Origin: an uncultured Pseudomonadota bacterium
Lineage (GTDB): Bacteria; Myxococcota_A; UBA796; GCA-2862545
DNA: 64,000 nucleotides
Direction: 5' to 3'
Assembly (NCBI GenBank): GCA_903861005.1
Contig: CAIOSP010000068.1
Location: 1-64,000 of the forward strand
Shown: positions 1 through 64,000 of the stretch, one piece after another
How the letters are laid out: every line of letters begins with the position of its first letter
How positions within the stretch are numbered: position 1 is the stretch's first letter
Program-made: the position numbers and the translations under genes
The notes under the pieces: generated by a model
What the model saw: only the letters and a program-made list of their open reading frames with translations
The model's database searches: none
Told to the model about the DNA's origin: nothing

Positions 1-356
1 GCCGGTGCCGGTGCGGCGACGGGCGTCGCGGTCACTGCCGGCACCGCGGCGGCCGTCAGGATCGGCGCCGACGCGGCGGCCGGGATCGGCGCTTGGGGCG
101 CGACCTCGCCCGAGGCTGCGGTCAGCTCGGCGAGCAAGCCACCGACCGGCACCTCGTCCCCCTCCTCTGCCACCAGCCGACTCACGACGGCGTCGTGGAA
201 GAACTCGACCTCGATGGCGCCCTTGTGGGTCTCCACCACGGCGATGACCTGTCCACGCTTCACGACGTCGCCCGGCTTGATCAGCCAAGTCGCCAGCACT
301 CCGTGCTCCATGTCGGCACCGAGCGAGGGCATCACAAACAAGAGGGGCTCAGCCAT
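1..356 (-). CDS. Dihydrolipoamide acyltransferase (E2) N-terminus, partial
   Basis: This is the N-terminal 118 codons of an E2 component of a 2-oxo acid dehydrogenase complex; the rest lies beyond the window. A complete lipoyl domain is visible. The lipoyl-lysine is Lys45 in the motif ETHKGAIE, and the flanking Gly and Val residues match the family. After about residue 85 the chain becomes an Ala/Pro-rich flexible linker, as expected before the subunit-binding and catalytic domains. The ATG overlaps the end of the upstream E1 gene by 8 bases (ATGGCTGA), so the two are probably translationally coupled. Which oxo acid it serves (pyruvate, branched-chain acids or acetoin) cannot be settled from the lipoyl domain alone. 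Confidence 0.88.
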
Positions 357-2348
357 CGGTGCCTCGCACCGCGCGCTGCGCCGCGGCTACGATCGCCGCG
401 ACGCTGGGCAGCGCGGCGATCTCCATGTGCCTCGCGTAAGGGACGGGCACCTCGGCGGTGCACACGCGCTCGATCGGCGCGTCCAGCTCCCAGAAAGCGA
501 GCTCACCGATGCGGGCCGCCAGCTCCGCCGACAGGCCGCCGGTGCGCCAGCCCTCGTCGACGATCACGACGCGCCGCGTGCGCGTCACGGACGCGAGCAC
601 CGTGGCGTCGTCGAGCGGCCGCAGCACACGCAGATCGATCACCTCGGCCTCAATGTGGTCGGCCGCGAGCGCCTCGGCGGCCTCCAGGGTCTTGGGCAAC
701 GAGCCGCCGTAGGTCACCAGCGTCACGTCCCGGCCGGGCCTGCGCACGGCCGCGTGGTCCAGATCGGTCGGGCCGACCATCCCCAGCTCCCCTTCGACGC
801 CGTAGAGGTTCACGTGCTCGAACAAGATCACCGGGTCCGGCTCATGCAGCGCGCTCCACAGCATGCCACGCGCGTCCTGGAGCGTGGCCGGCGCCAGCAC
901 GCGCAGGCCCGGGATGTGCGCGTACCAGCCCTCCAAGCTGTGGCTGTGCTGTGCGGCGAGCTGGCGGCCTGCGCCGGTCGCCATGCGGATCACCACCGGC
1001 ACGGACACCTGGCCGCCGGACATGTGACGCAGCGTGGCCGCGTTGTTCAGGATCTGGTCCAGCGCGAGCAGGCTGAAGTTCACCGTCATGATCTCGACGA
1101 TCGGCCGCATGCCGAGCATGGCTGCGCCCACGCCCGCGCCCACAAAGGCCGACTCCGACAGCGGCGCGTCCCGGATGCGCTCGGGGCCGTAGACGTCCCA
1201 CAGACCCTTGCTCACCGCGTAGCAGCCGCCGTAGCGCCCCACGTCCTCCCCCATCAGGAACACGCGCGGATCCGCGTCGAGCGCCTCGCGAATCGCCTCC
1301 TTGATGGCGTCCCGGAGCGCGAGCTTGCCTCCGACGCGCGCAGGCGGCGCGGGGCAGGGGGTACGGGGAGAGCACACGTCCACCAGCAACTCCGACTCGG
1401 CCTCCAGCGGCGACGCGTCGGCGAAGGCCACCGCGCGCTCCACCTCCGCGAGCGCCGACGCGTCCACAGCGGCGACCGTCGCATCGTCGATCCAGCCCAA
1501 CCCGCGCAGCCGCGTCTCCAGGTTGAGGATCGGGCAGCGCGGCTTCCACGCCTCGATCTCGGCCTTGTCCCGGTAGAGCTGCGCGTCGAACATCGAGTGG
1601 CCGCGCAGGCGGTAGGTGCGCAGCTCCAGGAAGGCCGGCCCGCCACCCTGGCGCGCCGCGGCCGCCAGGCGCGCGACCGCAGCCTCCACCGCGAACACAT
1701 CCATCCCGTCGACCACCTCGGCGGTCATGCCGTAGGCGGAGGCCTTGGTGACCAGGTCGGTCTCGGCCTCGCTGCGCGCGAGCGCCGTGCCCATGGCGTA
1801 CTGGTTGTTCTCGCACAGGAACAGCACCGGCAGCTTCCACAGCGACGCCAGGTTCATCGACTCGTGAAACTCACCCTCCGCCATCGCGCCTTCGCCGAAG
1901 AAGCACGCGGTCACCGCCGCACGACCGAGGCGCTGGTCCGCGAGGCCCATGCCGACCGCGAGCGGCAGGTGCCCCGCGACGATCGCGTTGCCCCCGAACA
2001 CGCGCAGCTTGGCGTCGAACAGGTGCATCGACCCGCCGCGTCCCTTGCAGCACCCGTCGACGCGACCGAACATCTCGGCCATGATCACGTCCATCGACAT
2101 GCCGCGGGCGAGCGCGTGACCGTGCTCACGGTAGGTGGCGAGCACGTTGTCCTCAGGCCGCAGGGCGGCGATTGCACCGACCGCGATCGCCTCCTCGCCG
2201 ATGTACAGGTGGAGGAACCCTCGGATCTTTCCCTGGCCGTAGACCTCGGCGCAGCGCTCCTCGAAGCGCCGGATGCGGACCATGTCACGGTGGCGCACGA
2301 GCGCGGCCTCCCGCGTCACCGGCACCCAGGTGGATGCGTTTGGGTCGG

Positions 2349-2352
<4 letters not shown>
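349..2352 (-). CDS. Fused E1 alpha-beta thiamine-diphosphate dehydrogenase (pyruvate/2-oxo acid type)
   Basis: This 667-residue protein joins both E1 subunits of a 2-oxo acid dehydrogenase in one chain. Residues 1 to about 320 are the alpha part. It has the YIGEEA motif near 50, the KGRGGSMH loop near 103-110 and the thiamine-diphosphate motif running from GEGAMAEG (153-160) to ENNQYAMG (181-188). A Pro-rich linker around 325-342 leads into the beta part, with the conserved GED at 368-370. E1 catalyses oxidative decarboxylation and transfers the acyl group to the E2 lipoyl arm, and the E2 gene follows directly. The start ATG overlaps the stop of the acetyl-CoA synthetase gene (ATGA). E1 alpha and beta are separate genes in most bacteria, so the fusion is notable though not unique. 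Pyruvate is the likeliest substrate, with acetoin or branched-chain acids as alternatives. Confidence 0.9.
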
Positions 2353-4145
<1,793 letters not shown>

Positions 4146-4345
4146 GGTATCCCTCGGGCGACACTCCGTACGAAAGCAAGCGACGTGCCGTGGCCCGATG
4201 GGGCTGGTCGCGCTTGTGCCGACAGCTGTCCTCCTCAAGCACCTCAGCCCCATCGGATCGCCACCGCTCCGAGAATTTGTCGGACAGGCGGAATCCTTCC
4301 CCCCGCAACCCGGAACCCTCGTTCAGAACCCCAACGAGGTGCCCC

Positions 4346-4555
4346 ATGTCGAGCCTGCTCCCCCACAACGTCCACACCTTCGACCGCGTCGCCCGAGTCC
4401 TCCTCGGCTTGGGCCTGCTCTCGCTCCTGTTCATCGGCCCCGTCCCCGGCTGGGGCCTGGCCGGGCTACTGGGCCTCGTCCTGCTGTTCACCGCCGCGGT
4501 GGGTAGCTGCCCGATCTACACGCTCCTGGGTGTCTCGACGTGGAAGCAGACCTAG
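4346..4555 (+). CDS. Small two-helix membrane protein, DUF2892 (YgaP-type) family
   Basis: This 69-residue protein has an N-terminal NVHTFDRVARVLLG segment and two hydrophobic stretches, followed by GSCPIYTLLG. This is the pattern of the DUF2892 inner-membrane family, whose members are often found beside rhodanese or redox genes. No catalytic role is established for the family. A GAGGTG ribosome-binding site lies 5 bases before the ATG. Its 3' end overlaps the start of the sigma-factor gene by 16 bases, so it is probably the first gene of that operon. The conserved Cys in the GSCP motif may matter in a redox context, but this is inference. Confidence 0.75.
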   Translation: MSSLLPHNVHTFDRVARVLLGLGLLSLLFIGPVPGWGLAGLLGLVLLFTAAVGSCPIYTLLGVSTWKQT

Positions 4556-5100
4556 AGACAGCGCTGATCCGCCGGGTCGCCGTGGGCGATCAGGGCGCGT
4601 TCGCCGAGCTGGCCGACGCCACCCACGCGGGCCTCTTTCGCTACCTCCGGTCGCTGTGTCGCAGCGACGAGGTGGCGGAGGACGCGCTGCAGGAGGTGCT
4701 GGTCGGCGTGTGGCGTGGCGCGCGCGCGTGGCGCGGCGACGTGTCGGGGCGCGTGTGGATCTATGGGATCGCGCGGCGACAGGCGGCGCGGTCCTGGCGA
4801 CGTCGCGCGGGCGAGCCCGCGGTCCCGGAGTCGCTGGAGTCGCTCGCGGTGGCCGCCGGCTTCGGCGGTGATCCGGAGCAGGCCGCGTCGGCGGTGGAAG
4901 AGAAGGAGCGGGTGAGCGCGGCGCTCGCCCGGCTGTCGGACGAAGATCGGGAGGTGATCGTGCTGCGCGACCTGGAGGGCTTCACCGGACCGGAGGCGGC
5001 CGCGCTGCTCGACGTGGACCTGGGCGCGCTCAAGAGCCGCCTGCACCGCGCGCGCCTCCGGCTGATGGCCGAGCTGCGGGAGGTGACCGATGTCGACTGA
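4540..5100 (+). CDS. ECF-family RNA polymerase sigma factor
   Basis: This 186-residue protein has the two domains of an extracytoplasmic-function sigma factor. Region 2 lies around 25-95, with the AEDALQEV helix that contacts the -10 element. Region 4 lies around 128-173 and carries LSDEDREVIVLRDLEG and the ALKSRLHRAR helix-turn-helix. It starts at a GTG inside the end of the preceding small membrane protein gene. The next gene overlaps it by 11 bases and encodes a small zinc-finger anti-sigma factor, the usual partner arrangement. It should redirect RNA polymerase to a stress regulon once released. The signal is not readable from sequence, but the downstream thioredoxin hints at redox control. 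Confidence 0.92.
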   Translation: MEADLETALIRRVAVGDQGAFAELADATHAGLFRYLRSLCRSDEVAEDALQEVLVGVWRGARAWRGDVSGRVWIYGIARRQAARSWRRRAGEPAVPESLESLAVAAGFGGDPEQAASAVEEKERVSAALARLSDEDREVIVLRDLEGFTGPEAAALLDVDLGALKSRLHRARLRLMAELREVTDVD

Positions 5101-5359
5101 ACACGACGGCCAGCGTCACGTCGCCGGGCTTTGGTGCGGAGAGGTGCTCCAGCGCCTGCCCGATCTGGTCGATGGCGCCTTGTCGGACGCCGAGCGCGCG
5201 CAGGTCGTGGCGCACGTGTCGGCTTGCGACTGGTGCGAGCGCTTTGGCGGCGCGTACAGCGCGGTGGTCGCGGCGCTGCCCAAGACCAAGGTGTCGGCGC
5301 CCGACGGCCTGATCGAGCGCCTGCGCGCGCGGCTGGCCGCGCTCCCGGCGCAGGACTGA
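5090..5359 (+). CDS. Putative zinc-finger anti-sigma factor (zf-HC2 / ZAS type)
   Basis: The 89-residue protein carries His42-x3-Cys46-x2-Cys49 (HVSACDWC), the zinc-binding core of ZAS-type anti-sigma factors, within a helical N-terminal half. No transmembrane segment follows, so it is probably a soluble cytoplasmic regulator that binds the ECF sigma factor encoded just upstream. The start codon lies inside the end of the sigma gene. ZAS proteins with this motif can be redox-sensitive, because oxidation of the cysteines expels zinc and frees the sigma factor. That fits the thioredoxin-like gene that follows, but redox sensing here is inferred from context. Confidence 0.82.
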   Translation: MSTEHDGQRHVAGLWCGEVLQRLPDLVDGALSDAERAQVVAHVSACDWCERFGGAYSAVVAALPKTKVSAPDGLIERLRARLAALPAQD

Positions 5360-5381
5360 ACGCACGGCACGGGGGGTCGTT

Positions 5382-5783
5382 TTGAACTTCGCGCTCGCCG
5401 TGCTGCTGGTGGTCGTCGTCGGGCTGGTGCTGATGTCGATCACGCAGATCCGCCTGCAGCGCGCCGCGCATCGGCAGATCGGTCGCCCGGCGCCGCCGCT
5501 GTCCGATCTGCCCGCCACGGGTGCTGCGCTCGTGTGGTTCCACAGCCCGTCGTGCGGGCCGTGCCGGGCGATGGAGCCCGCGGTCGAGGCGCTCGCGGCG
5601 GGCGGCCACACGGTGATCGCGATCGACGTGACGCTGCGGCGCGCCGACGCCTACGCGTGGTCGGTGATGGCGACGCCGACGTCGGTGTTCGTGCGCGATG
5701 GCACCATCACCGCGTCCCGCGTCGGCGCGCTCCCCAAGGCCACGCTTGAGGCGCTGCTCTCCGCCGGTGAAGCGGACGCGTAG
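5382..5783 (+). CDS. Membrane-anchored thioredoxin-like protein (CGPC)
   Basis: The 133-residue protein begins with one transmembrane segment (about residues 3-20), followed by a thioredoxin fold with the active site Cys58-Gly-Pro-Cys61 and the cis-proline region MATPTS. The signal segment should place the fold on the outer face of the inner membrane, where it would reduce or exchange disulfides. The start is a TTG preceded at 5 to 6 bases by GGGGGG. It lies 22 bases after the anti-sigma gene and is likely in the same operon. It may be part of the regulon it sits beside, or may reset the redox state of the anti-sigma factor, although the predicted topology argues against direct contact. Confidence 0.82.
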   Translation: MNFALAVLLVVVVGLVLMSITQIRLQRAAHRQIGRPAPPLSDLPATGAALVWFHSPSCGPCRAMEPAVEALAAGGHTVIAIDVTLRRADAYAWSVMATPTSVFVRDGTITASRVGALPKATLEALLSAGEADA

Positions 5784-5789
5784 AGCCGC

Positions 5790-6758
5790 TCAGACCGTCA
5801 GGACGACCGCGCCGAACGTGGTGTTGCCTGCGACGTGCGCGTGCGCGGCCTCGGCGTCGGCGAGCGGGAAGGTGGCGTCGACGATCGGCTTGAGCGTGCC
5901 GTCCTCAAAGCGCGGCCAGACGTTCGCGCGCAGGTCGGCGACCAGCGCGGCCTTGAAGTCGTCGCTGCGGCTGCGGAGCGTGCTGCCGACCACCCGCAGG
6001 CGCTTCACCAGCAGGCGCCCCAGGTCGACCTCCGCGGTGCGCCCACCCATCAGGCCGATGATCACCAGGCGACCGTCGGTCGCGAGCACGGTGAGATCGT
6101 CGGCCAGGTAGGCGCCGCCGACCGGATCGAGGATCGCGTCCACGCCGCCGGGCGCCCAGGCGCTCACCGCGCCGGTCCATTTCCCGGCGTGGCGGTTGGC
6201 GCCGCCCTCGGCACCCAGCGCGACGCAGCGCGCGATCTTGTCGTCGTCGCCCGCGGTGATGAACGCGTGGTGGCCCCAGGCGCGCGCGATCTGCACGGCG
6301 GCCGTGCCCACGCCGCTGCCGCCCGCATGCACCAGCAGGCGCGCGCCGGGCTGGTGACGCAGGCCGCCCTCGTCCATCAGGTTGAGCCAGGCGGTGGCGA
6401 ACACCTCGACCACCGCGGCCGCCTCGACGTCCGACATGCCCGATGGGATCGGCAGCACGTGGCGCGCGTTGACCACCACCTCGGACGCGTAGCCGCCGCC
6501 CGCGAGCAGCGCGCACACGCGCTCGCCCACGCGCCACGACGTCACGTCCGGCGCGACCTCGGCGATCGTCCCAGCGCACTCCAGGCCCAAGATCAGGCTG
6601 GCGCCGGGCGGGGGCGGGTAGCGGCCCTCCTTCTGGTTGAGGTCCGCGCGGTTGATGCCCGCCGCGGTCACGGCGATGCGCACGCAGCCGGGCTTGAGCG
6701 CGGGCGCGGGTACGTCGGCCAGCACACACTTGCCGTCCACCACCTGGATGGCGCGCAT
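5790..6758 (-). CDS. Zinc-less NAD(P)H quinone oxidoreductase (medium-chain dehydrogenase family)
   Basis: The 322-residue protein has a GroES-like N-terminal half with AAGINRADLNQKEGRYPPPP, typical of quinone oxidoreductases of the PIG3/QOR group. A Rossmann half carries the nucleotide-binding HAGGSGVGTAAVQ motif and ends in FPLADAEAAHAH. The cysteine ligands of zinc alcohol dehydrogenases are absent. It probably reduces quinones or reactive enones with NADPH in the cytoplasm. The start ATG shares one base with the stop codon of the upstream M28 peptidase gene, so the two form an operon. The convergent thioredoxin gene ends only 6 bases away, leaving no room for a conventional terminator. 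Confidence 0.9.
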   Translation of the reverse strand: MRAIQVVDGKCVLADVPAPALKPGCVRIAVTAAGINRADLNQKEGRYPPPPGASLILGLECAGTIAEVAPDVTSWRVGERVCALLAGGGYASEVVVNARHVLPIPSGMSDVEAAAVVEVFATAWLNLMDEGGLRHQPGARLLVHAGGSGVGTAAVQIARAWGHHAFITAGDDDKIARCVALGAEGGANRHAGKWTGAVSAWAPGGVDAILDPVGGAYLADDLTVLATDGRLVIIGLMGGRTAEVDLGRLLVKRLRVVGSTLRSRSDDFKAALVADLRANVWPRFEDGTLKPIVDATFPLADAEAAHAHVAGNTTFGAVVLTV

Positions 6759-8179
6759 CACGGCTGTGCCTGGAGCGGGCGGGTGCCGTCGAACAGCTCG
6801 GGCGTCTCGGCGAGCAGCCAGGTGAACACGGTGAGCGCGGCGGCGTTGCGACGCACCATCATCGGGTCGATCTTGTCGAGCGTGTCGGCCTCGGTGTGGT
6901 GGACGCGCCAGTAGCCGGACATGTCGTGCTCCAGGCCAAAGCCGATCGTGCCGTGCGCGAGCAGCGGACCGACGTCCGCGCCGGAGTGCCCGAGCGAGAG
7001 CTTGTCGGCGCCGAGCGGCGTCAGCAGGTCCCGCCACGGGGCGAGCGCCGACATGACCTGGGTGGCGCGGTTGGGGTCGTCGGCCTCGTCGGCGGTGTGG
7101 GCCTCGACCTGAAAGCCGAGCGGGACGCCCGCGCCGGTGTCGTCCTCGATCGCGTAGACGATGCGCTCGTTGGCGTGGGCCGCGGCGTAGGCCTTGCCGC
7201 CGGCGCCGCCGTCCTCTTCGTTGGTGAACAGCACCACGCGCACCGTGCGCCGCGGGTGGACGGGGAGGGCGGCCAGCTGATCGAGCGCGGCCATGCTCGC
7301 GACGCAGCCGGCGCCGTCGTCCTGCGCGCCCTGGCCCACGTCCCACGAGTCCAGGTGGCCGCCGATGACCACGACCTCGTTCGGGCGCTCGCGGCCGCGC
7401 AGCTCGCCCACCACGTTGAACGAGGGCGCCGTGCCCTTGTCTTCGCCGGACAGCTTGAGGTGCAGGCGCGGCGTCTTCCCGGACTCCTGCCAGCGGTGCA
7501 GGCGGGTGGCGTCCTCCAGGGTGATCGCCGCCGCGGGGATCTTGGGCACGCCGTCGGCGTAGTGGGTGCTGCCGGTGTGCGGGGTCGACAGGCTCTCCGG
7601 GCTCACCGAGCGCACCAGCACGGCCACCGCGCCCACCTTGGCCGCGGCCTCGGGGCCCGCCCAGCGGAACTTCACGGTGTCGCCGTAGGTGGTGAACGGC
7701 ACGTCGAACACGACGATCCGGCCCTTGGCCTCGGCCGCGCGGGCGGTCAGCTCGTCGAAGGACGCCACGACCAGCACGTCCGCGTCGATGCCCTCGGGCG
7801 GCGTGGCGACGGTCCAGCCCAGGCCCAGCAGCGGCAGCTGGTCGGCGACGGGCGAGAGGATGGTGCCCTGCTCCTCGCCGCGCACCCACACCGGCACGTC
7901 GACCGGCTCCAGGGTCACGGTCAAGCCGTCGTCGCGCATGCGCTCGGCGGCCCAGGTGATCGCGCGGTTCAGCGCCTCGCTCCCGGACAAGCGCGGGCCC
8001 ACGTCATCGGCCAGCTGGGTCAGCTCCCGCCATGGCTCGTCGCTCGCCAGCGACCGGCCGAGCAGGACAGCAGCCTGGGCGCGCACGTCCGGCGCGAGCG
8101 GCGGCGGCGCCGGGCGACGACCGGCCAGCGCGGTGACGGGGAGACACAACAGGAGCAGGGCGGGGAGCGAGCGGCGCAA
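6758..8179 (-). CDS. Secreted M28-family zinc metallopeptidase
   Basis: The 473-residue protein starts with a signal peptide (about residues 1-19, ending TALAG). A protease-associated domain around 120-230 precedes an M28 catalytic domain. The zinc ligands and catalytic residues appear in order: GGHLDSWD, DDGAG, NEEDGG, an acidic ED, and the late histidine in HTEADT. The layout resembles carboxypeptidase Q-type and aminopeptidase relatives. It should act outside the cytoplasm on peptides. It is the first gene of a two-gene operon with the quinone oxidoreductase. The gene diverges from the sulfatase-like gene across an 84-base gap, in which I see no clear promoter. Confidence 0.9.
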   Translation of the reverse strand: MRRSLPALLLLCLPVTALAGRRPAPPPLAPDVRAQAAVLLGRSLASDEPWRELTQLADDVGPRLSGSEALNRAITWAAERMRDDGLTVTLEPVDVPVWVRGEEQGTILSPVADQLPLLGLGWTVATPPEGIDADVLVVASFDELTARAAEAKGRIVVFDVPFTTYGDTVKFRWAGPEAAAKVGAVAVLVRSVSPESLSTPHTGSTHYADGVPKIPAAAITLEDATRLHRWQESGKTPRLHLKLSGEDKGTAPSFNVVGELRGRERPNEVVVIGGHLDSWDVGQGAQDDGAGCVASMAALDQLAALPVHPRRTVRVVLFTNEEDGGAGGKAYAAAHANERIVYAIEDDTGAGVPLGFQVEAHTADEADDPNRATQVMSALAPWRDLLTPLGADKLSLGHSGADVGPLLAHGTIGFGLEHDMSGYWRVHHTEADTLDKIDPMMVRRNAAALTVFTWLLAETPELFDGTRPLQAQP

Positions 8180-8263
8180 GCAGCCTCCAGAGGGAGTCGC
8201 CCGTAGCGGGTGGGCCGAGGTGCGGCACCTGGATCCACGCTATGGGCGGCCCACGGAGCTGCG

Positions 8264-9874
8264 ATGGAGCGCTGGACGCCGCGCGAGCGACATGGGTTCG
8301 TGTTCGGGACGGCAGCGCGCTGGGGCGCGCTGGTCGGCGCCTCCGAGGGCGCGTGGGTCCTGGTGGGTCCGCACGCGCCGGTCGCGCTGGGCGCCAAGCT
8401 CACGCTGGGGCTGGTGTCGGTGGCGCTCTCGGCGGGCGTCGCGGCGGTCTTGTCGGTGCTGGCGGGCCCGTTTGGTGACGACACGGTGCGCGGCGTCTCC
8501 CGGCAGGTGGCGCTCGCGCTCGCGGCCCTGACGGCGCTGCTGGTCTGGGAGCGCTTTGGGTGGGCGCTGGCGGACGCGTCGCGCGGGGCGGCGCTCGCCT
8601 GGGCGCTGGCGCCGACCGTGGTCGCGGGCGGCGTCTACGGGCTGCTCGCGCGCCGCGCCGAGGCGATGCGCGCGGCGGGTGCGCGCCGTGGCGGGCTCGC
8701 GAGCGCGGGGATCGCGGTGGTCATCCTGGCGGTCGCGGCCTTGGCGTCGCCGCCGACGCACGCCCTTGGGCCGTCCGCGCTGCTCATCACCACCGAGGGC
8801 CTGCGCGCTGAGGACGTCGGCAAGGGCGTCTACCCGCACGTCGACCGGCTCGCGAAGGAGGCGACGACCTTCACGCAGGCCGTCACGCCGTCCACGTCGA
8901 CCGCGGTCGCGCACGCGGCGCTGTGGACGGACCGCCACCCGCTGACGCTTCCGATGGTGCGCGACGATCAGCCGCTCCCGGCCGACGCGGCGACGCTGGC
9001 CGAGGCCGCGCGCCCCACGGCCACGACCGCCGCGTTTGTGTCGACCACCGCGCTCTCGGACGTCGGGCTGGACCGAGGCTTTGACGTGTTCGACGACAGC
9101 TTTACGCCGCTGCCCGGCCTGGATCGGCTCGCGCTGGTGCGCTGGGCGCGCGGGGTCGCTTGGCTGCGTCGCCCGCCGACCGACACCGCAGAGGCCGCGG
9201 CGGCCTGGCTCGTCGCACACCGGGACGGCCGGTTCTTGTTGTGGGTCCACCTTGCGCTCCCGCCGTCGTCCGTGCGGGATGGCCGGGATCAGGCCTCGCT
9301 GGATGCAGCGATCGGGGAAGTGCTCGACGCGCTGGGCCCCGCCGCCGATCGCACCTTCGTCGCGGTGGTCGGCGTGCGCGGCGCGCGCCGCACGCCGGGC
9401 GCGACGCCGTGGGCGGGCTTGGCGGACGACGTGGTGCGCGTGCCGATGATCGTGCGCGCGCCGAACGCGACGCCGTCCAAGGTGGACGCGCAGGCGTCGA
9501 TCTTGCGCGTCACGACTGAGCTGGCCGCGTCGGGCGGATGGACGCTCCCCGGAGACGCAGGCGCCGCGAAGCCAACCGACGCGGCGTCGCTGGCGACGAC
9601 GGTGCTGGGGGACGACGGCGTCGGGCACGCGCGGCTCGCGTTGCGGCAGCTCGACCTCAAGCTGATCGTGGACCCGGACAGCAAGGACGCGTCCTACTAC
9701 GACCTCACCCTCGACCCCGGCGAGACCACCGACCGCTCCGGGACGGCGCCTGAGTTCGTGCTCAAGGCCCGGATGTCGTTGGCGCCCGAGCTTGCGGCGC
9801 TCACCCGCGCGCGCGAGGTTGCGTCCCTGGGTTCGTGGCGTGCTCGCCGTCTGCGCGCGCTGGCCGAGGAGTAG
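8264..9874 (+). CDS. Sulfatase/alkaline-phosphatase-fold membrane protein, apparently degenerate
   Basis: The 536-residue protein has about four or five N-terminal transmembrane segments (to roughly residue 160), then a domain resembling sulfatases. ALLITTEGLRAEDVG aligns with the usual LLITIDTLRADHLG, then PHVDRLAKEATTFTQAV, then PSTSTAVAHAALWT where the formylglycine motif is expected, and later LGDDGVGHARLAL and YDLTLDPGET. The metal-binding Asp of the first motif is replaced and the nucleophile motif lacks the Cys/Ser-x-Pro-Ser-Arg pattern. The protein may therefore be a non-catalytic or altered member. A function in envelope polymer modification is possible but unproven. The stop codon is 4 bases before xseA. 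I chose the ATG preceding MERWTPRER. Confidence 0.62.
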   Translation: MERWTPRERHGFVFGTAARWGALVGASEGAWVLVGPHAPVALGAKLTLGLVSVALSAGVAAVLSVLAGPFGDDTVRGVSRQVALALAALTALLVWERFGWALADASRGAALAWALAPTVVAGGVYGLLARRAEAMRAAGARRGGLASAGIAVVILAVAALASPPTHALGPSALLITTEGLRAEDVGKGVYPHVDRLAKEATTFTQAVTPSTSTAVAHAALWTDRHPLTLPMVRDDQPLPADAATLAEAARPTATTAAFVSTTALSDVGLDRGFDVFDDSFTPLPGLDRLALVRWARGVAWLRRPPTDTAEAAAAWLVAHRDGRFLLWVHLALPPSSVRDGRDQASLDAAIGEVLDALGPAADRTFVAVVGVRGARRTPGATPWAGLADDVVRVPMIVRAPNATPSKVDAQASILRVTTELAASGGWTLPGDAGAAKPTDAASLATTVLGDDGVGHARLALRQLDLKLIVDPDSKDASYYDLTLDPGETTDRSGTAPEFVLKARMSLAPELAALTRAREVASLGSWRARRLRALAEE

Positions 9875-9878
9875 TCGC

Positions 9879-11198
9879 GTGCGTCGGTACACCGTCCGTC
9901 AGCTCACCGGCGAGATCGAGCGCGTGGTCGCCGCCCGCTGGCCGTCGATCGAGGTCGAGGCCGAGGTGGGCCAGATCGGCGTGCCCGCGTCGGGTCACGC
10001 GTACATCACGCTGCGCGACGCGGACGCGGTGCTCAACGCGGTCGCCTGGCGCGACACCTGGCGCAACCAGACCTGGCAGCCCAAGGCTGGCGACAAGATC
10101 GTCTGCCGCGGCCGCATGGGGATCTACCCGGGCAAGAGCAGCTACCAGCTGTTCGTCCACGTGATCACCAAGGCGGGCGAGGGCGAGCTGGCCGCGCAGA
10201 TCGCCGCCCGCCGCGCGCGCCTGGAAGAAGAGGGCCTGCTCGACCCGCGCCGTAAGCGCCCGCTGCCCAGCGCGCCGCGCTTCGTCGGCGTGGCGACCTC
10301 GCTGACCGGTGCGGCGCTTCAGGACTTCCTCAAGGTCTCCGGCGAGCGCTTCCCCGCGGCGCGGATCCTGGTCGCGGGCTGCCTGGTGCAGGGCGCGACG
10401 GCCCCCGCGAGCGTGGTGTCGGCGATCGAGGTGCTGCTGGAGGACGGCCGCGCCGAGGTGATCGTCGTGACGCGCGGCGGCGGCGGCAAGGAGGACCTGC
10501 TCGCGTTCCAGGACGAGGGGCTGGCGCGCTTCATCGCGCACTGCCCGGTGCCCACGGTGTCGGCGGTCGGACATCAGGTGGACACGACGCTCGCCGATCT
10601 CGTCGCGGACGTGGTGGCGCCTACGCCCTCGGCGGCGGCGGCGGCGGTGCTTCCGGACGGCGCGGCGCTCATCCGTCGGGTCGACGACGCGTCGGTTCGC
10701 CTGGACGACGCGATCACCCGCATGCTGCGCCAGCGCGCGCGGCAGGTGCGCGAGCTCGCGGGGCGGGTGCGTCACCCGCGCGATCGCCTGGCCGACATTC
10801 GGCGCCGCGCGACCGACCTCGATCGCCGGCTGGTCTTCACGCTCCACCAGCGGCTGAATCGCCTGCGTGAGCGCCTCACGCCGCTGGGGCCGCGGATGGC
10901 GGCGTCGGTGGCGCGTCGGGTGCCGCAGGAGCGTCGTGAGCTGTTGGCGCTCGAGGCCCGGCTGGCGGTGGCGGCGCGCGCCGCGGTCGAGCGTCGGCGC
11001 GCGGTGGTGCGGGCGGCGGAAGGGCGTGCCGGGGCGCTGTCGCCGCTGGCGGTGCTCGGGCGTGGCTATGCCATGGTGCTCGGCGCTGACGGCGTGGTCA
11101 GCTCGGCGTCGGCCGTGTCACCGGGCGAGCGGCTCGACGTGGTCGTCGCGGACGGGCGCTTCGGGGTGCGGGTCGCCGCCGCGCACGACAAAGCCTGA
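9879..11198 (+). CDS. xseA: Exodeoxyribonuclease VII large subunit
   Basis: The 439-residue protein has an N-terminal OB-fold (about 1-100) with the VRRYTVRQLTGEIE start typical of XseA. A catalytic domain follows with VVTRGGGGKEDLLAFQDE and the SAVGHQVDTTLADLVAD segment, then a long coiled-coil region and the C-terminal SPLAVLGRGYAMV motif. It degrades single-stranded DNA processively in both directions and acts in repair together with the small subunit XseB, which is not adjacent here. I chose the GTG at 9879, which gives the conserved N-terminus and follows the sulfatase-like gene by 4 bases. Confidence 0.95.
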   Translation: MRRYTVRQLTGEIERVVAARWPSIEVEAEVGQIGVPASGHAYITLRDADAVLNAVAWRDTWRNQTWQPKAGDKIVCRGRMGIYPGKSSYQLFVHVITKAGEGELAAQIAARRARLEEEGLLDPRRKRPLPSAPRFVGVATSLTGAALQDFLKVSGERFPAARILVAGCLVQGATAPASVVSAIEVLLEDGRAEVIVVTRGGGGKEDLLAFQDEGLARFIAHCPVPTVSAVGHQVDTTLADLVADVVAPTPSAAAAAVLPDGAALIRRVDDASVRLDDAITRMLRQRARQVRELAGRVRHPRDRLADIRRRATDLDRRLVFTLHQRLNRLRERLTPLGPRMAASVARRVPQERRELLALEARLAVAARAAVERRRAVVRAAEGRAGALSPLAVLGRGYAMVLGADGVVSSASAVSPGERLDVVVADGRFGVRVAAAHDKA

Positions 11199-11242
11199 CG
11201 GCGCCGTGCGCAGGTCACGTTAAGCCAGGGCGGGAGGTCCGC

Positions 11243-11887
11243 GTGCGCGCTCCGATCACGGCATGGCTGTTGTTGGCAGGCTGTACGGGCCCTGGGGCCG
11301 AACCCGCCCCCGATCCGCTCGACCAAGCTTGGGAGGGCGCGCTGCACGCCGCGGCGCGGATCCAGCGCGAGGTCGACTGCAAGAACAAGGTCTCGGGCTG
11401 GCTGTGCTACGCCGCGCGCTTGCCCGGTCAGGAATACCCGTTGCCGACCGGCCGCCGGACCTTCCTGGGCATGACCACGTTGATCCGCAGCAGCCGCGCC
11501 ATCCCGGACGGCACGAACGAGTCGCTGATGACCACCGAGATGACCTTCGACGGGGAGGGCGTCTGGCTGGCGACCGTCCGCCCGGACAGCGAGGAGGCGC
11601 GCGGCTGGTACATCCCCGTGATTTCGACGGTGGCCAAGTCCCTGCGCGGTGAGGCGACCGAGATCACCATCACGCCCGACTTGGAGGCCTGGTTCGCCGA
11701 GCCGCTGCCCGGCCACTACAAGGTCGAGTCTGACGAGCACGGCTACAAGTTCCAGGGGTCGCGCGCGTCGCGGCTGATCTATGTGCCGGCCGAAGGCAGC
11801 CAGGCGCCCGCGTGGGTGCTGTTCGAGCAGCAGCCCGGCGGCCTGTTCGTGAGCGCGTTCCCGGACGTCCCGATGGTGGCCCGCTGA
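11243..11887 (+). CDS. Predicted lipoprotein of unknown function
   Basis: This 214-residue protein starts at a GTG with a GGGAGG ribosome-binding site just upstream. A short hydrophobic signal ends in the lipobox LLAGC, predicting a lipidated, membrane-anchored protein. The mature part has three further cysteines close to the N-terminus (near DCKNKVSGWLC), which may form disulfides, and a mixed beta-rich body without a recognised motif. The stop codon falls next to the following membrane-peptidase-like gene, suggesting co-transcription. I do not recognise a family. Confidence 0.75.
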   Translation: MRAPITAWLLLAGCTGPGAEPAPDPLDQAWEGALHAAARIQREVDCKNKVSGWLCYAARLPGQEYPLPTGRRTFLGMTTLIRSSRAIPDGTNESLMTTEMTFDGEGVWLATVRPDSEEARGWYIPVISTVAKSLRGEATEITITPDLEAWFAEPLPGHYKVESDEHGYKFQGSRASRLIYVPAEGSQAPAWVLFEQQPGGLFVSAFPDVPMVAR

Positions 11888-11910
11888 AGCGGGGGCCGCG
11901 CACCGCGCTC

Positions 11911-12594
11911 GTGCTGAGCGCGCTGTTGACCTGGGTCCTCTACGTGGTCCCCTACGGGCACGTGGTGGTCGTGCCGCTGCTCTGGCTCTCCACGCTGGTG
12001 CACGAGCTGGGGCACGGCTTCACGGCGCTGCTCGTCGGCGGGCGCTTCGACTCGATCGTGGTGTCGATGGACGGGTCTGGCGTCGCGCAGACGGCGACAG
12101 GCTCGACGATCGGCGGCGCGCTCGTCGCGGCGGGTGGGCTGATCGGTCCTGCGGTCGGGGCGGCGGCCTGCTTCGCTGTGTCGCGCACGCCTCGCGGAGC
12201 GGTGTTGGCGCTGATGGTGTCGGTGGGGACGCTCGTCGCGGTGGACGTGCTGTGGATGTCGAACCTGTTCGGCGTGGTGTTCACGGCGTCCTTGGCGGCG
12301 GTGCTCGGCTGGGTCGGCACGCGCTGGTCGCCTGAGTCGGTGCGGGTGGTGATGAGCTTCTTGGGCGTGCAGCTGGCGCTCGCGGTGTTTCAACGCAGCG
12401 ACTACCTGTTCATGCCGGTCGCCCACACGGCCCGCGGTGACATGCCGTCGGACGTAGCGCTGATCGCGCGCGCGCTGTGGCTCCCGATCCCCGTGTGGGG
12501 CACGCTCATCGGGCTGGCCAGCTCTGCTGTGTTGGTGTGGGGCCTGTGGTGGAGCATGGGCCCGTGGCCCTCCTTTCGACGGAGCGCGCGATGA
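11911..12594 (+). CDS. M50B-like zinc metallopeptidase, integral membrane protein
   Basis: This protein of about 227 residues is almost entirely hydrophobic, with six or seven membrane segments. The first carries the zinc-binding signature STLVHELGHGFTALL (HExxH), typical of M50B-type intramembrane peptidase relatives. A GGxxxA-rich second segment follows. A late Asp as third ligand is plausible in QRSDYLF but not certain. The start is uncertain. GTG at 11911 is used here, while an upstream CTG at 11884 overlapping the previous stop would add a basic KRGPRT segment in front of the first helix. Its stop overlaps the next start (ATGA). The substrate is unknown. Confidence 0.75.
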   Translation: MLSALLTWVLYVVPYGHVVVVPLLWLSTLVHELGHGFTALLVGGRFDSIVVSMDGSGVAQTATGSTIGGALVAAGGLIGPAVGAAACFAVSRTPRGAVLALMVSVGTLVAVDVLWMSNLFGVVFTASLAAVLGWVGTRWSPESVRVVMSFLGVQLALAVFQRSDYLFMPVAHTARGDMPSDVALIARALWLPIPVWGTLIGLASSAVLVWGLWWSMGPWPSFRRSAR

Positions 12595-13613
12595 ACCTCT
12601 CCCCGCTGGCGTGGGCGCTCGCGCTGCCCGAGCCGATGCTGCGGCGGATCGCCGGGCCTCCGGTGGTGCGCGATGGCGCCACGCTGGACACGCAGCTGCA
12701 GGCGCTGCTTTGGCTCGCGTCCAAGGCGCCGATCACACCGCCAGAGTCGATGCCTCCGCAGGCCGCGCGCAAGCTGATGCGCTCGTCGGTGCGCATGCTG
12801 GGCGAGGCCCGGATCGCGCTCGCGTCCGTGGTCGAACGGGCGGCGGCGGGGCCTGCGGGCGACGTGCCGGTGCGCGTCTACACGCCGCGCGGCGGGGCTT
12901 GGTCCAAGCCGTTGATCGTGTTCTTCCATGGCGGCGGCTGGGTGTTGGGCGACCTGGACACGCACGACGGCATCGCCCGTCGGCTCGCGCGGGACGTCGA
13001 CGCGGTGGTGGTGGCTGTGGACTACCGTCTGGCCCCCGAGCATCCGTTCCCCGCGGCGATCGACGACGCGCTCGCGGCGTACCGCTGGGCTTTGGCCAGC
13101 GCCGCGGCGCTCGGCGCCGACGGGTCACGCGTGGCGGTGGCGGGGGACAGCGCTGGCGGCAACCTGGCCGCGGTGGTGGCGAACGAGACACACCGCCTGG
13201 GCGAGCGCGCGCCCGACCTGCAGGTGCTGATCTACCCGGTGACCGATCTGGCGACCGAGCACGGCTCCTATGAGACCTTCGCGAACGGCTTTCAGCTGGA
13301 CCGCGCGCTGATGCGCTGGTTCATCCAACACTACGTGGGCGGCGCGGACCCGGCCGATCCACGCGCGTCCCCCCTTCACGCGCCACGGCTCGATGGCGTC
13401 GCGCCCGCGCTGGTCCTGACGGGCGGCTTCGACGTGCTCCGCGATGAGGGCGCGGCGTACGTCGCGCGCCTGCAAGCCGCGGACGTGGCGGTCGAGCACC
13501 ACCATTACGCGTCGCTCATCCACGGGTTCTTCTCGATGGGCGCGGTCTGCCGCGAGGCCGATCGGGCGTTCGCGCGGGCGGTCGCCGCGATGCGCGCGCG
13601 CCTGGGTACCTGA
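12591..13613 (+). CDS. Alpha/beta hydrolase, hormone-sensitive-lipase (HSL) family esterase
   Basis: The 340-residue protein has the oxyanion-hole motif HGGGW at 113-117 and the nucleophile elbow GDSAGG with Ser187. Asp appears in the GGFDVLRDEG stretch and the catalytic His in LIHGFFSM near the C-terminus, so a complete HSL-family triad is present. It likely hydrolyses short-chain esters in the cytoplasm; no signal peptide is seen. The ATG overlaps the stop of the membrane peptidase gene and GGAGCG precedes it. It is the last gene of the plus-strand run and faces the Rieske gene, with a small hairpin between the two. Confidence 0.92.
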   Translation: MNLSPLAWALALPEPMLRRIAGPPVVRDGATLDTQLQALLWLASKAPITPPESMPPQAARKLMRSSVRMLGEARIALASVVERAAAGPAGDVPVRVYTPRGGAWSKPLIVFFHGGGWVLGDLDTHDGIARRLARDVDAVVVAVDYRLAPEHPFPAAIDDALAAYRWALASAAALGADGSRVAVAGDSAGGNLAAVVANETHRLGERAPDLQVLIYPVTDLATEHGSYETFANGFQLDRALMRWFIQHYVGGADPADPRASPLHAPRLDGVAPALVLTGGFDVLRDEGAAYVARLQAADVAVEHHHYASLIHGFFSMGAVCREADRAFARAVAAMRARLGT

Positions 13614-13626
13614 CCGGCTTTGCCAG

Positions 13627-13646
13627 GGCGGGACCGGAGCCCCGCC
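13627..13646. terminator. Possible hairpin between convergent genes
   Basis: GGCGGG at 13627-13632 can pair with CCCGCC at 13641-13646 across an 8-base loop. It lies between two convergent genes, where a shared terminator is expected. No T-tract follows on either strand, so intrinsic termination is doubtful. Confidence 0.3.
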
Positions 13647-13658
13647 TGAGCGCCCCGA

Positions 13659-14186
13659 TCAGACCGCGTGTACCAGCACCCGGTTGTTCGCCTCGTCCCA
13701 CTGCGCCTCGTAGTCGGCGAGCGCGCGGCGCGCGGGGCCGCCCGTGACCGTGCCGTCGATCGCGAAGTGCGACGCGTGGCACGCGCAGTACACCTCGGAC
13801 TGCGCGTTCCGGTACGTCACGGTGCAGCCGGAGTGGGTGCAGACCGACGACAGCGCGATGAAGGTGGGCGTGTCGTCGATGCGGGCGACGATCAGTCGGC
13901 CGACGCCCAGCCGGATGTACACGTAGCCGCCGACCGTCTCCAGCTTGGCGTTGGCCGACAGCGGCATCGCGGACCAGCCGCTCGGGGGCGGCACGTCCGT
14001 GTCGATCGCGACGTCCGTGTCCTGCGCGACGTCCGTGTCCTGCGCGACGTCCGTGTCGGCGCCCGGGTCGGTGTCCCCCGCGATGTCGGTGTCGTTCGCG
14101 CCAGCGCCCTTGGTGGTGCACCCGGCGCACGCGCCGATCATCGCGAGGCTGGCGATACGGACGAATTCTCTGCGGCTCTGGTCCAT
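13659..14186 (-). CDS. Rieske [2Fe-2S] lipoprotein with DTD-repeat tether
   Basis: This 175-residue protein combines a twin-arginine-like start (SRREFVRIA) with a lipobox around Cys20 or Cys23. An acidic tether of DTDV repeats (about 32-66) follows, then a small Rieske domain. The cluster ligands are complete: Cys116-x-His118 (CTHSGC) and Cys134-x2-His137 (CACHASHF), with Cys121 and Cys136 placed for the supporting disulfide. Tat export of a folded [2Fe-2S] protein makes sense. It probably works as a periplasmic electron carrier. No cytochrome b gene is adjacent, so it is unlikely to be the bc1 Rieske subunit. The repeat-rich tether would hold the domain away from the membrane. Confidence 0.9.
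   Translation of the reverse strand: MDQSRREFVRIASLAMIGACAGCTTKGAGANDTDIAGDTDPGADTDVAQDTDVAQDTDVAIDTDVPPPSGWSAMPLSANAKLETVGGYVYIRLGVGRLIVARIDDTPTFIALSSVCTHSGCTVTYRNAQSEVYCACHASHFAIDGTVTGGPARRALADYEAQWDEANNRVLVHAV
14008..14061. repeat. Three tandem 18-bp units encoding DTDV repeats
   Basis: Two identical units of GCGACGTCCGTGTCCTGC lie at 14008-14025 and 14026-14043. A third unit at 14044-14061 differs only at its end. Flanking copies at about 13992 and 14062-14095 are more diverged. They encode the AQDTDV tether of the Rieske lipoprotein on the opposite strand and probably expand and contract by slippage. Confidence 0.9.
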
Positions 14187-14262
14187 GGTGTGCGTCCTCT
14201 GCGGGAATGTCTAGACCTGACTACGCGCACCGGACTGACATTCCTGCCGCCTCACCACATCC

Positions 14263-15357
14263 TCACACCGGGTGGAACTCGGCCTCGCCGTGGATGTCGA
14301 CGTAGCCCTTCCAGACACCCTCGCAGAGCTCGACCTTGGAGCACGCGCGGCAGGCTTCCGGGGCCCACTTCAGGTCGAAGCGTTTGCGGTCCTGCCAGTT
14401 GAACCGGCTGCGGCCGTCGCGGACCTCCTCAATGCCGAAGCCTTCGCCTTCCTGACGCACGGAGCAGTCGGTGGACAGGTCGCGGTACTCGCCCAGGTGC
14501 TTCTTGAGCAGGTACTCGTTGGAGCGCAGCGCCGGCGGCAGCACGCACAGCGGCACGCCGCCGAACGTGAAGGTGTTCTTGGTCCAGTGCTTCTCAGACA
14601 GGACCAGCGCCTTCATCAGGTAGGGCACGACCTTGGTGTAGAGCGGGGTGAGCTCAGGGTCACCTTCGGCGTAGCCCTCGGGGCGGATGAAGTTCATGCG
14701 GATGTCGTCGAGGCCGACCTCGTCGTAGAAGAAGCGCATCATCTGCGGGATGGACCGGTAGTTCCAGCCGTTCACGACGATGTTGACCGACACGCCGTCC
14801 GCCAGGAAGCCTTCCTTGCGCTTGGCGATCAGGTACTTGATGGCGTGGACCTTCTTCTCGTACACGCCGGGGACGCGCGTCAGGCGCTCTTCCAGGTCCG
14901 CCGTGTGGCCGTGCATGGAGATGGTCACGCGGCTCAGGCCGGCCTCGAGCAGCTTGTCGGTGAAGTGCTCCAGACGCAGCTTGGTGGCGTTGGTGGCGAG
15001 CGCGATGCGCGTGAAGCCCAGGTCCCGCGCGTAGGCCACGGCCTCGACGATCTTCGGGTAGGTGGTGGGCTCGCCGCCCAGGAAGCCAACCGAGCGCGAC
15101 CCGGACGCGTGCCAGAAGTCCAGCTCGCCCTTCATGTCCTCCCACGACATGTAGGAGCGGTCCTCCTTCTTGGGGAGGCCGTCGATGCAGAACACGCAGC
15201 GGTTGTTGCACGCCTTGCCGATGTTGATCTCGACGTTGCGGCGGACGTCGCGGACCTCGTTGAACAGCTGGTTCTCACGCGCCTGACCGGCCGGGCCCGT
15301 GGGGACGGGCAGCGGGCTGGTGGTCTTCGCTTCCTTGTTGAAGAGCGCGTGGGCCAT
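14263..15357 (-). CDS. Radical SAM protein with SPASM-like C-terminal cysteines
   Basis: The 364-residue protein has the radical SAM cluster motif Cys50-x3-Cys54-x2-Cys57 (CNNRCVFC), a GGEPT SAM-binding motif around residue 92 and SMHGHT on the next strand. The C-terminal part has additional cysteines, including STDCSVRQ and the group ACRACSKVELCEGVWKGY, suggesting an auxiliary iron-sulfur site like that in SPASM/twitch proteins. These enzymes often modify peptides or cofactors. No short precursor-peptide gene is evident nearby. I used the ATG at 15357, with AGGGA upstream, in place of a longer basic extension that would begin at 15465. It diverges from the glycosyltransferase gene across about 160 bases. 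Confidence 0.85.
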   Translation of the reverse strand: MAHALFNKEAKTTSPLPVPTGPAGQARENQLFNEVRDVRRNVEINIGKACNNRCVFCIDGLPKKEDRSYMSWEDMKGELDFWHASGSRSVGFLGGEPTTYPKIVEAVAYARDLGFTRIALATNATKLRLEHFTDKLLEAGLSRVTISMHGHTADLEERLTRVPGVYEKKVHAIKYLIAKRKEGFLADGVSVNIVVNGWNYRSIPQMMRFFYDEVGLDDIRMNFIRPEGYAEGDPELTPLYTKVVPYLMKALVLSEKHWTKNTFTFGGVPLCVLPPALRSNEYLLKKHLGEYRDLSTDCSVRQEGEGFGIEEVRDGRSRFNWQDRKRFDLKWAPEACRACSKVELCEGVWKGYVDIHGEAEFHPV

Positions 15358-15521
15358 GTGCCGTTCCCTGGATGAGGAGGGGAGATTGTACCCCAAGCGC
15401 CCCCAGCGGGTTCGTCTCGGGTCGTCAAGCCAGCGAGGATAGCGCAAGCGACCGGTGTTTGTCACGTCGGGAGCGCGCGATGGCTCGGGTAGGCTAGATT
15501 GAAGGCCCCGGGGAGCGCTGG

Positions 15522-16673
15522 ATGCACGTCCTGTTGGTCGCGAACACTGCCGCGTCGATGGTCTGGTTCCGACTGCCGCTGCTGCGTGATCTGGTGGCGC
15601 GCGGGCACCATGTCTGGGTGGCGGCCCCCCGCGGCGACGGGGTCCGCGAGATCGTGGCGACCGGCGCCAGCTTCCTGCCGCTGTTCGAGACGCAGGGGTG
15701 GGCGCCGGACGCCGCCAAGGACGCGCGCCGCAGCTACATCAACCCGATGGTCGACCTGGACACGGCGCGGGCCATTCGTCGGGCCTGCCGCGTGGTCCGG
15801 CCGGACGTGGTGCTCACCTACACCCACAAGATGACGGTGATCGGGGCGGCCTCGGCGCGGGCGGCGGGTGTGCCCAAGGTTCACGGCATGATCACCGGGC
15901 TCGGGTTCGCCCACCTGGGCGGCAGCGCCCGGCGGGAGCTGCGGCGGCGCGTCTACTACGCCACGCTGCAAGCCGCGGGCGCGCTGTGCGACAGCCTGAT
16001 CGTGCTCAACCAGGACAACCTCGACGACGCCCGGCGGCTGCGGCTGGCGCCAGACGACCGGCTCTACCTGATGGACGGGGAGGGCGTAGACACCGAGCTG
16101 TTCGAGGCGAGCGCGCCGGCGCCTGCCAAGGGCGCCGCCACCTTCCTGATGGTCGGGCGGCTGGTCTGGCACAAGGGCGTCGGCACCTTCGTGGAGGCGG
16201 CGCGTCAGGTCCACAAGCGCTTCCCGCACGCCCGCTTCGTGGTCGCGGGGGACTCCGACCCCAAGCACCCCGACGCGATCCCGGCCGAGAAGCTCGAGTC
16301 CTGGCGGCAGGAGGGCATCGTCGACCTGGTCGGGTTCGTGAAGGACATCCGCGGCTTGTACGCCCGCAGCGACGTGTTCGTGCTGCCCAGCGGCGCCACC
16401 GAGGGCCTGCCCGTGTCCATCCTGGAGGGCATGGCGATGCGTCGCCCGATCCTCACCACCCGGGCCCCCGGCAACCGAGAGACGGTGGAAGAGGGCGTCA
16501 ATGGCTTGCTATTCGACGAAGGCGACGTGTCGGCGCTGGCCGCCCACATGGAGCGCCTGCTCTCGGATCCGGCGACGATCACCGCCATGGGCGAAGCCTC
16601 CAGGGCCCGCTGCCAGTCGCGGTTCGACTACCGCATCGTGAATGCCGGATTGATGGCCCACTTGGGGCTCTAG
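15522..16673 (+). CDS. Glycosyltransferase, GT4 family
   Basis: The 383-residue protein has a two-domain GT-B fold. The N-terminal half begins MHVLLVANTAAS, close to the WecG/PglA/CapM group, with a TYTHKMTVIGA stretch. The C-terminal half has FLMVGRLVWHKG, the donor-binding Glu pair in SGATEGLPVSILEGMAM and the GLLFDEGD segment. It should transfer a sugar from a nucleotide donor to a lipid or polysaccharide intermediate. A GGGAGCG site precedes the ATG at 15522. It is apparently a single-gene unit. A TAGATT element 22 bases before the start codon could be a -10 box, but no matching -35 box is seen. Confidence 0.9.
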   Translation: MHVLLVANTAASMVWFRLPLLRDLVARGHHVWVAAPRGDGVREIVATGASFLPLFETQGWAPDAAKDARRSYINPMVDLDTARAIRRACRVVRPDVVLTYTHKMTVIGAASARAAGVPKVHGMITGLGFAHLGGSARRELRRRVYYATLQAAGALCDSLIVLNQDNLDDARRLRLAPDDRLYLMDGEGVDTELFEASAPAPAKGAATFLMVGRLVWHKGVGTFVEAARQVHKRFPHARFVVAGDSDPKHPDAIPAEKLESWRQEGIVDLVGFVKDIRGLYARSDVFVLPSGATEGLPVSILEGMAMRRPILTTRAPGNRETVEEGVNGLLFDEGDVSALAAHMERLLSDPATITAMGEASRARCQSRFDYRIVNAGLMAHLGL

Positions 16674-16704
16674 GGGCGGCTCGTCGAGGCCATGCAGGCC
16701 GCCC
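16674..16704 (+). terminator. Stem-loop after the glycosyltransferase gene
   Basis: GGGCGGC (16674-16680) pairs with GCCGCCC (16698-16704), immediately downstream of the stop codon. The T-tract expected of an intrinsic terminator is missing, so this is a weak call. Confidence 0.3.
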
Positions 16705-16739
16705 TGGCGGTGGGAAGCATTACCTGACGAGGTGTCGAC

Positions 16740-16768
16740 GTGAACGTGGCGCGCAGGTGTGCTAGTGT
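16740..16768 (+). promoter_or_regulatory. Candidate promoter for the secreted-protein cluster
   Basis: GTGAAC (16740-16745) and TAGTGT (16763-16768) are spaced 17 bases apart in front of the 216-residue secreted protein gene. The surrounding GCGCGCAG-N6-TAGT sequence recurs before the second MYXO-CTERM gene. The match to the usual housekeeping consensus is only partial. Confidence 0.3.
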
Positions 16769-16860
16769 GCGCCGTCCGATCTGGTTCCTCCCGTCAGGCC
16801 TGTGCGGCGAGGACTCGACATTGACCCCCCGGGGTCTGCTCAGGCCGATGGAGCAAGCCC

Positions 16861-17511
16861 ATGACCCGTTTGAGGTTCAAGCCGATCCTGGCAGCGCTGG
16901 CGCTGGTCGTCGCGGTGTCCGGACTCCCGAGCGTGGCCCACGCCACGACCTTCGCGCCCATGACCACCGAGATGTTGGTCGACGCGTCCACCTACATCGT
17001 GCGGGGCACGGTGGAGAAGGTGTGGACCGAGCAGGACGAGCGCGGCCTGATCTGGACCCGCGCCCAGGTCACCGTGGCCAAGGTCATGAAGGGCCCGGAT
17101 GAGCCGACCTCGGTCATCGTCGACAGCCTCGGCGGCGAGTTCGAAGGCCAGGGCCTGCTGATCTCGGGCGCGGCCAAGTTCTCCGTCGGCGAAGAAGCCG
17201 TGTTCTTCCTGGCCCAGAGCGGGTCGGAGCGCGCGCGCTTGGTGCCGGTCGCCAAGTACATGGGCGTGCACATCATCCGCCGCGCCCCCGGTGAGCGCGA
17301 GCCGTACACGCTGACCTACCAGTCTCCCCCCAAGGAGATGTTCGACGCGCGCTTCCTGCCCCACCTGGAGGCAGAGCGTCGCGTGTACCTGGGTGATCTC
17401 ATCCAGTCGATCGACTCCCGACTCGTGACCGGCTGGACCGGGGAGGCCATCCCTGGCCTCTCGGCCGCGCAGCTCGCCGAAATCAACGCGCCGGCTCGGC
17501 GGAGGCACTGA
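16861..17511 (+). CDS. Secreted protein of unknown function
   Basis: This 216-residue protein has a clear signal peptide (about 1-28, ending AHA before TTFAPMTTE). The mature part resembles small beta-rich extracellular proteins, with YIVRGTVEKVWTE, followed by GTVxKV-type strands and a GEEAVFFLAQ segment. I cannot name a family, although similar proteins sit beside extracellular proteases in related bacteria. Its stop overlaps the ATG of the metalloprotease gene, so the two are expressed together. It might be an inhibitor, chaperone or co-secreted partner, but that rests only on position. Confidence 0.75.
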   Translation: MTRLRFKPILAALALVVAVSGLPSVAHATTFAPMTTEMLVDASTYIVRGTVEKVWTEQDERGLIWTRAQVTVAKVMKGPDEPTSVIVDSLGGEFEGQGLLISGAAKFSVGEEAVFFLAQSGSERARLVPVAKYMGVHIIRRAPGEREPYTLTYQSPPKEMFDARFLPHLEAERRVYLGDLIQSIDSRLVTGWTGEAIPGLSAAQLAEINAPARRRH

Positions 17512-18857
17512 TGAACCGCAAGACCCTAGCCCTCATCGCCCTCGGTGTGGCCATCTCCACGCCCGCCGTCGCCTGGAAGCACATCGGTCACGTGTGGGCC
17601 TATGAGGACATGCCCGTCGTGTACGACGTCGCCGACGTCGGCTCGTACGGCGGCCAGGACATGGACTACCTGATCCACATCCTGGGCCTGTCCTACGACA
17701 CCTGGAAGGCCGCGGCCCCCTGCGCGGACTTCAGCGCGGAGCTGGGCAACGTGCTGCCTGCGATTGAGAACATCGGCTACAAGCACGATCGCATCAACCG
17801 CGTCACCTACGATGACCCCAAGAACGACCTGGTCGAGCCGGGCATCCTGGCGGCCTCGCTCACGCTGACCGGCGCCAAGCGCCAGATCATCAACGGCGAG
17901 TCCTACAAGGTCGCGGACGATGGCGACATCATCTACAACGACAACGCCCCGTTCTCGACGGACGCGGAGATCGCCAGCAACAACTGCGGCGGTCGCCCCT
18001 CCATCGAGTCGACGACGCTGCACGAGATCGGCCACTTGATGGGCATGGGCCATCCGTGTGAGCGCGAAGATCCGTGCAACGATCTCGCGATGCGCACGTC
18101 CACCATGTACTGGCAGGCCGCGAACTGCGAGACCCCGTCCGAGTACTTCCCGAACTCCGACGACATCGCCAGCCTGAACGCGCTGTACGGCCCGTACGCC
18201 ACGTTCAAGTGCAGCAATGAGCTCAACCCGGAAGACGACGGCACCGAGGCGATCGGCGTCGTGCCCTTCGACCTGAAGTGCGGCGTCATCAGCTCGAGCA
18301 AGTCCGAGATCACCGGCGTCACCTGGTCCTGGGGGGACGGCGAGACCTCCGAAGGCATCAACGGCAACCACACGTACAAGGCGCCGGGCAACTACACGAT
18401 CAACGTGTGCTTCGAAGGCACGCGCGATGACTGTGGCAACTGGCAGTACTGCGACAAGAAGTCGGCCTACGTGGACGCCTGCGGCGTTCCTGAGCCCGCG
18501 TTCTCCGCGGAGGCCACAAAGGGCCTGAGCGTCCGTCTGCTCAACGACACCAACATCGCGGTGTACAAGTGCATCTCGGACGTCCAGTGGGACATCTTCG
18601 CGGGTGACAAGGTCGAGGGTGAGCCCATCAAGACCCTGCGCGCCTGGGAGCCTGAGGTCACGTTCGACGACGCCGGCACCTACACCGCCGTCCTCAACAT
18701 CGGCGGCCCTGCCGGCACCGGCGCGGCCAAGCTGACCTTCGACGTGAAGAACATCGGCCGCCAGGGTGCTTGTGACACCGGCGGGACCAACGGCGCGGGT
18801 GTGCTCGCGCTGACGGCCCTCGCGGTGCTCGCGCGCCGCCGTCGCGCCTCCGTCTGA
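17511..18857 (+). CDS. Matrixin-type secreted metalloprotease with PKD domain and MYXO-CTERM-like tail
   Basis: The 448-residue protein has a signal peptide (1-21) and a metzincin catalytic domain. The zinc motif is His171-Glu-x2-His175-x5-His181 (HEIGHLMGMGH), and the Met-turn is near Met199 (TSTMYWQ). A PKD-like domain follows around 240-310 (WSWGDGETSEG). A further Cys-rich beta domain leads to the tail GACDTGG, then a hydrophobic helix, then ARRRRASV. This tail is like the MYXO-CTERM sorting signal, so the protease is probably anchored at or sorted to the outer surface. It should cut extracellular proteins. The gene overlaps the upstream secreted-protein gene. Confidence 0.9.
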   Translation: MNRKTLALIALGVAISTPAVAWKHIGHVWAYEDMPVVYDVADVGSYGGQDMDYLIHILGLSYDTWKAAAPCADFSAELGNVLPAIENIGYKHDRINRVTYDDPKNDLVEPGILAASLTLTGAKRQIINGESYKVADDGDIIYNDNAPFSTDAEIASNNCGGRPSIESTTLHEIGHLMGMGHPCEREDPCNDLAMRTSTMYWQAANCETPSEYFPNSDDIASLNALYGPYATFKCSNELNPEDDGTEAIGVVPFDLKCGVISSSKSEITGVTWSWGDGETSEGINGNHTYKAPGNYTINVCFEGTRDDCGNWQYCDKKSAYVDACGVPEPAFSAEATKGLSVRLLNDTNIAVYKCISDVQWDIFAGDKVEGEPIKTLRAWEPEVTFDDAGTYTAVLNIGGPAGTGAAKLTFDVKNIGRQGACDTGGTNGAGVLALTALAVLARRRRASV

Positions 18858-18916
18858 TCGTGCCTGACCCGACGCGCCGCCTGTATGGGCGGCGCGGACG
18901 GGCGCGGGGAGTCCGG

Positions 18917-19546
18917 ATGCTTCGACCTGTCGCCATGTGGGCGGCCCTGCTGACGGCTTCGGTCGCGAGCGCGCATCCCGTGTCGCGCGTCGACTACAGC
19001 ATGCGCGCGGCGATCCAACTCGACGGCGAGCACCTCGAAGCCGTCGTGGTGATGGAGGTTCCGTTCGACGTGGTCGCGGCGGACCTGCGCGCCGGCATGG
19101 AGGCCGCTCGGTTGGCCACGGACCCTTCGCATCAGGCTCAGCAGGTGCTCGACGCCTACTCGCACAAGGTGTGGGACCAGATGGGCCAGGGCCTGCGCGT
19201 GCGCGTGGACGGTCAGGTGGTGCCCGGCTCCTGGGGTCCCAAGGACAACCGGCTGAACGGCAAGGGCGCGGTCACCGGCGGCTTCTTCCTGTACATGGTG
19301 GAGTTCACGCCCAGCGTCCCGCTCAAGCTCGTCCAAGACGTCGACGTCGTCATCGAGAACTGGGGCCTGACCGATAAGCCTATGGTCTACTCGGCGATGG
19401 TGGTGGCGGGCCACGGGTGGAAGGTGACGATGGACTCGTCGCGGGTGGCGCTGCCGAACGCGCCGTACAACGTCGACGACCCGCGCTTCTGGACCCGGAA
19501 CCTGTCGCTTCGTCGCCTGGAAGCGCGCTTCGTCAGCGCCCCATGA
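18917..19546 (+). CDS. Secreted protein of unknown function
   Basis: This 209-residue protein starts at the ATG at 18917, with GGGGA upstream. It has a signal peptide (about 1-19, ending ASA before HPVSRVDYS). The mature part is beta-rich with Trp residues in WDQMGQGL and ENWGLTDKP and no catalytic motif that I recognise. The stop overlaps the next gene (ATGA). It lies between a surface protease and an ABC transporter operon and is probably part of the transporter operon. Confidence 0.7.
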   Translation: MLRPVAMWAALLTASVASAHPVSRVDYSMRAAIQLDGEHLEAVVVMEVPFDVVAADLRAGMEAARLATDPSHQAQQVLDAYSHKVWDQMGQGLRVRVDGQVVPGSWGPKDNRLNGKGAVTGGFFLYMVEFTPSVPLKLVQDVDVVIENWGLTDKPMVYSAMVVAGHGWKVTMDSSRVALPNAPYNVDDPRFWTRNLSLRRLEARFVSAP

Positions 19547-20274
19547 GACGCGCGGCGCTGGCGCTGTGTGTGGCTTGCGCCGCCCCGACGCCGGACGCGC
19601 CGGCGATCGTCGCGGACTTTGAGGCGCTGCACGCGCCGGTCTACCATGTCTTCGACCTGGGCCCGGATCGGGACGCCGTGCACGCCCAGCTCGCGCGGAT
19701 CTTCGCCGACGACGCGCTCACGGACGCGTACGTCGAGCACTGGCGCGCCCTGGTGCGGATGCGCGATGAGTCCACCGCCGTCCATATCAGCGGCGTGGAG
19801 TACGAGGACGTCACGGTGCTCGACATGGACGACGCGGGCCGCGTGCGCGTCGACGCGTCGTGGCTGGTGCGCGGCGTCGTCACGCACCAGCGGCACATGC
19901 ACCCGCGCATCAACCGCTACCGCGCGGTGTACACGCTGACGCCGACCGACGAAGGCTGGCGCATCACCGACACGCACATGCGGGATCTGGCGCGCGTGTC
20001 GTCCGTGCTGACCGCGAACGACGTGCTCGGATCCGGCGCGGGGACCGGCGCGGACGCGGGCTTCATGGATCCGCTGGAGATGTTCAATGCGGGGCTGTTC
20101 GACGCGCCCAAGGACGCGCCGAGCGCCGCATCGCGGGAGGCCGACAAGCCTGTGCCCCCGGACGCGCCTTCTGTGGACGCGCCGCCCGCGGACGCGCCGA
20201 GCGTCGTATCGCCAGGGGCGAACGCGCCGGGCGACGCGCCGACCGTCGCGCCGTCGCCTAAGGGGTCACCGTGA
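19543..20274 (+). CDS. Secreted protein/lipoprotein with Asp-Ala-Pro repeat tail
   Basis: The 243-residue protein has a short signal with a possible lipobox (LCVAC) near residue 12. A globular domain of about 160 residues ends in YTLTPTDEGWRITDTHMRD, a pattern like nuclear-transport-factor-2-type folds. The tail (about 185-243) is low-complexity, with repeated DAPS/DAPP/DAPT units. The stop overlaps the GTG of the ABC ATPase gene, so it may be an accessory lipoprotein of that transporter. Similar Asp-Pro-rich tails elsewhere act as flexible spacers. The function is unknown. Confidence 0.65.
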   Translation: MRRAALALCVACAAPTPDAPAIVADFEALHAPVYHVFDLGPDRDAVHAQLARIFADDALTDAYVEHWRALVRMRDESTAVHISGVEYEDVTVLDMDDAGRVRVDASWLVRGVVTHQRHMHPRINRYRAVYTLTPTDEGWRITDTHMRDLARVSSVLTANDVLGSGAGTGADAGFMDPLEMFNAGLFDAPKDAPSAASREADKPVPPDAPSVDAPPADAPSVVSPGANAPGDAPTVAPSPKGSP

Positions 20275-20930
20275 GCGCGGTCGCGCTGAGGGGCGTGCGC
20301 TTCGCCTACGGCGAGGGCGCGTTCGCGCTCGACCTGCCCGAGTGGACGGTCGCGGTGGGGTCGCGCGTGGGCGTGGTCGGTCCCTCCGGCTGCGGAAAGT
20401 CGACCTTGCTCGGTCTGATCTCGGGCACGCTCACGCCGGATGCGGGTACCGTTCAGGTGGGCGGCGCGGCGCTGCACGACATGTCCGAGCGCGCGCGGCG
20501 CGCGTGGCGTCTGCGTCACGTCGGCTTCGTGTTCCAAGACTTCCCGCTCGTCGACTACCTCGACGTGCTCGACAACGTGCTGCTCCCGTTCCGGCTCGAC
20601 GCCACGCTGGCGCTTGACGACGCGGCGCGCGCGCGCGGGGTCGCGTTGCTCGACGAGCTGGGCTTGGGCGCCTATCGGTCGCGCTCGCCTTTCCACTTGT
20701 CCCAGGGCGAGCGGCAGCGCGTGGCGATCGCGCGGGCGCTCGTGACGCAGCCGTCGATCGTGCTCGCGGACGAGCCGACCACGGGCTTGGACGCCGCGCG
20801 CGCCGACGACGTGATGGCGCTGCTCGACGCGCTCGTGCGCGATCGCGGCACCACGCTGGTAATGGTCACGCATGACCTCCGCATGCAGGACCGCTTCGAC
20901 GCGGTGCTGACGCTTGGGGTGCGCCCGTGA
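20271..20930 (+). CDS. ABC transporter ATP-binding protein, LolD/MacB type
   Basis: The 219-residue ATPase has Walker A GPSGCGKST near 37-45, a Q-loop in FVFQDFPLVDYL, a signature LSQGERQR, Walker B IVLADEPTTGLD and the H-loop TLVMVTHD. The FQxFPLxDYLxVxDNV pattern is typical of the LolD/MacB subfamily, which powers release of lipoproteins or substrates at the periplasmic face without moving a solute through a pore. It overlaps both its neighbours by 4 bases and pairs with the permease downstream. Confidence 0.92.
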   Translation: MSAVALRGVRFAYGEGAFALDLPEWTVAVGSRVGVVGPSGCGKSTLLGLISGTLTPDAGTVQVGGAALHDMSERARRAWRLRHVGFVFQDFPLVDYLDVLDNVLLPFRLDATLALDDAARARGVALLDELGLGAYRSRSPFHLSQGERQRVAIARALVTQPSIVLADEPTTGLDAARADDVMALLDALVRDRGTTLVMVTHDLRMQDRFDAVLTLGVRP

Positions 20931-22090
20931 TCCCGCTGCGCCACGCGCTCTACCTTGCGCGCCGCTCGCTCAGCGCGAACGCGGGCCGCACCATCGTGCT
21001 GGTGATCGGCCTGGCGGTCGCGCTCTTCCTGCCCGCCTTCACCGCGACCCTCGGACAGCTCGCGCAGGGAAGGCTGCTGTCGCGCGCAGAGGCGACGCCC
21101 ATCCTGGTGGGCCACGCCGGCAACGAATTCGACCTGGTGATGTCGAGCCTGTTCTTCCGCGGCGGCGTGCGCGATACCGTGCCGTTCGCCGAGGCCGAGA
21201 CGCTGCAAGCGAAGCGCTACGGCGTGGTGGTGCCGCTCTTCGTTCGCTACACGGCGGGCGGCGCGCCGGTGGTCGGCACGTCGGTCGAGTACTTTGACGC
21301 GCGTCACCTGACGCTCGCGAAGGGCCGTCGTTTTGCCACGCTCGGCGAGGCGGTGGTGGGCGCGTCGGTCGCGCGCGCGGCGAACCTGGGCCCCGGTGAC
21401 GCGATCCGCACGGACGCGACGAACCTCTACGATCTCTCCGGCGCCTACCCGCTGCTGCTGCGCGTCGCGGGCGTGCTCGCGCCCACCGGTGGCCCGGATG
21501 ACGACGCGATCCTGGTGGACGTGAAGACGACCTGGGCGGTGGAGGGCCTGCTCCACGGGCACGCGCCGGTCACCAAGAAGGACTCCGTCGTGGCCACGGA
21601 CGAGAACATGGAGGCGAGCCTGTCGATCTTCATGTTCACGGAGATCACGCCGGAGTCGCTGCCCACCTTCCACCTGCACGGCACGTCCGCCGACTGGCCG
21701 CTCACCGGCGTGTTGATCTTCCCCAAGGATGATCGCGCACGCGATCAAGCGCTCGGTGATCTCGCGGTCGACACGGTGAACCAAGGCGTGCGCCCGGTGG
21801 CGGTGGTGCGCGCGATCCTCGACGTGGTGCTGCGCGTGCAGGAGCTGCTCGCCGTGGGCGGTGTGCTGGTGGTCGTGTCGACGCTCGCCTTTGTCGGCCT
21901 GGTGCTGTCGCTGTCGGTGCGGCTGCGGCGCGACGAGATCACGCTGCTGCGCCGCATGGGCGCGGGCCGCGGCACGATCGCCGTCATCCTGGGGACCGAG
22001 CTGGGCGTGATCGCGCTGGCGTCGGCGCTGCTCGCCTTTGGCGGCAACGGGGCCGCGGCGCGCGCGCTCGGCTGGTGGATCGGGATCTAG
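20927..22090 (+). CDS. FtsX/MacB-type ABC transporter permease
   Basis: The 387-residue protein has one N-terminal membrane segment (about 22-45) and a large periplasmic domain to about residue 300. It then has two clear C-terminal membrane segments, with the coupling motif LRRDEITLLRRMGAGRGTI between them. This is the MacB/LolC-type architecture. The chain ends ALGWWIGI soon after the third helix, so the usual fourth helix is not obvious. It may be short, or the gene may have lost its 3' end. With the ATPase just upstream it forms an MacB- or Lol-like mechanotransmission transporter. Confidence 0.85.
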   Translation: MIPLRHALYLARRSLSANAGRTIVLVIGLAVALFLPAFTATLGQLAQGRLLSRAEATPILVGHAGNEFDLVMSSLFFRGGVRDTVPFAEAETLQAKRYGVVVPLFVRYTAGGAPVVGTSVEYFDARHLTLAKGRRFATLGEAVVGASVARAANLGPGDAIRTDATNLYDLSGAYPLLLRVAGVLAPTGGPDDDAILVDVKTTWAVEGLLHGHAPVTKKDSVVATDENMEASLSIFMFTEITPESLPTFHLHGTSADWPLTGVLIFPKDDRARDQALGDLAVDTVNQGVRPVAVVRAILDVVLRVQELLAVGGVLVVVSTLAFVGLVLSLSVRLRRDEITLLRRMGAGRGTIAVILGTELGVIALASALLAFGGNGAAARALGWWIGI

Positions 22091-22119
22091 CGCCGGACGA
22101 ACCGCCGGTGACGGCAGCG

Positions 22120-22932
22120 CTAGAGCGCGGTCACCGAGCCGGACGGGAAGCTGATCTCCGCGAAGTCGGCGCCGCTGTTTTCCTTGAGCATGGTGTGGCT
22201 GCCGCGCCACGCCTCGACGCCCTTGATGTAGACGACCACAGTCACCACGTTGTCCGCGAGGCCGAGCCCGCTCAGGTCATCGTACGCGGTGACGGTGAAC
22301 TTGCCGGTGGCGGGAGAGCCGATGGCGATCACGTCCGCGCCGTCGGACACGTCGTCGGACAGGAAGGTCGGATCGCCGTCGGCCCCAGAGGCGCCCCAGT
22401 CCTGGCTGCAGCCGTCCTGCGAGCAGAAGTCGGTGGGGTCCGACGCGCGCGCCACGCGGAGCGCGATGTTGTCTGTGGGGTGCTCCGACGACAGCTCGAT
22501 GTAGAGGTCCTGGCTGGGCTCGGCGCGGAACGAGCGGCTGCACGGCTCAGACGGGTTGCCGAAGTCGTTGGTGACCGTGAGCGTGACCGCGTAGTCGCCG
22601 ACCAGGTCCGGGGTGAACGCGTCCACGTTGGCGGTGCCCGACGTCAACCGCGCCTCAGAGCCGGCGGGCTTCTTCACCAGCGACCAGTGGTAGTTCACGA
22701 TGAGGTTGCCGTCCGGATCGTACGAATTCTCGCCGATCAGGCTGACGGGCTCGCCGGGCTGGGTGGGGTCCTTGCTGATGGCGCAGACCGCGATGGGGGG
22801 CAGGATGTCGTCCGGGCGGATGTCGTCGCCGGTGGGGAGGCCGTCGGTGTCCCGGGTGTTGCCACGCAGGGTGGTCTCGCTGCCGCAGGCCGCGAGTCCA
22901 AGCGCGATGACGCCGATCAGTCCGAAACGCAT
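22120..22932 (-). CDS. Lipoprotein with PKD-like domain
   Basis: The 270-residue protein begins with a signal ending in the lipobox LAAC (Cys16) and a short acidic tether with RDTDGLP. A PKD-like Ig domain follows, about 45-135 (EPVSLIGENSYDPDGNLIVNY and VTLTVTNDFGN). A second beta domain has paired cysteines in DFCSQDGCSQDW. It is probably displayed on the outer membrane. No enzyme motif is seen. It converges with the ABC permease gene (29 bases apart) and diverges from proB. Confidence 0.8.
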   Translation of the reverse strand: MRFGLIGVIALGLAACGSETTLRGNTRDTDGLPTGDDIRPDDILPPIAVCAISKDPTQPGEPVSLIGENSYDPDGNLIVNYHWSLVKKPAGSEARLTSGTANVDAFTPDLVGDYAVTLTVTNDFGNPSEPCSRSFRAEPSQDLYIELSSEHPTDNIALRVARASDPTDFCSQDGCSQDWGASGADGDPTFLSDDVSDGADVIAIGSPATGKFTVTAYDDLSGLGLADNVVTVVVYIKGVEAWRGSHTMLKENSGADFAEISFPSGSVTAL

Positions 22933-23046
22933 GAACGTGTTTCCTTACCGGTCCCCGGTCCTGCCTTATACACGGCCCCACGCCGACCGGGAAGTGCTAG
23001 CTGCGATCCTGACGACTCCGCGATAGCGGAGGCGCTCGGAGGCGTC

Positions 23047-24165
23047 TTGTCCCAAACGGGGATCCGTGAGCCGCTGGTTGGGGCGCGTCGCGTCGTGGTG
23101 AAGGTCGGCACCGGCGTGGTCGCGCGGGACGATGGCCGCCTTGCGCTGGGCCGCATGGGCGCGTTGGTCGAGCAGGTGCGCGCGCTCCAAGAGGGCGGCC
23201 GTCAGGTCATCCTGGTGTCGTCGGGCGCCGTGGGCCTTGGGGCGGAGCGCCTCGGCTTTGACCGCAAGCCGGTCTCCGTGGTCGATCGGCAGGCGTGCGC
23301 CGCGGCCGGGCAGAGCGCGCTCATGGCCTTCTACGACGCGCTCTTCGGGCGCCTGGGTGGGGTCTGCGCGCAGGTGCTTCTGACCGAGGACGACTTCGGC
23401 AGCCGTCACCGCCACGTCCACCTGGCCGCCACCCTCGACCGCCTGCTGGAGCTGGGCGTGGTGCCGATCATCAACGAGAACGACACCGTCTCCACCGCTG
23501 AGATCGCGCTTTCGGGCGCCACCATCTTCGGCGACAACGATCGCCTCTCCGCGCTGGTCGCGGGCGGCATCGGCGCGGACGCGCTCGCGCTGCTGACCGA
23601 CGTCGACGGCATCTACACGGCGCCCCCCGGCGAGCCTGGGTCCGTGCGCATCCCGGTGTGGGAGGGCGGCCCGGTGAAGCTCGGCGCAGGCTCGGCGCTG
23701 GGACGCGGTGGCATGGGCGCCAAGATCGCCGCCGCCAAGGTGGGCGCGGCGTCGGGCGTGCACGTGGTCGTCGCGAGCGGCGGCGACCCGCAGGTGCTGA
23801 GCCGCGTGTTCGCCGGCGAGGACGTCGGCACCTGGTTCCCCGCTGAGGGCGGCATGAACAGCGTGCGTCGTTGGCTTGCCTTCGCGACCGCGCCTGAAGG
23901 CCGGCTCGTCGTGAACGAGGGTGCGCGCGACGCGCTCATCCACCGCAAGGCGTCGCTGCTGATGCCCGGCATCTCCTCGGTGGACGGCTCCTTCGCGGCG
24001 GGCGCCGTGGTGTCCGTGTGCGACGAGGCGGGCGAGTTCGCGCGGGGTCGCGCCGACCGCAGCTCCGACGAGATCCGCGCCGCGATCGGCGCCTCGACCG
24101 GGCGCGGCAAGGCGGTCGTGCACCGGGATCAGGTCGTGATCGTGCGCGGATCGGAGGCCCCATGA
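23047..24165 (+). CDS. proB: Glutamate 5-kinase
   Basis: The 372-residue enzyme phosphorylates glutamate, the first committed step of proline synthesis. The amino-acid-kinase domain (about 15-265) shows VVVKVGTGVV, VSSGAVGLG, NENDTVS and FGDNDRLSA. A PUA domain follows (about 285-370, beginning with GRLVVNEGARDAL). I chose the TTG at 23047 because GGAGG lies 4 bases before it and the length matches the family (367-376 residues). Other in-frame starts would give a poor length. Its stop overlaps the proA start, forming the usual proBA operon. Confidence 0.95.
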   Translation: MSQTGIREPLVGARRVVVKVGTGVVARDDGRLALGRMGALVEQVRALQEGGRQVILVSSGAVGLGAERLGFDRKPVSVVDRQACAAAGQSALMAFYDALFGRLGGVCAQVLLTEDDFGSRHRHVHLAATLDRLLELGVVPIINENDTVSTAEIALSGATIFGDNDRLSALVAGGIGADALALLTDVDGIYTAPPGEPGSVRIPVWEGGPVKLGAGSALGRGGMGAKIAAAKVGAASGVHVVVASGGDPQVLSRVFAGEDVGTWFPAEGGMNSVRRWLAFATAPEGRLVVNEGARDALIHRKASLLMPGISSVDGSFAAGAVVSVCDEAGEFARGRADRSSDEIRAAIGASTGRGKAVVHRDQVVIVRGSEAP

Positions 24166-25442
24166 GCGCTCGGGATCAAGCGATCGCCGCGCGCGCCGCG
24201 ATGCCGGCGCTGATGCGCGCGGGCACCCAGGGGCGCGTCGCCGCCCTGAACCGCATGGCGGATGCCCTCGTCGTCCGCGAGGCCGAGATCCTCGCCGCCA
24301 ACGCGCTGGACGTGGCGGCGGCGGCGGCGGCGATGGCCGCGGGCAAGCTGTCGTCGGCGCTGGCGGCGCGCCTGGACTTGTCGCGCAGCAAGCTGGCGGT
24401 GCTGGCGGACGGCATTCGTGCGATCGCCGCGATGGACGAGCCGATCGGCCGCAAGCTGCGCCACACCGAGGTCGCCAGCGGCATGGATCTGCGGCTGGAG
24501 ACCACCCCGATCGGCGTGCTGCTGATCATCTTCGAGTCCCGCCCCGACGCGCTCCCGCAGCTGGCCGCGCTCGCGCTGCGCGCAGGCGACGCGCTCGTCC
24601 TCAAGGGCGGCGCTGAGGCGTCTCGCAGCAACGCGATCCTCCACGAGGTCCTGTGCGACGCGCTCGCGCCGGACCTGCCCCGTGACGCGCTCCAGCTGGT
24701 CCGCACGCGCGAAGAGGTGGGCGAGCTGCTCGCGCTCGACGACGTGATCGACCTCGTGATCCCGCGCGGATCAAACGCGCTCGTGCGCGCGATCCAGTCG
24801 AACACGCGCATCCCGGTGCTCGGCCACGCCGATGGCGTCTGCCATGTGTTCGTGGACGTGGACGCGGACCAGGACATGGCGCGGCGCATCGTGACCGACG
24901 CCAAGAAGGACTACCCGGCCGCCTGCAACGCGATGGAGACGCTGCTGGTGCACCGCGCGCTGGTGACGGCGGGCCATCTGCCGTCGCTGCTCAGCGCGCT
25001 CGACGGCGTCGAGCTCTTCGCGCACCCGGAACAGACGGTGGAGCTTGGCCTCCCGGCGGCGCCGTCGCTCCACCACGAGTACGGCGACCTCGCCGCCACG
25101 GTCGCGATCGTCGACGACGTGGCCGCCGCGATCGCTCACATCCGCCGCTGGGGCAGCGCCCACACGGACGCGATCGTCACGGCCAATGCCGCCACCGCCG
25201 ACCGCTTCATCGCCGACGTCGACAGCGCCTGCGTGTTCTGGAACGCCTCCACGCGCTTCGCCGACGGCTACCGCTTTGGTCTGGGCGGCGAGGTGGGTGT
25301 GAGCACGGCCCGCCTCCACGCGCGCGGGCCGGTGGGCGTGGATGGCCTGCTGACCTCACGTTGGGTCCTGCAAGGCTCGGGTCAGACCGTCACGATGACG
25401 CGCACGGGCGAGGTTGCGTACACGCATCGTCCGCTCCCCTAG
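24162..25442 (+). CDS. proA: Glutamate-5-semialdehyde dehydrogenase (gamma-glutamyl phosphate reductase)
   Basis: The 426-residue enzyme reduces gamma-glutamyl phosphate with NADPH to glutamate semialdehyde. Conserved ProA segments are present: IGVLLIIFESRPDALPQ near 117-133, LKGGAEASRSN near 147-157, VIPRGSNALVRAIQ near 199-212, and the catalytic Cys255 in KDYPAACNAMETLLVH. The C-terminus has EVGVSTARLHARGPVG. The start overlaps the proB stop by 4 bases (ATGA), so kinase and reductase are translationally coupled. The third proline enzyme is not in the window. Confidence 0.96.
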   Translation: MSARDQAIAARAAMPALMRAGTQGRVAALNRMADALVVREAEILAANALDVAAAAAAMAAGKLSSALAARLDLSRSKLAVLADGIRAIAAMDEPIGRKLRHTEVASGMDLRLETTPIGVLLIIFESRPDALPQLAALALRAGDALVLKGGAEASRSNAILHEVLCDALAPDLPRDALQLVRTREEVGELLALDDVIDLVIPRGSNALVRAIQSNTRIPVLGHADGVCHVFVDVDADQDMARRIVTDAKKDYPAACNAMETLLVHRALVTAGHLPSLLSALDGVELFAHPEQTVELGLPAAPSLHHEYGDLAATVAIVDDVAAAIAHIRRWGSAHTDAIVTANAATADRFIADVDSACVFWNASTRFADGYRFGLGGEVGVSTARLHARGPVGVDGLLTSRWVLQGSGQTVTMTRTGEVAYTHRPLP

Positions 25443-25509
25443 GCGCGAGCACGGCGATGGCGTGGAGCCGCCCGCAGTAGTCGTGTGTGCGGGTTCGGCC
25501 GTGCGTAAG

Positions 25510-25929
25510 ATGCGCGCCCTCCTACGACTACGGCTGCCCGACGGTCATGAGCACGATCTCCCCCTGGCGACCTGATCGGGCGCGCGTGGCGCAGCGGCGC
25601 AGTGGCTCCCGGCCACGTCGATGGTGGACGCGACAGGCGCGCTTCGAGCCGTGGTGGTGGACGATCGGATCGACCTGTACGCGGGCGACGCGACCACGCC
25701 TCTCCGCACGATGCCGGTGGAGGGGCGGGTCGTCGTCGACTTGGCGCTCTCGAGCGACGGTCGCGGGCTGGCCGCGGGTGGTGGCGACGGCACGATGGTC
25801 TGCACGGCCTCCTGGGACCAGACCGTACGCCGCTGGGATCGGCGCGTGCTCGACGCCGAACCGGCTAGACTCAAGGCGGATCGGGAGGCGGCGTGGCAGG
25901 TCGGGTTGGACGCGCTGGTGTCGCGCTAG
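25510..25929 (+). pseudogene. Decayed WD40-repeat gene fragment
   Basis: The frame opens at an ATG with MRALLRLRLPDGHEHDLPLAT, is broken by an in-frame TGA at 25573-25575, and continues to a TAG at 25929. After the stop it reads like WD40 repeat pieces: DATTPLRTMP, then VVDLALSSDGRGLAAGGGDGTMV, then CTASWDQTVRRWD. Two repeats appear fused by deletion. The last 37 bases overlap the start of the next lipoprotein gene. The part from ATG 25621 could be translated alone as 102 residues, but that is too short to form a propeller. I read it as a remnant, though a short functional gene cannot be excluded. The 67 bases between proA and this ATG hold nothing recognised. Confidence 0.45.
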
Positions 25930-26951
25930 CGGTCGCAGGGAGCTTGACGGCGCTCGTCGGCTGTCGCGGCGGTCCGGACGTCCGCGACGACACAGACGAC
26001 ACCGACGTGCTCGACTCGGGCGGCGTGACGCGCGCGCCGTACCCGCTCGCCAACGTATGCATCGAATACGCGGCGATCGCCGCCAAGCTGGTGCCGTGGG
26101 ACACCCTGCGCGGGCCGTTGGTCGACCGCCCGGGCGAGTCGCTCTCGGACGTGTCCGTGCGGTTCACGGTGGGGCAGTGGCACCTGTTCGCGTCGCGCCT
26201 GACGGTGGCGACCGGTCGACGGGACGTGGTGCACTTGGTGAGCGTGGACACCACGCGCTGGTCGCTGGCCGAGGCGATCGACCTGCCGACCGCAGCGGGC
26301 CTGGCGACGCCGGACCTCACCCGCGACGACGACGGCCGCTTCTTGCTCACCGCGTCCGAGGTGGCCGCAGACGGCGCCACGCCCACGACCTGGGCGTGGC
26401 GCTCGGACGATCTGTCCACCTGGGACGCGCCGGAGGCCTTCGATCCCGAGCAGGGGACCGGGCTCGAGCGCGCGACGTCTGCCGTGACGCTCGGGCACGC
26501 CGCGCTTGGCTTGATCGCCATGTCGACCGAGGACAGCGAACCTTGGGTGTCCGTCTCGCGGACCGGGGAGATCGACGGGCTGTGGGCGCCCTCCGCCGCG
26601 GGGCCGTCGCTCGTGCTCCCGCGCTTCTTACGGCTAGGCGAGGGGTGGTCCGTGCTCGGCAGCCAGCGCGCGGGCCGGGGCCCGGCGATCTCCGCGCTCA
26701 CCGGCGACGAGGACACGGCGAGAGGGTGGCTGTCGTGGGGAGCGCCGCAACCGCTGAGCATCCCGACGCAGACCTGGAACCTGGGCGTCCCCGCGACCGG
26801 CGCGAGCCTGTGTGACGCGCGCGGGATCGACGGGTTCGCCTACCTGTTCTTCGCCGCGAGCGACACGGCGGACTTTGTCGCGGGACACGGCGTGATCGGG
26901 CTGGCGCGCAGCCGGGACCTGCTCACCTGGGAGCTCCCAGCCGCGCCCTGA
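25893..26951 (+). CDS. Lipoprotein with predicted beta-propeller/sialidase-like body
   Basis: The 352-residue protein starts at a GTG with GGGAGG 4 bases upstream. The signal ends in LVGC, a lipobox (near Cys24), followed by an acidic tether RDDTDDTDVLDSGG. The mature chain has repeated blade-like elements, for example WHLFASRL, GRFLLTASE, GWSVLGSQR and FAYLFFAAS, consistent with a five-bladed beta-propeller like those of glycosidase families 43/68. No catalytic acid pair is evident. It is probably on the cell surface. It overlaps the WD40-like remnant and converges with the PAAR gene. Confidence 0.7.
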   Translation: MAGRVGRAGVALAVAGSLTALVGCRGGPDVRDDTDDTDVLDSGGVTRAPYPLANVCIEYAAIAAKLVPWDTLRGPLVDRPGESLSDVSVRFTVGQWHLFASRLTVATGRRDVVHLVSVDTTRWSLAEAIDLPTAAGLATPDLTRDDDGRFLLTASEVAADGATPTTWAWRSDDLSTWDAPEAFDPEQGTGLERATSAVTLGHAALGLIAMSTEDSEPWVSVSRTGEIDGLWAPSAAGPSLVLPRFLRLGEGWSVLGSQRAGRGPAISALTGDEDTARGWLSWGAPQPLSIPTQTWNLGVPATGASLCDARGIDGFAYLFFAASDTADFVAGHGVIGLARSRDLLTWELPAAP

Positions 26952-26960
26952 TCCCCGCGC

Positions 26961-27245
26961 TCAGCCGATCATCACCGTCAGGCAGCCGGACGTGATCGAA
27001 CCGCCGTGGACGGTCATGTCGCCCATGCGTGCGGCCGGTCTGCCGCCGATCAGCACGGTCGCCGACCCGGGCAGCACCGCGTCGGGCGGGCCGACGCAGG
27101 TGGCGACGTCCCCGGCGCACGCGGCGGGCATGCCGCCGATCAGGACGTTGGCCGCGGTGCCGATCAGAGGCCCGCCCACGTGCGGCACCACGCCCGTGAC
27201 GAGCGGGCACACGTGAAGGTCGAGGTTTCGTGCGGCAGGCGGCAC
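26961..27245 (-). CDS. Orphan PAAR-repeat protein
   Basis: The 94-residue protein has the three-fold cone-like pattern of PAAR proteins: [37 protein letters not shown] and [17 protein letters not shown] proteins cap the VgrG spike of a type VI secretion system. I chose the GTG at 27245, with CGGGAG 5 bases upstream, because family members start PPAARxxDLHxCP as here. No VgrG, Hcp or effector gene is in the window, so its partner is unclear. The ATG at 27281 is an alternative start. Confidence 0.75.
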
Positions 27246-27347
27246 TTGGACTCCCGGATCCCTGTGCGCCCAGCATACCATCCGCCCGCGGTGCGGGATA
27301 CGCCAGCGGCCCCTCGTTTCCGCAAGACAGACCCCTACGGAGGAATC

Positions 27348-28412
27348 ATGGACATCGGCCAGATCGCCACGCTGCTCGGCGACTCCGCCCAGTCTCTGCT
27401 CGAGCACCGCTGCGTGGGCGTGCCTGCGTCGCAGCTGCACCTTCCGGGTCCGGACTTCATCGAGCGCGTCGTGTCCCAGACGGACCGCCGCCCGAACGTC
27501 CTGGTCAACCTGCAGCGTTTGTTCAGCCACGGCCGTCTGGCCAACACCGGCTACGTGTCGATCCTCCCGGTGGACCAGGGCATCGAGCACAGCGCGGGCG
27601 CCTCGTTCGGGCCCAACCCGCTCATGTTCGACCCGGCCAACATCGTGAAGCTCGGCATCGAGGGCGGCTGCAACGCGGTCGCGTCCACGTTTGGCGTGCT
27701 CCGCAGCGTGTCGCGCCAGTACGCGCACCGCATCCCGTTCATCGTGAAGGTCAACCACAGCGAGCTGCTGTCGTACCCGAACACGTTCGACCAGGTGCCG
27801 TTCGGCAGCGTGAAGCAGGCGTTTGAGCTTGGCGCCGCGGGCATTGGCGCCACCGTGTACTGGGGCGCGCCTGAGAGCCGCCGCCAGCTGCAGCAGATCG
27901 CCGGCATGTTCGAGGAGGCGCACAGCCTCGGCATGTTCACGGTGCTGTGGTGCTACGTCCGCAACGACGCGTTCAAGACGCCCAGCGCGGACCACTCGAC
28001 GGCGGCTGACCTCACCGCGCAGGCCAACCACTTGGGCGTGACGATCGGCGCCGACATCATCAAGCAGAAGATGGCCGACCACAACGGCGGCTACACGGAC
28101 CCGGCGCTCGGCAAGTGGGGCAAGTCCAGCAAGGCTGTGTACGACACGCTGACCACGTCCAACCTGATCGACCTGACCCGCTACCAGCTGCTCAACTGCC
28201 ACGCGGGCCGCTCTGGCTTGATCAACTCCGGCGGCGAGTCGGGCAAGCATGACCTCGCGGACGCGGTGCGCACGGCCGTCGTGAACAAGCGCGCGGGCGG
28301 CACCGGCCTGATCTTGGGGCGCAAGGCCTTCCAGAAGCCGCTGGGTGAGGGCATCGCCATCCTCAACGCGGTGCAGGACGTGTACCTCAACAAGGACGTC
28401 ACGATCGCATGA
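27348..28412 (+). CDS. fbaB: Class I (DhnA-type) fructose-bisphosphate aldolase
   Basis: The 354-residue protein matches the FbaB/DhnA aldolase family. It cleaves fructose 1,6-bisphosphate to the two triose phosphates by a Schiff-base lysine. Visible motifs are [18 protein letters not shown] near 69-86, [10 protein letters not shown] near 125-140, and the [11 protein letters not shown] segment that likely holds the active lysine. [16 protein letters not shown] and [13 protein letters not shown] form the phosphate site. The start has ACGGAGGA upstream. The stop overlaps the next gene (ATGA). Class I enzymes need no metal. Confidence 0.92.
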
Positions 28413-29113
28413 CCCCTGACGCCCGGCGCGAGGCGTTCCGCGCGCTGGCGGCGGGCCTTGATCGCATCGACCTGGACGTGTACCGCGGCGCCGGCCGTGA
28501 TCCGCTCGACCCCGTGCTGGGTGAGGGCGATCCGGGCGCGCGCGTGTGTATGTTCGGCCGCGACCCGGGCCGCCACGAGATCATTCATGGCTTCCCGTTC
28601 ATTGGGGCAGGCGGCCAGAAGGTGAGGGTCGGCCTGCACAAGGCGCTGTTTGGCACCCCCATGCCGGACTTTGCGGCGTCGGTGGAGGCCGGTCGGTACG
28701 TGTTCTGGGCGAACATGGTCCCGTACAAGCCCATCGAGAACAAGGTTTGGGCGCCCAAGACCCGCGACGCGTTCGCGCCGATCGTGCGCGACCTGCTCGT
28801 GCACGGATGGAGCGGCGACACGGTGCTGGCGCTCGGTCGCGAGGCCTTCTTCTGGTTCGGGACGGACAAGCCGACGACGGCCGCCTTGACCGTGCACTGG
28901 GCGCGCGAGGATCGGTTCAGCACCGGCGTTCGCGTGGACGTGGTGGCGCCGGACGGAGCCCGTCGCACGCTGGACGTGTTCCCGCTGCCGCATCCGTCCC
29001 CGCTCAACGCGACCTGGGGCCCCCGGTTCCCGGGTCTGCTCGCGGACCGGCTGTCCGCCCTGGGCTGGGGACGCGACACATGGCGACGTGGCGGTGGTTC
29101 GCCCACCGTGTGA
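28409..29113 (+). CDS. Uracil-DNA glycosylase superfamily protein
   Basis: The 234-residue protein has the UDG-fold pattern. An N-terminal [13 protein letters not shown] aligns with the glycosylase motif A region, then [13 protein letters not shown], then a C-terminal [16 protein letters not shown] that is the typical HPSPLN motif. Such proteins excise uracil or damaged bases from DNA. The catalytic Asp/Asn is not obvious, so I cannot name the subfamily. It overlaps the aldolase gene by 4 bases, an unusual partner. Confidence 0.8.
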
Positions 29114-29137
29114 TCCAAGCTGGTGTGGGAGTCCGAC

Positions 29138-29851
29138 ATGTGGTTGGCCTTGTGGTTGGCGAGCGCCCAGGCGGCGGATGCGTGCACCTACGTCGGCTTC
29201 GCGGACGTGACGGCGCCTGCAGCGCCCGCCGTGATCGTGCTCGGGGAGCGCCACGGCTTCCAGCCTGACCTGTCCCGCGCGTCCAAGGTGGTGCGCGCGT
29301 TGGCTGAGCGCGCGCCGGTGCGGGTGGTATTGGAGGCGGTGCACCGCAAGTACCAGGGCGTGCTCGACGCGTTCGACCACGGCCAGGTCGACGCGTCGGA
29401 CCTGCCGAGCAAGCTGGAGTGGAAGGACAGCTGGGGCTTCGCGTTCCGGCCCTACGCGCCGTTGATCGAGGCCGGTCTGGACGTGCAGGGCGTGACGGTG
29501 ATCGGCGCGGGCGTCGACCTGGGCCCCAAGCCCGACGACGTCGAGGTGGCGCTGCCGCCCCGCTACATCGACCTGCTGCGGCCGAGCATGGGTGAGCACC
29601 CCGTCCCCATCGAGCAGGAGGGCACGTTCCTCCAGGCGATGGCGTGGCGCGACTACGCGATCGCCTCGGCCGCGCTCAAGGACTGGGACGGCACCGGCTA
29701 CGTCGTGATCGTCACTGGCCGCGGGCACGTCGAGGGTGGCAAGGGCGTCGCGTGGCAGGCCGCGCACCTGACCCAGGCGCCGGTCGAGTCGTTTGTCCTC
29801 AAGCCTGGAAAGGAGCCGCCGTGCAATCCGGGCGACAAACTCTGGCGCTGA
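29138..29851 (+). CDS. ChaN-like (haem-binding/DUF399) secreted protein
   Basis: This 237-residue protein has a short signal (about 1-15, ending AQAADA). APAVIVLGERHGFQPDLSRA and RVVLEAVHRK match the conserved N-terminal half of the ChaN/EreA-like superfamily, and YVVIVTGRGHVEGGKG matches the late strand with its histidine. Family members bind haem or act as periplasmic iron lipoproteins, but no lipobox is seen here. I chose the ATG at 29138 because GGGAG lies 6 bases upstream. The end overlaps the start of the next lipoprotein gene by 31 bases. Confidence 0.75.
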   Translation: MWLALWLASAQAADACTYVGFADVTAPAAPAVIVLGERHGFQPDLSRASKVVRALAERAPVRVVLEAVHRKYQGVLDAFDHGQVDASDLPSKLEWKDSWGFAFRPYAPLIEAGLDVQGVTVIGAGVDLGPKPDDVEVALPPRYIDLLRPSMGEHPVPIEQEGTFLQAMAWRDYAIASAALKDWDGTGYVVIVTGRGHVEGGKGVAWQAAHLTQAPVESFVLKPGKEPPCNPGDKLWR

Positions 29852-30639
29852 CGCTCGCGCTGGCGGGCTGCGGGATCGGGGACAAACTGGCGTCGGTGCC
29901 GCGCGGCATCGAGGACCGCCCGCATCACGTCTACCAGGGCGCGGGCTTTGTGATGTCCGTGCTCGACGACTCCGCGGTCAAGGTCTCGCGCGACGCCGTC
30001 TCGGTGGACGCGGCGGACGGGTCGACGTGGTTCGACGTCCGCTGGATCGACACCACCAGCCCGATCGTGCCGGTCGCCGAGGCGAGCGCCTGGGCGGAGG
30101 CGGCGTGTGCGTCGGTCCACTGGGATCTGCCCTACGAGCCGAGCCCCAAGACCTGGACCGACGGCGGCCGCTGCACCATCGGCGGGCGCGAGCACTGGGT
30201 GATCGCGGTGGTCGAGCAGTTCGGCGATCACGCTGTCCTCACCGGCATCATGGGCCGCCCCGGCGCCGTCACCCACGAGGACCTGTGGGTCGAGATGCTC
30301 GGCTCGGCGATGAGCGTGCACGCGGGCGACAAGCCCGGAACGTGGATCGAGCCCTCCGAGGTTCGCCTGCTGCTTCGGGGTATCGATTCGGGTGACCCCA
30401 AGGCGCTGATCCCGATCCCCGGTGGCGGCGTCTTCAGCGGGCTCGCCGCTAAGGCGCTCGACAAGGTGTGGGCGGAGCGGCTCGCCGGCGCCTCGTTCCC
30501 GAGCACCTTCGACGGGACCGTCCGTCCGGCCCTGACGCCCGCGACCGACGAGGCTGCGCCGCCCGCGACCGACGCGCTCGCCACGCCGGCCCCGTCAGGC
30601 GCGTCCGCGAGCCCGGAGCCTACGGCCCCGAGCCCCTGA
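29821..30639 (+). CDS. Predicted lipoprotein with Pro/Ala/Ser-rich tail
   Basis: The 272-residue protein starts at a GTG with AAGGAG 6 bases upstream, inside the end of the ChaN-like gene. The signal ends LALAGC (Cys17). The mature body has two cysteines (EAACASVHW and GRCTIGG) and a mixed alpha/beta pattern without a known motif. The last 45 residues are Ala/Pro/Thr/Ser-rich and probably disordered. It is likely co-expressed with the ChaN-like protein and located in the same envelope compartment. Confidence 0.65.
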   Translation: MQSGRQTLALTLALAGCGIGDKLASVPRGIEDRPHHVYQGAGFVMSVLDDSAVKVSRDAVSVDAADGSTWFDVRWIDTTSPIVPVAEASAWAEAACASVHWDLPYEPSPKTWTDGGRCTIGGREHWVIAVVEQFGDHAVLTGIMGRPGAVTHEDLWVEMLGSAMSVHAGDKPGTWIEPSEVRLLLRGIDSGDPKALIPIPGGGVFSGLAAKALDKVWAERLAGASFPSTFDGTVRPALTPATDEAAPPATDALATPAPSGASASPEPTAPSP

Positions 30640-30652
30640 CGGTCAGGTCAGA

Positions 30653-31666
30653 CTAGCGCGACGCGACGTAGGTCCCGTTGGCCGATTCGATGTGCACGCC
30701 GTGCCAGATGTCGACCACCGAACGGCCGCCCGCCCGGACGTCGACCGGGGCGTTGAACAGCACCCGGCCGCGGATCTCCGCGATCATGACCTGGTGACGG
30801 CCGCCAGTCAGGTCGACCGACGCGGTCTCGCCGGGCCGCAGGCAGAGCACCTCACGGTTGTCCACGTAGACGCGCACGGTGGTGGGCTCGTGGTTGGTGA
30901 GGACGGTGTGCGAAAGCCGGGGCGGGGGCGTCCAGCCGATGGTCTGGTAAAGCCGCTGCCCGCCGACCGCGCGCAGCTCGTAGTCACCGACCGCGATCAG
31001 CGCGCCGCGCAGCCCGACGATCGACGTCAGCACGTGCGAGCAGCCATTCGGGACACGCACGTCCTGGCGTGCGCCCGGGAGCAGCCACAGGCTGGTGTTG
31101 CCGACCGACACGTAGAGCGGGGCGCTGCCGTTGTTGAACAGCGTGGCCGTGGCGAAGGGCGGGACGACCTCGACGTAGCCGAGGCCGCGGGGCGACAGCA
31201 TCACCGCGCCGTCGTAGAGCACGCAGCCGTCCGCGCCGCGCGCGAGCACCTGGTGCAGACCGGGGCTCTCCGAGAAGGTGCGCGTGTCGTTGGCGCGCAC
31301 GGGGCCCCGGAAGGCGCCGTCCACCCAGACCGTCATCTCCACGCCCGCGTGGTTGACCAGGCTGACGCCCGTGACGGCGTAGCCGCCCTGTCCGTACTCG
31401 CCGCCGTGGCCGTAGTCCTCGTGCTCACCACGGCCGTGGCCGTAGTCGCCGTGCTCGTCGCCATGGCCGTAGTCGCCGCGGTCATCGCCGTGGCCGTAGT
31501 CGCCGTGCGCGTCGTAGCCCTGGCCGTTGCTGCCACGGTTGGTGTCCTGGCCGCTCGGGGGCGCGCCGTGGGGAGGCGGCGTGCTCGGACGGTGGTCGTC
31601 GGCCATGGCGGGCGCGCTGAGCAGGGCCAGCGCAAGGAACGCGGTGGTGGTGAGCTGGGTCTTCAT
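30653..31666 (-). CDS. Secreted protein with Gly/His/Asp repeat region
   Basis: The 337-residue protein has a signal peptide (about 1-22, ending AMADD). A Pro/Ser-rich stretch is followed by a repeat region (51-95) built from DYGHG units with intervening acidic residues. Three beta-rich domains follow; each contains a VTVWVD/VRVYVDN-like strand, as in VHEGF or carbohydrate-binding folds. Start: ATG at 31666 with GGAGGAGAA upstream. The clustered His and Asp may bind metal ions. The function is unknown. Confidence 0.75.
   Translation of the reverse strand: MKTQLTTTAFLALALLSAPAMADDHRPSTPPPHGAPPSGQDTNRGSNGQGYDAHGDYGHGDDRGDYGHGDEHGDYGHGRGEHEDYGHGGEYGQGGYAVTGVSLVNHAGVEMTVWVDGAFRGPVRANDTRTFSESPGLHQVLARGADGCVLYDGAVMLSPRGLGYVEVVPPFATATLFNNGSAPLYVSVGNTSLWLLPGARQDVRVPNGCSHVLTSIVGLRGALIAVGDYELRAVGGQRLYQTIGWTPPPRLSHTVLTNHEPTTVRVYVDNREVLCLRPGETASVDLTGGRHQVMIAEIRGRVLFNAPVDVRAGGRSVVDIWHGVHIESANGTYVASR
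31382..31516. repeat. Degenerate tandem repeat encoding DYGHG units
   Basis: Near-repeated segments such as GCCGTGGCCGTAGTC occur four times or more in this stretch on the plus strand. They encode residues 51-95 of the repeat protein on the minus strand. Confidence 0.85.
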
Positions 31667-31766
31667 CTTCTCCTCCTCTGGGGTGAGTGTCGATGAGACG
31701 CGGGCTGACCGCGGGCCATTCAGATCGATCTTCACCGGTCGTCGGAGCGGTACCCCAGAAAGCACA

Positions 31767-31800
31767 CAACCCCCGCGAGGCCGGAGCCGCGCGAGGGTTG
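31767..31800 (-). terminator. Intrinsic terminator candidate for the TlpA-like gene
   Basis: CAACCC (31767-31772) pairs with GGGTTG (31795-31800), followed inward by CGCG/CGCG and GGC/GCC with single mismatches. This gives a long hairpin about 35 bases after the end of the TlpA-like gene. On the minus strand it is followed by a modest T-rich run (TGTGCTTTCT). Confidence 0.5.
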
Positions 31801-31835
31801 GGGGAGAGCCGACGGGCGCGAGCGCGCCCCGCGGA

Positions 31836-32564
31836 TCAGGTGCCGAGCCAGCCCGCGATCATCGCGTCGGTGATCTGGGCCGGGTGGCCGCGCCACACGA
31901 CCTTGCCGCCCTTGACGACCGCCGCGGCGGGGACGCCCGAGACGCCGAAGAACTCGGACATGGAGCCGTCTTCGTGGCCGATCGGGTACTTCAAGCTCTT
32001 CTCGGTCAGGAACGCCTTCACGTCCTCAGGCGTCTTGCCCTTGGTGATCTTGGTGAGGCCGACGAGGTTCAGGCCCTGGCCCTTGTACTTCTCGTAGGTG
32101 GCCTCGAGCTTGGGGACCTCTTCCTTGCAGTGCGGGCACCAGACTTCCCAGAAGACGATCAGGGTGGCCTTTCCGGTGGTCAGGCTGGTGTTGCCCTGGA
32201 TCCAGTCCTGAACCTTGAGCTCGGTGATCTCCTTGCCGACGACGGAGAGCTGGTCGGCGAGGCGCTTGGCAGGCTCGGCGACGCGGGTGCTGCCGTACTT
32301 GGCGAGCAGGTCGGCGATGGTCTGCTTGGCGGCGGCGTTGTCGCCAGCGCGGAACTGCTCGTTGGCCTTGCGGTAGAGCTCGATCGCGGCCTGATCCTCA
32401 GGCGTGGGGGCGGCCTTGGCGCCAGGCGCGCCGGGGGCGGCGGCGGGGGCGGCCTCGAGCTTGGCGATCTTCTCCTCGAGCGTCTTCACGCGGGCTTCCA
32501 TGGCCGGATCGGCGCAGGCGGTGAGGAGCAGGGCGCCGAGCGCCAGCGAGAAGATGCGGGTCAT
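31836..32564 (-). CDS. TlpA-like thioredoxin-fold lipoprotein
   Basis: The 242-residue protein has a lipobox LLLTAC (Cys17) and a short coiled coil (about 23-38). An Ala/Pro-rich linker leads into a helical repeat-like segment (53-108). A redoxin domain then has the active site Cys142-Pro-His-Cys145 (WCPHC) and the cis-Pro loop SGVPAAAV. It should act as a periplasmic thiol-disulfide reductase, for example in cytochrome c or CuA maturation. It is separate from its neighbours and is followed by a terminator-like hairpin. Confidence 0.88.
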   Translation of the reverse strand: MTRIFSLALGALLLTACADPAMEARVKTLEEKIAKLEAAPAAAPGAPGAKAAPTPEDQAAIELYRKANEQFRAGDNAAAKQTIADLLAKYGSTRVAEPAKRLADQLSVVGKEITELKVQDWIQGNTSLTTGKATLIVFWEVWCPHCKEEVPKLEATYEKYKGQGLNLVGLTKITKGKTPEDVKAFLTEKSLKYPIGHEDGSMSEFFGVSGVPAAAVVKGGKVVWRGHPAQITDAMIAGWLGT

Positions 32565-32690
32565 TGGAATCTCCTAGAGAGAGGGCCGCGTTCTATACCC
32601 TTGGGAACCCACCGTGCAACCGTACGGTTGTCGAGATGGGTCTGGCGCATGGGCGCATCCGCACGGTATCCATGCGGGAGAGGTGGTCCC

Positions 32691-33596
32691 TTGATCCTGG
32701 TCACTGGCGGCGCTGGCTTCATCGGCTCGCACACCGTCGCCGCGCTGGAGGCTCAGGGCGCGCGGGTGCGCGTGCTCGACGACCTGTCCACCGGCCGCCG
32801 CGAGAACCTGGACGTGACCCACGCCGAACTGCAGGTCGGCTCGATCACGGACGCGGACGCCGTCGCGGTCGCCATGCGGGGCGTGACCCACGTCGTTCAC
32901 CTGGCGGCGCGCATCAGCGTGCCAGAGTCCTGCGCCGATCCGGTCGGCTACCACGCGGTCAACGGCGGCGGGTTCGTGACGGTCGCACAGGCGGCGCGGA
33001 CGGCGGGCGTCGAGCGCCTCGTCTTCGCGACGAGCTGTGCGGTGTACGGGTCGCTGCCGGGCCTGCCCAAGCGCGAGGGTGACCCCGTCGCGCCGGAGAG
33101 CCCGTATGCCTCCAGCAAGCTGGCCAACGAGGCGTTCGCGTCGTCGTTCACCGCGCTGGGCCTGGGCTGCGTGGGCCTGCGCTACTTCAACGTGTTCGGG
33201 CCCCGGCAAGACCCGGGCGGGCCGTACGGCGCGGTCATCCCGCGCTTTGTCGAGCGCGCACTGCGTGGCGAGTCGCTGACGATCTTCGGCGACGGCGAGC
33301 AGGGCCGTGACTTCGTGAGCGTGAAGGACGTCGCACGGGCCAACGTCGCGGGGCTGCGAGGCAAGCCGGGCGTCTACAACATTGGGACGGGCCGCATGCT
33401 GACCGTGAATGCGCTCGCGGCGCGCGTGCGGGCGATCGTGGGCGACGTGCCCGTCACGCACCTTGGCGAGCGCGAGGGGGATGTGCGCTTGTCCTGCGCG
33501 GACGTGGACGCGGCGCGCGTTGGGTTGGGTTGGTCGGCGAGCGAGGTCTTTGAGGACGCGCTCGACGAGACGATCCGCTGGTTCCGGAAGGGCTAG
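32691..33596 (+). CDS. NAD-dependent nucleotide-sugar epimerase/dehydratase (GalE-like)
   Basis: The 301-residue enzyme is an extended short-chain dehydrogenase. The NAD-binding GGAGFIGSH is at the very N-terminus. The Ser in ATSCAVYGS and the Tyr-x3-Lys pair YASSK complete the catalytic set. LGCVGLRYFNVFGPRQDP and YNIGTGRMLTV are typical of UDP-glucose 4-epimerase-like proteins. It starts at a TTG preceded by GGGAGAGG at about 7 bases. Substrate identity is open: UDP-glucose, UDP-GlcNAc or related sugars. It lies upstream of an O-acyltransferase gene, suggesting polysaccharide work. Confidence 0.9.
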   Translation: MILVTGGAGFIGSHTVAALEAQGARVRVLDDLSTGRRENLDVTHAELQVGSITDADAVAVAMRGVTHVVHLAARISVPESCADPVGYHAVNGGGFVTVAQAARTAGVERLVFATSCAVYGSLPGLPKREGDPVAPESPYASSKLANEAFASSFTALGLGCVGLRYFNVFGPRQDPGGPYGAVIPRFVERALRGESLTIFGDGEQGRDFVSVKDVARANVAGLRGKPGVYNIGTGRMLTVNALAARVRAIVGDVPVTHLGEREGDVRLSCADVDAARVGLGWSASEVFEDALDETIRWFRKG

Positions 33597-33664
33597 GCGA
33601 TGCGGTCGGACGGCGCGCGTCCAACAGCGCAGACGGCGGGACTCTGTGCGTCGCGGCGACGCGC

Positions 33665-35557
33665 GTGACGACGTCAGCAACACCCGCGCGGCTGGCGCAC
33701 GTCGACGGCCTGCGCGGCGTGTCGATCGCGCTGGTGCTCGCCTACCACCTGTCGCCGGAGTGGGTGCGCGGCGGCTTCGTCGGCGTGGACGTGTTCTTCG
33801 TGATCTCGGGGTTCCTGATCACGGGGATCGTGCAGCGCGCGCTGCAGGACGGCTCCTGGAGCGCACGGGACTTCTACATGCGCCGCGTCCGGCGCCTGTT
33901 CCCGGCGCTCTCGGTCGTGATGGGCGCGACGCTCATCGCGGGCTTGGTCTTCCTGTCCCCTGCCGAGCTGGTGGAGCTGGGCTGGCAAGCGGTGTCCGGC
34001 GCCGGGTTCGGCTCGAACTTCCTGCTCTGGAGTCAGGCTGGCTACTTCGACACGGCCACCGCGCGAAAGCCGCTGATGCACTTGTGGTCGTTGGGCGTGG
34101 AGGAGCAGTTCTACCTGCTCTGGCCTGGGCTGCTCTGGGCGGCGTGGCGCGCGGGCGGCGCGCGGGCGCTTCGCGTGGTGCTGCTTGTGGTCGCGGCAGC
34201 GTCGTTTGGTGCGTGCGCCTGGCTGTCTTCGACCGATCCGACGGCGGCCTTCTACGCGCCCTGGTCGCGGGTGTGGGAGCTGGCGCTCGGCGGCGTCCTC
34301 GCGTGCGTGCCCAGCGAGCGTGGTCCGCGCACGCCGTTCGCGGGTTGGCTCGCCTGGGTGGGGCTCGCGCTCATCGTAGCGGCGGGTTTCGGCGTGGGTA
34401 CCGACGTCCTGCCGCCGGCTGGCGCTTCGGCGGGGCCGGTTCTCGGCGCGTGCGTGCTCCTGCTCGCCGGTCCAGGCGCGATCGTGAGTCGGGCGCTCGC
34501 TGTCCGACCGCTCGTGTGGCTCGGGGAGCTCAGCTACGCGCTCTATCTGTGGCACTGGCCGGTGTTTGTGTTCGCGACGCTGCTCACGGTCGCGCCGCTC
34601 CCGGCGCCGGGTCGGGTCGACGTGTTGTGGGTGACCTTGGCTCTGGCCTGGGCGACCACGCGCTGGCTCGAGCGTCCGGCGCTCGCGCGCGAGCCGACGG
34701 TCGCGCGCACTGCGGGATGGACGACGGCGATGGCGCTGGTCGCCCTGCTCGGCGGCGCGGCGATCCTCATGGGAGGCTTCCCGACGCGCTTCCCCGCCGG
34801 CGTGCGCGCGCTGCTGTTCGTGCCCGTGAACGAGGACCGCGGCGAGGCGGCGCAGTGCTTCCTGGAGCCGTCCCAAGACGCGACGCAGTTCGGGCCAACC
34901 TGTGTGGACCGCTCGCACCCGCACCGCATCGTCGTGTGGGGCGACTCGCACGCGGCGTCGCTCGTGCCGGGCGTGAAGGCCTTCGCGAAGGGGCGCGGGT
35001 ACGGAGTCAGCCAGCTCACGTCGAGCCTGTGCCCGCCGATCTTGGGCTACACGCAGCCGAGTCAGCCGAAGTGCAAGGACATGAACGCGTCGGTGTTCGA
35101 GACCGTCCGCGCGCTGCGGCCCGAGATCGTCGTGCTGCACGCGACCTGGCGCTACGACTTGGGAGGGCTCGCGCAGACGGTGGCGGCGCTGCGCGCGTCT
35201 GGCGTCGGGCGCGTGGTGGTGGTGGGGCCGGTGCCGTGGTGGGCGCCGCCGCTTCCGGACGCCGTGATCGCCTACGCAAGGGGCAGCTTGAGCAGGCCGC
35301 TCCTGCCGGCACGCCGACTCGTCGGCGTCGTCGCCGACGACGGTGACGCGCGCGTGATGCAAGCGCTCGCCCGCACCGACGCCGTCTTCATCTCCGCGCG
35401 TGACGCGTTGTGTGAGGCGGACGGCTGCCTGACCCGCGTGGGCGACGGCGTAGGGCAGCTCACGTCCTACGACGGCGCACACCTGTCCGCGCCTGGCGCG
35501 ATCGAGCTGGTGCGGCGGATCGGGCCCGTCCTGTGGGGGCCGAACGCCGCTCCCTGA
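33665..35557 (+). CDS. Membrane O-acyltransferase (OafA/YrhL-type) with C-terminal SGNH domain
   Basis: The 630-residue protein has an acyltransferase-3 domain with about ten membrane segments (LAHVDGLRGVSIALVLAYH with the catalytic His, FFVISGFLITG, LWSLGVEEQFYLLWP, LSYALYLWHWPVFVF). A periplasmic SGNH hydrolase-like domain follows from about residue 410, with VVWGDSHAASL and YDGAHLSAPGAIEL. This combination O-acetylates surface polysaccharide or lipopolysaccharide. Start: GTG at 33665; the ribosome-binding site is weak. It follows the epimerase gene by about 70 bases and is likely in the same unit. Confidence 0.93.
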   Translation: MTTSATPARLAHVDGLRGVSIALVLAYHLSPEWVRGGFVGVDVFFVISGFLITGIVQRALQDGSWSARDFYMRRVRRLFPALSVVMGATLIAGLVFLSPAELVELGWQAVSGAGFGSNFLLWSQAGYFDTATARKPLMHLWSLGVEEQFYLLWPGLLWAAWRAGGARALRVVLLVVAAASFGACAWLSSTDPTAAFYAPWSRVWELALGGVLACVPSERGPRTPFAGWLAWVGLALIVAAGFGVGTDVLPPAGASAGPVLGACVLLLAGPGAIVSRALAVRPLVWLGELSYALYLWHWPVFVFATLLTVAPLPAPGRVDVLWVTLALAWATTRWLERPALAREPTVARTAGWTTAMALVALLGGAAILMGGFPTRFPAGVRALLFVPVNEDRGEAAQCFLEPSQDATQFGPTCVDRSHPHRIVVWGDSHAASLVPGVKAFAKGRGYGVSQLTSSLCPPILGYTQPSQPKCKDMNASVFETVRALRPEIVVLHATWRYDLGGLAQTVAALRASGVGRVVVVGPVPWWAPPLPDAVIAYARGSLSRPLLPARRLVGVVADDGDARVMQALARTDAVFISARDALCEADGCLTRVGDGVGQLTSYDGAHLSAPGAIELVRRIGPVLWGPNAAP

Positions 35558-35644
35558 TCGTGGCGACTCGCCTGGTCGTCATCCGGCGCTCGCCGTCCAG
35601 CCTTCGCGCGTTGCCGAGGCGTCGCGCGACTCGACCGGCCGTCG

Positions 35645-36235
35645 CTACGGCTTGGCGGCGTCCCACTCGTTCGTGGTGCTGCACGCGGAGTTGGTCGGGC
35701 ACGTGCCGCTTGTGGGCGTGCACACCCGCGTGTCCGTGCGGACGACCGTGGCCGTGCCGTCCTGCGGCCCCAGCGTCATCGACAGGCCGGCGATGAGGTC
35801 CACGTAGTAGCCGCTGCCCTGGGAGCGGTAGCCCTGGCCGTTGCAGGTGATGACGGAGCCGTTGCGGGTACAGCTGAACGGATCGGAGAACGCGCTCATC
35901 GTGAGCTGCACCGAGGGCGCGTATGGCTCGCTCCAGGTCACTGACACGTCCGCGAGGACGCCCGGCTGGGTCTGGCAGTCGGTGTAGCTGGTGACCACGG
36001 CGTTGCTGAGGGTCCACTCGCCGATCGGATTGACAGGAGCGGCGACGTCCGTGTCCTCTGGAGGCGTGCTGTCGGTGTCACCGCCGCCGACCGCGTCGGT
36101 ATCTGTGCCAGGGGTGGTGTCCACGGCGACGTCCGTGTCGGCGCCGTCGACGTCGGTGTCGCCCGAGGCGTCCTTGGGGGCGCCGCACGCGGACGCGGCG
36201 ATCAGGAGCGGAAGGAGCAGGAAGTGGCTGCGCAT
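35645..36235 (-). CDS. Lipoprotein with DTD-repeat tether, function unknown
   Basis: The 196-residue protein has a lipobox ASAC (Cys17) and a tether of DTDV/DTDS repeats (about 24-66). A small beta domain with three Cys pairs follows (TDCQTQPG, FSCTRNG and CNGQG, then VCTPTSGTCPTNSAC). Such Cys-rich domains are often disulfide-bonded and surface-displayed. The ATG at 36235 has GAGGG upstream. The 156-base gap before the next gene holds no feature that I recognise. No function is assignable. Confidence 0.7.
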   Translation of the reverse strand: MRSHFLLLPLLIAASACGAPKDASGDTDVDGADTDVAVDTTPGTDTDAVGGGDTDSTPPEDTDVAAPVNPIGEWTLSNAVVTSYTDCQTQPGVLADVSVTWSEPYAPSVQLTMSAFSDPFSCTRNGSVITCNGQGYRSQGSGYYVDLIAGLSMTLGPQDGTATVVRTDTRVCTPTSGTCPTNSACSTTNEWDAAKP

Positions 36236-36391
36236 GGGACCCTCGGAGCGCTCCGCGGTGAGGTCGCGCGGAGGTCGCCCGGGGCCTAGCACACCGCCAG
36301 ACGCGCCCCGCCGAACGGTGGGAGGGTGGTGGGGTCCCACGCTGCGCGTACGCCACAGAGTCTTGCCCGCACTGCGCGAGCCCGACGTCGC

Positions 36392-36793
36392 CTACCCGCC
36401 GACCGTGTCCTGGAACTTGCGCCATGCCTTGAAGTTGGCGATCGCCTCTTCGTCGAACACAAACAGGCCCGACTCGGCCTGCGGGTCGAGGGCGTCGAGA
36501 CCGAGCGAGTCCAGCAGGTGGTGGGCCGCCGGCAGCGCGCCGTCGCCGCCGCGTAGGTGCAGCGCGAAGGACGGCACGGTCTGGGCATCACCCAGGCTGA
36601 TCTCGATCGCGTAGCCGTCACCCTTCACCACGCCGCAGCTGGGGTCGCTGAAGTCGGCGGCGGGCAGGATCGCGAGGATCTGGGCGATCAGGGCGCTGCG
36701 CGCGCCGAGCGACCGAGGCTCGAAGTCGTCGGGAATGTCGTCCTCCGTGTCGAGATCGGGCGGGAGGTCTTGGACGAACAGGTCGTAGCTCAT
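36392..36793 (-). CDS. Small acidic protein of unknown function
   Basis: The 133-residue protein is soluble and acidic, starting MSYDLFVQDLPPDLDTEDD and carrying an SFALHLRGGDG strand. It ends in a helix with FDEEAIANFKAWRKFQD. The pattern resembles small conserved hypothetical proteins of bacteria that start MSYDLMVF. No catalytic residues are evident. The start overlaps the stop of the upstream glycosyltransferase gene (ATGA), making this the last gene of the nine-gene operon. Confidence 0.7.
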   Translation of the reverse strand: MSYDLFVQDLPPDLDTEDDIPDDFEPRSLGARSALIAQILAILPAADFSDPSCGVVKGDGYAIEISLGDAQTVPSFALHLRGGDGALPAAHHLLDSLGLDALDPQAESGLFVFDEEAIANFKAWRKFQDTVGG

Positions 36794-37902
36794 GGGTGGC
36801 TCCTGATGCCTCGCGGGTCGCGGCCGAGCCGCTCGTAGAGATCGATGTAGCGCGCCGCGGTCGCCGCGATGTCGTAGCGCGCGTGCGCGACCGCGTGGCT
36901 CGCGTCGCCGAGCGCGCGCCGCGAAGCGACCGACAGCGTTGCGTAGGCCTCGATCTTCTCGGCGAGGGCGGCGGCGTCGCCGGGCTCGACCGCCCAGCCG
37001 CCGGCGCCGGCCTCCAGCAAGGTCGGCCCGCCGCCGCCGGTGGTGACCAGCAGCGGCAGCCCGGCCGCAGCAGCCTCGATCAGCGCCATCGGCATGGCCT
37101 CAGACAGCGACGGCAGCGCGAACAGGTCGAAGCGCGCGACCTGGATCGGCACGTCGTCGACGCGACCGAGGAGGGTGACGCGGTCGCCTAGCGAGAGCGC
37201 CCGCACCTGCTCGGTGAGCTCGCCCATCGACTCGCCGTCGCCGGCGATCACCAGCCGCACGCGGGTGCCGCGATCGCGCAGCAGGGCTACCGCCTCAACC
37301 AGGAAGCGCTGGCCCTTGATCGGCACCAACCGACCGACCGTGCCGACGACGAGCGGATCGCCGTCCAGCGGGGCGCGCGGTCGATCGCCCAGCGGCACGC
37401 CGTTCTCGATCAGCTCGACCGGGATCCCCGGCGCGTACTTGCGACGGTGCACGTCCTCGACGGTGGCCGCCGAGCAGCCGACGATCGCGTCCAGCCCGCG
37501 CGCGAGCGCTTGGCGGACCGGCGGAAGGTACCACTGGTCGTCGTCATGGACCTCATGCTGGGTGTGCACGATGGTGGGTACGCCCGCGGCGCGCGCGGTC
37601 ACGCTCGCCCACGCGAGCGACGTGAACAGGTGGGTGTTCACCACGTCCGGCTTCAGGCGCTTGAAGGTCTTGAGCAGCCGATCGAGGACGGTCGCGTCCC
37701 AGCGCGAGCGCTTGCCCATCATCCACACGCGCCCGTCCAGCGCGTGGCTGAAGCGCGTGGTCAGCGGGCCTCCGTCCTTGATCGACAGCAGGTGCACATC
37801 ATGGCCCGCGGCGAGCTGCGCCTCGGCGAGCGCGAGCGCGAAGGTCTCCGCGCCGCCGACGACGAAGGAGGGCACCACCTGCACGATCCGCAACGGCTTC
37901 AT
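36790..37902 (-). CDS. Glycosyltransferase, GT4 family
   Basis: The 370-residue GT-B enzyme starts MKPLRIVQVVPSFVVGGAET, which is typical of GT4 enzymes of polysaccharide synthesis. Later motifs are VGTVGRLVPIKGQ and the donor-binding SEAMPMALIEAAAAG. It is the second of two GT4 genes in the run. Its ATG overlaps the stop of the other GT gene and its stop overlaps the next start. Acceptor and sugar are unknown. Confidence 0.9.
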   Translation of the reverse strand: MKPLRIVQVVPSFVVGGAETFALALAEAQLAAGHDVHLLSIKDGGPLTTRFSHALDGRVWMMGKRSRWDATVLDRLLKTFKRLKPDVVNTHLFTSLAWASVTARAAGVPTIVHTQHEVHDDDQWYLPPVRQALARGLDAIVGCSAATVEDVHRRKYAPGIPVELIENGVPLGDRPRAPLDGDPLVVGTVGRLVPIKGQRFLVEAVALLRDRGTRVRLVIAGDGESMGELTEQVRALSLGDRVTLLGRVDDVPIQVARFDLFALPSLSEAMPMALIEAAAAGLPLLVTTGGGGPTLLEAGAGGWAVEPGDAAALAEKIEAYATLSVASRRALGDASHAVAHARYDIAATAARYIDLYERLGRDPRGIRSHP

Positions 37903-38984
37903 CGAGGCTCCGAACACGACTGGACGACACGCATCAGGCCCGCGCACATCACGTCCGACGAGAACGACGCGGCGGCGCGCGCGCGGCTCGCTGAGCCCTT
38001 GCCCAGGCGAGTGACCTCGTCATCGACGAGCGCGCGCACGGCGTCGGTCATCGCGCCCACCTCTGCCACCGGGACGACCGTGCCGTTGCTGTCGTCGACC
38101 AGCGCGCCGACACCCTCGGTCGCCGTGGTGACGACGGCCAAGCCCGCGGCGAGCGCCTCGATCGTGGACAGCGGCATGCCCTCCCAGTCCGACGTCGACA
38201 CGTACAGGTCGGACGCCATCAGCAGGTCGGGCACGTCCTTGCGATCGATCAGCAGCCGCACCCGATCCTGCAGGCCCGCCGCCGCGATCGCCGCGCGGAG
38301 CTCGACCTCGCGTGGGCCCCAGCCGACGATCGCGACGCGCAGATTGGGCGCTGCGTCCTTGAGACGGCGCGCGATCTCCACCAGGTGGTGCTGCGCCTTT
38401 TGGTCGACGAAGCGGCCGACGCTGATCGCCAGCACGTCGTCTGACGTGGCGCCGCACGCCTCACGGGCGCGACGGAGCGTGGCGGCGTCGCGCGGGGCGA
38501 AGCGGCCCAGGTCCACGCCGTTCGGCACGACAACCACCTTACGCTCCGGCAGCCCGGCCTCGATCAGGCGACGGCGCACGTCCTCGCTCACCGCGACCAC
38601 CCGATCGGCCACGGCGAGCGGGCGCGCGACGTAGCGGTAGCGATCGGCGGGCCAGCCGTGCGCGACGGCGATCACCGGGACGCGTGGACCGACCGCCAAC
38701 CGCGCCACCCACGCCGTCACCATGGAGTTGGCGACCACCGCCGTGGGGCGAAAGCGCGACACGAGCTTGCGCACGCGCCACGCCGCGAGCGGGATGGAGG
38801 CGCGCAGATCTTTCAGCGGGGTGGGGAAGTAGCGGACACGTGTGTCCAGCCGCTCGATCAGCCCGCCCGGCGTGGCCGCCACCACCGGCGGGTCGCCCTG
38901 CGCCGTCAGCCAGTTCGCCACCGTGACCACGTACGTCTCGGCGCCGCCGGTGTGGAGCTGGTTGGTGAGCAGGAGCAGCGCCAT
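37899..38984 (-). CDS. Glycosyltransferase, GT4 family
   Basis: The 361-residue GT-B protein starts MALLLLTNQLHTGGAETYV. It has AISVGRFVDQKAQHHLVEI and the donor-site pattern SDWEGMPLSTIEALAAG. It probably acts next to the downstream GT4 enzyme in assembling one glycan. The start follows the methyltransferase stop by 6 bases. Confidence 0.9.
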   Translation of the reverse strand: MALLLLTNQLHTGGAETYVVTVANWLTAQGDPPVVAATPGGLIERLDTRVRYFPTPLKDLRASIPLAAWRVRKLVSRFRPTAVVANSMVTAWVARLAVGPRVPVIAVAHGWPADRYRYVARPLAVADRVVAVSEDVRRRLIEAGLPERKVVVVPNGVDLGRFAPRDAATLRRAREACGATSDDVLAISVGRFVDQKAQHHLVEIARRLKDAAPNLRVAIVGWGPREVELRAAIAAAGLQDRVRLLIDRKDVPDLLMASDLYVSTSDWEGMPLSTIEALAAGLAVVTTATEGVGALVDDSNGTVVPVAEVGAMTDAVRALVDDEVTRLGKGSASRARAAASFSSDVMCAGLMRVVQSCSEPR

Positions 38985-38990
38985 AGGTCC

Positions 38991-39656
38991 TCAGCGCTTC
39001 CGCAGCAGCGTGCAGCCGTCACCGATCGGCAGCATGACCAGATCCCAGCGCGCGTCGACCGCGAGCAAGGCGTTGAGTTCGCGGAGCGCGTCGGTGTCCG
39101 CGTCGTGCACGTCCGGGTCGGCCACGCGGCCCGACCACAGCACATTGTCGATCGCGACCACGCCGCCGACCTTCAGCAGCGTGTGCGACTGGTCGACGTA
39201 GGTCGCGTACGCGCTCTTGTCGGCGTCGATGAACACCATGTCCCAAGCGCCCGCGCCGCCCGCGGCGATCTGCGTGGCCAGCGTCTCAGCGGCGGGCGCG
39301 AGCACGAGCTCGATGCGGTCGGCCAGCCCGGCGTCGGCCCACGCGGCCCGGCCGAGCGCGGTGTACTCGTCGCTCACGTCGCAGCACAGCAGCTTGCCGT
39401 CGGGAGGCATGGCGCCGGCGATCCGCAGCGCGCTGTAGCCGGTGAACGTGCCGACCTCGATCGCGCGGCGCACGCCCAGCGCCCGCACCAGGAAGTCGAG
39501 GAGCTGCCCCTGCTCGGGCGAGATCTGCATCTGCGCGCGCGGGTGGTGGGCCTGCGTGTGCTCGCGCAGCGCGCGCGCCGCGTCGGGCTCGCGTACGCCG
39601 TGGGCGATCAGGTAGGCGTGGATCGTGTCGTCGAGCTGCAGCGTGCGAGGGGACAA
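38991..39656 (-). CDS. SAM-dependent O-methyltransferase (caffeoyl-CoA OMT-like family 3)
   Basis: The 221-residue protein has the motif I IEVGTFTGYSALRIA near residues 65-79, LLCCDVSDE, FIDADKSAYATY with the metal-binding acidic residues, and VAIDNVLWSGR. This matches the class of divalent-metal-dependent O-methyltransferases. It starts at a TTG with GGAG upstream. In a run with glycosyltransferases it could methylate a sugar or a small phenolic, but the substrate is unknown. Confidence 0.9.
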   Translation of the reverse strand: MSPRTLQLDDTIHAYLIAHGVREPDAARALREHTQAHHPRAQMQISPEQGQLLDFLVRALGVRRAIEVGTFTGYSALRIAGAMPPDGKLLCCDVSDEYTALGRAAWADAGLADRIELVLAPAAETLATQIAAGGAGAWDMVFIDADKSAYATYVDQSHTLLKVGGVVAIDNVLWSGRVADPDVHDADTDALRELNALLAVDARWDLVMLPIGDGCTLLRKR

Positions 39657-39677
39657 GCGGACTCCGTGCTCCTTGCC

Positions 39678-40793
39678 CTACGCGATCAAGCGGCTCGGGG
39701 CGAATCCGGTGGGCACGCCATCCGCGTGGCCATGCAGGATCCCGTCGACCACGGCGCGCGCGGACCGAACGCCGAGCCCGGCCTCGCAGCCGCCAAAGCC
39801 GACCAGGCTGACACGCCGCGGATCACCCGGCAGCGGGCCCACCAACGGCAGCCCGTCGCAGGTGTGGGCCTGGATCCACGCCCAGCGCTCGATCACCTCG
39901 CCCGCGTCAGGGAAGTAGCGGTGCGCGAAGCCCTCCAGCTTGGCCTGGACGTGCTCATTGAGGGTGTGGTCGTCGGTCTCACCCTCCTCCATGTGGTCGC
40001 TGGCCCAGCGGCAGCCGGCGAGGGCCAACGCGCCGTCGGGTCGGGTCCAGGCCTGGGTCCAGCCGAAGGCCGCGCGCAGGCCGAGGGGGAGCGGGGTGGC
40101 TCGCCGGAGCGCCAGCGCCTGCTCGCGCACGGGGAACAGGCAGTCGTCGTAGAAGGAGTCGAGGCCGATCGCGTCGGCTTCCCCGGCGTAGATCACGATC
40201 TCGGCGGGTACGGTGATCGCGCCGGCGACCACCTCAAACGCGCCGTCGTGGGCGCGCACGTCGGTGACGCGGGCGCCGAGGTGGACGACGACGCCCGCCG
40301 CGCGCGCGCCGGTGAGCAGGGCCGCGACGACGTCGATCGGCACGCAGGTGCCCTCGTCCGGACGCCACATCCCGCCGTGAAACCCGACGCTGCCGACCTC
40401 GGCGTCCACCCGGGCGCCGTCGCCCAGCTCGGCGGGCAGGCCCATCGCCTGGAGCGCGTCCACGCTGCGCGCCAGCTCGCCCGGCTCACGCTCCGACTCC
40501 GCCGCCGCCCACACGGTGCCGCACGGGTTCACCGGCGCCAGGGTGGACAGCAGCTCCAGCCCCTCGGCGCCAAAGCGGTGCAGGACCCCCGCTTGATCGG
40601 CGCCCAGGCTCGACACCAGCCGCCAGGCCTGCTCGGGCAGGCCCCCGTGGAGGACGCCCGGCCCGCGGGCGAACGCCGTGTCGGCCAGGTCGACGCGTCG
40701 ATCGAGCAGCGCGACGTCGACCCCGGCCTGGGCGAGCCAGGTGGCGGCGGCGAGGCCCGGCAGGCTCGCGCCGATCACGACCACCTCAGCCAT
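39678..40793 (-). CDS. FAD-dependent oxidoreductase (DAO-like)
   Basis: The 371-residue protein begins with the dinucleotide motif VVIGASLPGLAAATWLA, a variant of GxGxxG with Ala-Ser-Leu in place of the second Gly region. DRRVDLADT then supplies the ribose-binding acid. The C-terminal GLPLVGPLPGDPRRVSLVGFGG is typical of D-amino-acid-oxidase-type flavoproteins. The substrate is unknown. The start overlaps the HAD gene by 8 bases (ATGGCTGA), the same overlap sequence seen between E1 and E2. Confidence 0.85.
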   Translation of the reverse strand: MAEVVVIGASLPGLAAATWLAQAGVDVALLDRRVDLADTAFARGPGVLHGGLPEQAWRLVSSLGADQAGVLHRFGAEGLELLSTLAPVNPCGTVWAAAESEREPGELARSVDALQAMGLPAELGDGARVDAEVGSVGFHGGMWRPDEGTCVPIDVVAALLTGARAAGVVVHLGARVTDVRAHDGAFEVVAGAITVPAEIVIYAGEADAIGLDSFYDDCLFPVREQALALRRATPLPLGLRAAFGWTQAWTRPDGALALAGCRWASDHMEEGETDDHTLNEHVQAKLEGFAHRYFPDAGEVIERWAWIQAHTCDGLPLVGPLPGDPRRVSLVGFGGCEAGLGVRSARAVVDGILHGHADGVPTGFAPSRLIA

Positions 40794-41385
40794 CCGTCGC
40801 CTCCAACTCGGCGACCAGCGCGTGCAGGTCGTCGACGATCCGCGCCGCGCGACCGGACCAGCCAGGGCTGGGCGTGGGGTTCACGATCGCGACCGGCACG
40901 CCCGCGTTCTCCGCGGCTTCCAGGTCATGCCGCGAGTCGCCGACGAACCACGCGCGCTCGCGGTCGATCGACCATGCGGACAGCAGGTGATGCACGCCCG
41001 CCGGGTCCGGCTTGAACGGCGCCTCGTGGCGACCCAGCACGTGTGCGGGGTCGAAGTGGTGCGCAAGGCCGATCACCTCAAGCGTGCGAAGCGCGATCGA
41101 GCGGCGGTTGCGGGTGAGGATGCCCACGGTCACCCCACGCGCCTTCAGCGCGTCGAGCAGGTCGGACGCACCTGCGGCAGGGGTGGCGATGTCCGCGTAG
41201 TGGCGCTCGATCGCGTCGAGCTTGTGGTGGACCTCGGCGGCGTGGTCCGGCGCCAGCAGGGCGATCGCCTCGAGGATCGCCATGGCTTCAGGCAGGCCGA
41301 GGTCGCGGCGCATCTGGGCGTAGTCGTGGACGGCCACCGTCAGCGTGCCGTCCAGGTCGAAGATCCAGTGCGTGCGGTCGCGCAT
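40786..41385 (-). CDS. HAD-superfamily hydrolase (phosphoglycolate phosphatase-like)
   Basis: The 199-residue protein has HAD motif I FDLDGT (Asp10, Asp12), motif II around GILTRN (Thr) and a Lys in APFKPDPAG. Motif IV follows as WFVGDSRHDLEAAENAG. A small alpha-helical cap lies at about 18-85. It likely dephosphorylates a small metabolite. It is spaced 3 bases from the upstream helical protein gene. Confidence 0.9.
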   Translation of the reverse strand: MRDRTHWIFDLDGTLTVAVHDYAQMRRDLGLPEAMAILEAIALLAPDHAAEVHHKLDAIERHYADIATPAAGASDLLDALKARGVTVGILTRNRRSIALRTLEVIGLAHHFDPAHVLGRHEAPFKPDPAGVHHLLSAWSIDRERAWFVGDSRHDLEAAENAGVPVAIVNPTPSPGWSGRAARIVDDLHALVAELEATDG

Positions 41386-41388
41386 TCC

Positions 41389-41634
41389 CTAGCCGTTCGT
41401 GATCGTCTCACGCACGGACGTCATCTCGGCGCGGAACGCGTCCTTGGCGTCCTCGCCCGCGTCCATGCGCGCGCGGATGCGCTGGGCCAGGAGCAGGTGC
41501 GTCAGGCGCTCGCCCATGTCGTCACCGTCCACCGCGAGGGTCTCCTCCTCGCGCTCGGTGATCGCCTCGATCGCCTGCGCGATCTGGTCGGAGGTGTAGG
41601 CGGCGGCGGCCTTCTTGACCGCGGGCGGCTTCAC
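41389..41634 (-). CDS. Small alpha-helical protein of unknown function
   Basis: The 81-residue protein starts at a GTG that overlaps the stop of the thioredoxin gene (GTGA). It is rich in Ala, Glu and Arg and is predicted to be helical from end to end, with the pattern AIEAITEREEETLAVDGDDMGERLTHLL. It has no Cys. No family is recognised. Its place between thioredoxin and the HAD phosphatase gives no function. Confidence 0.65.
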   Translation of the reverse strand: MKPPAVKKAAAAYTSDQIAQAIEAITEREEETLAVDGDDMGERLTHLLLAQRIRARMDAGEDAKDAFRAEMTSVRETITNG

Positions 41635-41960
41635 GACGCGCCGCCCTTGCCGAACGTCTCCTCGATCTTCTGGCGGAAGTAAGGCTCCTCGGTGGTGCTG
41701 AAGCCGTCGACGCGCTCGCCCTTCTTGTACAGGCCGAAGAAGGGCAGGTTGTCGATCGTGACGGTCTTGCGCGCGGCGGGCGCGGCCTCGCCGTTCACCA
41801 TGAAGAAGGTGACGTGCGGGTAGTCGTTGCTGATGCGGTTGAACTTGGGCTTGAACATGATGCAGGGCCCGCACCAGCCGGCGTAGAAGTCGACGATCGC
41901 GTTGTCCGCCTCGGCCAGCTTGGCGGCGAAGTCATCATCGGTGAGCACGGTCACGGCCAT
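41631..41960 (-). CDS. Thioredoxin
   Basis: The 109-residue protein is a single thioredoxin fold with the active site WCGPC (Cys30, Cys33) and cis-Pro in DNLPFFGLY. Lys38 in PKFNRI continues the helix. No signal peptide is present, so it is cytoplasmic. I used the ATG at 41960, with GGAG at 6 bases, rather than the TTG at 41972. It is the first gene of the nine-gene minus-strand operon. Confidence 0.9.
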   Translation of the reverse strand: MAVTVLTDDDFAAKLAEADNAIVDFYAGWCGPCIMFKPKFNRISNDYPHVTFFMVNGEAAPAARKTVTIDNLPFFGLYKKGERVDGFSTTEEPYFRQKIEETFGKGGAS

Positions 41961-42044
41961 GGGGGGCTCCAAGTCGGGGGCGGGTCGTAGCGCGTCCGCG
42001 CGGGCCCCGCGAGCGCCCCGGACGGACGGTGACGGGGCGGCGGT

Positions 42045-44144
42045 TCAGGGCTTGCTGCGCGGGAACACGTCGACGGAGGCGGTGAGCGGGAGATCCCGCG
42101 ACGACGTGCCCACCTCCACGTTCCAGGTGCCGGGTCGGACCAGCCAGCGGTCCGTCGCGTCGTCCCAGGTGGCGAACGCGCGGGCGTCGAGGGTGACCTC
42201 GGCCGTGCCCGACTCGCCCGGCGCGAGCTCGACGCGGGCGAACCCAGCGAGCACGCGGTCGGGCAGCTCCAGGTCCGGATCCTGCGGCGCCAGGTAGACC
42301 TGCACCACCTCGGCGCCTGCGCGGGCGCCGGTGTTCTCGACGCTCACCGACACGGTCCACGAGCCCTTCACGTCGTCCATCGACCCCTCCAGCGACAGCT
42401 CGGAGAGCGCGAACGTGGTGGTCGACAGGCCAAAGCCGAAGGGGAAGCGCGGGTCCAGGGCCTGGCGGTCCAGCCAGCGGTAGCCGTGCAGGTAGCCGTA
42501 GGTCACGGTGGGCGAGCTGTTGTCGAACGTGGGGAGCTGATCCTCGGTGCGCGGGACGCTGAGGGGCATGCGGCCCGACGGCGCGACCACGCCGAACAGG
42601 ACGTCGGCGAGCGCGTACCCGCCCTGCTGGCCGGGGTACCAGGCGAGCAGCGCGGCCGGGACGTCGTCGAACCAGTCCTCGACGGTGATCGCGCTGCCGC
42701 CCTCCAGCACCACGATGGTCTTGGGGTTGGCGGCGCGCACCGCCTGGATGAGCGCGATGTGCGCCGACGAGAGCGCCAGCGTCTCCCGGTCCCCGGCGGA
42801 CGCCGCGCTGATGCCTTCGCTCTCGTCGTCCGCCGTGAGGCCCACCACCACGATGGCGAAGTTGGCGGCGGCGATGTCGGCGAGCGCCGCGGCGTCCGGC
42901 GTGTCGGTTGCGTGCAGCGACAGGCGATCGCCGATCGCCTCGGCCAGGCCCGCGGCGGGCGTGACCACGCCCTCGGACATGACGTTGCTGGAGCCGGTGT
43001 CGCCGGTGTTCACCGCGTCCGCGAGGCGACCGACCAGCGCCACCGTACCCCGCACGCCCGGGTCGAGCGGGAGGAGCGCGTCGTCGTTCTTGAGCAGGAC
43101 CATCGACTTGGCGGCGGCCTCGCGGGCCAGCGCGAAGTGCGCGGGTGTGCGCGGGTCGGCGGTGGTGTCGCGGGTGCGGGTGTCGAGGCCGTACTCCAGC
43201 TGGCGGCGCACGAGCCGGGTGGCGGCGGCGCGGATCCGGTCGGCGTTCGCCTCACCGCGCTCGGCGGACGGTCCGAGGCCCGCGTACGCGCGCGGCGTCG
43301 GCATCTCCAGGTCCAGGCCTGCGTCGAGCGCCTTCACGCCGTCGTAGACGCCGTTGACCCAGTCCGACATCACCACGCCCGTAAAGCCCCAGTCGTCCTT
43401 GAGGATGTCTTGGACCAGCGGCTTGTTCTCGGCCGAGTAGGCGCCGTTGAGCTGGTTGTACGACGTCATCACCGCCGCGACGTCCGCGTCGCGCACCACC
43501 GCGCGGAAGTGGGGCAGGTAGACCTCGTGCAGGGTGCGCGCGTCCATCTGCACGTCGACCGTGTAGCGGGTGTCCTCGATGCTGTTCGCGGCGAAGTGTT
43601 TGGCGGTGGCGAGCACGTGCTCCTGCGCGCCCTGCACGAACGCGACGCCCATGCGCGCGGTGAGCAGCGGGTCCTCGCCGTAGCTCTCCTGGGAGCGACC
43701 CCAGCGCGGGTGGCGGACCAGGTTGATGCATGGGGCGAGCAGCACGTCCTCGCCGTGGGCGTAGACCTCCGCGCCGATCGCCTCGCCGACGCGACGCTCC
43801 AGGGCGGTGTCCCAGGTGGCCGCGCGGGCCATCCCCACCGGGAAGACGGTCGCCAGCTCGAGCGCCATGCCGCGCGGCCCGTCGGTCATGCGGAAGCCGG
43901 GCAGGCCGGACGCGGCGTCGCCAGGGGTGGTGTAGGCGCCATCGACCGAGAGCAGCGTGTTCCCGGCCATCCAGGACGCCTGGGTGACGATGTCGGTCTG
44001 GTCGAGGATGTCGGTGACGCGCTGCTCGACGGCGGCATCGACGGGCATCGGCGCGTCGGCCGGCAGCGCTTGGACTCCGTCGGGATCGGAGGCGGCGGGC
44101 TCGCAGGCGGAGGCGAGCATGATCACAGGCAGGAACAGGCGCAA
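42045..44144 (-). CDS. Beta-glucosidase-like glycoside hydrolase family 3, lipoprotein
   Basis: The 699-residue protein has a lipobox LASAC (Cys14), then the GH3 N-terminal barrel with the substrate Lys-His pair in TAKHFAANSIE and the nucleophile Asp261 in VVMSDWVNGV. The C-terminal alpha/beta-sandwich carries AKSMVLLKNDDALLPL, LTADDESEG (acid/base candidate) and WYPGQQGG. A fibronectin-III-like domain closes the chain from about 590. It likely hydrolyses beta-linked glucans on the cell surface or in the periplasm. It starts at a TTG with GGGGAG upstream. Confidence 0.93.
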   Translation of the reverse strand: MRLFLPVIMLASACEPAASDPDGVQALPADAPMPVDAAVEQRVTDILDQTDIVTQASWMAGNTLLSVDGAYTTPGDAASGLPGFRMTDGPRGMALELATVFPVGMARAATWDTALERRVGEAIGAEVYAHGEDVLLAPCINLVRHPRWGRSQESYGEDPLLTARMGVAFVQGAQEHVLATAKHFAANSIEDTRYTVDVQMDARTLHEVYLPHFRAVVRDADVAAVMTSYNQLNGAYSAENKPLVQDILKDDWGFTGVVMSDWVNGVYDGVKALDAGLDLEMPTPRAYAGLGPSAERGEANADRIRAAATRLVRRQLEYGLDTRTRDTTADPRTPAHFALAREAAAKSMVLLKNDDALLPLDPGVRGTVALVGRLADAVNTGDTGSSNVMSEGVVTPAAGLAEAIGDRLSLHATDTPDAAALADIAAANFAIVVVGLTADDESEGISAASAGDRETLALSSAHIALIQAVRAANPKTIVVLEGGSAITVEDWFDDVPAALLAWYPGQQGGYALADVLFGVVAPSGRMPLSVPRTEDQLPTFDNSSPTVTYGYLHGYRWLDRQALDPRFPFGFGLSTTTFALSELSLEGSMDDVKGSWTVSVSVENTGARAGAEVVQVYLAPQDPDLELPDRVLAGFARVELAPGESGTAEVTLDARAFATWDDATDRWLVRPGTWNVEVGTSSRDLPLTASVDVFPRSKP

Positions 44145-44281
44145 GGGGACTCCCCGGGGTGCCGCATCCTACAGCACAACGCCTCGGCCACAAGCGGGAT
44201 GGTGACGCGCCCGGTCGCGGTTGGCGATCCAGGCTGGCGATCTCGGCCCTTGCCCGGCTACAACGGCGGCGGGGAGGTCGC

Positions 44282-45232
44282 GTGCGTCGTTCGTCTGCCA
44301 TCGCGGGTGTGCTCGGGTTGGCGCTGCTGGCCTGCCATCCTGGTCTGCCGTCGGGCGACAAGCCGTCCACGGACGGGAGCACCGACGACACCACGCCTGC
44401 CGACACCGACGTCGAGCACCCCGACACGGATCCGCTGCCGCCTTGCGCTCAGCCCGAGGTCGAGCCGAACAACGACGCCGCCACCGCGAACGCGATCCCG
44501 CTGGAAGTGCAGGGCTGCGGCACGTTCACCGACGCGCCCGACGCCGACTTCTGGACCTTCAGCACCACCGAGGACGGCTGGCTGGCGGTCGACGTGGACG
44601 GCTACCGCCTGGGCAGCGACGCGCACCTGTCGATGACGCTGTCGTCCGCCAGCGGGATCAACGTCGGCGTGAACCACTGGCAGGACCTGCCTGAGGTCCA
44701 CTTCAAGATGCCGGTGGGCCCCGACGCCTTCACCACGTTCATCCGTCAGACGGTGGGGGATGGCGGCGGCGGGGGCGGCGGCGACAGCTACTTCTACGAG
44801 CTGATGGCCTCTAGCACCAAGGCGCCTGTGTCCTGGGACGTGGACGAGGCCGCGAACGAGACCGCCGCCACCGCGCAGCTGCTCGGCGCGGGCCTGACGC
44901 CGCCGTGGGACGTGTCGGTGTTCGGCAGCTTCTCCGACTCGCGCGACCAGGACTGGTACACGATCGAGGTGCCGATCGGTCGGCACGACGTGGTGTTCGA
45001 CGTGGACGCGCACGAGTTCGGATCGGCGGGCAACTTCGAGATCCAGCGTGTGGATGCGGCGGGCTCGGTCGTCCAGACGGTCACGTCCGGCGAGCTGGGC
45101 TGGGAGCCCGACCCGCTGCTGGAGCGCCACGTCACCGAGGTCGAGACGATCCGCGTGCGTGTGCTGGATGAGGGTCGCATGATCGGGATGCCTGGCTGGT
45201 ATGTGCTGCACGTGCGCGTGGTGGAGGAGTGA
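44282..45232 (+). CDS. Lipoprotein with DTD tether and PPC-type domains
   Basis: The 316-residue protein starts at a GTG with GGAGG 4 bases upstream. It has a lipobox (LALLAC) near residue 18 and an acidic tether (TPADTDVEHPDTD). Two beta domains follow. The first opens with VEPNNDAATAN, typical of bacterial pre-peptidase C-terminal domains. A Gly-rich segment (a run of eight Gly) separates it from the second domain, which has DVSVFGSFSDSRDQDWYTIE. It is probably surface-displayed. The stop overlaps the next ATG. Confidence 0.75.
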   Translation: MRRSSAIAGVLGLALLACHPGLPSGDKPSTDGSTDDTTPADTDVEHPDTDPLPPCAQPEVEPNNDAATANAIPLEVQGCGTFTDAPDADFWTFSTTEDGWLAVDVDGYRLGSDAHLSMTLSSASGINVGVNHWQDLPEVHFKMPVGPDAFTTFIRQTVGDGGGGGGGDSYFYELMASSTKAPVSWDVDEAANETAATAQLLGAGLTPPWDVSVFGSFSDSRDQDWYTIEVPIGRHDVVFDVDAHEFGSAGNFEIQRVDAAGSVVQTVTSGELGWEPDPLLERHVTEVETIRVRVLDEGRMIGMPGWYVLHVRVVEE

Positions 45233-46212
45233 TGCGTCCTGCGATCGTCGCGCTGTTCGTGCTGTCCGGCTGCCAGATGAAGGTGCCTGCGGGCGGCGAG
45301 CTGCTCGACACGGGCTGGTTCGACGACGGAGCGGTCACCGCGTGCACCGCGCGCGTGCAGGCCACGGTGCCGGCGGATCAGACGGAGGGCTGGTCCTGGC
45401 GTGGGTTCCCGCACCTGAGCGTGGCGGAGGCGTCCGACGTCTACAAGGTGCGCCTGACCGACGAGGGCGGGCTGGTCCAGCCGACCACGGTGGTCGTCGA
45501 CAACACCGGCCTGAACCTGGACGTGACCTTTGACGGTGGGCTCAAGCCGAGCACCGGCTACGTTCTGGAGCTGACGGACTGCGCGGGCACGTCGACCGTG
45601 AAGTTCCGCACGTCGGAGCTGGGCCTGCCGCTTCAGGACGGTCCGGACACGGTGGTCGGCCGCACCTACGAACTCGACCTGGTGAACGCGACTTGGGTGG
45701 AGCCGGGCGGGTTCGGTTCCTTCCTGGCGTCCAACTTCGACGTGCCGGTGCTGGTGGGCGTGGCCTACGCGGACGCCCACACGCTCAAGCAGAACGGCGG
45801 CCCGGGCCTGGTGGTGGACGGCGAGGTTCGTCAGGATCTGGACCGTCCGACCTGGGACTTTCCGGTGTCGTCCTTTGATGACGCGCCCTGGTTCTCCACC
45901 ACCGCGGCGAGCATCAACCTCGACATCGGCGGCTACCCGCTGCCGGTCCACAACTTTCGCCTGGAGGCGACGTTCCTCCCCGACGGGTCGGGCCTGGGCG
46001 ACGGGATCCTGGTGGGCCTGGGCGACACGCGCGGGGCCAGCGGCGCGCTCGGCAGCGACGACCCGTTCACCATCTGCAACTACGCGGCCGCGATCGGCGC
46101 AGCCTGTCAGCCGTGCCCGGACGGGCTGCCGTTCTGCCTGAGCGTCGAGCTGCACGATCTGGTGGGGGCCGAGATCGAGGGGCTTCGTCTGGTCCCGGTC
46201 CTCGGCAACTAG
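45232..46212 (+). CDS. Lipoprotein with Ig-like N-terminal domain, function unknown
   Basis: The 326-residue protein starts at the ATG at 45232, with GGAGG upstream, rather than at the GTG just before it. A lipobox LSGC (Cys14) predicts lipidation. An Ig-like domain (to about 120) is followed by a beta-rich body with cysteine pairs (FTICNYAAAIGAACQPCPDGLPFCLS). It sits in an operon with the preceding lipoprotein. No function is assigned. Confidence 0.7.
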   Translation: MRPAIVALFVLSGCQMKVPAGGELLDTGWFDDGAVTACTARVQATVPADQTEGWSWRGFPHLSVAEASDVYKVRLTDEGGLVQPTTVVVDNTGLNLDVTFDGGLKPSTGYVLELTDCAGTSTVKFRTSELGLPLQDGPDTVVGRTYELDLVNATWVEPGGFGSFLASNFDVPVLVGVAYADAHTLKQNGGPGLVVDGEVRQDLDRPTWDFPVSSFDDAPWFSTTAASINLDIGGYPLPVHNFRLEATFLPDGSGLGDGILVGLGDTRGASGALGSDDPFTICNYAAAIGAACQPCPDGLPFCLSVELHDLVGAEIEGLRLVPVLGN

Positions 46213-46878
46213 GTGGCGCTGTTGGCGTGGCCCCAGGTGCGCGCGGCGCTGATCACCGCGCACCTGATCGCGATCGGCGTGTGCGCGTTCCCAGCGCCCG
46301 TCGGCGGCATGAACCGCTCGTCGTGGCATGACCCGACGGTGCGGGCGGAGCTGGACGCGTGGCGTGCGCGCCTGGGCATGGTGGGCGTGCACCAGACCCC
46401 GAAGCAGTTCGAGGACGAGCTGTGGGGCGCGATGACGTCGTTCATGTCGGTGCGCGACGCGATCGTCCGTCCGTTCAATCACTACTATGAGCTGACCGGC
46501 ACCTGGCAGTCATGGCGGATGTTCGTCGCGCCGCAGCGCTACCCCGCCCGGCTGATCGTGGACGTGTTTGAGGACGGGGAGTGGAGGCCGCTCTTTGAGG
46601 AGCGCTCCGACACCGCCACCTGGAACCGCGCGATCTTCGACCACGACCGCCTGCGCGCGGCGATCTTTCGCTACTCGTGGCCCAAGTTCGGGCGCGAGTG
46701 GCGCGTGTTCGCGCAGTGGATGGGCGAGCGGGCTGCGGTCGAGCGGCCCCGCGCAGACACGCTCCGCGCGCGCTTCTTCCGCTACCGTACGCTGTCGCCC
46801 ACCGAGGCCGCGGCCGGGATGGAGTTCGACGGCAAGTTCGAGCACGAGGTCGAGATCGACCTGACGGCGCTGCGATGA
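46213..46878 (+). CDS. HTTM-associated protein with N-terminal membrane anchor
   Basis: The 221-residue protein begins at a GTG immediately after the previous stop codon, with one membrane-anchoring segment (about 8-30). An Arg/Trp-rich soluble domain follows, containing YYELTGTWQSWRMFVAPQRYP, which resembles partner proteins found beside HTTM genes. The stop overlaps the HTTM gene start (ATGA), so the two are probably a functional pair. Its biochemical role is unknown. Confidence 0.7.
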   Translation: MALLAWPQVRAALITAHLIAIGVCAFPAPVGGMNRSSWHDPTVRAELDAWRARLGMVGVHQTPKQFEDELWGAMTSFMSVRDAIVRPFNHYYELTGTWQSWRMFVAPQRYPARLIVDVFEDGEWRPLFEERSDTATWNRAIFDHDRLRAAIFRYSWPKFGREWRVFAQWMGERAAVERPRADTLRARFFRYRTLSPTEAAAGMEFDGKFEHEVEIDLTALR

Positions 46879-47825
46879 GGCGCTGGTTTAGGTGGGTCGC
46901 GTTCTTGGACGTGCGCGAGGTCGGCACCTCGATCGCGCTCGTGCGTCTGCTCGTCGCCACCTGCGTGCTCCGGACGCTCGGATCGGTCTGGTGGAGCGGC
47001 GTGTACGGCGCCGCGTGGGCGGACAGCGCGCACGGCGGCTGGCGCCAGCACTTGGACAGCGACCCGCTCTGGCGCCTGCTGGGCGGGTTCGACACGACGA
47101 CGCGCGATGGGCTCGCGATCGCGGCGGTCGTCAGCGCGGCGCTGCTCGCCCTGGGGGTCGGCGGGGAGATCGTCGCGCGGCTGATCGCGCTCGTCTGCCT
47201 GCAGAGCTTCATGGCGCTGGGGGATCTCAACGGTCACGCGGCGGGCAGCTACGACTCGCTGATCACCAACGGGCTGTGGCTGCTCGTGCTGGCGGGGCCC
47301 AGCCGCACGCTCTCGGTCGAGTGTCGTCGAGCGACCGGGGCGTGGACCTCCGAGCGGACCGTGATGCGTTGGCCGCGCTTTTTGATCGTGGTCCAGGCCG
47401 TTGTGATGTACGGCACCACCGGCTGGCAGAAGCTGTCCGACCATTGGGTGCCCGGCGGTGACCTCGGCGCGCTCTGGTACATCGAGCAACAGCCGACCTG
47501 GCAGCTCCACGACATGCGCTGGATGGCGCCGCTCTACCCGCTCACCCAGGCGGCCACGCTGCTGACCTGGCTTTGGGAGGTGACATCCCCGGTTTGGCTG
47601 ATCGCTTGGCTGGCGGAAGCGGAGCCGACCTCCGTTGGCGGGTTCGCGGGGTGGCTCAGGCGCTTGCGCGCGCGGGATGTGTACTTGGTGCTCGGCGTCG
47701 TGTTCCACAGCTTGGTGGCCGTCACCATGCAGATCGGCCCGTTCAGCTGGGCGAGTATGGCGCTTTACCCGGCGTTCATCCATCCACGGGAGTGGGCCCG
47801 GATCAAGAGCGGGCGGGTCCGTTAG
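46875..47825 (+). CDS. HTTM-family integral membrane protein (gamma-carboxylase-like)
   Basis: The 316-residue protein has about seven or eight membrane segments and shows the HTTM (horizontally transferred transmembrane) signature. This includes LRTLGSVWWSG near the N-terminus, the conserved GTTGWQKLSDHW with its Trp/Lys pair, and WMAPLYPLTQAATLLTWLWEV. HTTM is related to the vitamin-K-dependent gamma-glutamyl carboxylase membrane domain, but the bacterial activity is not established. The frame ends with a TAG and is followed in the same frame by a histidine kinase remnant. Confidence 0.85.
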   Translation: MRRWFRWVAFLDVREVGTSIALVRLLVATCVLRTLGSVWWSGVYGAAWADSAHGGWRQHLDSDPLWRLLGGFDTTTRDGLAIAAVVSAALLALGVGGEIVARLIALVCLQSFMALGDLNGHAAGSYDSLITNGLWLLVLAGPSRTLSVECRRATGAWTSERTVMRWPRFLIVVQAVVMYGTTGWQKLSDHWVPGGDLGALWYIEQQPTWQLHDMRWMAPLYPLTQAATLLTWLWEVTSPVWLIAWLAEAEPTSVGGFAGWLRRLRARDVYLVLGVVFHSLVAVTMQIGPFSWASMALYPAFIHPREWARIKSGRVR

Positions 47826-48401
47826 TTCGATCCCTTCTTCACCACCAAGGACCACGGCCATGGAACGGGCCTTGGGCTGGCGACGGTCTACGGCATCGTG
47901 CAGCAGCGCGGTGGGCACATCCTCGTCGAATCCGAGGTAGGGGTAGGGACAATGTTTGAGGTCTGTCTGCCGCGGGCGGGGCAGTCGAACGTGGAGCGGG
48001 AGGGCGCCCAAGTGGTGCAAGACGCAGTGACTGGGGGCGAGACCATCCTGGTGGTGGAGGACGAAGCGGCGGTGCGTATGCTCGTCCGCCGCATCCTCAC
48101 GCGCGCGGGGTACACGGTCGTCGTGGCGTCGGACGGGCCCGACGCGCTCAAGCAGGCGGAGGCGCACGAGGGCCCTCTGCACCTGCTGCTGACGGACGTC
48201 GTGATGCCCGGGCTCGGCGGCCGGGCGGTCGCCGACCGGGTTTCCGAGCTGCGGCCGGGGATCAAGGTGATCTACATGTCCGGCTACGTCGACGACGCGG
48301 TCGTGCGCGCCGGCGTGCTGCTCGAAGGCGTGAACTTCCTGCAGAAGCCGTTCACGCTCGAGGGCCTGACGTCCAAGATCCGCGAGGTCCTGGACGCCTA
48401 G
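47826..48401 (+). pseudogene. 5'-truncated hybrid histidine kinase remnant with intact receiver domain
   Basis: The frame begins with [19 protein letters not shown], the end of a histidine-kinase ATPase domain (F and G2 boxes). It continues through [10 protein letters not shown] to a complete receiver domain: [12 protein letters not shown] with the acidic pocket, LLTDVVMPG with the phosphoacceptor Asp, YMSGYVDD, and the Lys in [10 protein letters not shown]. The dimerisation domain and the ATP-binding N box are missing, because the frame starts right after the HTTM stop. A receiver-only protein could be made from the ATG at 47952, preceded by GAGGTAGGG. I call it a remnant; a functional stand-alone regulator is possible. 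Confidence 0.75.
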
Positions 48402-48414
48402 GCCGCGGGCGCGA

Positions 48415-49761
48415 CTAGCGCTTCGCCTTGAGGTGCTCGGCGATCAGGAACGCGAGCTCCAGCGCCTGCGCCGCGTTCAGGCGCGGGTCGCAGTGCGTGT
48501 GGTAGCGGTCGCCGAGGTGCGCCTCGTCGATGTGCTGCGCGCCGCCGACACACTCGGTCACGTCCTGACCGGTCATCTCGAAGTGTACGCCGCCCGCGAC
48601 AGTGCCCTCGTTGAAGTGGCAGCCGAAGTTGGTGCGCACCTCAGAGATCACGCGCTGGAAGTCGCGGGTCTTGAAGCCGTTGGCGGTCTTGTGGGTGTTG
48701 CCGTGCATCGGATCGCAGATCCAGGTGACGACGCGGCCCTCGGACTTCACGCGGCGGAGGAGCGGCGGGAGCAGGTCCGCGCACTTCTCGGCGCCCATGC
48801 GGCTGATGAGCGTCAAGCGGCCCGGCTCGTTCGACGGGTTAAGCGCCTCGATCACGCGGATGAGCTCGTCGGGGTCCGTGGTCGGACCGACCTTCATGCC
48901 GATCGGGTTGCCGACGCCCGACAGGAAGTCGACGTGCGCGCCGTCCAGCTGACGCGTGCGATCGCCGATCCACAGGAAGTGCGCGGAGCAGTCGTACCAG
49001 TCGCCGGTGAGCGAGTCGACGCGGGTCAGCGCCTGCTCGTAGCGGAGCAGCAGCGCCTCGTGCGAGGTGAAGAACTCCGTCTCGCGCAGCTGCGGGATGG
49101 TGTCGCCGGTCAGGCCGACCGCGCCCATGAAGCGCAGCGCGTCGTCGAGCTGGTCGGCCAGCTTGCGGTAGCGCTCGCCCAGCGTGCCATCGACCGACGC
49201 GAGGTTCCAGCGGTGGACCTCGTGCAGGTCCGCGTAGCCGCCCGACGCGAACGCGCGGAGCAGGTTGAGCGTGGCGGCCGACTGGTTGTAGGCCTGGATC
49301 ATGCGCTCGGGGTCCGGCGTGCGGACCGCCGGGTCGAACTCGATGCCGTTGACGATGTCGCCGCGGTACGCGGGCATCGTGACGCCGTCGCGCGTCTCCG
49401 TGTTGTCGCTGCGGGGCTTGGCGAACTGGCCTGCCAGCCGACCGATCTTCACGACCGGGCAGGTGGCGCCGAACGACAGCACGACCGCCATCTGGAGCAG
49501 CACGCGGAACGTGTCGCGGATGTTGTCGGCGTGGAACTCCGCGAAGGACTCGGCGCAGTCGCCGCCCTGCAGCACGAACGCCTGACCGCGTGAGGCCTTG
49601 GCGAGGTGCTCCTTGAGGCGGCGCGCTTCACCCGCGAACACGAGCGGCGGGTAGCGACGGAGGCGGGCCTCCACCGAGTTCAGCGCAGCCTCGTCCGGGT
49701 AGTCAGGCAGCTGCCGTGCAGGGCGTGAGCGCCAACGATCCGGAGTCCAACGATCCGACAT
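48415..49761 (-). CDS. Class II 3-deoxy-7-phosphoheptulonate (DAHP) synthase
   Basis: The 448-residue enzyme starts the shikimate pathway by joining phosphoenolpyruvate and erythrose 4-phosphate. Plant-type (class II) motifs are present: [13 protein letters not shown] near 86-98, [45 protein letters not shown], and [13 protein letters not shown]. The ATG at 49761 has GAGGTGGAC just before it. The gene stops 13 bases from the convergent kinase remnant. No other aromatic amino acid genes are close. Confidence 0.95.
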
Positions 49762-49845
49762 GTCCACCTCGACAGAGCCACCCGGTATATGACGGTTCGC
49801 CGCTTGGCGGTATTCACGCCGCGCGGTGTGGCATCGGGAGCGAAG

Positions 49846-51201
49846 ATGGCGGGAGCGCGTGGCGGGGCAGGAGGCAAGGGTCGTCCGCCCAAGTCGTCGG
49901 GTGGACCGAGCAAGCCGTCCGGTGGTCCGTCGAAGTCCGCTGGCGCGTCCCGCAAGCCGTCGGGCGGTCCGTCCAAGCCCTCGGGTGGGCCCGGCAAGCC
50001 GTCGGGTGGTGCGCGGAAGCCGTCGGGCGGCCCACCGAAGCCCGGTGGTCGACCCGCGGCCAAGCCACCGGGGCCCTCGCACGGCCCGCCGCTGCTGCGC
50101 GCGACCGAGGCGTTCGTGTCGGTGCACCCGGGCCTGGAGAAGCTCCTGGCCGCCGAGCTGTCCGAGCTCGACGTCGACTGCGAGATCGAGGAGGGCGGCG
50201 TGCTCATCGCGGCGACGCAGCGGGCGTTGGCGCGGGTCCACGTCGGCAGCCGGATCGCCGGGCGCGTGCTGGTGCGCGTGGGTGAGTTCCGCGCGATCAA
50301 CCTCGAAGAGCTCGCGGCGCGTGTGAAGCAGCTGCCCTGGCGGGCGCTCGGAGAGTCCGGTCAGCCGGTCGAGGTCGAGGCGAGCTGCCAGAACAGCCGC
50401 ATGCGCTTTCGGGAGCTGGTGGCGGAGAAGACCCGGCTGGCGGTGATCGACGGCCTCCGCGGGCCGCGGCTGTCGGTGATGCCGCCCTCCAAGACGCCGC
50501 TGGGCGTGCACGTGCGCCTGGTCGACGACGTCGCGACGATCTCGGTCGACGCGTCGGGCGAGCGCCTGCACATGCGCGGGTGGCGCGAGGCCACGGCCAA
50601 GGCGCCCCTGCGCGAGAACCTCGCCGCGGCCGTGCTGCGGTCGGCGGGCTGGCGCCCTGGCATGCCCCTGGTCGACCCGATGTGCGGGGCGGGCACCTTC
50701 CCGATCGAGGCGGCTCGCCAGGCGGCGGGGCTGTCGCCGCGGCTGGGGTGGTCGTACCCCTGCGCGCGCTGGTCGGATCGCAACCCGGCCGCCTGGGCCG
50801 AGGCCGAGCGGGCGATCGGCACGGCGGTCCCGACACCGATCCTGGCCGCAGACCGGGACCCGGGCGCCGTGCGGGCGACCACAGGCAACGCCCAGCGCGC
50901 CAAGGTTGGCGACAAGGTCAAGATCCTCACCTCGCCTCTGGAGGAGCTGGATCCACCGTCTGCCAAGGGCTTGCTGATCGCCAACCTGCCTTACGGCCAG
51001 CGGGTCGCGGATGGCGCCGACCTGGACGGGATGTACGCCCGTTGGGGCCACGTGCTCCGCGAGCGCTGGACGGGCTGGCGGTGCGCGTTCCTGGCGGCGG
51101 ACCCCCGAAAGCTCGGCCGTCTGGACCGTCGCATCGAGATCGTGCTTCGCTTCGAAAACGGCGGTACACCGGTCGTTGTCGGTGTTCTTCCGGAGGCGTG
51201 A
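49846..51201 (+). CDS. THUMP-domain rRNA methyltransferase (RlmL/YcbY-N type) with repeat tail
   Basis: The 451-residue protein has a THUMP domain (about 85-185, [16 protein letters not shown]) and a UPF0020-type methyltransferase domain with [15 protein letters not shown] near residue 285 and [11 protein letters not shown] as the NPPY-like motif. This is the m2G2445-type rRNA methyltransferase pattern. The N-terminus (about 11-80) is a Lys-Pro-Ser-Gly-Gly-Pro repeat, a basic tail not seen in the textbook enzyme. I chose the ATG at 49846, with GGGAG 5 bases upstream; an ATG at 49789 would add a further 19 residues. Confidence 0.88.
49876..50085. repeat. Low-complexity repeat encoding KPSGGP units
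   Basis: Imperfect units of the type AAGCCGTCGGGTGGTCC recur about nine times. They encode residues 11-80 of the rRNA methyltransferase and give a Lys/Pro/Ser/Gly-rich tail. Confidence 0.85.
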
Positions 51202-51315
51202 CCGACGACGACATTCCCATCGAAAGGCGTTGCGGGCCTTGGCTTTCCTCCTGTATGGTAGGGGCGTCAGAGAGGGCCTGAACCGGCGAATACCGGGCAG
51301 CTCCGACGAAACCGC

Positions 51316-51345
51316 TTGGAAGATGGCGCGCAGATCGGCTAGTTA
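51316..51345 (+). promoter_or_regulatory. Candidate promoter for the second MYXO-CTERM gene
   Basis: TTGGAA (51316-51321) and TAGTTA (51340-51345) are spaced 18 bases apart, 22 bases before the start codon. The GCGCGCAG-N6-TAGT context matches the element before the other secreted-protein cluster. Confidence 0.4.
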
Positions 51346-51367
51346 GCGCGCTGTCGATGAGGTCACG

Positions 51368-52735
51368 ATGCTCCGCTTCGCTCCGTTCGTCCTGATGTTG
51401 GCCGCCTCCTCCGCCTCCGCGACGGAGTTCACGTCCGATCAGCAGGACATCACGTACGACGGCACCGGCACCGCGGTGAACTCCACGTACGTCGTGCCCA
51501 TCGGCGTGGACCTCGACATCATCATCGCGCAGTTCTGGATCGGCGTGACGCTGACCCTGCGCGGCAACGCCGAGTTCGGTCTGTACGTCGAGGGCACCTC
51601 GGACCTCCGCTGGGACAACGAGGACGGTTCGCCCGGCCTGATCTACCAGGACATCCAGCCGCTCGCGGGCTCCGGTCTGGCGGCGCTGAAGGCCGTCGCC
51701 GGCCTGGACGTGACGTTCGACATCCGTGACGGCGGCGCGGGCGGCAACCCGTACGTGTCGTTCCGCCTGTGGTCGCAGGACATCAAGTTCGCGCTCGACG
51801 GCGACCCGTTTGACCCGTGGCTGCTGCCGGGCTCCACGCCCTCGTCGCAGACGCTGTCCACCGTGTCGCGTGACCTGGCGTTTGTGTTGCCGCTCTACAT
51901 CAACATCCCGATCGCGGGCGTCGTGAACGTCTCGTTCGGCCCGAAGATCACCGGCTACCCGCAGACCACCGCGGTGTTCGGCGGCGTCGCGCTCGCCACC
52001 CTGCACGACACGGACATCGTGACCGGCGGCGAGATCTACATCTACGAGCAGGTGCCCGAGATGCGCCTGGTCTCCGCCTACCAGGCCTATGTGAACACGG
52101 TCATCGCGTACGTTTTCGACATCGAGCTGCACTTCGAGATCGACCTGCTCGGCTTCTTCAACTTCCCGTTCAACATCCCGCTGTGGGGTCAGGCCTTCCC
52201 GCTGTTCAGCGACTCGGTCGACCTGATCTTCCCCACGCAGATCTACAGCCACCCCGTGCCGATGATCACGCCGGCCGTGGAGCAGGTCAACTTCGGCAAG
52301 GTGGAGATCGGCGCGGACAAGGACTTCACCGTCCCGGTCAACGACGACGGCTACCTGGACCTGACCGGCTCGGTCGAGCTGGACGGCGACCCGGCCTTCT
52401 CGGTCAAGCAGCCCAACTTCTTCGCCGCGGCGGGCGCCCAGGTGCCGGTCGTCGTGACGTTTGAGCCCACGCGCTCGGGCGACTTCACCGGCATCCTGCG
52501 CCTGCGCTCGAACGACCCCTACGCCGAGGTCGTCGAGATCCCGATCAGCGCCAAGGGCGTGAAGCCCCCGTCCGACAGCTCCGATCCGTTCGGCAACGGC
52601 GACAACGGCTTTGTGTCGCAGGGCTCGGACATCTACTCCACCTGCGGCTGCGACTCGCAGTCGGGCGGTGTGGGCAGCTGGACGGCGCTCGGCCTCGGCG
52701 CCGCGGCGCTGCTCCGTCGTCGTCGCTCGGCCTGA
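51368..52735 (+). CDS. Secreted MYXO-CTERM-like protein with ASH/HYDIN-type domain
   Basis: The 455-residue protein has a signal peptide (1-19, ending SASA) and a large beta-rich domain. An ASH/HYDIN-like domain lies around 300-400 (VEQVNFGKVEIGADKDFTV, TFEPTRSGDFTGILRLRSND). The tail is CGCDSQSGG, then GSWTALGLGAAALL, then RRRRSA, which matches a MYXO-CTERM-type sorting signal. It is probably sorted to and anchored at the cell surface. No enzyme motif is seen. It is a single-gene unit with its own promoter candidate and a strong terminator. Confidence 0.85.
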   Translation: MLRFAPFVLMLAASSASATEFTSDQQDITYDGTGTAVNSTYVVPIGVDLDIIIAQFWIGVTLTLRGNAEFGLYVEGTSDLRWDNEDGSPGLIYQDIQPLAGSGLAALKAVAGLDVTFDIRDGGAGGNPYVSFRLWSQDIKFALDGDPFDPWLLPGSTPSSQTLSTVSRDLAFVLPLYINIPIAGVVNVSFGPKITGYPQTTAVFGGVALATLHDTDIVTGGEIYIYEQVPEMRLVSAYQAYVNTVIAYVFDIELHFEIDLLGFFNFPFNIPLWGQAFPLFSDSVDLIFPTQIYSHPVPMITPAVEQVNFGKVEIGADKDFTVPVNDDGYLDLTGSVELDGDPAFSVKQPNFFAAAGAQVPVVVTFEPTRSGDFTGILRLRSNDPYAEVVEIPISAKGVKPPSDSSDPFGNGDNGFVSQGSDIYSTCGCDSQSGGVGSWTALGLGAAALLRRRRSA

Positions 52736-52751
52736 TCTCGGTCGGCTAGCT

Positions 52752-52792
52752 CGGCCCGGCCGCGCGAGAGCGTGCGCCGGGCCGTTCTTTCT
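52752..52792 (+). terminator. Intrinsic terminator
   Basis: CGGCCCGGC (52752-52760) pairs perfectly with GCCGGGCCG (52776-52784). An inner CGCGC/GCGTG stem is capped by a GAGA tetraloop. TTCTTTCT follows (52785-52792). It lies 17 bases after the MYXO-CTERM gene stop. Confidence 0.85.
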
Positions 52793-52888
52793 CAGCACCT
52801 TGCGCTTGCGTAGGTCGTGGACCAACCCGGGCTCGGCGGCGCGCGCGCTGGGTACGGAGCGTGGGCGCCGCGAACGAGGCCGCTCTCG

Positions 52889-53713
52889 TCAGAGCGTCCC
52901 GTCGAGCTTGGCGAGCAGGAACTTGATGCGCGCCCGGTCGCCCGGCGCGTCGCCGAACACGGCGCGCACGTCCGCGGGGCCGAGGTCGCCGGTGGCGAAG
53001 GACGGGGGCAGCTTGAGCCAGACGTGCTTGGCGCGCGCGCCGGCCAGCTCCACCAGCGCGCCGAACCCGCCCAGGTCCGCCAATCGCGTGCAGGCGCGCG
53101 ACCACTCGGTGCCCCAGGGCGGATCCATGAACACCAGGTCGAACGTGCTGTCCCGCAGGACGTCCATCGCGTCGGCGGCGCGGAAGGTGATCTTGTCGGC
53201 CACGCCGTAGAGGCGCGCGTTGTGGCGGGCCATCGTCAGGCGCGTCGCGTCGCGGTCGACGGCGAGCACGGTCAGGCCCGCGCGCGCGAAGCCGAGGCTG
53301 TTCCCGCCGATCCCGCAGCCGGCATCCAGCACGCGGCCGCTGGGGCCAAGCCGCTTGGCGGCGTCCTGACCGGTGCGCAGCGCGAGGGACTCAGGCGTCA
53401 GGCTCCACCGCCCCTCGTCGTCGGTCTGGGTGCCGGACTTGGTGAAGCCCGGCGTGGTGTCGCGGCGGCGGCGCGCGTCCTCGGTGCGGGCGTCGCGGAC
53501 GACGTTGCGGTGCAGGGGCGGCGTCACCGTCAGCTCGATTGGAACGCCGTCCAGGCCCAGGCCGCGCAGGCGGGCGGCGAGGTCGGCGGCGGCGTGGGTG
53601 TCCAGGCTGGCGCTGGCGGCCGGGCCGTCGTGGGTCCACGCGCCCGCGCCCAGCAGCCGCGCGCGGTCGAGCCACGCGGGCAGCGGGCTGACGGTCACCG
53701 CGTGGGTCGCCAC
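52889..53713 (-). CDS. SAM-dependent methyltransferase, Tgs1/THUMP-like type
   Basis: The 274-residue protein has motif I VLDAGCGIGGNSLGFAR near residues 128-144, then VLAVDRD and the catalytic motif VFMDPPWGTEW. The DPPW motif suggests methylation of a nucleotide base exocyclic amine, as in the Tgs1-like RNA-cap methyltransferase family. The N-terminal ~110 residues are not recognised. It starts at a GTG, 1 base after the exonuclease gene, and closes the five-gene minus-strand operon. Confidence 0.82.
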   Translation of the reverse strand: MATHAVTVSPLPAWLDRARLLGAGAWTHDGPAASASLDTHAAADLAARLRGLGLDGVPIELTVTPPLHRNVVRDARTEDARRRRDTTPGFTKSGTQTDDEGRWSLTPESLALRTGQDAAKRLGPSGRVLDAGCGIGGNSLGFARAGLTVLAVDRDATRLTMARHNARLYGVADKITFRAADAMDVLRDSTFDLVFMDPPWGTEWSRACTRLADLGGFGALVELAGARAKHVWLKLPPSFATGDLGPADVRAVFGDAPGDRARIKFLLAKLDGTL

Positions 53714-53714
53714 G

Positions 53715-54485
53715 TCAGGCCGTGAACGACGCGATCACCGGGGCGTGATCGGAGGCTTTTTCCACGGCGCGCGGGGCGCGGTCGATCCACACCTTGGTGC
53801 AGCGGGCCGCGAGCGGCGGCGTGACCAGGACGTGGTCGATGCGGAAGCCGTGGTTGTTGCGGAACCCGTTCATCCGGTAGTCCCACCAGGAGTAGTCGCT
53901 GCCGAACGGGTGCCGCTTGCGGTACAGGTCGACCAGGCCCCAGTCGACGAGCTTGCGCCACGCGGCGCGCTCTGGCGCGGTGCACAGCACCTGGCCTTCG
54001 GCCTCAAACGGGTCGTAGACGTCGGCGTCCTCGGGCGCGACGTTGAAGTCGCCGCAGACGAGCACCGGCGTGGACGGGTCCAGCGTGAGCAGTTCGGCGT
54101 GCAGGCGCTCGTACCAAGCCAGCTTGTACGTATACTTCTCGGTGCCGATCGGGTTGCCGTTGGGGCAGTAGGCGCCAAAGATCACCACGCCGTCGACCGT
54201 GGCGCGCACTATCCGCGCCTGCTCGTCGGGCGCGCCGATCGTGAAGCCCAAGGCGATGTCGGAGATCGGCCGCTTGGAGATCAGCGCGACGCCGTTGTAC
54301 GTCTTCTGCCCGTGGATGGCGCGGTGAATGTAGCCGGCGGCCTCCAGCTCAGCGTGCGGGAAGAGCGCGTCGACGACCTTGGTCTCTTGGATGCAGAGCA
54401 CGTCCGGCTTGGCCACCGCCAACCACTTGAGCAGGTGGTCGAGGTGGGCGCGGATCGAGTTCACGTTCCAGGTGGCGACGTCCAT
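53715..54485 (-). CDS. xthA: Exodeoxyribonuclease III / AP endonuclease
   Basis: The 256-residue enzyme belongs to the exonuclease III family. It has ATWNVNSIRAHLDHLL at the N-terminus and LCIQETKV with the metal-binding Glu. YNGVALISKRP is followed by CGDFNVAPEDADVYDP, then DYRMNGFRNNHGFRIDHVLVT, with the catalytic His in ASDHAPVIASF. It cuts DNA 5' to abasic sites during base excision repair. It lies 4 bases after the aconitase-family gene. Confidence 0.95.
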   Translation of the reverse strand: MDVATWNVNSIRAHLDHLLKWLAVAKPDVLCIQETKVVDALFPHAELEAAGYIHRAIHGQKTYNGVALISKRPISDIALGFTIGAPDEQARIVRATVDGVVIFGAYCPNGNPIGTEKYTYKLAWYERLHAELLTLDPSTPVLVCGDFNVAPEDADVYDPFEAEGQVLCTAPERAAWRKLVDWGLVDLYRKRHPFGSDYSWWDYRMNGFRNNHGFRIDHVLVTPPLAARCTKVWIDRAPRAVEKASDHAPVIASFTA

Positions 54486-54489
54486 GCGG

Positions 54490-56406
54490 TCACAGGCCCC
54501 GCGGATCGGTGAGCTTGCCGGTGATGGCGCTCGCGGCGGCCACGGCGGGGGAGACCAGCCAGACCGGCCCCGGCGCGCCCATCCGGCGCGCGAAGTTGCG
54601 GTTGGTGGTCGACGCCGTGGTCTCGTCGGGGAGGGGAATGCCCGGCCCGTTGCCGATGCACGACCCGCAGCCGGGTGGCGTGACGACGGCGCCCAGGTCG
54701 CGGAACAGCGCGAGCAGGCCCTCGGACTCGGCCTGGGCCGCGACGTCGGTGGACGACGGCGTGACGGTGAGGCGCACGCCGCTCGCCAGCGTGTGGCCGC
54801 GCAGCACGTCGGCCGCGGCCCGAAGGTCGGCCAGGGAGCCGCCCGTGCACGACGCGATCACCACGTTGTGGATCGCCACGTCGCCGTGCGCGTCGAGCGG
54901 GGCGCGGTTGCGGCTGTCGCCGGGCGTGGCGACCGTGAGGGGCACCTGCTCCAGGTCCACGCGGATCAGGCGCTCGTAGGTGGCGCCGGGGTCGGCGTGC
55001 ACCAGGCGCTCGGTCACGTCGACGCCGCGGCGCTCGCGGAGGAAGTCGACGATCGGCGCGCAGGGCTCGACGACGCCGGTCATCAGGCCGCCCTCGACCG
55101 TCATGTTGGTGAGGACCGAGAGCTCGTCCACGTTCCACTGGGCCAGGCCCGGGCCGCCAAATTCCACCACGCAGGTGTCGGTGGGCGCGGTGCGCCAGTG
55201 CTCCTCGCGGAAGTACGGGTCGCCGATCAGGTGCAGGATCAGGTCCTTGGGGGACAGGCCGCCGAGCGCCTGACCGTGCACGTCCACGCGGACGACCTTG
55301 GGCACGGTCACGGGGATCAAGCCCGTGCGCAGCGCGAACGCCATGGCCGTGCTGCCCACACCAAACGCGAACGCGTTGAGCACGCCGGCGGTGGGCGTGT
55401 GGCTGTCGGTCAGGATGACGATGTCACCGGGCAGCGCGTAGTCCTCGACCACGATGCGGTGGCAGACGCCGGGCGGGAAGGGGCGACCGGGGCCGTGCAG
55501 TCGGATGCCGTTGCGCGTGCACGCCTCGACCATCTCCTCGGTGAGCTGCATCGCGGAGGCGAGGCGCTCCTTCTTGGCGAATTCCGGGACGGCGTCGTGC
55601 GCGATGAGGACGAAGTGGTCCTCGAACGCGGCGACTTGCTCCGGGCGATCCAGGGGCGCTGCGCCCCACTCCGACGCGTAGAGCGACATGACCATGCCGG
55701 TCGTGTACTCGTGCATGCCGCGAAAGCCGCAGCGGGCCAAGACCTGGTCGCCGGGGCCGACGGACGCGATGCCGTCGCGCTGACCGGGGCCACGCCAGGT
55801 GCGCTGCGCGATGATCTTCTCCGCCAGGTTGAGCGGCCGCGCGGGGGTGTCGAGCGGGTACTCAGGGCGCACGCGGCCCGCGAGCAGCTCGGTGCCGTAC
55901 GACAGCAAGCCGCCGTGCTCGGCCACGGTGCGGAAGAAGTCGGGCAGGTCCGCGAAGAACCCACGGACGTCGACGTCCTCACCCGCGTTGAGCCGGTCCA
56001 GCACGCCGCGATCGGTGGTGAACGGCATGCCGCTGTACACCATGTTCTCTTGGAAGATGCGTTGGAAGGAGTCGGCGACGACCAGCTGGATCCCCGCGCC
56101 CTGGTGCGCGACGACCGCCACCTCACGCGACGATCCGGAGCCGTACGCGTGGCCGCCGACGATCACCTGGAAGCCGCCCGAGCGGACGTCATCCTTGCGC
56201 ACGACCTCCTGGAAGGACTCCAGGAAGTAGGGGCCTAGGATCTCGCCCGTGTACCCGTAGGTGCACGCGCGGCCTGAGATCATGGCGTCGGTGTTCACAC
56301 CATAGGTGTAGGCGCCCGACGGGCCGGACAGGTCGGCGCCGTCGAGCTGCGCGCGCAGCCGGGCCGAGTCGTCGACGAGGTGGAGGATGCGTCCGGACAG
56401 CTTCAC
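54490..56406 (-). CDS. Aconitase-family hydratase with N-terminal swivel domain
   Basis: The 638-residue protein carries the small swivel (LeuD-like) domain first (about 1-200, GGHAYGSGSSREVA and FQRIFQENMVYSGMPF). The catalytic LeuC/aconitase domain follows, with TDSHTPTAGVLNAFAFGVG, a Cys in SCTGGSLADLR, and GCGSCIGNGPG with the two other cluster cysteines. In AcnA-type aconitase the swivel domain is last, and in AcnB it is at the N-terminus, behind a HEAT-like domain that is absent here. The reaction is dehydration/rehydration with a [4Fe-4S] cluster. The substrate is uncertain: citrate, isopropylmalate or homoaconitate. It starts at a GTG overlapping the M16 gene stop. Confidence 0.85.
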   Translation of the reverse strand: MKLSGRILHLVDDSARLRAQLDGADLSGPSGAYTYGVNTDAMISGRACTYGYTGEILGPYFLESFQEVVRKDDVRSGGFQVIVGGHAYGSGSSREVAVVAHQGAGIQLVVADSFQRIFQENMVYSGMPFTTDRGVLDRLNAGEDVDVRGFFADLPDFFRTVAEHGGLLSYGTELLAGRVRPEYPLDTPARPLNLAEKIIAQRTWRGPGQRDGIASVGPGDQVLARCGFRGMHEYTTGMVMSLYASEWGAAPLDRPEQVAAFEDHFVLIAHDAVPEFAKKERLASAMQLTEEMVEACTRNGIRLHGPGRPFPPGVCHRIVVEDYALPGDIVILTDSHTPTAGVLNAFAFGVGSTAMAFALRTGLIPVTVPKVVRVDVHGQALGGLSPKDLILHLIGDPYFREEHWRTAPTDTCVVEFGGPGLAQWNVDELSVLTNMTVEGGLMTGVVEPCAPIVDFLRERRGVDVTERLVHADPGATYERLIRVDLEQVPLTVATPGDSRNRAPLDAHGDVAIHNVVIASCTGGSLADLRAAADVLRGHTLASGVRLTVTPSSTDVAAQAESEGLLALFRDLGAVVTPPGCGSCIGNGPGIPLPDETTASTTNRNFARRMGAPGPVWLVSPAVAAASAITGKLTDPRGL

Positions 56407-57812
56407 GGCTTGGGCTCCAGAGGGTTTCCGTCGACGTCGAGCTGCACGACCGGCAGGCCGAGCTTGGCCAGGTCCGGCCCGATGCGCGCGACGTCCCCGA
56501 CGATCAGGTACGACACGTGGCTGGGCTGGAGCCAGCGCCGGAGCGCGGAGTTCGCCGAGTCCGGCGTGACGGCCGACACGCGCGGGATGTACTGTGCGAC
56601 CCAGTCGGCGGGCAGGTGGTAGGTCCAGATGTCCTGCAGCTGACCCAGCAGCGCGGACGGCGTCTCGTACTGACCGGAGAAGGCGTTCACCCGGTAACTG
56701 CCGAAGAAGGCGATCTCCTTGTCGGTGATCGGGCGCGAATCGACGACGTCCGCGATCTCGCGGCGGAGCTCGGAGACCGCGGGGGCGGTCTTGTCGGTCT
56801 GGATGTTGGTCGAGCAGTTCCAGAGCGACGGGCCCGCGCCGTCGTCGACGCCGCAGCGCGCGCCGTAGGTCCAGCCCTTGTCCTCGCGCAGGTTCATGTT
56901 CACGCGCGCGGTGAAGGCGCCGCCGAACGCGGTGTTGCCCAGGTACAGGCCCCACCAGCTCTCGTCGGAGCGGTCCCCGACCGGCAGCAGCGTACGCACG
57001 ACCGACTGGGCCGCGCCGGGCTTGTCGACCACGTAGATGACCTCGTGGTCAAACGGCAGCGGGGTCGGCGTGGTCTCGGCGAGAGAGGACTCGGAGCGCG
57101 TCCAGCCGCCCAGGCGGGCGTTGAGCGCGTCGACCACGGCGTCGAGCGACAGATCGCCGCCGACGAGGATCACGGCGTTCTTCGGATCCAGGTAGCGGCT
57201 GTACCAGTCGCGCTGGTCCTGGGCGGTGATGGCGGCGTAGGCGGCCTCGCTCTCCAGGCGGCCCACGTAGGACGCGCCGTAGACCAGGTGGCGCTGCACG
57301 CGACCGGCGATGGCGTCCGGATCCTGGCGCGCCGCGGCCAGGTTCTCGATGAGCTGCCGCTGCTGGATGGTCCAGCGGTCGGCGGGGAAGTCCGGGTGCA
57401 GGAGCACGCTCGCCCACACGTCGAGCAGCGCGCCGAAGGTGTCGGTGGGGCCGGACGCGCCGACCCAGAAGGTGTCGCGGCTGGCCCCGGCGCCCACGCT
57501 GCCGCCCAGGCGCTTGGTGCTGGCCGCGAGCTTGGCGGCGTCGAGCCCGCCCGCGCCCTGATCGAGCATGGACAGGGTGACGGAGCGCAGGCCGATCTCG
57601 TCGGCCGGATCGATCTCGGGACCGGCGCGCACGACCACGCGCAGGCTCCACAGCGGGACCTCGTGGTTCTCGACGAGCCGGACCTCGACGCCGTTGCTCA
57701 GCGTCGCGGTGTGCTCGGCGGGCATGACGAACTCGCCGGCGGCGAGCGGGGCGGGCATGGCGCGCTCGGGCGCGGCCTGGCTGGTGGCGAGCAGGGCGAG
57801 GAGCAGGATCAT
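56403..57812 (-). CDS. M16-family peptidase subunit, lacks zinc motif
   Basis: The 469-residue protein has a signal peptide (about 1-15) and the two M16 domains. The zinc motif HxxEH is replaced by LRSVTLSMLD near residues 73-82. It keeps the Arg/Tyr pair typical of the second M16 subunit (FTARVNMNLREDKGWTYGA). Such non-catalytic subunits pair with the catalytic one, here the gene immediately upstream, to make a heterodimeric peptidase. Start: ATG overlapping the upstream stop (ATGA). Confidence 0.9.
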   Translation of the reverse strand: MILLLALLATSQAAPERAMPAPLAAGEFVMPAEHTATLSNGVEVRLVENHEVPLWSLRVVVRAGPEIDPADEIGLRSVTLSMLDQGAGGLDAAKLAASTKRLGGSVGAGASRDTFWVGASGPTDTFGALLDVWASVLLHPDFPADRWTIQQRQLIENLAAARQDPDAIAGRVQRHLVYGASYVGRLESEAAYAAITAQDQRDWYSRYLDPKNAVILVGGDLSLDAVVDALNARLGGWTRSESSLAETTPTPLPFDHEVIYVVDKPGAAQSVVRTLLPVGDRSDESWWGLYLGNTAFGGAFTARVNMNLREDKGWTYGARCGVDDGAGPSLWNCSTNIQTDKTAPAVSELRREIADVVDSRPITDKEIAFFGSYRVNAFSGQYETPSALLGQLQDIWTYHLPADWVAQYIPRVSAVTPDSANSALRRWLQPSHVSYLIVGDVARIGPDLAKLGLPVVQLDVDGNPLEPKP

Positions 57813-59158
57813 AGGGCACCTCCGGCGGGCGCGTCAGCCTGGGGCAGGACGTGCAGCTCCACGCGCGGCGCGTCGACGACGAGCTTGAGCGCCTTGAGCA
57901 CCTTGGACGGCTTGAGCTTCAGGTAGCGGTTCAGATCGGCCTGCACGCCGTCCGGCTTGCCGAGCAGATCCATGTAGCCCGACATCGTCGTGGCCTTGCC
58001 CTGGATGGTCTGCAGCCCGTAGTAGGCGCCGACCTTGTAGGACGTCACCGCGCTCGAGACCTCCTCGGCGGTGGGCGGCGCGTCGCCGAGCACCAGGGCC
58101 AGCTCGTTGTCGACGGCGGCGACGATCTCGTCGGTGGTGTGGCCCTCGGCGGCGGTCGCCTCGACCAGGAACATGCCGCCCAGGCGACGGGTCGTCTGGC
58201 TGCATGAGATGTCGCGGGCGATCTGATCGCGCTCGACCAGGCGGCGGTACAGGCGGCTGTCCTGACCGTCGCACAGCAGGCTCGACGCGATGTCCATCTC
58301 GGCGTCTCCGGCCTGGAAGGCGGCGGCGCTGTGCCAGCCGATCCACACCTTGCGATCGGGGACTTTCTGGTACTGGACGATCTTCCGGCTCTCCGTCAGG
58401 TGTACCGGCGCGGCGGTCGCGTGGACGGGCGTCGGGCCGGACGGGATCCAGCCAAACTGCTCGGTCACGAGCGCGCGCGCCGCGGCAGGATCAAAGTCGC
58501 CTGCGACCACCAGCGTCGCGTTGTTCGGCACGTACCAGGTGCGGAAGAAGCCGGAGACGTCGTCGACCGAGGCCGCGGCGAGATCCTCGTGACTGCCGAT
58601 GGTGGCGTGGTGGTACGGGTGACCCTCCGGGTACATCGCCGCGCTCAGATCCACCCAGACCAGCCCGTAGGGCGGGTTCTCGTAGCGCTGACGGCGCTCG
58701 TTCTTCACGACGTCCCGCTGGTTGTCGAGCTTGGCCTGATCGAACACGTCGAGGAGGGCGCCCATGCGATCGGCCTCCATGAACAGCGCGAGCGGCAGGT
58801 ACCGCGACGGCACCGTCTCGAAGTAGTTGGTGCGGTCGGTGTTGGTGGTGCCGTTGAGCGTGCCGCCAACCTCCTGAATGGGCGTGAAGTACTCGCCCGG
58901 CGTGTTCTTGCTGCCCTGGAACATCAGGTGCTCGAACAGGTGCGCGAAGCCGGTCCGGCCCGGCGCCTCGTCCTTGCTGCCCACGTGGTACCAGACCTGG
59001 GTGTGCACGATCGGCGCCGAGTGATCCGGCGCGAGGACGACGCGCAGACCGTTGTCGAGCGTGAATTCCTCGTGCGGGATTTGGATGGGCTTTGCTGCGG
59101 CCAGCTGCGGCCATGCCGCGCACGCCAGCAGGAGCGAAAGGGCAGGGGACCAGCGCAC
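57809..59158 (-). CDS. M16-family zinc peptidase, catalytic subunit
   Basis: The 449-residue protein has a signal peptide (1-22, ending AAAKP). The zinc motif His74-x2-Glu77-His78 (HLFEHLMF) is intact, and NPPYGLVWVDLS holds the third ligand region after about 70 residues. This matches the bacterial pitrilysin-like periplasmic pair. GTG at 59158 is preceded by GGAGG. It diverges from the cytochrome oxidase operon. Confidence 0.92.
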   Translation of the reverse strand: MRWSPALSLLLACAAWPQLAAAKPIQIPHEEFTLDNGLRVVLAPDHSAPIVHTQVWYHVGSKDEAPGRTGFAHLFEHLMFQGSKNTPGEYFTPIQEVGGTLNGTTNTDRTNYFETVPSRYLPLALFMEADRMGALLDVFDQAKLDNQRDVVKNERRQRYENPPYGLVWVDLSAAMYPEGHPYHHATIGSHEDLAAASVDDVSGFFRTWYVPNNATLVVAGDFDPAAARALVTEQFGWIPSGPTPVHATAAPVHLTESRKIVQYQKVPDRKVWIGWHSAAAFQAGDAEMDIASSLLCDGQDSRLYRRLVERDQIARDISCSQTTRRLGGMFLVEATAAEGHTTDEIVAAVDNELALVLGDAPPTAEEVSSAVTSYKVGAYYGLQTIQGKATTMSGYMDLLGKPDGVQADLNRYLKLKPSKVLKALKLVVDAPRVELHVLPQADAPAGGAL

Positions 59159-59263
59159 TCATGCCTCCAAGCGCGCCCACGTGGGGGGCGGCCGCAACCC
59201 GTAGCCCGGCGCCGGATCAGTTCCCACGGACCCCGTTGTCCGCGACTGCAACCGTTCGTCCCT

Positions 59264-59292
59264 TTGCCCCACCGCCAGGGTGCGGCTAGATG
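59264..59292 (+). promoter_or_regulatory. Candidate promoter of the cta/cox operon
   Basis: TTGCCC (59264-59269) and TAGATG (59287-59292) are spaced by exactly 17 bases. They lie about 60 bases before the ctaA start, with the predicted transcript start near 59299-59300. The match to housekeeping consensus is moderate. Confidence 0.4.
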
Positions 59293-59299
59293 TCGCGCG

Positions 59300-59320
59300 C
59301 TGTGAGTGTGGCGCTCACAG
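59300..59320. repeat. 7-7-7 inverted repeat, operator or leader hairpin
   Basis: CTGTGAG (59300-59306) and CTCACAG (59314-59320) are perfect inverse complements separated by 7 bases. They start exactly at the predicted transcription start of the cta/cox operon. This could be a protein-binding site or a 5' leader hairpin. Confidence 0.55.
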
Positions 59321-59350
59321 AAACATCGCAAAAGCGGCGGTTTAGGCGTC

Positions 59351-60271
59351 ATGCCTCCTCGTCTGGGATCCCGAACGGCGTTCGCGCTCGTGTCGTTGAC
59401 TGGCTTTCTGCTGGTCTTCGGCTCGACAGTGCGTGCCCATGGCGCAGGCCTGTCGTGCCCGGACTGGCCCCTTTGCTTTGGCCGCGTGGTCCCTGAATTT
59501 GACTTCCATGTGTACCTGGAGTTCGGGCACCGGGTGGTCGCCGGCCTGGTGAGCCTCGGCTTCATCGGCCAGGCAGCACGCTTTTGGCGCAACGGCGCCT
59601 TCGCCGCGTCTGAGACCCTGCGCCGGCTCTACGTGCTCGCCGCGGTCGCGCTGGCGGCTCAGGTGGTCCTGGGCGGTCTGACGGTGCTGCACCTGCTCGC
59701 CGAGTGGACGGTCGCCAGCCACCTCGTCACGGGCAACACTTTCTGCGCCCTGCTTCTTCTGATTGCGCTGTCGGTCCGCGAGCTTGAGGTGCGCCCGGCG
59801 CGGCCTGCGCTCTCGCCGCTGGTTCGCAACCTGGCCGTCCTGATGGTCGTGCTCGTGCCTGTTCAGCTGGCGCTCGGCGGTCTGGTCGCGGGCAGCCACG
59901 CGGGTCTGGCGTGTGGCACCTGGCCGTCCTGCAATGGTGCGGGCTGGTTCCCGACCTTCTCGGGCCTCGTCGGCTTGCAGGTCACGCACCGCGTGGTCGC
60001 CTACACGTTGGCGGTTGTGGCGGTGATCAACGCTCTGGTCCAGCGTGGCGCCACGCGCGTGCCTGCGCTGCTGGTGCTGGCGGCGGTGGCCCTTCAGGTT
60101 GTCATCGGCGTGTCCAACGTGCTGATGCGGCTGCCGGTGGAGGTCACCTTGCTGCACTCCGCGGGCGCCGCGTGCGTCATGCTCTCTTCGACCTGGATGG
60201 CGGCGGAGGGCGTTCGTAGCCCCGTCGCTTCGACCCATCCCTCCGCGCTCGGCGCCGTGGTGGCCAAGTGA
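59351..60271 (+). CDS. ctaA: Heme A synthase
   Basis: The 306-residue membrane protein has about eight helices. It shows GSTVRAHGAGLSCPDWPLCFG near the N-terminus, the first heme-ligand region EFGHRVVAG, ASHLVTG, AGLACGTWPSCNG and the second ligand region VTHRVVA. It hydroxylates heme O to heme A in cytochrome oxidase assembly. I chose the ATG at 59351; a GTG at 59306 would add 15 residues. The stop overlaps ctaB (GTGA). Confidence 0.95.
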   Translation: MPPRLGSRTAFALVSLTGFLLVFGSTVRAHGAGLSCPDWPLCFGRVVPEFDFHVYLEFGHRVVAGLVSLGFIGQAARFWRNGAFAASETLRRLYVLAAVALAAQVVLGGLTVLHLLAEWTVASHLVTGNTFCALLLLIALSVRELEVRPARPALSPLVRNLAVLMVVLVPVQLALGGLVAGSHAGLACGTWPSCNGAGWFPTFSGLVGLQVTHRVVAYTLAVVAVINALVQRGATRVPALLVLAAVALQVVIGVSNVLMRLPVEVTLLHSAGAACVMLSSTWMAAEGVRSPVASTHPSALGAVVAK

Positions 60272-61188
60272 CCCTGATCGACACTGAGATCGTGGCGCCA
60301 GAGGCGCGCTCGTTCGCAGAGAACGTGCGGCTCTACGTCGACATCGCGCGCCCCAAGGTGATGGCGCTCGTGGTCTTCACGGGCCTGCCGGCGTTGGTGT
60401 TGGGCAAGGACGTGTGGCCATCGCCGGGCCGCGCCTTCGCGGTGCTCGCAGGCACGGCCATGGCGGGCGCGGCCAGCTCCGCGTTCAACGCCTACATCGA
60501 GCGCGACTCGGACGCCTTCATGGCGCGCACGCGCAACCGCCCGCTCCCGGCGGCGTCTGTGCTGCCTTTGACCGTGGTCGCCTACGGCGCGCTGCTGACG
60601 CTTCTTTCTTCCGCGGTGCTCTACGCGGTGGGCGGCTTGCTGCCGGTGCTCGTCAGCCTGGCCACCATCGCCTTCTACGTGTTCGCCTACACGATGTGGC
60701 TCAAGCCGCGCACTCCGCAGAACATCGTGATCGGTGGCGCGGCGGGCGGGACGGCGCCGCTGATCGCCAGCGCGGCCATGGACGGCCACATCGGCCTCGG
60801 CGCGTGGATCCTGTTCGCGATCATCTTCCTCTGGACCCCGCCGCACTTCTGGGGCATCGCCATCGTCCGCCAGCGCGAGTACGCCGCGGCGGGCCTGCCG
60901 ATGATGCCGCACGTGGTGGGTGACCAGGGCACCCGTTGGCGCAGCCTGGGCTACACGCTCGCGCTGATTGCCGTGACGCTCCTGCCGGTCTGGCTTGGCC
61001 AGCTCGGTCGTATCTATGCCGTCGCCGCCCTCGGGCTCGGCATGTGGTTTCTCTGGCTTGTGGCGCGTCCTCTTCGGAGCCACCTGCACGCCGACGACTG
61101 GCGCGTTTTCAAGGGCTCCATCGCCTATCTTTCGATTCTGTTCCTTTCGATGCTCGTGGACCTCGCGGTCCCATGGGAGACGAACTGA
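60268..61188 (+). CDS. ctaB: Protoheme IX farnesyltransferase (heme O synthase)
   Basis: The 306-residue membrane protein is a UbiA-type prenyltransferase with about eight helices. The conserved acidic motif is NAYIERDSDAFMARTRNRPLP at about residue 73. FLWTPPHFWGIAIVRQREYA is typical of CtaB. It attaches the farnesyl group to heme B. The GTG start overlaps the ctaA stop, and the stop overlaps the coxB start by one base. Confidence 0.96.
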   Translation: MTLIDTEIVAPEARSFAENVRLYVDIARPKVMALVVFTGLPALVLGKDVWPSPGRAFAVLAGTAMAGAASSAFNAYIERDSDAFMARTRNRPLPAASVLPLTVVAYGALLTLLSSAVLYAVGGLLPVLVSLATIAFYVFAYTMWLKPRTPQNIVIGGAAGGTAPLIASAAMDGHIGLGAWILFAIIFLWTPPHFWGIAIVRQREYAAAGLPMMPHVVGDQGTRWRSLGYTLALIAVTLLPVWLGQLGRIYAVAALGLGMWFLWLVARPLRSHLHADDWRVFKGSIAYLSILFLSMLVDLAVPWETN

Positions 61189-62423
61189 TGTCCACCTCCT
61201 CCGTTCACGCATGGCTGCGCCGCGCGATGGCCGTCGTCGCTGCGGCCTCGCTCGCGGGCTGTGACGCCCTGCCGACCTTGTGGCCTGCCAAGGATGGCTA
61301 CCCCTACACCACGACGGATCCGATCTCGGACTTCGGCCTGCTCTCGCAGCACATCTACGTGACCATCACGGTGGTGGTGTGCGTGGTGTTCGTGCTGGTC
61401 ACCATCCTGCTCGCCGTCACGCTCATCAAGTTCGCGGACCGCGGCACGCCGGGCAATCCTGAGCAGGTCCACGGCAACATCGCGATGGAGATCGGCTGGA
61501 CCATCGCCCCGATCGGCATCGTGCTGTTCCTGATCGTGCCGACCATCCGCACGATCTTCCTGCAGCAGGACGCGGCGCCCATCGGCGCCAAGGACGAGAA
61601 CGGCCAGGTCCTCATGGGTGAGGACGGCAAGCCGCTCCGCCCCGCGGTCGAGATCAAGGTCATCGGCCGTCGCTGGTGGTGGCAGTTCGAGTACGTGAAC
61701 GAGGGCATCGCCACCAGCAACCAGTTCGCGATCCCCGACGATCGCCCTGTGTCGCTGTTCCTCACGTCCGACACCGTCATCCACAGCTTCTGGGCGCCCC
61801 GCATCGGCGGCAAGCGCGACGCGATCCCCGGCCGCGTGAACCGCATCTGGTTCAATCTGACCGAGGACATCGCGCAGGGCCAGCCTGACCACATCCGTGG
61901 TGAGTGCGCCGAGTACTGCGGCGAGGCTCACTCGCTGATGCGCTTCGAAATCCTCGGCCTGGACGGCGCGGACTTCGACAAGTGGGTCAGCGAGTACAAG
62001 GGCGCGCCGACGTTCGCCGACGCCAGCATCAAGCAGAAGGGCGAGGAGGCGTTCTCCGCCGCCGGCTGCACCGGCTGCCACTCCATCTCGGGCTTCGCCG
62101 GCGCCAAGGGCACGCAGGGCCCGAACCTGACCTTCCTCGGTGACCGTCGCTTCCTCGCGGCCGGCATCAAGGACATGTACCCGAATGGCCGCGCCGATCA
62201 GGCGACGGCGCGCGCGGTCCTGACCCAGTGGATCACGAACCCGAACTCCATCAAGCCCGGCACGACGAAGTCGGCGAACGCCTCTCGCGCGCTTGACGGC
62301 ATGAACATCCCTGCTGACGCGAACGGCGACGGCATCCTTTCGCCGGAAGAGTTCGCGCCCGAGAAGGTCGACGCCATCGTGTCGTACCTGCTGTCGCAGA
62401 CCTCCTCCTTCCCCCTCCAGTAG
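61188..62423 (+). CDS. coxB: Cytochrome c oxidase subunit II, lipoprotein with cytochrome c domain
   Basis: The 411-residue protein has a lipobox SLAGC (Cys25) and two transmembrane helices (about 55-80 and 98-122). The CuA cupredoxin domain has His199, Cys240, Cys244, His248 and Met251 (GECAEYCGEAHSLM). A C-terminal cytochrome c domain (about 280-411) has Cys294-x2-Cys297-His298 and a likely Met372 ligand. Residues 377-388 read like a canonical EF-hand loop. I chose the ATG at 61188, with GGGAGA at 7 bases; an ATG at 61173 is an alternative. This caa3-type design lets subunit II take electrons directly. Confidence 0.95.
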   Translation: MSTSSVHAWLRRAMAVVAAASLAGCDALPTLWPAKDGYPYTTTDPISDFGLLSQHIYVTITVVVCVVFVLVTILLAVTLIKFADRGTPGNPEQVHGNIAMEIGWTIAPIGIVLFLIVPTIRTIFLQQDAAPIGAKDENGQVLMGEDGKPLRPAVEIKVIGRRWWWQFEYVNEGIATSNQFAIPDDRPVSLFLTSDTVIHSFWAPRIGGKRDAIPGRVNRIWFNLTEDIAQGQPDHIRGECAEYCGEAHSLMRFEILGLDGADFDKWVSEYKGAPTFADASIKQKGEEAFSAAGCTGCHSISGFAGAKGTQGPNLTFLGDRRFLAAGIKDMYPNGRADQATARAVLTQWITNPNSIKPGTTKSANASRALDGMNIPADANGDGILSPEEFAPEKVDAIVSYLLSQTSSFPLQ

Positions 62424-62450
62424 TTCCACACCACTCCCCGAGAGTTCGTC

Positions 62451-64000
62451 ATGAGCACCGCTGCCACGCACGTCGCGACGCACGCGCACGTCGAGCACGA
62501 AGAAGAGACCGGCTTGTGGTCGTGGATCACCACGGTTGACCACAAGCGAATCGGTAAGCTGTACCTGATCTCGTCGCTGCTCTTCTTCGCCCTTGGCGGA
62601 CTTGAAGCGCTGATGATCCGCATGCAGCTCTTCCGGCCCGAGAACAACTTCATCTCGGCGCAGTTCTACAACGAGATGTTCACGATGCACGCCACGACGA
62701 TGGTGTTCCTCGCGATCATGCCGCTGTCGGCCGCGTTCTTCAACTTCCTGATCCCCCTTCAGATCGGCGCCCGTGACGTCGCGTTCCCTCGCATGAACGC
62801 GCTGTCCTTCTGGCTCTTCCTGTTCGGTGGCCTGTTCATCAATTCGTCGTTCCTGTTCCACGCGGCGCCGGACGGCGGCTGGTTTGGCTACGCGAACCTG
62901 ACGGGCAGCAAGTACAGCCCGGGCCACTCGATCGACTTCTGGATGTTGGGCCTCGCGATCCTCGGCAACTCGTCGATGATGGCCGGCTTCAACTTCATCA
63001 CGACGATCCTGAACCTGCGCGCGCCTGGCATGACGCTGTTCCGGATGCCCATCTTCACCTGGATGAGCTTCGTCGTTCAGTTCCTGGTGGTGATGAGCTT
63101 CCCGATGATCACCGTCGGCCTCATCCTGCTCATCTTCGATCGGAACTACGGCACCAATTTCTACTTCCCGCCCAACGGCGGCGACCCGCTCCTCTGGCAG
63201 CACCTCTTCTGGCTGTTCGGGCATCCTGAGGTCTACATCCTCATCCTGCCGGCCATGGGAATCGTCTCCGAGGTCCTCCCGGTCTTCGCCCGCAAGCCGC
63301 TGTTCGGCGCGCCGTTCGTCATCTTCTCGGGCATCATGATCGGGTTCGTCGGCTTCGGCGTGTGGTCGCACCACATGTTCACCGTCGGCCTGGGCCCGGT
63401 CGCGGACTCCGCGTTCGCGACCACCACGATGCTCATCGCCGTGCCCACCGCCGTGAAGATCTTCAACTGGATCTTCACGATGTGGGGCGGCAAGATCAGC
63501 TTCAAGACGCCGAACCTGTTCGCCATCACGTTCGTGTTCCTGTTCACGATCGGCGGCCTCTCCGGCGTCATGCACGCCAGCCCGCCCATCGACCTGCAGC
63601 AGCAGGACTCGTACTTCATCGTCGCCCACTTCCACTACGTGCTGGTCGGCGGCGCCCTGATGGGCCTGTTCTCGGGCATCTACTTCTACTGGCCCAAGAT
63701 GTTCGGCCGCATGCTGAACGAGCGCCTCGGCCAGATCTCCTGGGCGCTGTTCTTCATCGGCATCAACGTCACGTTCTTCCCGATGCACTTCCTGGGCGCG
63801 ATGGGCATGATCCGTCGCTCCTGGCAGTACCCGGCTGGTGCGGGCCTCGACATGTACAACCAGATGGCGACGGTCGGCGCGTTCTTCATCTTCTTCGCGG
63901 TGCTGGTGAGCTTCATCAACTTCGCGCGCGGCCTGATGGGCCACGGCGAGTTGGCCGGGGACGACCCCTGGGATGCGGCGACGCTCGAGTGGTCGATCCC
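62451..64000 (+). CDS. coxA: Cytochrome c oxidase subunit I, partial at the 3' end
   Basis: The visible 516 codons carry the haem-copper core. His80 (TMHATTM) is a low-spin haem ligand, His258 and Tyr262 (GHPEVY) are a CuB ligand and its cross-linked tyrosine, and His307-His308 are the other CuB ligands. HFHYVLVGG near 393-401 holds the remaining haem ligands. Glu260 in GHPEVY marks the D-channel end. The GHPEVYILILP sequence is that of an A-type oxidase. The reading frame is open at the window edge. It starts 27 bases after coxB at an ATG. Confidence 0.96.
   Translation, partial: MSTAATHVATHAHVEHEEETGLWSWITTVDHKRIGKLYLISSLLFFALGGLEALMIRMQLFRPENNFISAQFYNEMFTMHATTMVFLAIMPLSAAFFNFLIPLQIGARDVAFPRMNALSFWLFLFGGLFINSSFLFHAAPDGGWFGYANLTGSKYSPGHSIDFWMLGLAILGNSSMMAGFNFITTILNLRAPGMTLFRMPIFTWMSFVVQFLVVMSFPMITVGLILLIFDRNYGTNFYFPPNGGDPLLWQHLFWLFGHPEVYILILPAMGIVSEVLPVFARKPLFGAPFVIFSGIMIGFVGFGVWSHHMFTVGLGPVADSAFATTTMLIAVPTAVKIFNWIFTMWGGKISFKTPNLFAITFVFLFTIGGLSGVMHASPPIDLQQQDSYFIVAHFHYVLVGGALMGLFSGIYFYWPKMFGRMLNERLGQISWALFFIGINVTFFPMHFLGAMGMIRRSWQYPAGAGLDMYNQMATVGAFFIFFAVLVSFINFARGLMGHGELAGDDPWDAATLEWSI

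Follow-up and report, generated by a model that had tools for sequence, protein, structure and literature searches.

A putative Dx[DN]xDG calcium loop next to the presumed haem ligand of a caa3-type oxidase subunit II

Does the cytochrome c domain of a terminal oxidase hold a calcium ion beside its haem, and what would the metal do there? The question is raised by the coxB gene in the window, which here means the whole stretch of 64,000 nucleotides that was analysed. A first-pass annotation had described an EF-hand-like loop in the cytochrome c domain of the gene product and had proposed that calcium could tune the domain through which electrons enter.

CoxB was found to be a normal caa3-type subunit II (Table 1). 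The gene starts with an ATG at 61188, and its product scores 168.4 bits with NCBIfam TIGR02866, above the curated cut-off of 147.7. The Pfam families COX2, COX2_TM and Cytochrom_C are all above cut-off, the last with 22.2 bits versus 21.3. The best match in the PDB was 2yev_B (subunit 2, Thermus thermophilus) over residues 36–359, with which CoxB has transmembrane helices, a CuA domain and a fused cytochrome c in common. That subunit II carries a fused cytochrome c domain, as annotated, was borne out by the CTGCH motif, the Cytochrom_C match and an invariant DGM. The gene is preceded on its 5' side by ctaA-like and ctaB-like open reading frames (named from sequence) and followed on its 3' side by COX1, COX3, an additional cytochrome c protein, CtaG (Caa3_CtaG) and a di-haem peroxidase; this set of ctaA/B/D/E/G neighbours resembles that of caa3-type systems.

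Table 1. Positions of coxB and of the features of its product in the window
Feature	Position	Strand	Residues and remarks
coxB/ctaC	61188..62423	+	411 aa; caa3-type cytochrome c oxidase subunit II with fused cytochrome c domain
CuA ligand region	61782..61940	+	His199, Cys240, Glu242, Cys244, His248, Met251; columns invariant in 26-sequence alignment
CTGCH haem c attachment motif	62067..62081	+	residues 294–298; sequence motif, Cys/His columns invariant (26-sequence alignment)
KPG and family-specific insertion preceding the Met ligand	62253..62300	+	residues 356–371, KPGTTKSANASRALDG; in all f1 members
Met372, presumed axial haem ligand	62301..62303	+	in DGMNIP; DGM invariant in eight f1 members
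Dx[DN]xDG EF-type calcium loop (putative)	62316..62351	+	residues 377–388, reads DANGDGILSPEE
Last helix of the cytochrome c domain	62358..62399	+	about residues 391–404; aligned with conserved LSxEQVDxLxxYL helix

The surroundings of the presumed haem ligand are unusual in length. In Thermus, no insertion interrupts the chain between KPG and LSEEDLDALVRYL, the Met region included, whereas the window's CoxB has two inserts around the methionine. The first precedes it and is present in all members of the window's family (f1); the second follows it and contains the calcium-type loop. From the Lys of KPG to the Tyr of the last helix, 33–55 residues were counted in f1 versus a median of 21 outside; the calcium-type loop accompanies segments of 44–55 residues. 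Met372, the sole methionine from KPG to the last helix in the window's CoxB, is the likely axial ligand. Ligation by a methionine at the usual KPGxxM place was considered and rejected, as the window's CoxB has Lys there, within the family a Met occurs there only in L008, and DGM is invariant. L008 (KPGATM...DGMN) carries a methionine at the usual place plus the DGM methionine of the family. The same Met-to-last-helix junction is occupied by another type of insert in the CoxB of family f31 (L078:1407-1775, +, and L052:1396-1782, −), where four cysteines (AAQCTGEGEPDPCCRMIGIGNC and APQCLAAGDPDPCCTEEGRGNC, respectively) are perhaps disulphide-bonded or metal-binding. AlphaFold2 models built from an alignment of the window's sequence with L031 and L032 only reached a pLDDT of 39.7 for the cytochrome c domain and 36.9 for full CoxB; both place a short helix or turn at about 386–389 and a helix from 391 on, and at such low confidence (pLDDT <40) they carry no weight.

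The letters, coordinates, residue numbers and reading frame of the loop proved to be exactly as the first-pass annotation gave them. DANGDGILSPEE fits the EF consensus Dx[DN]xDGx[ILV][DSTN]xxE at positions 1, 3, 5, 6, 8, 9 and 12, and the placement between Met372 and the last helix agrees with the alignment (invariant DGM, helix motif). Among the six-frame open reading frames of the window, no second match to D-x-[DNS]-x-[DNS]-G-x-hydrophobic-xxx-[DE] was detected. When CoxB was shuffled, the relaxed loop pattern arose in 402 of 200,000 shuffles (0.2%) and the strict one in 6 of 200,000 (0.003%). With the canonical EF-hand (Pfam EF-hand_5 / EF-hand_1), CoxB has the loop consensus and the start of the exit helix in common. 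The residues preceding the loop, however, are the Met-ligand segment; an entering helix is not indicated, and a second matching loop as in paired hands was not found within CoxB. EF-hand_5 gave 14.5 bits (E 0.025) on the loop, under the cut-off of 25.9, and Pfam reported no EF-hand match at E <= 1 in the CoxB copies of the genomes G001 and G002. The description as EF-hand-like therefore held for the 12-residue consensus and the exit helix, but not for a complete hand, as the loop is a single copy without a partner and falls short of the Pfam cut-off. On these patterns, the name 'EF-hand' seems to overstate a site of which only loop and exit helix are indicated.

The site is rather a Dx[DN]xDG loop, in surroundings that go unmentioned in the survey of this motif (PMC3123361). 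Loops of this type bind Ca2+ in many unrelated folds, and one of them, inserted into CD2, sufficed to create a site (PMC3123361). CoxB shares with the motif outside EF-hands the same linear pattern, a free residue 7, a downstream acidic residue and then a helix; the words cytochrome and heme are absent from that survey (PMC3123361).

How widespread the loop is was assessed with CoxB homologues drawn from the family (21 genomes), the class (71) and the phylum (379 genomes sampled), of which 81 were compared. Dx[DN]xDG between the Met ligand and the last helix was confined to f1. The EF form was found in three genomes, that of the window (G000), G001 and G002, the latter two with CoxB copies 98% and 64% identical to that in the window. 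The loop of G001 differs solely at position 9 (Gln) and at the first residue past the loop. Two deeper-branching members, G003 and G015, carry a variant DxDxDGYPNxxD loop at the same junction (DTDGDGYPNFSD and DSDGDGYPNFSD). In G006 (57% identity), the loop is broken (PKAGLDGILSEDEF), with Asp1 deleted and Asn3 replaced by Gly and the rest of the domain kept, in G017 it is degenerate (DDPNIPG), and in G013 it is absent from the junction in the f1 alignment. The retention in close homologues on which the first-pass annotation had made its proposal depend was thus seen in a second genus, where motif and ligand positions are kept, but not in G006, G013 and G017. Since some homologues within the family lack the loop or have a damaged one, it is not a general requirement of the oxidase. 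A DNA pattern search of the 379 phylum genomes for Met, a short gap and the EF loop matched, among CxxCH proteins, only the CoxB of G000, G001 and G002; the nine remaining matches were without CxxCH. Matches to coxB or cytochromes in a plasmid search were all <60% identical, and the viral contigs that were scanned contained no further usable CoxB homologues.

The eight f1 CoxB sequences form a single clade (support 100/99), from which G003 with G015 branch first, then G013 and G017, then G006 and finally G002 with G000 and G001. The position of G006 outside G002 is weakly supported (86/46). On this tree, the calcium-type loop would either be old, with several losses or damage, or have had two origins. 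Negative surface charge was also considered as a driver and rejected, as the window's domain is about neutral and the charges in the family, which lie between 0 and −8, do not clearly follow the presence of the loop.

The comparison of G000 with G002 gives an idea of how the loop has been treated by substitution. Although 144 of 397 aligned residues differ (64% identity), the codons at loop positions 1, 3, 5 and 12 are identical, and positions 2, 4, 6 and 8 carry silent changes. Four replacements were found in the loop, at positions 7 (Ile/Val), 9 (Ser/Thr), 10 and 11, which by comparison with the EF consensus are non-ligand or EF-tolerant positions. The probability that four replacements all fall on the six tolerant positions (2, 4, 7, 9, 10 and 11) of twelve is 15/495, or ~0.03, and this clustering is, by count alone, suggestive, not strong. 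Judged from the aligned sequences, the loop is real, well formed and conserved in the nearest kin, including a second genus despite 36% amino-acid divergence.

EF-type loops were also found elsewhere in the genome. A strict EF-type DNA pattern matched 25 times and its reversal not once, so loops of this kind are in frequent use in the organism. Of the 25 sites, the one in CoxB alone is located in a CxxCH protein. The others include a calmodulin-like protein, a frame of 156 amino acids with four strict loops (L106–L109; G000 contig C91, about 55409-55759, −), and a trypsin-like protease (L120:9578-10678, −) with two tandem loops, DENGDGDVSAEE and DRDGDGSVTTDE, near its C-terminus. The protease gene is close to the cta cluster and beyond the window, ~7 kb downstream of coxB. 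A looser screen, for Dx[DNS]xDG alone, covered 30 distinct CxxCH open reading frames. It found the motif in two multi-haem proteins of the di-haem oxidoreductase (DHOR) type (DDKDGDGISGRPN and DDQDGDGVSGRVN), ~100 residues after CxxCH, and in two further CxxCH frames, far from any haem. The DHOR-type proteins (PF06537; L137:397-2895, −, and L138:475-2943, +) share a conserved DDxDGDGxSGRxN segment. As they carry Dx[DN]xDG as well, CoxB is not the only c-type haem protein with the motif; the DHOR-type proteins, however, are unrelated to CoxB, have the motif within the DHOR domain and lack an EF-type Glu12.

Calcium has been linked to cytochromes c in other systems. In the diheme cytochrome c Kustd1711, a c-type haem has a Ca2+ site on its distal (Met) side, as proposed here for CoxB, and removal of the ion sharply lowers the unfolding temperature (PMC11791136). 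There, the ion is bound via backbone carbonyls, a haem propionate and water, whereas side chains of an inserted loop would bind it in CoxB. Cytochrome cL of methylotrophs, a cytochrome c that accepts electrons and binds a metal close to its haem, is comparable to what is proposed for CoxB, but its site, near the haem propionate, is made up of Gly, Asp and Tyr, without an EF-type loop (PMC9728263). TfcP of Myxococcus xanthus is another bacterial case in which a cytochrome c and calcium are connected; in contrast to the oxidase subunit CoxB, it is not considered a component of respiration, and no Ca2+ binding by TfcP itself was detectable (PMC8833165). Literature on EF-hands together with caa3 or c-type cytochromes yielded nothing relevant beyond TfcP, which, with partial coverage, is weak evidence for novelty.

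The CoxB loop is probably a Ca2+ site, and a structural role for this candidate site is most likely. In the explanation favoured here, with modest confidence, a structural Ca2+ would staple the enlarged Met-ligand loop to the C-terminal helix. According to this proposal, the Met-ligand segment became enlarged in f1, and some members would have added a single Dx[DN]xDG loop before the helix. One Ca2+ would be held by Asp377, Asn379, Asp381, the carbonyl of Ile383, Ser385 (via water) and Glu388. The last of these lies just ahead of the last helix, and the ion would tie the long loop to the helix and thereby make the haem pocket more rigid on its distal side. Binding, geometry and stabilising role are proposed from residue positions. 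The structural reading is preferred because enlarged Met-ligand segments seem to be held by different devices, the loop in one family and the four-cysteine insert in the other; the likeness to the latter suggests that a cross-link may be useful at this junction. Against it stand the restriction of the canonical loop to three genomes, one of them nearly identical to that of the window, the lack of Asp1 and Asn3 in the near relative G006, and the Gln at position 9 in G001. Calcium is normally plentiful in the periplasm; the ion would therefore be bound constitutively, and changes in haem potential or partner docking, if any, would be side effects of its presence. The loop probably serves to stabilise its surroundings and cannot be called a proven calcium switch.

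Alternatively, the bound ion might be a functional tuner, its charge raising the midpoint potential of haem c or shaping the docking face for the donor and so altering electron entry. The candidate site does adjoin the Met ligand in sequence, and there is precedent in Kustd1711, where Ca2+ lies 6.9 Å from each haem iron and the potential is up by several hundred mV (PMC11791136), and in cytochrome cL with its metal near the haem propionate (PMC9728263). In both precedents, however, the metal occupies a different type of site close to the haem rather than an EF-type loop, and relatives whose oxidase is otherwise the same lack the loop or have a broken one. That relatives lose the loop so easily weakens the idea of tuning, which is regarded as unlikely. 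Calcium tuning of electron entry, as put forward by the first-pass annotation, is thus possible but unsupported, and control of the haem c potential, or gating of electron entry, by the occupancy of an EF-type site beside the Met ligand appears more doubtful still.

Single EF-type loops without a partner are often weak binders. The loop could accordingly be an acidic, flexible surface insertion for partner docking or without a role, and without useful Ca2+ affinity; the junction tolerates several kinds of inserts, and Asp/Gly-rich EF-type segments are common in the genome. This is considered rather unlikely, as replacements avoid the ligand positions, several sites are kept via silent change, and a merely acidic loop needs no full 12-residue consensus with Leu8, Ser/Thr9 and Glu12. 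An EF loop that arose by accident in a random insertion would fit the lack of the loop in most homologues and the broken version in one close relative. Such a chance resemblance is nevertheless very unlikely in view of the rarity of both patterns among the shuffles, the retention in a second genus at 64% identity and the three CoxB as the only CxxCH proteins matched by the pattern of Met and EF loop in 379 genomes.

If the CoxB loop binds calcium, the Dx[DN]xDG motif would stand in a structural setting new for it, and a terminal oxidase would have a lineage-specific metal site adjoining the haem through which electrons enter. Within f1, natural versions of CoxB exist with the loop intact, broken or missing, so that the effect on stability and potential would be directly measurable in related domains.

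Past the end of the window, a cytochrome c domain protein of 282 amino acids is encoded between the COX3 and CtaG genes (L120:4994-5839, +); the calcium-type loop is absent from it. Further along, two adjacent open reading frames (L120:10801-11475 and L120:11492-12205, −) match C-terminal and more N-terminal parts of DUF4331, respectively, and look as if they were one split gene.
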